Positions 1-25,967 of a stretch of 25,967 nucleotides of DNA are shown here, piece after piece. How positions within the stretch are numbered: position 1 is the stretch's first letter; the number at the start of each line of letters is the position of its first letter. The notes beneath the pieces were generated by a model, which was not told the DNA's origin, did not search any database, and worked only from the letters and a program-made list of their open reading frames with translations. Position numbers and translations under genes: made by a program. Location of the stretch: the IMG/VR virus record IMGVR_UViG_3300031371_000013, positions 1-25,967 of that record; one strand, given 5' to 3'. Origin of the DNA: a virus.

Positions 1-236
1 AGAGAGTAGAAGATGTTGTTGTTAAATCTGATATGGCTAAATCGATAGCGGAAAAAGGTGTAACAAAATCTAAAGATGTTCTTCCATCAAGTAAAATTGT
101 AGAATTAACAGATGGTGAAGAGACATTAGGTAAAGATTTAGAAGAAGATAAAGAAAACGTTGGTGATGTTGATAAAGCTGAAGAGTTGCCATTGGGCGAA
201 TATAAATCAAAGGAAGGTAAAAAGAGACGCCGATAA
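1..236 (+). CDS. C-terminal part of an unknown charged protein (5' end outside window)
   Basis: The reading frame (codons starting at base 3) is open from the window edge to a TAA at 234-236. The first ATG inside it, at 33, has no Shine-Dalgarno sequence before it, so the gene most likely begins upstream of the window. The visible part, about 77 residues, is rich in Lys, Glu and Asp, has no hydrophobic segment, and ends in a basic Lys-Lys-Arg-Arg-Arg tail. It looks like a flexible, highly charged tail of a larger protein. I do not recognise a family. It lies 27 bases upstream of the sheath gene on the same strand, and its stop codon sits inside a small hairpin. Confidence 0.6.
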   Translation, partial: RVEDVVVKSDMAKSIAEKGVTKSKDVLPSSKIVELTDGEETLGKDLEEDKENVGDVDKAEELPLGEYKSKEGKKRRR

Positions 237-245
237 GTCGGCTTT
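229..245 (+). terminator. Small GC-rich hairpin with short T-run before the sheath gene
   Basis: GCCGA (229-233) and TCGGC (238-242) form a perfect 5-bp stem around the tetraloop TAAG, which contains the stop codon of the upstream gene, and are followed by TTT. It is a short intrinsic-terminator-like hairpin, weak because the T-run is only three bases. It could terminate or attenuate upstream transcription, or protect the 5' end of the abundant sheath mRNA. Confidence 0.4.
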
Positions 246-263
246 ATCAACATGGAGTGAAAT

Positions 264-3062
264 ATGACTGATTATACATATCCTGGTGTATATATTCAAG
301 AGGTTCCAAGTGGTCCTGGGCCGATCAATGGTGTTTCCACATCAAATCTTGGTCTAATTGGTTTTTCAACGAAGGGTCCAATAAACAAACCCGTGATATC
401 GACAAGTTTTCAAGAATTTTCCAGAAGATTTGGTAGTTTTACGGAGAAGGGTTTATCTGCACACGAGGCATTTGCTTTTTTTGCTAATGGCGGTCAAATT
501 CTTTATTTTGTAAGGGTAGTGGCCAGTGATTCAGAAACAGCATATTGGGATTTTGCTGCTGTAGTAGCGTCGGAATCTGTTTCAAACACAGCACAAGGTT
601 CTGGTGTTTATGATTTGTCCCTAGATAATTCTCCTGTTATTCCTGCTACATTATCTATTACTTTTACAAACTCAGGAACTCCAACAGAGCAAAATGTATT
701 CACTGCTAATGCTAGTGGTGTAATATCATTCGATAGTGCAAATTCTGGTGCATCAGCTTCTGGTGGAAGTGGTTCTATTGATGAAGATACCGGTGAAATT
801 CATATTGAATTAACAGATCCAACTCAATTTACTGGTAGTACTGATTATATTGTTGCTGATTACAGTTATAATATTTTCAGATTCAGGATGGCTTGGCCAG
901 GGTTAGCTGGAAATTATTTTAGGGTAAGAATCCTTCCTGGTAGTGATGATTATCTTGTTCAGGCGGAAGCAAGATGGACAAGGTTTACTGTAATCGTAGA
1001 AGAGGATGTGAATTATGATGCGACCAATAGGAATTGGTCTATTGTAGAAACATGGGCTGATTTAGTATTTAATGATGCAGATGATCCCAATTTTATCACC
1101 ACAGTTATAAATGCCGATGGTGCTGGATCGGACTATATTGAAGTTGTGGATTATGGTAACGGAGAAAATCCAACTGCGCTTGCTGGTACTCAAATTACAT
1201 CTGAGAGTGTTTCTGATACACAGGTTCCCCAGGGTAGCACATCAACACCTCCTGTTGACTATGATGGAACAACAAAGGGTTGGGAATATACTCTTGCAAA
1301 TGCTCCATTTGAGATGACACTTGGAATGTCTTTTCAGATGGCGGATGGATTGGTTTCAGTGAGTGGGTCTGCAACATCAAGTGCAGCTGTTCTTACGGAT
1401 ACTTCGGCTAATTTTACTGGAGGTGGAGCAGTTGATAATTTAGCTGGTAAAGTTGTTGTTAATATAACACAGGGTGCATCAGCTATTATTACAGCCAATA
1501 CCGCTACTACAATAACGGGTGTTTTAACGGGTGGTGCTGTAACTTGGACTACAGGTGATTTGTATACTGTAATTGAACCTTCCACAAAAATAGGTACATC
1601 AATCGGAGATGCTGGAGGAGATGAAACAGTGGTTTCACCAGGGAGTGCATCTGTTCCGGCACAGATAATTCCTGGTACTGTTGTTATGCAGTTAACTTTG
1701 GCATCTGCTGGTGTTGTTACTGTTATCGATGATGGTTCTGGTAATTTATGGGATGGTGTTGCTGGTTCCCTGGCAACAATAAATTATACAACTGGTCAAA
1801 TAACTGGGATCACTGGTACTGTTGCAAATCAGATTACTATTCAAGATGTTACGGCATGGGGTTCTGATAATGCCGTTTTAAGTTCAAATATAATGTTTGG
1901 TTGTGTTTATGCTGTTCCTGTAGCGTTAGAGGATGATTCTGATGGTAATATGTTGATGTCAGAAGACCAGGCAACCGGATATCCTCAGAAGTTTTCTCTG
2001 AATTTGGTTTCAGGTGTAAATACAGTTAGCTATACCACTGGAGTGGTGGATTTAACTTGGAAAATAGAGGGTAATCCTGCTGCTGCACCTGTTGGGGCTT
2101 ATGCTCAAACTGCTAGTTATTATACTAATCCAAGTTCTGAAATATCGGCTATATTAGCAAATGGATCTGATGGGACATCAGTTACGAGCGATGATGTTGT
2201 TGGTCCGGATTTGGCAGTTGATCAACAAGGAATTTATGCGTTTGGTCAAGTTAATGCAATGATGCAATTGGTAGCAGCTGATTTTCAAACAGATACATAT
2301 GTTGCAGATGCTTTGATTACGTATGCTGAATTGGTAAAAGATAAATTTGTGATTTTGACGGTTCCCCATGGATTGACTTATCAAGAATCTGTAAATTGGA
2401 AGAAATTCCAATTGAATAAGTACACATCATATGCAGCTTTATATTATCCGCATATAAAAATAGCCGATCCTGTTACTGGAATTAATCAAGATATACCGGT
2501 TGGTGGTCATATTGCTGGTATATATGCGAGAACAGACAATACTCGTAATGTTGGAGAGGCTCCAGCTGGAACGGAGAAAGGTGCGATTAGATGGTCAACA
2601 GGTTTGGAAGTTGATCTAACACCAGAACAGGTTGGAATAATTTATAAAGATAACAAAATAAACGCATTGGTTGATTGGCCACATACCGGAAGAGCTGTTT
2701 GGGGAGCTAGAACGCTTGATATTTCTGGTGGTGAGTGGCCGTACATACAAATGAGAAGATTGTTTATGTATATTGAGAAGTCAATATTTAACAGTACACA
2801 TTTGCATGTATTTAAAAACAATGGGTCATCATTGTGGAGTGCCATAAGGACTCAGGTTGTAGCATTCTTGCTTGGTAGGTACCAATCCGGATATTTTGCT
2901 GGAAATAGTCCTGAAGAAGCGTTTTTCGTAATATGTGATAGGTCGAATAATCCTCAAAATACAGTTGATCAGGGATTGGTATTTTGTGATGTTGGTATTG
3001 CTCCAAATAAACCAGCTGAGTTTATTGTGTTCAGATTCCAACAGAAATCACTCACAGATTAA
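264..3062 (+). CDS. Contractile tail sheath protein
   Basis: Main sheath subunit, which wraps the tail tube and contracts to drive it through the host envelope. The N-terminus (YPGVYIQEV, residues 6-14, then GLIGFSTKGP) and the C-terminal domain from about residue 740 to 932 are typical of the T4 gp18/P2 FI sheath family. The C-terminal domain includes the WGARTL segment, the run of helices around WSAIRTQVVAFLLGRYQ, and the end segment with VFCDVGIAPNKPAEFIVF. At 932 aa it is longer than T4 gp18 (about 660 aa). The extra length is in the middle (about 100-680), which is rich in Gly/Ser/Thr/Val and looks like surface beta domains. The ATG has a good GGAG about 6 nt upstream. The tube gene lies two genes downstream, the usual order. 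Family assignment is secure; the roles of the inserts are unknown. Confidence 0.95.
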   Translation: MTDYTYPGVYIQEVPSGPGPINGVSTSNLGLIGFSTKGPINKPVISTSFQEFSRRFGSFTEKGLSAHEAFAFFANGGQILYFVRVVASDSETAYWDFAAVVASESVSNTAQGSGVYDLSLDNSPVIPATLSITFTNSGTPTEQNVFTANASGVISFDSANSGASASGGSGSIDEDTGEIHIELTDPTQFTGSTDYIVADYSYNIFRFRMAWPGLAGNYFRVRILPGSDDYLVQAEARWTRFTVIVEEDVNYDATNRNWSIVETWADLVFNDADDPNFITTVINADGAGSDYIEVVDYGNGENPTALAGTQITSESVSDTQVPQGSTSTPPVDYDGTTKGWEYTLANAPFEMTLGMSFQMADGLVSVSGSATSSAAVLTDTSANFTGGGAVDNLAGKVVVNITQGASAIITANTATTITGVLTGGAVTWTTGDLYTVIEPSTKIGTSIGDAGGDETVVSPGSASVPAQIIPGTVVMQLTLASAGVVTVIDDGSGNLWDGVAGSLATINYTTGQITGITGTVANQITIQDVTAWGSDNAVLSSNIMFGCVYAVPVALEDDSDGNMLMSEDQATGYPQKFSLNLVSGVNTVSYTTGVVDLTWKIEGNPAAAPVGAYAQTASYYTNPSSEISAILANGSDGTSVTSDDVVGPDLAVDQQGIYAFGQVNAMMQLVAADFQTDTYVADALITYAELVKDKFVILTVPHGLTYQESVNWKKFQLNKYTSYAALYYPHIKIADPVTGINQDIPVGGHIAGIYARTDNTRNVGEAPAGTEKGAIRWSTGLEVDLTPEQVGIIYKDNKINALVDWPHTGRAVWGARTLDISGGEWPYIQMRRLFMYIEKSIFNSTHLHVFKNNGSSLWSAIRTQVVAFLLGRYQSGYFAGNSPEEAFFVICDRSNNPQNTVDQGLVFCDVGIAPNKPAEFIVFRFQQKSLTD

Positions 3063-3075
3063 ATAGGATAATGTA

Positions 3076-3804
3076 ATGAGTGAAATAAAAAGAATACCTA
3101 ATGTAATCGTTCAGACTTTTATTATTGGGTCTAGTATATCTGGTGTTGAACCAACTGGAGAGGGATATTCTTTTGACTTTGATAATAATGTTGGTACCAA
3201 TTTTACAGTTGATGAGGCGTTGACATGGACAGGTGGAACTGGGTATTTGATTAGTATAGTCGATAGTGGACTAACTGGTAATATGGTTATTTCGTTGGAT
3301 ACGGGTGTTGCACCAAGTGATGGATTAACTATAACTGGTTCGTCATCTGGTGCCACTTGTGACGTTGATGGAATTGTAACATATGAAGGAGTATTGGATT
3401 CTAATGAAAGTATTCGAAGAGGAAGATATCGTCAGTTTTCCGGTTTGTCTGATGGAGGATTAGTTAATATTTTAGAGGATGATGCTTGGAATGGTTTTAA
3501 AATTAGAAGTGTTTTGATGAGTGTTCCAGGTATAACAGCCGTTGATTTTTTTATTACTGATAGACAATCACATGATATTTTTTCAGGTAGTGCTAGTATT
3601 TCATCGGGTAATGCATATCACGATTGGAGAGATTTGGGGTTATTAGTTGCACCTGGATGCAGTTTTAAAATTGTTGGAACTGGTAACTTGTCATCGTTTG
3701 GTAAAATAATGATAATTTTGGATAGGGGATGGGCATCTGATGTATTTGATTCTGCTATCCAATTAGGTAGGGATAATAGACCACCAGGAATGGTAAGGAC
3801 ATAA
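3076..3804 (+). CDS. Unknown beta-rich virion-type protein between sheath and tube genes
   Basis: Predicted 242 aa, soluble, with no signal peptide or membrane segment. Residues about 45-105 have alternating Gly/Thr/Val strands with a GLTITGSSSGAT-type turn, a module often seen in secreted or virion beta-domain proteins. The second half (from about residue 110) has short hydrophobic strands and looks like another beta-sandwich. It is 13 bases behind the sheath gene and 13 bases before the tube gene, so it is probably translated from the same late message and is probably a structural protein (tail decoration, completion or terminator role). That role is inferred from position only; I recognise no family. 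The N-terminal MSEIKRIPNVIVQTFII is plausible for a virion protein with an ordered N-terminal arm. Confidence 0.75.
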   Translation: MSEIKRIPNVIVQTFIIGSSISGVEPTGEGYSFDFDNNVGTNFTVDEALTWTGGTGYLISIVDSGLTGNMVISLDTGVAPSDGLTITGSSSGATCDVDGIVTYEGVLDSNESIRRGRYRQFSGLSDGGLVNILEDDAWNGFKIRSVLMSVPGITAVDFFITDRQSHDIFSGSASISSGNAYHDWRDLGLLVAPGCSFKIVGTGNLSSFGKIMIILDRGWASDVFDSAIQLGRDNRPPGMVRT

Positions 3805-3817
3805 GGAGTTTTATAAA

Positions 3818-4345
3818 ATGAGGGCAGCAAACACAGATTTTATGCAGAATTTCAGATATCATGTTGTTGCTAACAATGGTGATGGAGATCCATTGCAACC
3901 AGCTATTCAATCTGATAGGGATGGTCATGAGACCAATGGTCAGGCTGGTTTTCAGTCTGTTACTATTCCTGAGTTGTCGGTTGAAGCCAGTGAATACAGG
4001 GAAGGGATATCAAGGTGGACTGAAAAATATCCAGGTGTTCCAACCGTATCTGATCTTACCCTAATGCGAGGTGTTACGAAAAGGGATACGGCATTCTTTG
4101 ATATGGTTATGGCATCAATACTTGGTGATGAATATAGAGCTGATGTTACAATTTATCATTATCAGAGATCTGAAATGGACTTGGCTACATCTGCTACAGT
4201 TGGCGATACAATTAGAAGGATAGAGTGCGGTGAATGTTTCGCTACAAGAGCAAAACCAAATGGCGATTTAGATTCTACAGCTGGAGATGTTTCATTGGCT
4301 GAAGTTGATATTGCCGTTGAGAAGTTTGATATAAAATATTCATGA
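3818..4345 (+). CDS. Tail tube protein, gp19-like
   Basis: Subunit of the inner tail tube, which stacks in rings under the sheath and carries the DNA. Its 175 aa are close to T4 gp19 in length. Family signals are the N-terminal MQNFRYHV strand, the SVTIPELSVEASEYREG segment (about residues 46-62), the LTLMRGVTKRD motif (about 80-90) preceding a helix, and the C-terminal GDVSLAEVDIAVEKFDI segment that closes the barrel. A strong AAGGAG lies about 9 bases before the ATG. It is followed directly by a paralogue of the same fold. This copy is the better match to the main tube protein because of its standard length and compact C-terminus. Confidence 0.92.
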   Translation: MRAANTDFMQNFRYHVVANNGDGDPLQPAIQSDRDGHETNGQAGFQSVTIPELSVEASEYREGISRWTEKYPGVPTVSDLTLMRGVTKRDTAFFDMVMASILGDEYRADVTIYHYQRSEMDLATSATVGDTIRRIECGECFATRAKPNGDLDSTAGDVSLAEVDIAVEKFDIKYS

Positions 4346-4366
4346 TATATAAGGAGAATGATATAA

Positions 4367-4969
4367 ATGGCCAGAAATCGCATATTGGATTTTATGCAAA
4401 CACATAGATTCTGGTTATTTGATGTTATTCCTAGTTTAGCTCGTCCATTTTATGTATTGGGTACTCCATTCCTTGGTTTTTCAAATATTACTGTTCCAGA
4501 ATATACAGCTGAAGTTGATACCATAAAGCAATTGAATTCAATGTTCAAAAAATATGCTTATAATGGTGGTCAAGTTAGCTCTGTTACTTTGACGAGGGGA
4601 GTAAGGGGATTCGATGACAGCATGTGGGAATGGATGTATAGAGCCATAACAGGTTTAGAAGTAACAAATAGACATCTATTGCTAATTCATTTTACTAATA
4701 TAAAGTTAGTTGATATTAATCCAAGAATTTCTTCTCATGCTTTGAATACTATTGCTAGAGGGGATGTTGAATCTCCGTTGGATGGCATTCAATTGCCAAC
4801 AGATGCTGGTTTGTTTCTACCTGGTAAGGCATGGTTGTTATGGAATTGCATACCAGTAAGATATAAGGGTGCATCTGATTTTGATGCGAAAAGTGGAGAG
4901 GTTAGTTTGTCAGAATTAGAAGTTCAGCCAGAAGCTATGACTGAATTTACGTTATTGGATCCAGTATGA
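4367..4969 (+). CDS. Second gp19-fold tail protein (tube paralogue or tube initiator/terminator)
   Basis: At 200 aa it shares the same landmarks as the gene before it: an ITVPEYTAEVDTIKQ strand, an SVTLTRGVRGFDDSMWEWM segment (main-tube counterpart LTLMRGVTKRD), and a C-terminal SGEVSLSELEVQPE segment (counterpart GDVSLAEVDIAVE). It differs by a longer, Trp-rich N-terminus (MQTHRFWLFDVIPS) and an insertion before the last strands. In T4, gp48 and gp54 are tube-like proteins that start the tube at the baseplate, so an initiator or terminator role is as likely as a second tube layer; the sequence cannot decide. AAGGAG lies about 12 bases before the ATG. The family call is strong and the exact role is inference. 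Confidence 0.8.
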   Translation: MARNRILDFMQTHRFWLFDVIPSLARPFYVLGTPFLGFSNITVPEYTAEVDTIKQLNSMFKKYAYNGGQVSSVTLTRGVRGFDDSMWEWMYRAITGLEVTNRHLLLIHFTNIKLVDINPRISSHALNTIARGDVESPLDGIQLPTDAGLFLPGKAWLLWNCIPVRYKGASDFDAKSGEVSLSELEVQPEAMTEFTLLDPV

Positions 4970-4982
4970 AAGGTGTATAGAC

Positions 4983-5240
4983 ATGGAAAAGTTTGATAAG
5001 TTGGTTTCTAGAAAATTGATTATAACAGTTTTGACAGTTGTATTTTTAATGATTAATGATAGATTTAAATTAGGTATAACTGAAGAAACTCAATATAAGA
5101 TTATTGGTTTAATTGCAACATATCTTGTTGGTCAAGGTATTGCTGATGCTGGAAGTCAAGGTAAGAAGAAAAATAAAAATATAGAGTCATCACCAAAAGA
5201 TAACAAAGAGTTAAAAGATAACAAAGAGTTATTAGAATAA
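4983..5240 (+). CDS. Small two-helix membrane protein, holin-like
   Basis: This 85-aa protein has two hydrophobic stretches (about residues 11-27, LIITVLTVVFLMIND, and 38-55, YKIIGLIATYLVGQG) separated by a short loop and followed by a hydrophilic Lys-rich tail. The pattern, a short charged N-terminus with SRK, then a membrane helix, a loop and a second helix, is common among small phage membrane proteins annotated as holins. No endolysin gene is in the window, so a lysis role is not supported by neighbours. The tail contains the hexapeptide KDNKEL twice, from an exact 18-bp tandem duplication. An AAAGGTG-type ribosome site precedes the ATG. Another possible role is a membrane-anchored tail or injection accessory. 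Confidence 0.65.
   Translation: MEKFDKLVSRKLIITVLTVVFLMINDRFKLGITEETQYKIIGLIATYLVGQGIADAGSQGKKKNKNIESSPKDNKELKDNKELLE
5195..5230 (+). repeat. Exact 18-bp tandem duplication inside the holin-like gene
   Basis: AAAAGATAACAAAGAGTT at 5195-5212 is repeated without a gap or mismatch at 5213-5230. It keeps the frame and adds six residues (KDNKEL) to the hydrophilic C-terminal tail. It looks like a recent replication-slippage duplication. Confidence 0.9.
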
Positions 5241-5243
5241 TAA

Positions 5244-5720
5244 ATGGAACAGTCAACACCTATATTGCTTAGAAAAGATATTGCTATTAAATTAATGGCA
5301 TTTTTCAGAAGTTATATACCCAATAGGTTTTCAAGAAATGCATTTGTATCACCAGTTCCAAGGATGTTCGGTGGTGGATATCTTATGTTATTCGTTTCAA
5401 AATTATTTAATGATAAAACTGATGAAGTTGGATGGTTTAGGGTATACATATATGTTCCAGAGGATGAAAATCTTAATATTCTTATTAGGATAGAATGGCG
5501 TAGAAATATATTCGGTTTTTGGTACAGAAATGATTTGTGGATAAAAAGTAATATAGATCCAGTTGGTGAATTTCATTCTAATATAAAAAATATGATGAAA
5601 TGGGTTTATATGACTGCTGATGGAACAGTGAGGATTTCATCTATGAATAGATTGTTTAAGAAAATAAAAGTAAATCCTGTTAAAGATAAAGCGATAAGAA
5701 ATGGCTTGGTAATGGGATGA
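5244..5720 (+). CDS. Unknown 158-aa protein
   Basis: Soluble, basic, aromatic-rich protein with no recognisable family. Alternating hydrophobic strands in the middle (YLMLFVSKLF, WFRVYIYVP, LNILIRIEWRRNIFGFWYRNDLWI) suggest a beta-sheet core, and a short helix near residues 108-120 (SNIKNMMKWVYM) follows. The start is three bases after the stop of the previous gene and has no clear Shine-Dalgarno sequence, so translation is probably coupled to that gene. A 56-base spacer follows. Context (tail genes before, unknown virion-type genes after) suggests a phage structural or assembly role, but nothing specific can be claimed. Confidence 0.7.
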   Translation: MEQSTPILLRKDIAIKLMAFFRSYIPNRFSRNAFVSPVPRMFGGGYLMLFVSKLFNDKTDEVGWFRVYIYVPEDENLNILIRIEWRRNIFGFWYRNDLWIKSNIDPVGEFHSNIKNMMKWVYMTADGTVRISSMNRLFKKIKVNPVKDKAIRNGLVMG

Positions 5721-5776
5721 ATATTTTCATGTTAATCTATATTGTTTTTGTAAATATTAGAAAAGGAATCTTTTAA

Positions 5777-6106
5777 ATGACTAAATATTTAAATGATTTA
5801 TCAAGATTTATTTCTGATAGAAAAATTACAGAAGAAGAATTTTTATCCAATGATGAACGTCGGTTGTTTAGATCTTTGAAATCAATGGGTGAACGTGCAA
5901 CAAAGGGTCGAGATATTGATAGGTATATTTTTGAAGTTGTATATAAGGGAGGGCGTTCAACATTGAGAATGATTCTAGAGGGTAGACATTCTATGTCTAT
6001 TGGGAATCATGTTGCAAAGCGGTTTCGGGATATGGACGAACTCGAGTTCGTTGATGTTATCAAGACTAAAAATGGGGCTAAGGTTGTTCTGAGACCGGTA
6101 AAATAG
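5777..6106 (+). CDS. Unknown 109-aa basic protein
   Basis: Short protein rich in Arg and Lys. An N-terminal helical part (KYLNDLSRFISDRKITEEEF) is followed by strands (IFEVVYKGG, RSTLRMILEG) and a C-terminal VIKTKNGAKVVLRPVK hairpin. No family recognised. AAGGA lies 9 bases before the ATG after a 56-base spacer, one of the larger gaps in this strand run, so a new transcript could begin here. Its 3' part carries one of three copies of a 14-bp palindrome (6037-6050), where it encodes Glu-Leu-Glu-Phe-Val. The next gene starts 9 bases after its stop. Confidence 0.7.
   Translation: MTKYLNDLSRFISDRKITEEEFLSNDERRLFRSLKSMGERATKGRDIDRYIFEVVYKGGRSTLRMILEGRHSMSIGNHVAKRFRDMDELEFVDVIKTKNGAKVVLRPVK
6037..6050. 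repeat. 14-bp palindrome CGAACTCGAGTTCG, copy 1 (inside a gene)
   Basis: Perfect inverted repeat located in the coding sequence of the 109-aa gene. The 12-bp core GAACTCGAGTTC, followed by GTT, recurs at 10725-10736 and 16741-16754 in intergenic positions. As RNA it could fold as a 5-bp stem with a UCGA tetraloop. Confidence 0.85.
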
Positions 6107-6115
6107 GAGTTTAAA

Positions 6116-7255
6116 ATGTCAAAATTGAATATGTTAGCGGAAGCGATAGATGGAATATTATCTAAAGAAGATGGAATTATTTCTGAAGCAACAATTCCAA
6201 ATAGTATTGGAAAGCATGTGTCTGCTTTAATCTTAGGATTATCGAAAGCAAAAAGTGCCATTATTTCGTTGGATGGTGTTTATCACTATGCTTTGAACAG
6301 TACATTTCAGGGTGAAAAAACTAAATCAAGGAAAAAAGTAGAAGTAACTTATTCCATCATTAAAGAAATGGAATCTTCTATTGATGGTTTACTTGGTAAA
6401 TCAAAATTATTGGATAAAAATGTTTCTGTTGCTGACAAGGAAATTAGTAATTTATTTAAAAAGAGTTCAAAGACAGAAGATGTAGATAATAATATTAACG
6501 AAGGTATTTCTGATGATGTTTCTAATTTAGCGGCAATGAAAGTATTGATTTCTTTGTCTATGTCGGTGTTAAAGAGAATGAAGGGGAGTAATTTATTCAA
6601 ATTTCAGAAATATTTATCTGATATGAATAATATGATGGACGATGAAATTGATAAAATGGATAACGAGCAAGAGCGTCAATTTAATAGTATGTATATGCGT
6701 AGAATTAGACGCGTTAAGAGTATGATATTTGAATCGTTTGATATTGATTTCGATGATGATCAGGATGATGAATCAGATATAATATTTGAAGAGAATGTAA
6801 AGAAGGAAATATCTGATGGAATGAAAATGTCAGGATCAGCTTCTAAATCACTGATGAAAGCCATTGGGAGAATAGATGGTATAAAAACTGGTTCATATAT
6901 TGGTTCTGATGGTTGGGGTGTATCTGGATTCTCATTGATTAAAGATGATGTCAAGTATCCAGTTAGAATAGTTGTTCAGTATAATGATGTTGGAAAAAAC
7001 AAAGGTGGTTATTTAGTAGCATTTGAAGTACAAACACCAATGTTCCAAAGTGGTAAACCAGATTATAATTTTAGATCTGATCTCGATGATACTATTGCTA
7101 AAATTACTATGGATATACATGGTGCTAAATATATAGCTGATAGATGGTCAAAATTGTATATGCAAGTACCTCCGGGTGATGATCCAGGGAATATTGTAAA
7201 TAAAATAATAAAAGAATTTCCTGTTATATTGTCAAAATATATTAAGGAGAAGTGA
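6116..7255 (+). CDS. Unknown 379-aa protein with candidate prohead-protease sites
   Basis: No family recognised. The N-terminal third is helical, the middle contains a strongly acidic stretch (about residues 207-226, many Asp/Glu), and the C-terminal third (about 240-379) looks like a compact alpha/beta domain with strands such as YPVRIVVQYN and GGYLVAFEVQ. The N-terminus MSKLNMLAEA resembles the T4 capsid-targeting peptide, where the prohead protease cuts after Ile/Leu-x-Glu. Further such tetrads occur as ISEA (22-25) and INEG (127-130). If real, the product could be packaged inside the head and processed. This is inference. The ATG follows AGGAGTTTAAA, a good ribosome site. Its stop overlaps the next start (TGATG). 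Confidence 0.75.
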   Translation: MSKLNMLAEAIDGILSKEDGIISEATIPNSIGKHVSALILGLSKAKSAIISLDGVYHYALNSTFQGEKTKSRKKVEVTYSIIKEMESSIDGLLGKSKLLDKNVSVADKEISNLFKKSSKTEDVDNNINEGISDDVSNLAAMKVLISLSMSVLKRMKGSNLFKFQKYLSDMNNMMDDEIDKMDNEQERQFNSMYMRRIRRVKSMIFESFDIDFDDDQDDESDIIFEENVKKEISDGMKMSGSASKSLMKAIGRIDGIKTGSYIGSDGWGVSGFSLIKDDVKYPVRIVVQYNDVGKNKGGYLVAFEVQTPMFQSGKPDYNFRSDLDDTIAKITMDIHGAKYIADRWSKLYMQVPPGDDPGNIVNKIIKEFPVILSKYIKEK

Positions 7256-7554
7256 TGACAACTTCATCTGCAAATATAGCTGGTGTAATAAAACCAATAG
7301 GAATGGTTAGGCGTCCATCTGGATTTGTATTTGTAACTTCAGATGGATCTTCTAGTAAAAAGAAGAAGAAGAAGAAACCGGGAATATATGAAGTGATCTC
7401 GGTTGATAATGTTACGATTATAGGAGAAATGAAAGAAAAGCGTTATATTGTAAAGGGTAAAAAGGGAGTATGGCGAACAATTCGAGGTAAGCATTACTTT
7501 TTTCCAGACGATAAATCTGGGGTAATACCTCCGATAAATGGATCTGAAAAATGA
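7255..7554 (+). CDS. Unknown 99-aa protein with poly-Lys linker
   Basis: The ATG at 7255 overlaps the previous stop by one base (TGATG) and has AAGGAGA 4-5 bases upstream; it is preferred over the GTG at 7252. The protein has an N-terminal hydrophobic segment (IAGVIKPIGMVRRPSGFVFVTSDG), a run of seven Lys encoded by AAA/AAG codons (about residues 36-42), then a beta-rich part ending in KHYFFPDDKSGVIPP. No family recognised. The YIVKGKKGVWRTIRGKHYFFP portion looks like a small beta domain. It is translationally linked on both sides (TGATG before, ATGA after), so it probably works with its neighbours. Confidence 0.65.
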   Translation: MTTSSANIAGVIKPIGMVRRPSGFVFVTSDGSSSKKKKKKKPGIYEVISVDNVTIIGEMKEKRYIVKGKKGVWRTIRGKHYFFPDDKSGVIPPINGSEK

Positions 7555-7772
7555 AGGTTGAAGAATTATTTGATTATATTGGTCTTGATAATCCAAAGAG
7601 AATAATTAACGAGGGTATATCTAATGGTGCTGCAGAAAAACTTGTTGATAACATGATATATAATCCTAGGACAAGGGCATCTCTTGATAGATATGGAATT
7701 GAAGATGAAGCGTCTATTAATAAGTTGAGACATTTTTTGGTTGAATGTTTGGTTGAATTTTTTAGGAAGTAA
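7551..7772 (+). CDS. Unknown 73-aa helical protein with INE-G site
   Basis: It starts inside the stop of the previous gene (ATGA at 7551-7554). The protein is small and mostly helical, with an amphipathic N-terminus (MKVEELFDYIGL), the tetrapeptide INEG at 19-22 that fits a T4-type prohead-protease site, and a C-terminal helix LRHFLVECLVEFFRK. The hexapeptide INEGIS also occurs in the 379-aa protein two genes upstream, which hints at processing by the same protease or a shared ancestor. No family recognised. It is the last gene of the rightward run before the leftward island. Confidence 0.65.
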   Translation: MKVEELFDYIGLDNPKRIINEGISNGAAEKLVDNMIYNPRTRASLDRYGIEDEASINKLRHFLVECLVEFFRK

Positions 7773-7799
7773 GATATTGGACTATTTCCACGATATCTT
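7771..7799. terminator. Weak hairpin between convergent genes
   Basis: AAGATAT (7771-7777) and ATATCTT (7793-7799) can pair around a 15-base loop, between the stop of the rightward gene (7772) and the stop of the leftward receiver gene (7802). The position suits a bidirectional terminator, but the stem is A+T-rich and there is no good T-run. Confidence 0.3.
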
Positions 7800-7801
7800 T
7801 A

Positions 7802-8164
7802 TCAAGAGAACCACAATGATTTCCAAGTATCTTCAAGTGTTCTGTTGATTTCTAAGATATCTGATGGCTTTTCAATAACTGGAATATCAGATAGAATATC
7901 AGATAGATGGTTTTTTACAGTTGAATTTCCAGTGTGAACTACAACAGGTATATTGGATTCCTGTATTATCTTCATGCCGTCATTTTCATTGGGACAATCC
8001 CAGTCTGTTAGAACAATGTCAAAATTTCCGCTTTCTATGGCTTTAAGACCATCATTCGCATTGTGTCTAACTTCTATGGTATTCCAGTATCTTTTCAATG
8101 CCCGAGATAGCATGCGGGATACTTCGATATCATCATCTATAATTAATAAATTTAGGCTTTTCAT
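7802..8164 (-). CDS. Stand-alone response regulator receiver domain (CheY-like)
   Basis: The 120 aa form a full receiver domain with nothing attached. The acidic pocket Asp10-Asp11-Asp12, the phosphoacceptor Asp54 (in DIVLTDWDCP), the switch Thr78 (VVVHTG) and Lys99 (VIEKP) are all present, so it should be phosphorylatable. As in CheY or Spo0F, it would work by protein contact, since there is no DNA-binding or enzymatic output domain. No histidine kinase is nearby, so a host kinase would have to supply phosphate, or the protein could divert phosphate from a host pathway (inference). It is the last gene of the leftward island and starts in the stop of its neighbour (ATGA at 8161-8164). The partner and pathway are unknown. 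Confidence 0.92.
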   Translation of the reverse strand: MKSLNLLIIDDDIEVSRMLSRALKRYWNTIEVRHNANDGLKAIESGNFDIVLTDWDCPNENDGMKIIQESNIPVVVHTGNSTVKNHLSDILSDIPVIEKPSDILEINRTLEDTWKSLWFS

Positions 8165-8406
8165 TCTTCTTCATCATCATCTTTCAGTTTGGCGTTTAGT
8201 AGCATGGCCATTCTTCCGATTGAGATTGCTTTTCTGATATTGAAGAGGTTTTCTTGGGCATCTGCTTCTTGTTGTTCTAGATATTCAAGTTGTTCTTTTC
8301 TTGTTGGAATGAGGGAATGACCTATAATTTTGAGTCGATATTCCTTGGGATCTGTTAGGAGGAATTTGCATAATTCTTCCATTTGTGGGTTATCGAAACG
8401 TACCAT
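8161..8406 (-). CDS. Unknown 81-aa coiled-coil protein
   Basis: The start at 8406 is chosen because AAAGGA lies about 7 bases upstream, while the longer frame would need a TTG at 8433 without a ribosome site. The start of the protein (MVRFDNPQMEELCKFLLTDPKEYRLKI) is followed by a Glu/Gln-rich helix (EQLEYLEQQEADAQENLFNIRKAI, about residues 38-61) likely to form a coiled coil, and an acidic tail of Asp/Glu. No family recognised. Its stop overlaps the receiver gene start, so the two are translationally coupled, and a joint function is possible but not shown. Confidence 0.7.
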   Translation of the reverse strand: MVRFDNPQMEELCKFLLTDPKEYRLKIIGHSLIPTRKEQLEYLEQQEADAQENLFNIRKAISIGRMAMLLNAKLKDDDEEE

Positions 8407-8410
8407 TTTT

Positions 8411-8611
8411 TTATCCTTTCTGTGTTTCCACAAAATATATTGATAGGTTTATGATGTCATCGTAAGAATAACCATCAATTCCAATCCAATATTCTATTTC
8501 ATGTTCTGCATAGGCTAGGCATTGACCCCAGTTTGGATCCATTTGAGCATCTTTAATGGATAAAGATGATTTTGGGATCTTATTAGAAGTCTTTGCAGGT
8601 TTTTTTGTCAT
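8411..8611 (-). CDS. Unknown small protein; start uncertain
   Basis: The open frame extends upstream to an ATG at 8683 (90 aa), but that longer version would overlap the 44-aa basic-protein gene in another frame for about 100 bases. Starting at 8611 gives 66 aa and an overlap of 29 bases. Neither ATG has a good Shine-Dalgarno sequence. The conserved-looking part is the C-terminal half (DPNWGQCLAYAEHEIEYWIGIDGYSYDDIINLS), probably a small helical domain with several aromatic residues. No family recognised. Its stop codon lies in the ribosome site of the next gene, which indicates an operon. Confidence 0.55.
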   Translation of the reverse strand: MTKKPAKTSNKIPKSSLSIKDAQMDPNWGQCLAYAEHEIEYWIGIDGYSYDDIINLSIYFVETQKG

Positions 8612-8717
8612 TTTTGCGTCGTATCTTTTTGGATGATTTCTTGGCTTCAGATCTTGTGGTCCATCTACCACCACCTGTTCCATTCATTTCCGTTTTTGTT
8701 TTTCGCCAGTATCCCAT
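8583..8717 (-). CDS. 44-aa basic protein with GGGRW motif
   Basis: This small gene is easily missed. ATG at 8717, four or five bases after an AGGT that overlaps the stop of the upstream gene, TAA at 8583-8585. The product has an N-terminal MGYWRKTK, then GTGGGRWTTRSEAKKSSKK and a highly basic end (IRRKNDKK). The sequence Gly-Gly-Gly-Arg-aromatic, followed by an RxEAKKxSKKxRRKNDKK-like helix, is to my memory typical of small conserved basic proteins in T4-like phages; no function is known to me. High charge suggests nucleic acid binding. The frame overlaps the 5' part of the next gene. Confidence 0.6.
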   Translation of the reverse strand: MGYWRKTKTEMNGTGGGRWTTRSEAKKSSKKIRRKNDKKTCKDF

Positions 8718-8723
8718 TTTTAC

Positions 8724-8936
8724 CTACCATGCGACATAGATGGGTTTGTTGCAGCCTTCACAATTTTCTTTATTTGATTTGATAAGATGGCTATTCATTA
8801 TCCAAACTGGAGATCCTTCTCGGTTGTTTTTTATGCAACATTCTGGGCAATAGAGATATCCGAATTTATCAACTAAGCCCGTTATAGTGTTGTTTTTATC
8901 GTTTTTTTGATAAAGCTGTATTTGGGATGCTTTCAT
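8724..8936 (-). CDS. Small zinc-ribbon protein, unknown role
   Basis: The 70 aa contain two Cys-x2-Cys knuckles (Cys30/Cys33 in YCPEC and Cys59/Cys62 in CEGC), spaced as in a zinc ribbon; Cys34 and His50 are also available. The N-terminal part (MKASQIQLYQKND) is polar. Such small ribbons are frequent in large phage genomes and may bind nucleic acid or protein; nothing more specific is visible. The ATG has AGAGG 6 bases upstream. The gene ends 6 bases before the start of the 44-aa gene, and its TAG forms part of that gene's ribosome site. It is part of the leftward island. Confidence 0.7.
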   Translation of the reverse strand: MKASQIQLYQKNDKNNTITGLVDKFGYLYCPECCIKNNREGSPVWIMNSHLIKSNKENCEGCNKPIYVAW

Positions 8937-8948
8937 TTTATACCTCTT

Positions 8949-9185
8949 TTAAATATGAAATTTAGAGTTTAACCATTGATCGAATTTTTTGTGTTGTTCT
9001 TTGCTCCATCCGTGTTTTGGGATCTCATTTGTTTTCATTGACCATTCAGATCTGATATCAGAAATCCAAACTATAAACCCTGACATTTTACCTCCAGGAT
9101 ATTTATGTGCGTCAATTTCAAGTTGTTTTTCTGGAGTATTGTTATTTGATTTTGCATAGGCTATGTATCTGGATTGATATTTCAT
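8949..9185 (-). CDS. Unknown 78-aa protein
   Basis: Small, Lys- and Trp-containing protein (MKYQSRYIAYAKSNNNTPEKQLEIDAHKYPGG at the start; EWSMKTNEIPKHGWSKEQHKKFDQWLNSKF at the end). No Cys clusters, no membrane segment, no family recognised. The start is one base after the TAA of the upstream gene, and a GGA-type ribosome site lies inside that gene's end. It is the second gene of the leftward island after the promoter region. Confidence 0.65.
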   Translation of the reverse strand: MKYQSRYIAYAKSNNNTPEKQLEIDAHKYPGGKMSGFIVWISDIRSEWSMKTNEIPKHGWSKEQHKKFDQWLNSKFHI

Positions 9186-9186
9186 T

Positions 9187-9393
9187 TTATTTGTCCATTC
9201 CTTGTATTACTACATTCATATTTTGGGACAAAAAATGATTCAGAGTTGAAACAAGAATGGTTTTTTTAACATTTACAGATTGGGTCCCTATTCCATAACA
9301 ATATTCAAATTTATCTCTTCCCATATTTGTTGATGGATACATTTTGAAAAAATGATTATGAGTATTTATTTCAATTGTTATATCTCTAGGCAT
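9187..9393 (-). CDS. Unknown 68-aa protein, first gene of the leftward island
   Basis: ATG at 9393 is preferred over the frame-opening ATG at 9423 because AAAGGA lies about 10 bases before it, the same arrangement as in the 81-aa gene of this island. The product starts MPRDITIEINTHNHFFKMYPS and has the look of a small alpha/beta protein with a strand (KKTILVST) and a C-terminal strand (MNVVIQGMDK). No family recognised. A TTGACA box in the divergent spacer, 17 bases from a poor -10 box, could drive this gene and the whole island. Confidence 0.65.
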   Translation of the reverse strand: MPRDITIEINTHNHFFKMYPSTNMGRDKFEYCYGIGTQSVNVKKTILVSTLNHFLSQNMNVVIQGMDK

Positions 9394-9438
9394 TTTGTTT
9401 TTATCCTTTCGTCGAAATCTCATCGACTATCTATATGA

Positions 9439-9467
9439 AGGTTAAGGCGTAATATTGAGTTTGTCAA
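9439..9467 (-). promoter_or_regulatory. Candidate leftward promoter for the island
   Basis: On the minus strand TTGACA (9467-9462) is a perfect sigma70-type -35 box, followed 17 bases later by TAACCT (9444-9439), a poor -10 (three of six). It is the only strong -35 in the spacer facing the leftward genes. The sequence is only suggestive, and a phage-specific promoter could be used instead. Confidence 0.4.
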
Positions 9468-9478
9468 CATAAATTAGT

Positions 9479-9525
9479 AAAAAAGTGTAAAGTGTTTGAT
9501 TATATTATCAAAAAAGTGTTATATT
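9479..9525 (+). promoter_or_regulatory. Candidate rightward promoter with operator-like repeats
   Basis: A -35-like TTGATT (9496-9501) and a -10-like TATATT (9520-9525) are 18 bases apart, about 35 bases before the ribbon-helix-helix gene. The -35 lies inside an 18-bp inverted repeat, TTTGATTATATTATCAAA (9495-9512). The heptamer AAAGTGT occurs as an exact tandem pair (9482-9488, 9489-9495) and again at 9513-9519 beside the -10. Such repeats over a promoter next to an RHH gene suggest autoregulation (inference). Confidence 0.5.
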
Positions 9526-9559
9526 TACTCAAGAAACTGATGTTTTGAAAGGTTTTTAT

Positions 9560-9748
9560 ATGCCAAGGTTGAATGTTGAGATTAAAGATGGAGTGTACAA
9601 GAGGTTTTTAAATCAATGTGCTGAAGATGGGAGAAGTGTTTCAGATGTAATAAGGGAATTGATATTGGATTATACAGAAAGAAGAGTTAGGGAGAAATAT
9701 AAGTTGTTAAAAATAGAAGAGAGTGGAGAGATAGAAAATGTCAAATGA
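9560..9748 (+). CDS. Ribbon-helix-helix DNA-binding protein
   Basis: The 62-aa product fits the Arc/MetJ/CopG fold: a short basic strand (PRLNVEI, residues 2-8) that would form the intermolecular ribbon, a helix (about 10-23, DGVYKRFLNQCAED), a turn with Gly-Arg-Ser, and a second helix (about 27-40, VSDVIRELILDYTE), then a basic extension. Such proteins act as dimers or tetramers on direct or inverted repeats. The start at 9560 is chosen because GAAAGG lies 7 bases upstream; the alternative TTG at 9545 overlaps that site. It is the first gene of the rightward tail operon and overlaps the next gene by 11 bases. It may autoregulate through the repeats before it, or control a late operon. Confidence 0.85.
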   Translation: MPRLNVEIKDGVYKRFLNQCAEDGRSVSDVIRELILDYTERRVREKYKLLKIEESGEIENVK

Positions 9749-10541
9749 AGAAGAAAAAATTGTGTTGGATAAGACAAAGGGTAACGTATTAGATGTTTAT
9801 CCTGGTTGCATGGCTGTTGAGTTGCCAGCTGGGTATATATACGATGGAGAACTTCATATTAATGCTATACTTAGGGAGATGAAGGGACCAGAAGAAGAGT
9901 TATTGGCAACTCGAGGACCTATTGTAACTAGGCTAAATAGAATAATTGGTAACTGTTTGGTCCAGCTTGGTTCTATATCTGATAAGAATATATTAAGAAA
10001 AGCAGCTTGTGAGTTTATAGCACAAGACAGAATGGCCATATTTTTAACTCTAAGACGTGTTTCACTTGGTGATTTTTATGACTGTGATGTTATATGTCCA
10101 AGTTGTAATACAAGACAGCATGTTACAATTAATCTATCTGAAATAGACATATCACCAATGCCGAACAGGATGGAACGTGATATTACCAGTGAGTTGACAA
10201 GTGGAAAAATAATCAAATGGCATGTTATCAGTGTTGATGACGAGGAATGGCTTACAAGACAGAGAAAAAAAGAAAAAGATAGTAATTTGATGACATTGAA
10301 TCTAATGTCTAGGATCTATTCTATAGATGGAAATAATTTAGATAGAAAAAACAAATATAAAGAAAGTCTTGGGATGCTAATGGATCTTTCATTGAGGGAT
10401 AGAACTGAGCTTAGGACATTGTTTGATAAAAAAGAGGAAAATATTGATACCAATGTGGAATTTGAATGTGAGAGATGTTCTCACCAATGGGAAAGTAAGC
10501 TGGATATTCAGCCAAGTTTTTTCTTCCCATCGGCCAAATAG
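9738..10541 (+). CDS. T4 gp26-like baseplate/assembly protein with zinc ribbon (short form)
   Basis: The 267-aa product matches the T4 base plate protein family that includes gp26. It has an N-terminal LPAGYIYDGELHINAILREMKGPEEELLA segment, a central helical part with Asp-Arg-aliphatic and FLTLRRVSLGDFYD segments, and two Cys pairs (Cys120/Cys123 and Cys244/Cys247) that should bind zinc. A GGAGAG site precedes the ATG, inside the previous gene. Position directly before the tape measure gene, plus a -1 frameshift signal six codons before the stop, gives the G/GT tail-assembly chaperone layout, with this as the short form. The family call rests on remembered sequence patterns; the chaperone role rests on position and the frameshift. 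Confidence 0.8.
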   Translation: MSNEEEKIVLDKTKGNVLDVYPGCMAVELPAGYIYDGELHINAILREMKGPEEELLATRGPIVTRLNRIIGNCLVQLGSISDKNILRKAACEFIAQDRMAIFLTLRRVSLGDFYDCDVICPSCNTRQHVTINLSEIDISPMPNRMERDITSELTSGKIIKWHVISVDDEEWLTRQRKKEKDSNLMTLNLMSRIYSIDGNNLDRKNKYKESLGMLMDLSLRDRTELRTLFDKKEENIDTNVEFECERCSHQWESKLDIQPSFFFPSAK

Positions 10542-10600
10542 GTGTCCTTGAGGAAGAGATTTATTATTTGATGGAAAAACAAGGGCAATCCTATTGGGCC
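10517..10600 (+). promoter_or_regulatory. Programmed -1 ribosomal frameshift signal
   Basis: The heptamer T TTT TTC (10517-10523) is in the correct phase of the gp26-like gene (codons agt ttt ttc). Eight bases later a stem begins: GGCCAAATAGG (10532-10542) can pair with CCTATTGGGCC (10590-10600), 10 of 11 positions matching, around a 47-base loop that could support a pseudoknot. Slippery sequence, spacer and stem are in the standard -1 geometry. After slipping, reading continues to the TAG at 10721-10723. Confidence 0.85.
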
Positions 10601-10723
10601 ATAATGGATATTCCATATTCTAGGCGTAAAAGGTTAGTTGATAAAAAATATGTACAAGATAGATCGCAGGCAAATGTTCAAAAAAATATTGGTTTTAATG
10701 CAAGACCAAGAAAAAATAGATAG
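10523..10723 (+). CDS. -1 frame extension of the gp26-like protein (long form C-terminus)
   Basis: From base 10523 the -1 frame is open for 66 codons with no in-frame start near its beginning and no independent ribosome site; after frameshifting it adds 66 residues to the first 262 of the gp26-like protein, giving 328 aa. The extension has a helix (VLEEEIYYLMEKQGQ), a turn, an IMDIPYSRRKRLVDKK segment and a basic tail. It resembles C-terminal chaperone segments (Lxxx(M/L)P...R...) seen after tail chaperone frameshifts in other phages, as far as I recall. The long form would carry the tape-measure-binding end, as lambda gpGT does (inference). It ends 30 bases before the tape measure ATG. Confidence 0.75.
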   Translation, partial: LPIGQIGVLEEEIYYLMEKQGQSYWAIMDIPYSRRKRLVDKKYVQDRSQANVQKNIGFNARPRKNR

Positions 10724-10724
10724 T

Positions 10725-10736
10725 GAACTCGAGTTC
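10725..10736. repeat. 12-bp palindrome GAACTCGAGTTC, copy 2 (intergenic)
   Basis: Begins one base after the TAG of the frameshift frame and ends eight bases before the ribosome site of the tape measure gene. Shares its core and following GTT with copies at 6037-6050 and 16741-16754. As RNA it forms a 4-bp stem with a UCGA loop followed by G and five U, so a mini-terminator or mRNA-processing hairpin is possible. Confidence 0.8.
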
Positions 10737-10753
10737 GTTTTTGTGAGGTGAAC

Positions 10754-13705
10754 ATGTTTCTCGGAATGGGTTTTGAATTATCTGCTATCGATAACGGAAT
10801 GTCTAAAATGTTCGAAAAAATGGCAGATACCTATAAGAACATGGTAGATTCAATGGCCAAAAAAAGTGAAAAATGGGCTTTAGGAACTGGCCACATGATA
10901 GGGAGAGTCATAATACAGTATAAAAGACTTGAACCTACATTGTTATCAATAAAAGGTGTTTCAAAATCTGTTTTTTCTGGGATGATAACTGGTTTTAATG
11001 CTGTCGTAAGTGGAATAGGAATGGGTGTTTCTGCAATTGGTGGATCTTTTAAGAAATTATATGATGGAACCAAGAAAACATTTAGAAAAATGTCAGATAT
11101 TGCTATGAAATTTAATGTTGCCGACATAGCATCACAAATGAGAGGTTTGACCGGAGAAACTGGAGATCTTACTAATAGTTTAGAAGCTACAATGGTCGGA
11201 ATGATGCAATCCACAAAGCCAATTGCTGCATCATTAAATTTATCATCAAAAGAGATGGCAAAGTTTTCTAGCCAAGCTGCTGGTATGGCATATGGTATGA
11301 ATACGTCTGCTGATGCTGTTGCCGAAACAATGAGATCTATATTTATTGCAAACAAAGGTGCAAAAGAAGCAATGGAATCATTGAGTATGTCTACTAAGGA
11401 TTGGGTTAAAATTGTTCAGACTACTAATGTTCCAATGTCTGAATTTACTGCAATTCTTGGTGATATGACGACTAGTTGGCAGGCTTCTCCAAAAGAAGCA
11501 GCTAAAATGTTAGATAATCTGGTAGCTATTGGTAAGGCTGCTGGAACTGGAACTGGAGCATTGAAAAATGCAAAAGTTCAATTGGATGAGCTTGGGGAAC
11601 TGTTTAAGACATTACCACCAAGTATGGCAAGATCGTCCGATGAGATAATTAAGTTAATGGAATCTTCAGCTAGGATGTCTGGTGTATTCAGGGAAATGGG
11701 GGATACTCAAGAAGAGGCCATAACAAAGGCAAATACCGTTGCTAGAATGTTTGCTGAGCAGGATGTTGAAATACAAAAGGCATTAAGTATAGGAAATAAC
11801 AAAGCATTAATGGATAATCCTTTGCTTAAATATTTGATGCGTCTTGGGGTTGGATTTGATGAAGCGAGAAATATAATTTCTATTGGTAGTAGAGATACTG
11901 TTGCTGGAATGAAAAAAATAAACGATATTTATACTCGTTTTGGTGATGATGTTTCACCTCAGGTTCAGAGGGCATTGTCTGATTTGAGTGGAGCACTTGG
12001 GGAAGGGGCAGCTGGATTATCATACCTGGCAGCGAATACTATTCAAGGGTCAAATGCGTTGAATAAGATGGCAAATCTAGCCATAAAGGGGAGCGGATCT
12101 TTGAGGCAATTTGGAAAAGATGCCTATAGTTCTGGATTGACACTTCAGGAAACATATGATCGTGCTAAATTATCATTTGATACAACCATACGAAGTATTG
12201 CCAGGGGTGATGTTAGGGGAATTGTTAAAAAGCAAATAAGAGGTATGCGAGAAGCTGGTAAGGAGATAAAAGCCCTTGGATCAGATGAGACATGGGGACC
12301 ATGGGTTAATGCACTGTCTAGATTTAAGCAAATGGGAATAGGGGGTATATTTTCTTCTATTGCTGAGTCTACAGGAGTTGGTGTTGAGAACGCTTCAAAA
12401 TTTGGAGCTAAGGCAGGTTTGGTTTTTGATACTGTTAAACAATTTGGATCTGAGTTAGCACCGCTTATGCAGTTATTTGGAATGACAGGTCCATTGGGAC
12501 CGTTGATTGCTGCAGGTGGTATTGGATCATTGTTTGCATTGGATGATACTTCTGCAAAGGATATTCTTGGTCCATTCTATGATATGTTTTCTAATTTTAA
12601 GAAAATGGTAAATGGTTTATGGGATGATTTTTCTGATAAATTTATTGATGTGTGGGATAAAAAAATATCACCTAAATTGATGAGTTTTTGGGATAAAGCA
12701 ATAATTCCATTTATGGAGGATTATGTTCCTAAAATAGGCCAAATATTTTTAGATGGTTTAAAATGGGCTTGGGATGAATTTTGGAAGACTGATGTAGAAA
12801 AAGCTCTTGATATGGCTGAAAAGATTAGGCGGGGAGAGATTAATGTTTCTGATTTGAGTAAAAGGGATATTGAAAAAATAACATCTAAAAATAAAAGTGT
12901 TATAAAAGAACAAGAAGGGGCATTAGGATTAATACAAAATATGGGGATGATGTCTGCTGGTCCATTTGCGGCTGGTGCTGCATGGGCATCGGCACCGAAA
13001 ACAACTAGTACAATTAAAAAGATAAAACAATCACAGCAATCCATTGATTCATCATTAGGAATGGATTGGGTTAATTGGGATACTGAACCTGTTACGAGAG
13101 GTGGAGAAACTACAGCGAATGCTTTTGTTGATGGAGTGACAAGTACACTTGATAATTCAAAAGAAAAAATAGATGAATCATTCGGGTATGCTGCTGAAGG
13201 TGGAATGTCAAGATCTCCAATAAAAAGCGGTCCACTGTCTGGAGAGGGTGAGAATAATGCTGTTTATCGTGGTGGATATTGGACAATGGAACAATTCGCT
13301 CTTGGTGTTACGTCTAGTACAGAAATGATTAGAAGTGCAGTTGATTCAGCGTTGAATGAATCAGTGATAATGACAATAGATGAATATGCTACCAAGATGA
13401 GAGATCTTGCCGAACAAAAAACATTTTTAGCTTCTGTTGCCAAATCTATAATAAGAGATCTTGGTATGGATATAGAGACGACAGTAGATTCTAATGCAGA
13501 TGTAAATGTTAAGAAAAATTTAGAGGCAGCATTGAGTGTTCCTGGTCTTGCAAGTGTTGTTTTGGCTGTTTCGAATGAAGGAGCACAAACAAGAAAACTT
13601 CTAAAAAGAATATTAGATGAAAATGTAAAGCAAACTTCAATTATGAGTAGTAAATCCGTTTCTGGAAATACAGGATTGGTTACAACTGCTCCACCACCTA
13701 GTTGA
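10754..13705 (+). CDS. Tape measure protein
   Basis: This 983-aa protein sits directly after the frameshifted chaperone gene and before the baseplate genes, the standard place for a tape measure. It is long, mostly helical and rich in Ala, Met, Lys and Gly. Residues about 120-480 contain tape-measure-like segments (EMAKFSSQAAGMAYGMNTS, TKDWVKIVQTTNVPMSEF). A hydrophobic Gly-rich stretch follows near 575-590 (MTGPLGPLIAAGGIGSLFA), then a Trp-rich amphipathic region (about 620-680, WDDFSDKFIDVWDK ... WAWDEFWK). By the usual 0.15 nm per residue rule the tail would be about 147 nm. The start at 10754 uses GAGG five bases upstream; the GTG at 10748 overlaps that site. It overlaps no functional enzyme motif. 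Confidence 0.88.
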   Translation: MFLGMGFELSAIDNGMSKMFEKMADTYKNMVDSMAKKSEKWALGTGHMIGRVIIQYKRLEPTLLSIKGVSKSVFSGMITGFNAVVSGIGMGVSAIGGSFKKLYDGTKKTFRKMSDIAMKFNVADIASQMRGLTGETGDLTNSLEATMVGMMQSTKPIAASLNLSSKEMAKFSSQAAGMAYGMNTSADAVAETMRSIFIANKGAKEAMESLSMSTKDWVKIVQTTNVPMSEFTAILGDMTTSWQASPKEAAKMLDNLVAIGKAAGTGTGALKNAKVQLDELGELFKTLPPSMARSSDEIIKLMESSARMSGVFREMGDTQEEAITKANTVARMFAEQDVEIQKALSIGNNKALMDNPLLKYLMRLGVGFDEARNIISIGSRDTVAGMKKINDIYTRFGDDVSPQVQRALSDLSGALGEGAAGLSYLAANTIQGSNALNKMANLAIKGSGSLRQFGKDAYSSGLTLQETYDRAKLSFDTTIRSIARGDVRGIVKKQIRGMREAGKEIKALGSDETWGPWVNALSRFKQMGIGGIFSSIAESTGVGVENASKFGAKAGLVFDTVKQFGSELAPLMQLFGMTGPLGPLIAAGGIGSLFALDDTSAKDILGPFYDMFSNFKKMVNGLWDDFSDKFIDVWDKKISPKLMSFWDKAIIPFMEDYVPKIGQIFLDGLKWAWDEFWKTDVEKALDMAEKIRRGEINVSDLSKRDIEKITSKNKSVIKEQEGALGLIQNMGMMSAGPFAAGAAWASAPKTTSTIKKIKQSQQSIDSSLGMDWVNWDTEPVTRGGETTANAFVDGVTSTLDNSKEKIDESFGYAAEGGMSRSPIKSGPLSGEGENNAVYRGGYWTMEQFALGVTSSTEMIRSAVDSALNESVIMTIDEYATKMRDLAEQKTFLASVAKSIIRDLGMDIETTVDSNADVNVKKNLEAALSVPGLASVVLAVSNEGAQTRKLLKRILDENVKQTSIMSSKSVSGNTGLVTTAPPPS

Positions 13706-13716
13706 TGAGGATTATA

Positions 13717-14106
13717 ATGTCAATTGGTATAGATCCGAATCCTAGAAAAAACCTTTTAAGATCTGGTCCATTTTCGTATATGAATTTTATGCCAGAAGAA
13801 TTGGTTTATGATAAGGAAGTTGGTAGTTTAATAAGATTTAGATCTATGTTTGAAATGCCAAACTGGAATGGAGTTGAAGAAGAAGAATTTACATATATAA
13901 TAACCGGTCCTGACGAAAGGTTAGATAAAATTGCTGGTAAATTTTGGGGAAGTGATAGAGTAGAATTATATTGGGTTATAGCCGCTAGAAATAGTTTGGA
14001 CTTACCAGATGTTCAATTGTACAAAGGTAGGAAAATAAAAATTCCATCTAGTAATTGGATAGACACCTATTTGTTGCTACAATCACAGGATTATATTTCA
14101 AAATGA
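13717..14106 (+). CDS. LysM-like baseplate protein, T4 gp53-like
   Basis: The 129 aa start MSIGIDPNPRKNLLRSGPFSYMNFMPEELVYD, and the second half holds a LysM-type fold: DERLDKIAGKFWGSDRVELYWVIAARNSLDLPDVQLYKGRKIKIPS (helix pair between two strands, residues about 67-112). T4 gp53 is a wedge protein with such a LysM-like domain, and P2-like phages have gpX with LysM. In the baseplate it would help hold wedges together around the hub. The ATG at 13717 has GAGG six bases upstream; the TTG at 13702 overlaps the tape measure stop. Its stop overlaps the next start (ATGA at 14103-14106). Family call is good, exact homologue less certain. Confidence 0.78.
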   Translation: MSIGIDPNPRKNLLRSGPFSYMNFMPEELVYDKEVGSLIRFRSMFEMPNWNGVEEEEFTYIITGPDERLDKIAGKFWGSDRVELYWVIAARNSLDLPDVQLYKGRKIKIPSSNWIDTYLLLQSQDYISK

Positions 14107-15431
14107 AAATAAGATTTATAGATCCAGTTGCTCAAGTTATAATAAAAGATCCAGAAAACGGAGAAGAATGGCATTGGGGATCAACATCTTATCCATTTTT
14201 GACATCCGTAACAATGAGTTGGGATGCAAATATGACAATAGGTGGAATGTTGGTTGGAATTGATATGCCATATGATTACGCTTTGCATGCCTTGGATGCT
14301 ACCGTTACTCCATTTAAGCAAAATAATTTAGTAAAAACTAGAATTGGATATGCATCAGGTGGTTGGACAGAATGGGCTCATGGTGTATTGGCAGCTGGTG
14401 GAAAAGGGTTAAGTATGAATCCTGATGGTTTGTCCGGAACTTTGGAGATTAATACTATACCTATGAAACCATCTGGATATACAATATCAAAAGATATATT
14501 AAAAAATTCAGGATATGATCCAACTAAGTTGCTAAGACTTTTAGCTAGGGAATTAGGGTATGAAATAGATATTACACCAAATGCTTCTTTGAATATGAAT
14601 GCATGGAAACTATTGGAACCTAAAACTACTTCATTTAATAGCAGATATAATTTTTATGCTGGATTAGATGGTAAGGGTATTTGGGAGGCATTTAGAATAG
14701 TATGTAAAGAAAATGATTGTTCGTTTTTAACACGAGAAGTTAATAATAATAAAAAAATTATTATTCATACTGAAAAAGATCTTACTTTTGGAAACGTGAA
14801 CGATAATCAATTTGTTAATAAATATGTTATTCGTGGTATTGTTGATAGTGAAAATAATCAATATCCTTGTTATGGGTTTTCTCCTAAATCTGATGAAACC
14901 GTATGGCTTACGCATATACCGACATCAGCTGCAAGTGGATCAAATGGATATGGGATTGATACTGAAACAGCAAAAGATGTAGAGCATAGTGTTAAATCAG
15001 AAGATCAGGATGATGCAAGAGATGGAAAGGTTGATAACACAGAACCACAGGATATTAAGGCTTCGGATGGAATGGAGAAATATATAGCGGATACGTTTAA
15101 AGCCGATGGGAAACTGGGGACATTTATGAGTGCTCCGATATTGCCTAATGGAATAGAGATGTTTAAAAATCAGGTTAATAAATTCCAAAGACAGGGAGAT
15201 CCTGGTTTTCATATTGATATATCCACTTTAGGTGTTCCAAATGAAAAAGTTGGAAATTTATGTCAACTTTGGGGAGCTGGAGTTTTATTTAATGGGACTT
15301 ATTATATAGAAAGAATGACACATTCGTGGTCTCCTGGTACATGGGATATGACATTGGGTGTTCATAGGCGTGGATATAAATCGGTATCTGGTGAGCAGAA
15401 AGAGTCTGCTGGAGGTCAATTGCCGCGATGA
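14103..15431 (+). CDS. Baseplate hub protein (gp27/gpD-like)
   Basis: This 442-aa protein starts at the ATG overlapping the previous stop (the upstream start at 14055 would overlap that gene and is not preferred). The strand-rich N-terminus (IRFIDPVAQVIIKDP, LTSVTMSWDANM), the YASGGWTEWAHGVLAAGG loop and the helical middle (YDPTKLLRLLARELGYEIDITP) fit the gpD/gp27-type tail hub, a trimer that joins the tube to the spike. Residues about 285-330 form a polar, low-complexity linker. The C-terminus (LCQLWGAGVLFNGTYYIERMTHSWSPGTWDMTLGVHRRGY) is typical of hub proteins ending with a hairpin. It is translationally coupled to the spike gene downstream (ATGA at 15428-15431). I see no lysozyme or protease domain in it. 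Confidence 0.82.
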   Translation: MKIRFIDPVAQVIIKDPENGEEWHWGSTSYPFLTSVTMSWDANMTIGGMLVGIDMPYDYALHALDATVTPFKQNNLVKTRIGYASGGWTEWAHGVLAAGGKGLSMNPDGLSGTLEINTIPMKPSGYTISKDILKNSGYDPTKLLRLLARELGYEIDITPNASLNMNAWKLLEPKTTSFNSRYNFYAGLDGKGIWEAFRIVCKENDCSFLTREVNNNKKIIIHTEKDLTFGNVNDNQFVNKYVIRGIVDSENNQYPCYGFSPKSDETVWLTHIPTSAASGSNGYGIDTETAKDVEHSVKSEDQDDARDGKVDNTEPQDIKASDGMEKYIADTFKADGKLGTFMSAPILPNGIEMFKNQVNKFQRQGDPGFHIDISTLGVPNEKVGNLCQLWGAGVLFNGTYYIERMTHSWSPGTWDMTLGVHRRGYKSVSGEQKESAGGQLPR

Positions 15432-16378
15432 AAGTAATCGAGTGGCTTAGAGATTATCTTGGTGATGTAACAAGGGGATTGGAACGTTTTTGCGGTAGAT
15501 ATTATGGTATTTATCCAGGTAGGGTAATTGATTCATCGGATCCTGACAACAGGGGGAGGATTAGGGCTACTTGTCCGGCAATAAATATGCCCAAGGTTGA
15601 AGATGTTCCGGCAGGATACTGGATGCTTCCATGTGCCAACGGATTAGGTGAGGATGGAAATGGTAAAATGACTGGTATTTTCTATCCACCCGAAGAAGGG
15701 ACATTAGTTTGGGTTCAATTTGAATATGGAGATCCAAGGAAACCAATATATATGGGTGGTTTTTTGACAAAACGAAATTCATCGGACACTTTTTATTCAG
15801 ATGATGCTGAAAACAAAGGTCCATCCAAACGTGGATTTAGGACAAAATCGGGTCATTTTATAAGATTCAATGATGACAGTGATAATTTAGAAATAACAGT
15901 TGCAAGAGGAGATGGAGATGGTGACCCAACGCCTCAATTTATTAGTATGACTAAGGAGGGTCATACAATAATTACAAATGGCAATGGTTCATCTCTATAT
16001 ATGAATGCTGAAGATAACGAAACTTCACTTCAGACATTAGATTCAAATGGTAATGTTTTATCAATGATATTTTTGGGGGATGATAAAGTTACTATATCAA
16101 CTAAATCTGGAGGTGCAATTGGTATTGACGGAAAAGACATTGTATTAACAGGAGACAATGTTGTTGCAGATGCAAATAAGCAATTTTCAGCGAATGCAGG
16201 AACGGTTATGCTTGGGAAAGGTGCATCTGAGCCTGTTATACGAGGAAACAAGTTTGCTCTTGGATGGGGGTTGATTCATCAGCACACAACAACAATGCCT
16301 GGTAGTCCAACAACACCAGGTGGAACACCTCCTGTATTATTATACAAAGAACTGAGTGAGAAAGTTTTTATAGCATGA
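15428..16378 (+). CDS. Central spike protein (gpV/gp5 C-terminal-like, OB fold)
   Basis: Forms the needle at the centre of the baseplate. Residues about 24-115 are a phage baseplate V/gp5 OB-fold (GRVIDSSDPDNRGRIRATCPA ... EGTLVWVQFEYGDPRKPIYMGGF). The following 150 residues are repetitive strands (ISMTKEGHTIIT, GNVLSMIFLGDDKVTIST, GGAIGIDGKDIVLTGDN) that should build a trimeric beta-helix. Near the C-terminus His284-Gln-His286 recalls the HxH metal site at the tip of P2 gpV (inference). There is no lysozyme domain as in T4 gp5. It starts in the hub gene stop and its stop overlaps the proline-rich gene (ATGA at 16375-16378), so the three are co-translated. Confidence 0.9.
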   Translation: MKVIEWLRDYLGDVTRGLERFCGRYYGIYPGRVIDSSDPDNRGRIRATCPAINMPKVEDVPAGYWMLPCANGLGEDGNGKMTGIFYPPEEGTLVWVQFEYGDPRKPIYMGGFLTKRNSSDTFYSDDAENKGPSKRGFRTKSGHFIRFNDDSDNLEITVARGDGDGDPTPQFISMTKEGHTIITNGNGSSLYMNAEDNETSLQTLDSNGNVLSMIFLGDDKVTISTKSGGAIGIDGKDIVLTGDNVVADANKQFSANAGTVMLGKGASEPVIRGNKFALGWGLIHQHTTTMPGSPTTPGGTPPVLLYKELSEKVFIA

Positions 16379-16740
16379 GTAATTGTAAACTACCGATATT
16401 TTCTGTAATAAAATTAGCTATTCCAATACCACAACCACCATTTGGTTTTCCAGCTGTTCCGAAGTTACCGAATCTACCTGCATTATATAGTGCTCCAGAT
16501 GGTGTAATAGGTATATCTACAAAACAAACTAAATTGAAATTAGCTATTCCAGTACCTCAGGCACCATTTGGTTTACCAGCAATTCCTAAGAGGCCAAGTG
16601 TTCCAAAATCTGCAAGTGGTATAAATCAAAATGTAATATCGATAAAGTTGGCTATTCCAGTACCTCAGGCACCGTTTAGTATTCCGTCGATACCTAAGAA
16701 ACCTGAATTGCCAAGGGGACAATCGTGTCCATTAGATTAA
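16375..16740 (+). CDS. Proline-rich triple-repeat protein next to the spike (possible spike tip)
   Basis: Of 121 residues about a fifth are Pro. A 20-residue unit occurs three times (13-32, 55-74, 91-110) with the form KLAIP-[IV]-PQ-[PA]-PF-[GS]-x-P-x-x-PK-x-P, separated by polar linkers. Only two Cys are present, near the ends (Cys4 and Cys118, the latter in SCPLD). No signal peptide or enzyme motif. It is translated from the spike stop (ATGA), with no ribosome site of its own, and lies where T4 places the PAAR-type spike tip. Three repeats could match the trimeric spike, one per face, with the termini pinned by a disulfide or metal (inference). I do not recognise a family; a spike chaperone is the main alternative. 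Confidence 0.7.
   Translation: MSNCKLPIFSVIKLAIPIPQPPFGFPAVPKLPNLPALYSAPDGVIGISTKQTKLKLAIPVPQAPFGLPAIPKRPSVPKSASGINQNVISIKLAIPVPQAPFSIPSIPKKPELPRGQSCPLD
16543..16673 (+). repeat. 23-bp exact direct repeat inside the proline-rich gene
   Basis: Bases 16543-16565 and 16651-16673 are identical over 23 bases (starting GCTATTCCAGTACC). They encode the AIPVPQAP core of repeat units 2 and 3. Unit 1 (from about 16411) is more diverged. Identity at the DNA level suggests units 2 and 3 arose by recent duplication or are kept alike by recombination. Confidence 0.85.
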
Positions 16741-16754
16741 CGAACTCGAGTTCG
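16741..16754. repeat. 14-bp palindrome CGAACTCGAGTTCG, copy 3 (intergenic)
   Basis: Starts at the base after the stop codon of the proline-rich gene (TAA 16738-16740) and is followed by TTT and the GGAG ribosome site of the gp25-like gene. Same core as copies at 6037-6050 and 10725-10736. Confidence 0.85.
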
Positions 16755-16768
16755 TTTGGAGATTTTAT

Positions 16769-17197
16769 ATGGCTATAGTGAATACGGTCCCATCAATCGA
16801 TGATGTTGATATAGTTAAAACATTGAAATTTCCGTTTCAGCTTGGAAATGTTGGGTTTCCAGAATTAGAAAATCCAGATAACTATAGTTTTTCGAATATA
16901 ATTGGATTGTTATTAACTGGACTTGGAGAACGAGTTATGAATATAGATCTTGGAGTAAATATTCATGATTTTGTTTTTTCGAACATGACTCCAATCCAAC
17001 AAGTTAGATTATCCAGTATGATTATATCTGCGATAGAGACATTTATACCATGGGTTACAATAATAAGTGTTATTCCTACTCAATTAAAGTATGAAGATGG
17101 CGTTGGATCTAGTATAGTATTTGATATTACGTATTCTGTTGGTGGACAGGATCAGAATCAGCAAATTATTTATCCGCCAATGATACAAGGTGAATAG
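16769..17197 (+). CDS. gp25: Baseplate wedge protein, gp25-like (P2 gpW-like)
   Basis: Its 142 aa match the gp25/gpW wedge family in length and order: a polar N-terminus, the helix LLLTGLGERVMNIDLGVNIHDFVFSNMTP (about residues 48-75) with the GERVMNIDLGV core that defines the family, a helical part (LSSMIISAIETFIPWVTIIS) and C-terminal strands (SIVFDITYSVGG). In contractile tails it fixes sheath to the inner baseplate and starts sheath polymerisation. GGAG lies about 9 bases before the ATG and follows a palindrome that separates it from the previous gene. It stands 3 bases before the gpJ-like gene, its usual wedge partner. Confidence 0.93.
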   Translation: MAIVNTVPSIDDVDIVKTLKFPFQLGNVGFPELENPDNYSFSNIIGLLLTGLGERVMNIDLGVNIHDFVFSNMTPIQQVRLSSMIISAIETFIPWVTIISVIPTQLKYEDGVGSSIVFDITYSVGGQDQNQQIIYPPMIQGE

Positions 17198-17200
17198 AAA

Positions 17201-19366
17201 ATGGTAGAAGATATTTATGATCCTTTAGTGCCTGATCAGAAATTTTTGAATGAAGTTAAATATGCAGCTCGTGATTTCGTATCTATTGCGGATGATCTTC
17301 TTAGACGGCTGAAGATTGAATATGGTGATGTGTACAATGATTACGCCAGTACATCACAGGGGATAATGCTTAGGGATTTAGTTGCTTGGGCATATGCGTC
17401 CTTGACTTGGTATCTTGATAGAAGAGCATCTGATTCTTTTTTGGCTACTGCAAGAACTAGAGCTGCAGTAGAAAGATTGGTCGAACAGATAGCATATAAG
17501 ATGAGGCCAGCGTCATCGTCTGGAACAACATTGACGTTGACTTTCACCAATGGAACTGATTCTGGATTTGTTATGAAAGACAGATGGAGGTTTCAAGGTC
17601 CAAATGGTTTGGCGTTTGAATCGTATTCTAAGTTAACTCAATCTACGGCATTGAGTGCAGGATCTACTTTAAGTGTAGATGTAAGACAAGGCGATACTAA
17701 AATATTAACATACACTGCTGATGGTAGTAAAAATCAGACATATAGATTATCGAGTGTTCCGTCAGATAGGTTTTTAGCAGTTAATTCTACTGAGGCTTGG
17801 GTTGATGGTCAGTTGTGGAATGAAAAGGATTTTTTGGAGTTTGAAAAAACTAATCATTATGAAATTAGTTATCTTGCCGATCCACCACTGATTAGATTTG
17901 GAGATGGATTAGCTGGTAATATACCACAGGTTGGATCTGAGGTTAAAATACGGTTTTTGATTGTCGATGGTAAGAAAGGTAATGTAAAAAAAGATACAAT
18001 TCAGTCTTCTATAGATACATTGACTATAAATGGTCAGGTTGTTGATTTTGAGGTGAATAATGATTCAAGATCTAGTGGTGGATTGGATCCAGAAGAAGCA
18101 GAGCGAGCGAAACGTTTAGCACCATCAAGTTTTGCGGCCAGGGGAGCTGCAATAACACAGTCTGATTATGAGGCTATTTCAAATAGTTTTGTGGATCCAG
18201 CCTATGGATCTGTTGCAAAAGCGTATGCAATAAATCCAAGAAGTAAATATAGTGATGTAGTATTCAATTCATTAGTTTTGGATATAAATATTTTGTTGAG
18301 TGCATATTCTGATACAGTTAGTACAATAGAATCTTCTGTTATATCAGATTCGGTTGGTTTGGCATCTGCGTTGCAATCGATATCAACATCAACAGAAGCT
18401 TTAGACGCTATGCGTCAACAAATGTATGGTTGGGCTGCTGCTGCATCTAATGGGGCAATATCGGCAAGGGATTCTGCGAATGAGGCTTCATCTCGTGGTA
18501 CCATTGCTGCATCTCAGGCTGATAATGCAATTAGTGTTGCTAGTTCATTGATACAATATATACAAGATGGCAATGATGATATATCACATATTCTATCAGA
18601 ATTGGGAAGTATTGTAGTAAGTATGACAAGTTCACAGCAGGAAGCAACACTGGCTTCAAATGCATCCAGTGAGGCATCATTGGCATTGGAGAATTTGGTA
18701 TTTAATAATATTGGATATATTGTTTCCGGAACAGATAGTGGTGGTGATATTGATACTGATATTCAAAATATAGATTCACAAGTATCTATATTGTCATCTT
18801 TGATATCATCTATTCAATCGGAATTATCTTCGATATCTGGAAGTTCATCAACTTTAACGTCAGAGATTGGTTCTATAATAGTTGATATGCAAAATAGAAT
18901 AGGAGATTTATTTTCTGATGATTGTTTGTCGAATTATGTTCAAGTACCAATATTATCATTAGATCTAAATGGAGAATATACAGCTCCTTCTAGTGGATTA
19001 AAATCAGCCTTGCAAAGCTATTTGGATGATATAAAAGATATTACTCAGGTGGTTGAGGTGATAGATGGATCTAAGATACTAGTACCAGCTGATATATCAG
19101 TTAAGGTTAAAATTTTAGAATCATATGTTGTTTCTGAAGTGATATCTCAGATAAGATCTGTGATAATAGATATATTGAAAGGACGTGATTTTAATAGTCC
19201 ACTTTATCTTTCGTATATTTATGATGTTGTAACTGAATCTTCTCCTGGTATTAAATACGTGAATATAACTATTACAGGTCCAAGTGAATATTTATCTGGT
19301 GGTAATTTGATACCATTAGAGAATCAAGTGATAGTTCTTGGTGATTTAGATATTACAAAAATATAA
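17201..19366 (+). CDS. Baseplate wedge protein, gpJ/T4 gp6-like, with inserted coiled coil
   Basis: Residues about 1-345 are typical for the baseplate J family: ILRDLVAWAYASLTWYLDRRASDSFLATARTRAAVERLVEQIAYKMRPASSSGTT-like helices, then strands, and FGDGLAGNIPQVGSEVKIRF and PEEAERAKRLAPSSFAARGAAITQSDYEAIS motifs. The last 140 residues (586-721) return to the family (LSLDLNGEYTAPSSG..., GPSEYLSGGNLIPLENQVIVLGDL). Between them, about residues 385-580, sits an insertion rich in Ala, Ser, Gln and Asn, largely predicted helical (e.g. AAAASNGAISARDSANEASS), that normal J proteins lack. It could be a coiled coil or an added helical arm; role unknown. Preceded by AGGTG before the ATG. Confidence 0.9.
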   Translation: MVEDIYDPLVPDQKFLNEVKYAARDFVSIADDLLRRLKIEYGDVYNDYASTSQGIMLRDLVAWAYASLTWYLDRRASDSFLATARTRAAVERLVEQIAYKMRPASSSGTTLTLTFTNGTDSGFVMKDRWRFQGPNGLAFESYSKLTQSTALSAGSTLSVDVRQGDTKILTYTADGSKNQTYRLSSVPSDRFLAVNSTEAWVDGQLWNEKDFLEFEKTNHYEISYLADPPLIRFGDGLAGNIPQVGSEVKIRFLIVDGKKGNVKKDTIQSSIDTLTINGQVVDFEVNNDSRSSGGLDPEEAERAKRLAPSSFAARGAAITQSDYEAISNSFVDPAYGSVAKAYAINPRSKYSDVVFNSLVLDINILLSAYSDTVSTIESSVISDSVGLASALQSISTSTEALDAMRQQMYGWAAAASNGAISARDSANEASSRGTIAASQADNAISVASSLIQYIQDGNDDISHILSELGSIVVSMTSSQQEATLASNASSEASLALENLVFNNIGYIVSGTDSGGDIDTDIQNIDSQVSILSSLISSIQSELSSISGSSSTLTSEIGSIIVDMQNRIGDLFSDDCLSNYVQVPILSLDLNGEYTAPSSGLKSALQSYLDDIKDITQVVEVIDGSKILVPADISVKVKILESYVVSEVISQIRSVIIDILKGRDFNSPLYLSYIYDVVTESSPGIKYVNITITGPSEYLSGGNLIPLENQVIVLGDLDITKI

Positions 19367-19379
19367 ATGAGGTACTGTA

Positions 19380-22300
19380 ATGTCAGATAGTATTAGATTC
19401 AATTGGCCTATACCATCATGGAATGCTGATTGGCAATCTTGGCAAGACAAATTTGAGGATCTTATTCTGGATATAGAATCAACCTCTTTTTCAAATATGG
19501 AATCATTGAAATGTATATTCAATCAGATTCCTAATGCAAGAGTATATGATGATTCTGGAACTAAAAAATTAGAGTTATCTTCAGATTTGATTTTAGTATC
19601 TAGAACTAACAATATGAAGGTGACAGTAGATTCAACAACTGATTTGGAATTGATTCCATATCATTTTGTTGGATTGACTTTTCCATCTGGAACAAATGAA
19701 GAGGTAACCGTTGAATTTGAATTGTTTAATACTGCTGATATGGATCCAGATGTTCAAATATTTGGATATATAACAGATGTATATTCAATAAATTGGTTCA
19801 ATGGGTCTGTTTTTGCGGATGGTGATTCATCTAGACCATTATTTTCGTTTGATATATCAGGGTTGTCCAGTTCGGATCGTGTTCGTGTATCAGCAGCAGA
19901 TACAACAGCTGGATATTTAAGTAGTAAAGTTACAAACGGAAGTGGTGTAACATTAACTATTATAAATCCTGGTGCAAATGAACAGCTTCAGATAGATGCT
20001 GGAGGATATTGGGATAGAACTGCTGGAACTCCTGGCTATCTCGATCCAATAACTGCAACAGATACTATTAGGATTGGAGATGGTACAGTTAGTCAACCAG
20101 CAATTGCATCTCAAACATATCCTAATACAGGAATAAAATGGTCAGCAACTGATAATATTGATTTTGTTTGTGATGGTAATGAAGTTTTGACTGTATATTT
20201 GGAAGGTGTATTAGAACAAAGGATTTCGTTTACTGATGATGCATCTTATTATACTGGAGTAATAATAAAGGAGCAAAATACGGCTGGTCCACCATCTGTA
20301 TTGAATTTGATTAGTAGAGCTGGAGCCTTACCTTCTGGTTCTCAGTTATACGTACATTCAATAACTAATAATAACCAATCATCGTTGGTTGAAGTAGAGA
20401 GTTATGCTGGAGGTGGTGGAAATGCAACAGCAACTTTGAAATCAGATTCAGGATCTGGTACTCCAGCTTCTTCCATGACACAAGTGTTAGCAAGTGGAGA
20501 AGATAGTGTTGATTGTCTTATTAGGTCAGAAAATACATCAACAAATGATTCTACAGTGACAATTTCTGCTGATGGTGGTGGAGAATCAAATATATATATT
20601 ACATCAGATGGATCTTCTGGTTCATATGCTGAATTGGGTGGAGATGCAACTACGGGAGAGTCCGCTTCGACTATATATGCTGTTTCACCAGATGATGCTA
20701 CTAATGTTTCTATTTTATCTCATTCAGGTGGAGGTGGTGGTGGAATAAATGCTACTATTAATATATCAGCAATAAATGATGGTGCTGGATATGATAGTGC
20801 AGCTATAACAATTAAGAGCACATCAGCTGCTGGATATGCTGTTGTTGTAATTGGTGATCAGACTACAGAAGATGTCATTCTTTCTGTTTTTGATAGTGTT
20901 ATTTTTAGGTTTGATAATGTTGATAAATTGAATGTATCGCATAGTGGAGATACACTTTTATTTGATACTTATAATCCTGATGATGATCTATCAATATGGG
21001 AGTTTAACCATTCTAAGTATGCTGGAACAAGCGAAGCTGCTATAGAATTCAATGTTCTCGGTTCTACTGGTACATCTGGTAGTAGATTTACGGTTGATTC
21101 TAGTAGTGCAGCAAGTGGTAATTCATCATATATTCAATTGCAAAGTAATGGGTATTTACCTGTTGTTGATATAAATTCAGTATCTCCTGTTCAGGGAGAT
21201 GTAACAGAAATTAATATTTATTCTGCAACAGATGATACAGCAACTATAAATATTAAATCTGAATCAACATCTACTGGTGATGCGATTGTAAATATAATAT
21301 CTGATAGTACTGGAGCTGATGCTTATGTAAATATAGCTGCTGAAGGTAGTACAAGTGGTTTAGTTCTGGTGGGTTCATCTTCAACAGAGCAAATTGCATT
21401 TACCGATGATAATTCATCTGCTATTTCTGGGTCTTGGACAAATCCATATATACCGTGGTCAACTTCTGCAGCACAATGGACAACATATAATAGTAATTTT
21501 GGTGAGAGACCATTACTTGATACATTGAATTTTATATATGCATCTGGAGGAGGCGGAGGAGTTGTTGAGCCAGCTGGTCAGGTCGTTTATGGGACTGGAG
21601 CAGGTGTTGCTTCTGGGGATCAATTTGTTTGGGATACTGTGACTGAAACGCTAATTATTGGGGATAATGGTACATTATATGCTAATGTGCCTGGTGATTC
21701 AAAGTTAGAGGTTCAGAACGGTATATCATCGATAATGTGGTCAGCTGATAATGAGCCACCCGTTCTATCATTGCATAAAAGTTTAAATGCTACAGTTGGA
21801 ACACATGGGGCTGTAAATAATAATACAATTTTAGGAGAGATTGATTTTTATGGATCGTATGGGTCTGGGTGGAGAGAGGGATCCAAAATTGTATGTATTG
21901 CAAGAGAAATATTTACATCTGGTCATTGTGGAAGTGAATTAAGGTTTTATACTACTACCATTGGAACCTTGGTTCCTGCTATTGCAATGATAGTACAGGA
22001 TAATGGATATATATCCGTATCAAATAGTTCGAGTATTTCTGCAACTGCAATGGTAGAAGTTTTTGGAAATGGTGATAGAACATATGATAATACATTAGGA
22101 ATATCATATTTTGATAGTTCAGCATCTGCTCAGCCTAACATAAGGATTAGAAAGAGTGCTAATAATACAATTGGAAGCCATACAGCTGTATCAAGTGGTG
22201 ATGCACTTGGTAAAGTATCCTTTGAGGCATCGGATGGATCAGCTTATGGAAGTGCCGTAGAGCTTAGAGCTGTTGCATCTGATACATGGAATGGCTCATC

Positions 22301-23363
22301 GTATGGTGGAACTTTCCAAATATGGCAAACTCAAGTTGGAGAGACTACTGCGGGTAAAACGGTAACTGTATACAAGGGAACTGAAGCTTTTACTCCATCA
22401 AGTGGATATTCTTCTGTTTATATGAATTTTGGTGATGACGCAGACCATGAATCATTAATACTTAGGGCTAATAATATTATTGTATTCCAAGATGCAAATA
22501 CAGTTAGTAGCTCATATATGGGTGGATCATTAGTAATAGGAAGTAGTAATGATTTTAGTAGTTCATATATGTCTGATTCAATAGTTATTGGAGATTCAAA
22601 TACATTCTCATATTGTTCAAATATGTTTTATCGTGGAAATTCAAATGATTTATCATATGTTCAGAATTCGGTTGTTTTTGCAGATTCAACAGATCCAGAC
22701 AATATAAATAGGTCTATAATTGCTGTTGATAATTCTAATATAATAAATTGTAATAATTCATTGATATTGGGAGATACAAATACTTGTCAGTCAACCAGTA
22801 ATACAATAATGCTTGGTCTTGAGTGTTATAATGACGGATATGTAGCTACAATCGTTCGTGGAAATAGGGCAAAAGCAGATTTTCATTACGGTGAATTTAT
22901 TACTGCTGGAAGACTGGATGGATCTACTACGGGTAGTTCACAGATTTTCAAGGGTGTTCCACTTATGTATAGAACTACTGATACAACACCAACCGTTCTT
23001 ACGTCAAACGGTAGTGGTACTGTTTCTCCATTGAATATCGAAGAAGGGTATTTATATAGTTTTTCGGTTAGGCTTACCGGTTCTCTTGAAGGTGATGGTA
23101 TAGATGATGAGTGGGAAACTTGGATATGGGATGTTGAAGTATGGAGAAATTCTGTTAATGGAATAAATCATCATATTAACGCACGGTATAACTATGGGTC
23201 AGGTGGTTCTGGTAACATAGGTACTGCAAGCTGGGTTGATAATGATACCGATCATACTTTAGAGCTAGAAGTACAGGCAGTGGCAAATACAATAAAAGTT
23301 GATTGGTATGCTCATATGTGGGGTGGAGTTAAAATTCAAACATTATATGATGAGGTATCATAG
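19380..23363 (+). CDS. Very large tail fibre/receptor-binding-type protein with LbR beta-roll
   Basis: Protein of 1327 aa, very rich in Ser, Gly, Thr and Asn. The N-terminus (MSDSIRFNWPIPSWNADWQSWQDKFEDLILDIE) looks like an attachment domain. From about 219-275 a tail-fibre repeat is seen (DTIRIGDGTVSQPAIASQTYPNTGIKWSATDNIDF). Residues 335-680 are many short strands suggesting a trimeric beta-solenoid. Residues about 1035-1160 contain the NS.V.GSSN..S..NSIVIG rhythm of left-handed beta-rolls, as in YadA/Hia heads. The C-terminal 180 residues (VPLMYRTTDTTPTVLT...) look like a globular receptor-binding tip. It follows the baseplate genes and precedes a glycosyltransferase, and is likely the main adhesin; a baseplate skirt protein is the alternative. 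Confidence 0.82.
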   Translation: MSDSIRFNWPIPSWNADWQSWQDKFEDLILDIESTSFSNMESLKCIFNQIPNARVYDDSGTKKLELSSDLILVSRTNNMKVTVDSTTDLELIPYHFVGLTFPSGTNEEVTVEFELFNTADMDPDVQIFGYITDVYSINWFNGSVFADGDSSRPLFSFDISGLSSSDRVRVSAADTTAGYLSSKVTNGSGVTLTIINPGANEQLQIDAGGYWDRTAGTPGYLDPITATDTIRIGDGTVSQPAIASQTYPNTGIKWSATDNIDFVCDGNEVLTVYLEGVLEQRISFTDDASYYTGVIIKEQNTAGPPSVLNLISRAGALPSGSQLYVHSITNNNQSSLVEVESYAGGGGNATATLKSDSGSGTPASSMTQVLASGEDSVDCLIRSENTSTNDSTVTISADGGGESNIYITSDGSSGSYAELGGDATTGESASTIYAVSPDDATNVSILSHSGGGGGGINATINISAINDGAGYDSAAITIKSTSAAGYAVVVIGDQTTEDVILSVFDSVIFRFDNVDKLNVSHSGDTLLFDTYNPDDDLSIWEFNHSKYAGTSEAAIEFNVLGSTGTSGSRFTVDSSSAASGNSSYIQLQSNGYLPVVDINSVSPVQGDVTEINIYSATDDTATINIKSESTSTGDAIVNIISDSTGADAYVNIAAEGSTSGLVLVGSSSTEQIAFTDDNSSAISGSWTNPYIPWSTSAAQWTTYNSNFGERPLLDTLNFIYASGGGGGVVEPAGQVVYGTGAGVASGDQFVWDTVTETLIIGDNGTLYANVPGDSKLEVQNGISSIMWSADNEPPVLSLHKSLNATVGTHGAVNNNTILGEIDFYGSYGSGWREGSKIVCIAREIFTSGHCGSELRFYTTTIGTLVPAIAMIVQDNGYISVSNSSSISATAMVEVFGNGDRTYDNTLGISYFDSSASAQPNIRIRKSANNTIGSHTAVSSGDALGKVSFEASDGSAYGSAVELRAVASDTWNGSSYGGTFQIWQTQVGETTAGKTVTVYKGTEAFTPSSGYSSVYMNFGDDADHESLILRANNIIVFQDANTVSSSYMGGSLVIGSSNDFSSSYMSDSIVIGDSNTFSYCSNMFYRGNSNDLSYVQNSVVFADSTDPDNINRSIIAVDNSNIINCNNSLILGDTNTCQSTSNTIMLGLECYNDGYVATIVRGNRAKADFHYGEFITAGRLDGSTTGSSQIFKGVPLMYRTTDTTPTVLTSNGSGTVSPLNIEEGYLYSFSVRLTGSLEGDGIDDEWETWIWDVEVWRNSVNGINHHINARYNYGSGGSGNIGTASWVDNDTDHTLELEVQAVANTIKVDWYAHMWGGVKIQTLYDEVS

Positions 23364-23391
23364 TATTATGGATCTGTAATAGGAGGTTATT

Positions 23392-24267
23392 TTGAAAGTT
23401 TATTATATAAATTTGGACAGGTCTACTGATAGACGTGATGCTATGGAGTCGTCATTTAAGAATGAAGATTTGATTCGTATTTCTGGTGTAGATGGTTTGG
23501 AGTGGGCGATTGATGGACAAGTTGATTCAAATGGATTCTGTGTATGGGATAATGATTATAGGAAAGATTTTATAAAAAGTGGTTTATTATCACAAGATAG
23601 TCTTTTGCCACCAACACATGTAGCTTGTAATATTAGTCATAGAAATGCTATTGAGGCATTCTTAAAAACAAAAGATGATTGGTCTATTATATTGGAAGAT
23701 GATGTTGAACCAAATGGTGTATTACTTAAAAAAGGTGGAAGAATAGAAGATCATTTGTTTATTCCTAAAGATGCTGATTTTTATTATTTGTGTGGAACAA
23801 GACCAGACAGGAGATTAGATGTTTACAGAGATGGTCAGGTAAGAAAAGTCAGAACATTGATGGGATATTGCCTTTCTAGAAAGGCAGCGGATTTGTTTTT
23901 GAAATCAACTGTACCAATGTTGTGGTTGTCTGATTTTCAGTTTCCGATTTGTTGTTTTGATAGCATGTCTAGATGTTGTGGACATGGAATAACCAGGGAT
24001 AGAAAAATTCGTTGGGGTGAACGCATATGGGATTATTACTCAAATGATACGAGAATAGAAACGAAGATATTATCATATTCGATTCCGAATCGTGATTCTT
24101 TTAAGGAAATAGGGTTATCATTAAAAGATGAAATGAAAATTGATAAAAAAATAAAAGGCTATTCTGATAAAAGAGTTGGATTAATAAAGCATTCAAAGTT
24201 TTCAAAGGATTCATTGTTGAATCATATTGATGCATATGAAAAGATGAAGGCAGAGAGCCGGATTTAA
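23392..24267 (+). CDS. Family 25 glycosyltransferase
   Basis: The 291-aa product has the GT25 signature: N-terminal YYINLDRSTDRRDAME (residues 4-19), ISHRNAIEAF (81-90), and WSIILEDDVEP (98-108) with the acidic EDDVE likely to bind metal and nucleotide sugar, plus MGYCLSRKAADLFL (about 162-175) in the C-terminal half. GT25 enzymes typically transfer galactose or related sugars in LPS synthesis. Here it follows the large Ser/Thr/Asn-rich fibre by 28 bases, so it might glycosylate virion fibres or modify host polysaccharide against superinfection; both are inference. It starts with TTG (no in-frame ATG usable upstream) but has a perfect AGGAGG five bases before it. Confidence 0.9.
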   Translation: MKVYYINLDRSTDRRDAMESSFKNEDLIRISGVDGLEWAIDGQVDSNGFCVWDNDYRKDFIKSGLLSQDSLLPPTHVACNISHRNAIEAFLKTKDDWSIILEDDVEPNGVLLKKGGRIEDHLFIPKDADFYYLCGTRPDRRLDVYRDGQVRKVRTLMGYCLSRKAADLFLKSTVPMLWLSDFQFPICCFDSMSRCCGHGITRDRKIRWGERIWDYYSNDTRIETKILSYSIPNRDSFKEIGLSLKDEMKIDKKIKGYSDKRVGLIKHSKFSKDSLLNHIDAYEKMKAESRI

Positions 24268-24281
24268 AGGAGGTTTTAAAA

Positions 24282-24809
24282 ATGAAGGTTATTATGACGT
24301 ATGGTGATGTTGAAAAGGTTCTTAATATTTTCAAAAAAATTGCAGAAACAGTAGATGTGATAGCAAGATGGGAAATGGCTAAACGCATTAACGTATTGAG
24401 AGATGTTATGGATCCTGTTGATAAGGCAAGGGAAATACCTGTAGCTTTGAAGAAATATAATGAAAAACAGGAATCTATTTTCGAGGAATTTGGAACTCCA
24501 ATTCAAAATAAACAGGGAATTGGATATCAGATTGATAATTGGGGACCTGTTAATGAAAAATTGAAAGAACTAAGAAATGAAAATTCTGAAGTTTTGAAAG
24601 CCTCTAAAAACAGGAAAAAAGATATAGAATTATTGCTTAGTAAGGAAGTTGAAATTGATATACTTCCTATAGATTATGAGTGGTGCGGTAATAATGTTAG
24701 TGGTGTTGAAATTGCTGATTTGATGTTGTTTAGTTTGATAAAGGAACCAAAAAGTTTAAATGAAGTTATTAAAAATACAGGTTCTAATAAGAATAAAAAA
24801 AGAGTATAG
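24282..24809 (+). CDS. Unknown 175-aa helical protein in the fibre region
   Basis: Mostly helical, charged protein. It has an N-terminal helix (MTYGDVEKVLNIFKKIAETVDVIARWEMAKRINVLR), a middle section with EKQESIFEEFGTP, a long helix (about residues 86-119, NEKLKELRNENSEVLKASKNRK) and a C-terminal LSKEVEIDILPI ... VEIADLMLFSLI segment. The architecture recalls small phage proteins found near fibre genes (a DUF1617-like pattern, from memory), whose function is unknown. It has GGAGG 8 bases before the ATG and follows the glycosyltransferase by 14 bases. A fibre chaperone or assembly partner is plausible from position only. Confidence 0.65.
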   Translation: MKVIMTYGDVEKVLNIFKKIAETVDVIARWEMAKRINVLRDVMDPVDKAREIPVALKKYNEKQESIFEEFGTPIQNKQGIGYQIDNWGPVNEKLKELRNENSEVLKASKNRKKDIELLLSKEVEIDILPIDYEWCGNNVSGVEIADLMLFSLIKEPKSLNEVIKNTGSNKNKKRV

Positions 24810-24842
24810 ATAAATAATTAGAATTTATTATGGAGAAAAGCA

Positions 24843-25967
24843 ATGGCACTATTTACGAGTAGTATTGATAGCTCAAGAGTTAAATTTAGATTTGCAGAAC
24901 AATATTCTAGCGAGGGTTCTAATATTCAGACTGGTGTCAATATTCCAGGAGCATATCGTGGTGCTAATGTTTTAGAGTCTTCTGGTGGTCCTGATACAGC
25001 ATTTAGAATATCATCTGGTTCAGATAGTGATTCATTGATTCTCCATCAGAATAATACTAATGGTATGGCTACCGTTGTACGAACAGAATCAGATGTGATT
25101 ATGGATATGAGTTCTGAAACATGGCCTATTGTTTCAGATGTTGAATGGGTTGTATATTGTATAGTCGACTATACATTAAATACTGATACTACAGCTGCAT
25201 TTGAAGTTGATGTGCCAGGTATGGTACCAGATGACGCTGTTATTTTGGCACATATTTTTATGGAGGCCGGAGATACTTCTATTTTACAATCCAGGATACG
25301 AACTGATGGTTCATATAGAGACAAAGTACTAAGTAAAAAAGGATTATTGATTAGGAAAAGAAAAGATATTACTGTAAGTGGTGCAACAAGATTTCTTTTA
25401 TCGGGAAAAATTTCATTTGCTTGTCAAGATTCAGATTTCAAATCTAAAGTTAAACTATCTTTGCAATCAAATCCTGAAACACCATTGACGGGTAGCAATG
25501 GTGGAGAAATATACGCTTTTACTTGGTACAATCAAAGTTCTGGTGGGAGCATGATTGGTCTTTCAGACTTGGATGAAGATGGATGTTATACAGATCCATG
25601 GATATCAATAATGTTGTCAGATGTTCCAGAAACAACATGGACTGGTACATTTAGTGCTATATATTGGGAATTTGTAAATTTTGAAGATATAGATACTACT
25701 GACGATATAGCTGGTGGAATAAATACACATGCTAACAATGTTGTATGTAAAGAGAACGTTGCATATACTGATCCATTATATGCTAATTTTTTAACGGGTC
25801 AAACTGATTCAATTTTAAGCATGATCCATAATCGTATACGTTCTCAGCATCCTACATCACCTACTCCAAGTATTTGGACTTTATTGTGGAGGTCAAATAA
25901 TGCCACATCTAATATGGATGTGGATAATGGTACTGTATCCGTTTATTTTTCAAGTGAAGGAATGCTT
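24843..25967 (+). CDS. Large beta-rich virion protein, 5' part (runs off window end)
   Basis: From the ATG at 24843 (GGAGA 7-8 bases upstream) the frame stays open for 375 codons to the last base, so the stop is outside. The sequence is rich in Ser, Thr, Asp, Asn and short hydrophobic strands (VEWVVYCIVDYTL, AVILAHIFMEAG, GLLIRKRKDITVSGATRFLLSGKISF, EIYAFTWYNQSSG). No enzyme motif, no signal peptide, and no repeat of the beta-roll type seen in the preceding fibre. Its position after fibre genes and its composition suggest another virion surface protein (fibre, tail decoration or receptor-binding protein). I do not recognise a family, and the missing C-terminus limits the call. Confidence 0.72.
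   Translation, partial: MALFTSSIDSSRVKFRFAEQYSSEGSNIQTGVNIPGAYRGANVLESSGGPDTAFRISSGSDSDSLILHQNNTNGMATVVRTESDVIMDMSSETWPIVSDVEWVVYCIVDYTLNTDTTAAFEVDVPGMVPDDAVILAHIFMEAGDTSILQSRIRTDGSYRDKVLSKKGLLIRKRKDITVSGATRFLLSGKISFACQDSDFKSKVKLSLQSNPETPLTGSNGGEIYAFTWYNQSSGGSMIGLSDLDEDGCYTDPWISIMLSDVPETTWTGTFSAIYWEFVNFEDIDTTDDIAGGINTHANNVVCKENVAYTDPLYANFLTGQTDSILSMIHNRIRSQHPTSPTPSIWTLLWRSNNATSNMDVDNGTVSVYFSSEGML

Follow-up and report, generated by a model that had tools for sequence, protein, structure and literature searches.

The gp26-like locus and its extension

The window, by which we mean the whole stretch of 25,967 bases that was analysed, is an AT-rich record of an uncultivated virus and carries a contractile-tail module (sheath, PF17482). 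Within it lies a gene whose product matches the T4 gp26 family PF12322 (E=1.3e-16), with a score of 61.4 bits against a curated cut-off of 24.5, as well as PHROG 150, annotated 'baseplate hub' (E=2.4e-18). The protein carries two CxxC pairs, at residues 120-123 and 244-247. A second gp26-like copy was not noticed among the ORFs of the window, which is a partial genome.

Near its end this gene harbours an in-phase slippery heptamer, T_TTT_TTC, and the stop codon of the 0 frame (TAG, 10539-10541) is the sixth codon past it (Table 1). From the heptamer onwards the -1 frame, which begins CTT CCC ATC, is open for 66 codons; both the position of the heptamer and the length of this open frame are as the earlier note had given them. 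Joining the two frames gives a predicted fused product of 262 + 66 = 328 aa. The extension, for which we found no match among the Pfam and PHROG families, is predicted to form a helical hairpin (pLDDT 70).

The next gene downstream is the probable tape-measure gene. Its match to the PHROG 28 tape measure family is weak (E=0.007), and its position and length also point to this assignment; we took ATG 10754 as its start, while the mechanical ORF list has GTG 10748 (listed ORF 985 aa). The equivalent gene is clearly annotated as the tape measure in SP-15, LIS04 and immuto. In LIS04 the gp26-like homologue is found immediately 5' of the annotated tape-measure gene, and in SP-15 and immuto just one small extension ORF separates the two.

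Table 1. Coordinates of the chaperone locus and its neighbour in the window
Feature	Position	Strand	Remarks
gp26-like gene, short chaperone (TAC-N)	9738..10541	+	267 aa
Slippery heptamer T_TTT_TTC, putative -1 shift site	10517..10523	+	in phase
-1 frame extension (TAC-C)	10523..10723	+	66 codons + TAG 10721-10723
Bulged stem-loop, probable stimulator	10532..10600	+	10532-10550 with 10580-10600, 8 nt past the heptamer
Probable tape-measure gene	10754..13705	+	PHROG 28, position, length

Conservation of the -1 frame in close relatives

The window holds 33 in-phase heptamers of the form XXXYYYZ, so that the heptamer by itself is weak evidence. The combination of a heptamer within an overlap and a -1 frame running past the stop was found in one of the 23 genes examined, the gp26-like gene. 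Using this gene as a query we retrieved an identical contig (L002) and three relatives at 69% identity, all of which have the heptamer and the extension; a scan of prokaryote genomes gave no relative. A search with a profile of the extension yielded 18 loci representing 11 distinct lineages, the window's own counted, and the heptamer and the -1 frame are kept in every one of them (18/18 loci, 11/11 lineages). The site is T_TTT_TTC throughout this family except for one T_TTT_TTT. Comparing relatives for stops in the -1 frame, a changed heptamer or an own start of the extension, as the earlier note had proposed, gave nothing that spoke against a programmed frameshift. On this comparative evidence the pairing of T_TTT_TTC with a -1 extension is not due to chance.

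The pattern of substitutions points in the same direction. Among 64 codon columns upstream, the third base never varies in just 3, each of them within the slippery site; in one of these the encoded amino acid is S, G or A while the third base is always T. The extensions of the window and of its relative L003 share 65% amino acid identity over 68 columns (including FF). Past the 0-frame stop, 32, 25 and 43% of the differences fall at positions 1, 2 and 3 of the -1 frame, and in the overlap, where -1 position 3 is the 0-frame position 2, the figures are 23, 24 and 53%. The -1 frame is thus under protein selection, and this begins directly past the heptamer.

The extension could also be a separate small gene with its own start, translated by coupled termination and re-initiation and never fused to the gp26-like protein. 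Many records do annotate a separate small gene here, the ATG of slurp01 overlaps the stop as TAATG, and an ATG stands at extension codon 16 in all 11 lineages of the window's family. However, the positions of such starts vary by lineage: PA5oct has no NTG codon anywhere in its extension frame, and in several lineages the conserved beginning of the extension has no NTG codon before it. In the window the first NTG is extension codon 15 counting from 0 (the sixteenth codon), a position within the first helix predicted for the extension. Coding selection that is already visible just past the slippery site, and a codon before the two phenylalanines whose third base is fixed as T while its amino acid varies, also argue against an own start, and we regard this explanation as very unlikely.

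That a single continuous fused gene was split by an assembly or sequencing error, or by decay, is scarcely credible. A homopolymer does sit at the site, but contig L002, identical yet independent, has the same break, as do isolate genomes and a further 10 distinct lineages of the family. A homopolymer-error artefact was rejected because independent genomes carry this break.

A stem downstream of the heptamer

The earlier note had described an 11-bp stem with one mismatch beginning 8 bases after the heptamer. This stem is real (10532-10542 with 10590-10600, 91% complementary), but it is longer than was claimed: 8 further inner pairs join TGTCCTTG (10543-10550) to CAAGGGCA (10580-10587), so that the stem has 18 pairs in all, interrupted by one mismatch and a bulge of two bases. 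The folding energy of the downstream region is low in both the window (z -2.97) and L003 (z -3.07). Between these two, one pair of the stem has changed on both strands, from C-G to U-A (GGCC/GGCC to GGTC/GACC), and the mismatch has also been repaired.

A stem conserved across the family was considered and rejected, since this one is common to the window and L003 only and is absent from the nine other distinct relatives. The structure is therefore lineage-specific; what stays constant is the slippery site. Among more distant members, strong downstream structure was found in S-SSM7 (z -5.6), Atu_ph07 (-6.6) and Phosso (-3.9), among others that have no significant one. A search of Rfam gave no match at gathering scores.

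Structure and apparent internal duplication of the gp26-like protein

We modelled the gp26-like protein with AlphaFold (pLDDT 71.5) and aligned the model to 328 chains. The best three were 2ob9 (Z 5.2), 3klu (Z 4.5) and 3fgx (Z 4.5), all of them tail assembly chaperones (PMC9603447); these scores are low, and the next chain after the three chaperones reached Z 2.6. HK97 gp13 (2ob9) aligned to residues 145-233, and YqbN (3klu) and Rbstp2171 (3fgx) both aligned in the N-terminal half. Foldseek gave E=1, and a search of solved structures by sequence returned weak unrelated matches only. The earlier note had treated the gp26 family as an alternative to lambda G; with chaperones as its top structural matches, the gp26 family is better seen as being itself the short chaperone.

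A profile of the N-terminal half of the protein matches one of the C-terminal half (probability 97%, E=9e-12), and each half terminates in a CxxC pair, both pairs being lost in the relative L029. The match between the halves suggests that the gp26-like protein arose by tandem duplication of a single chaperone fold, with a metal site common to both copies.

The -1 arrangement in distant relatives

The same arrangement was found in 19 phages and contigs, with the window and L003 counted in: slurp01, Vibrio 2.275, RaK2, Munch, XbC2, GAP32, Phosso, Atu_ph07, PA5oct, XacN1, SCTP-2, RAS14, S-SSM7, RL2RES and five others. Their sites comprise 16 T_TTT_TTC, two T_TTT_TTT and one T_TTT_TTG. Across the group the amino acid preceding Phe-Phe varies, yet its codon always ends in T; from the synonymous usage of each gene, the product of the frequencies of such T-ending codons is 1.7e-6, a figure for which the rows are not independent.

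Cyanophage-type contigs provide a second sample. Of 80 such contigs, all 79 that include the gene end have an in-phase TTTTTTC. In 78 of 78 usable contigs (74 distinct extensions) the extension is 50 codons or longer; the 79th is outside the usable set as its sequence ends before any extension stop.

Extensions in the +1 frame

Seven relatives (SP-15, LIS04, GXN1, BRock, L009, Mel-JY01 and immuto) carry their extension in the +1 frame, where it likewise overlaps the Phe codons. With the Mel-JY01/immuto extension as a query we retrieved 80 contigs (L144-L223) with 64 distinct extensions, and all 80 have TTT YTT TGG C at the site, in none of them preceded by a T. The arrangement resembles that of RF2, the waiting codon being one for Trp. 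The RF2 site CUU_UGA is close to the YUU_UGG of these members, and the influenza PA-X site UCC_UUU_CGU (PMC3498833) is close to the UUU_C of others, in both cases as a resemblance only; RF2 and PA-X are +1 sites, whereas that of the window is -1. We infer the +1 direction, and the exact codon of the slip, from the sequences. A -2 shift is disfavoured in SP-15, GXN1, BRock and L009 because re-pairing two bases upstream would, as read from their sequences, create mismatches.

The two kinds of extension appear to be homologous: those of L008, L029 and L031 match those of SP-15 and LIS04 in hhalign with a probability of 95% (E=4.7e-8, 67 columns), the other pairs between the two groups being mostly weak. 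A tree of the shared part needs three changes, as drawn, to account for the three states (-1, +1 and two genes), with limited support in its mixed part. We consider it likely that the direction of recoding has switched at a homologous Phe-Phe site, between -1 at T_TTT_TTC and +1 at UUU_C or YUU_UGG, and that the T4 group arrived at gene duplication instead.

These sites also bear on the possibility that RNA polymerase slips on the T-run, so that a mixed pool of mRNA supplies the other frame. Runs of six or seven T are present at many sites, although they are short for polymerase slippage, and GXN1 and BRock have just TTT followed by C and still keep the extension. The fixed T preceding TTT TTC in all -1 members is a better fit to tandem tRNA slippage. 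We judge polymerase slippage to be very unlikely, marginally more so than a separately started gene.

One relative in the set, Slicko01 (L026), has an extension-like +1 frame at about 2180-2360 without a recognisable slippery site, and is the sole exception.

The two-gene arrangement of T4

Both T4 gp26 and T4 gp51 belong to PF12322 (215.6 and 177.5 bits). T4 gp26 terminates in EFFELL, without an extension, and the C-terminal segment of gp51 matches the cyanophage extension (hhalign probability 76%, E=2e-5); the small -1 ORF of S-SSM7 carries the annotation 'gp51'. In the tree the gp26/gp51 pair of the T4 group forms one group (94/88), nested in a supported group (99/99) that also holds S-SSM7 and RL2RES. 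The earlier note was right that T4 does not obviously use the frameshift device: T4 seems to rely on a pair of genes, 26 for the short form and 51 for a paralogue with the extension fused. Unlike the window, T4 has two separate genes of the same family and no frameshift. Its two proteins have been called hub assembly chaperones (PMC3004832).

Proposed short and long chaperones from one gene

We consider it highly probable that the tail assembly chaperones of this uncultivated, contractile-tailed phage are encoded here, and that programmed -1 frameshifting yields a short (TAC-N) and a long (TAC-NC) form. The comparative evidence supports the earlier note, which first proposed that a gp26-like chaperone gene preceding the tape measure undergoes programmed -1 frameshifting. 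In the mechanism we propose, most ribosomes would read the gp26-like gene to its stop and produce TAC-N. A minority would slip back one base on the heptamer, assisted by the stem-loop, and produce TAC-NC, which would carry the small helical hairpin as an additional C-terminal part. On the model of lambda gpG/gpGT, the short form in many copies and the long form in few would then coat the tape-measure protein and bring in subunits of the tail tube. We infer the slippage, its frequency and the roles of the two proteins.

Lambda likewise has a short and a -1 frameshifted long chaperone 5' of its tape measure, but library scans gave no sequence match between gpG/gpGT and the window, and in size the gp26-like protein is roughly double, apparently as a tandem duplication with CxxC pairs. 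In Bacillus phage 0305phi8-36 a two-gene form, gp143/gp144, replaces the frameshift (PMC2147016), a likeness drawn from its description. According to a 2016 review, long-tailed phages conserve the G-T frameshift, 'except T4' (PMC5009743).

The recoding device occurs in many T4 relatives, in both directions and beside the two-gene solution of T4. Vladimirov, Gautam and Davidson (2022, Virology 566:9-15) are said to have described tail assembly chaperones of T4-like phages made either by frameshifting or from two genes, and their abstract reportedly names T4 genes 26 and 51. Papers citing that work mention a short chaperone gene beside a long, fused one in some T4-like phages (PMC10885494) and poly-T slippery sites in T4-like phages (PMC12846349). 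As conveyed by these papers, a gp26-family short form is accompanied by a poly-T frameshifted long form in several groups and the two-gene form is that of the T4 group; the lineage of the window, unlike those T4-like phages, is an uncultivated one without a close relationship to T4. The device of the window is thus of an already published type, and the core finding is known in kind; the combination of frameshift and gp26 family, which the earlier note found interesting, is not new. The switch between -1 and +1 and the internal duplication may be new: we found no description of +1 lineages or of the duplication in the literature, in which Vladimirov et al. (2022) is represented through the papers that cite it.

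With -1, +1 and two-gene states side by side, the history of the recoding site becomes traceable and testable. In most annotations the long chaperone is absent or split, and none of the public records examined joins the two frames.

Other elements of the window

Directly 5' of the chaperone gene, and overlapping it, is a small ribbon-helix-helix protein (ParG/CopG-like, 9545-9748). Further upstream a run of small ORFs on the minus strand (7802-9423) opposes the direction of the tail module, and one of these ORFs encodes a response-regulator receiver domain (PF00072, E=5e-9). At 23392-24267, after a long ORF (19380-23363), we found a glycosyltransferase family 25 protein (PF01755, E=3e-9).

The window contains three copies (6038-6049, 10725-10736 and 16742-16753) of a perfect 12-bp palindrome, GAACTCGAGTTC, where 0.02 are expected. 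Two of the copies are intergenic, just 5' of ribosome-binding sites, and one is intragenic; those at 6038-6049 and 10725-10736 are also kept in the relatives L003-L005.
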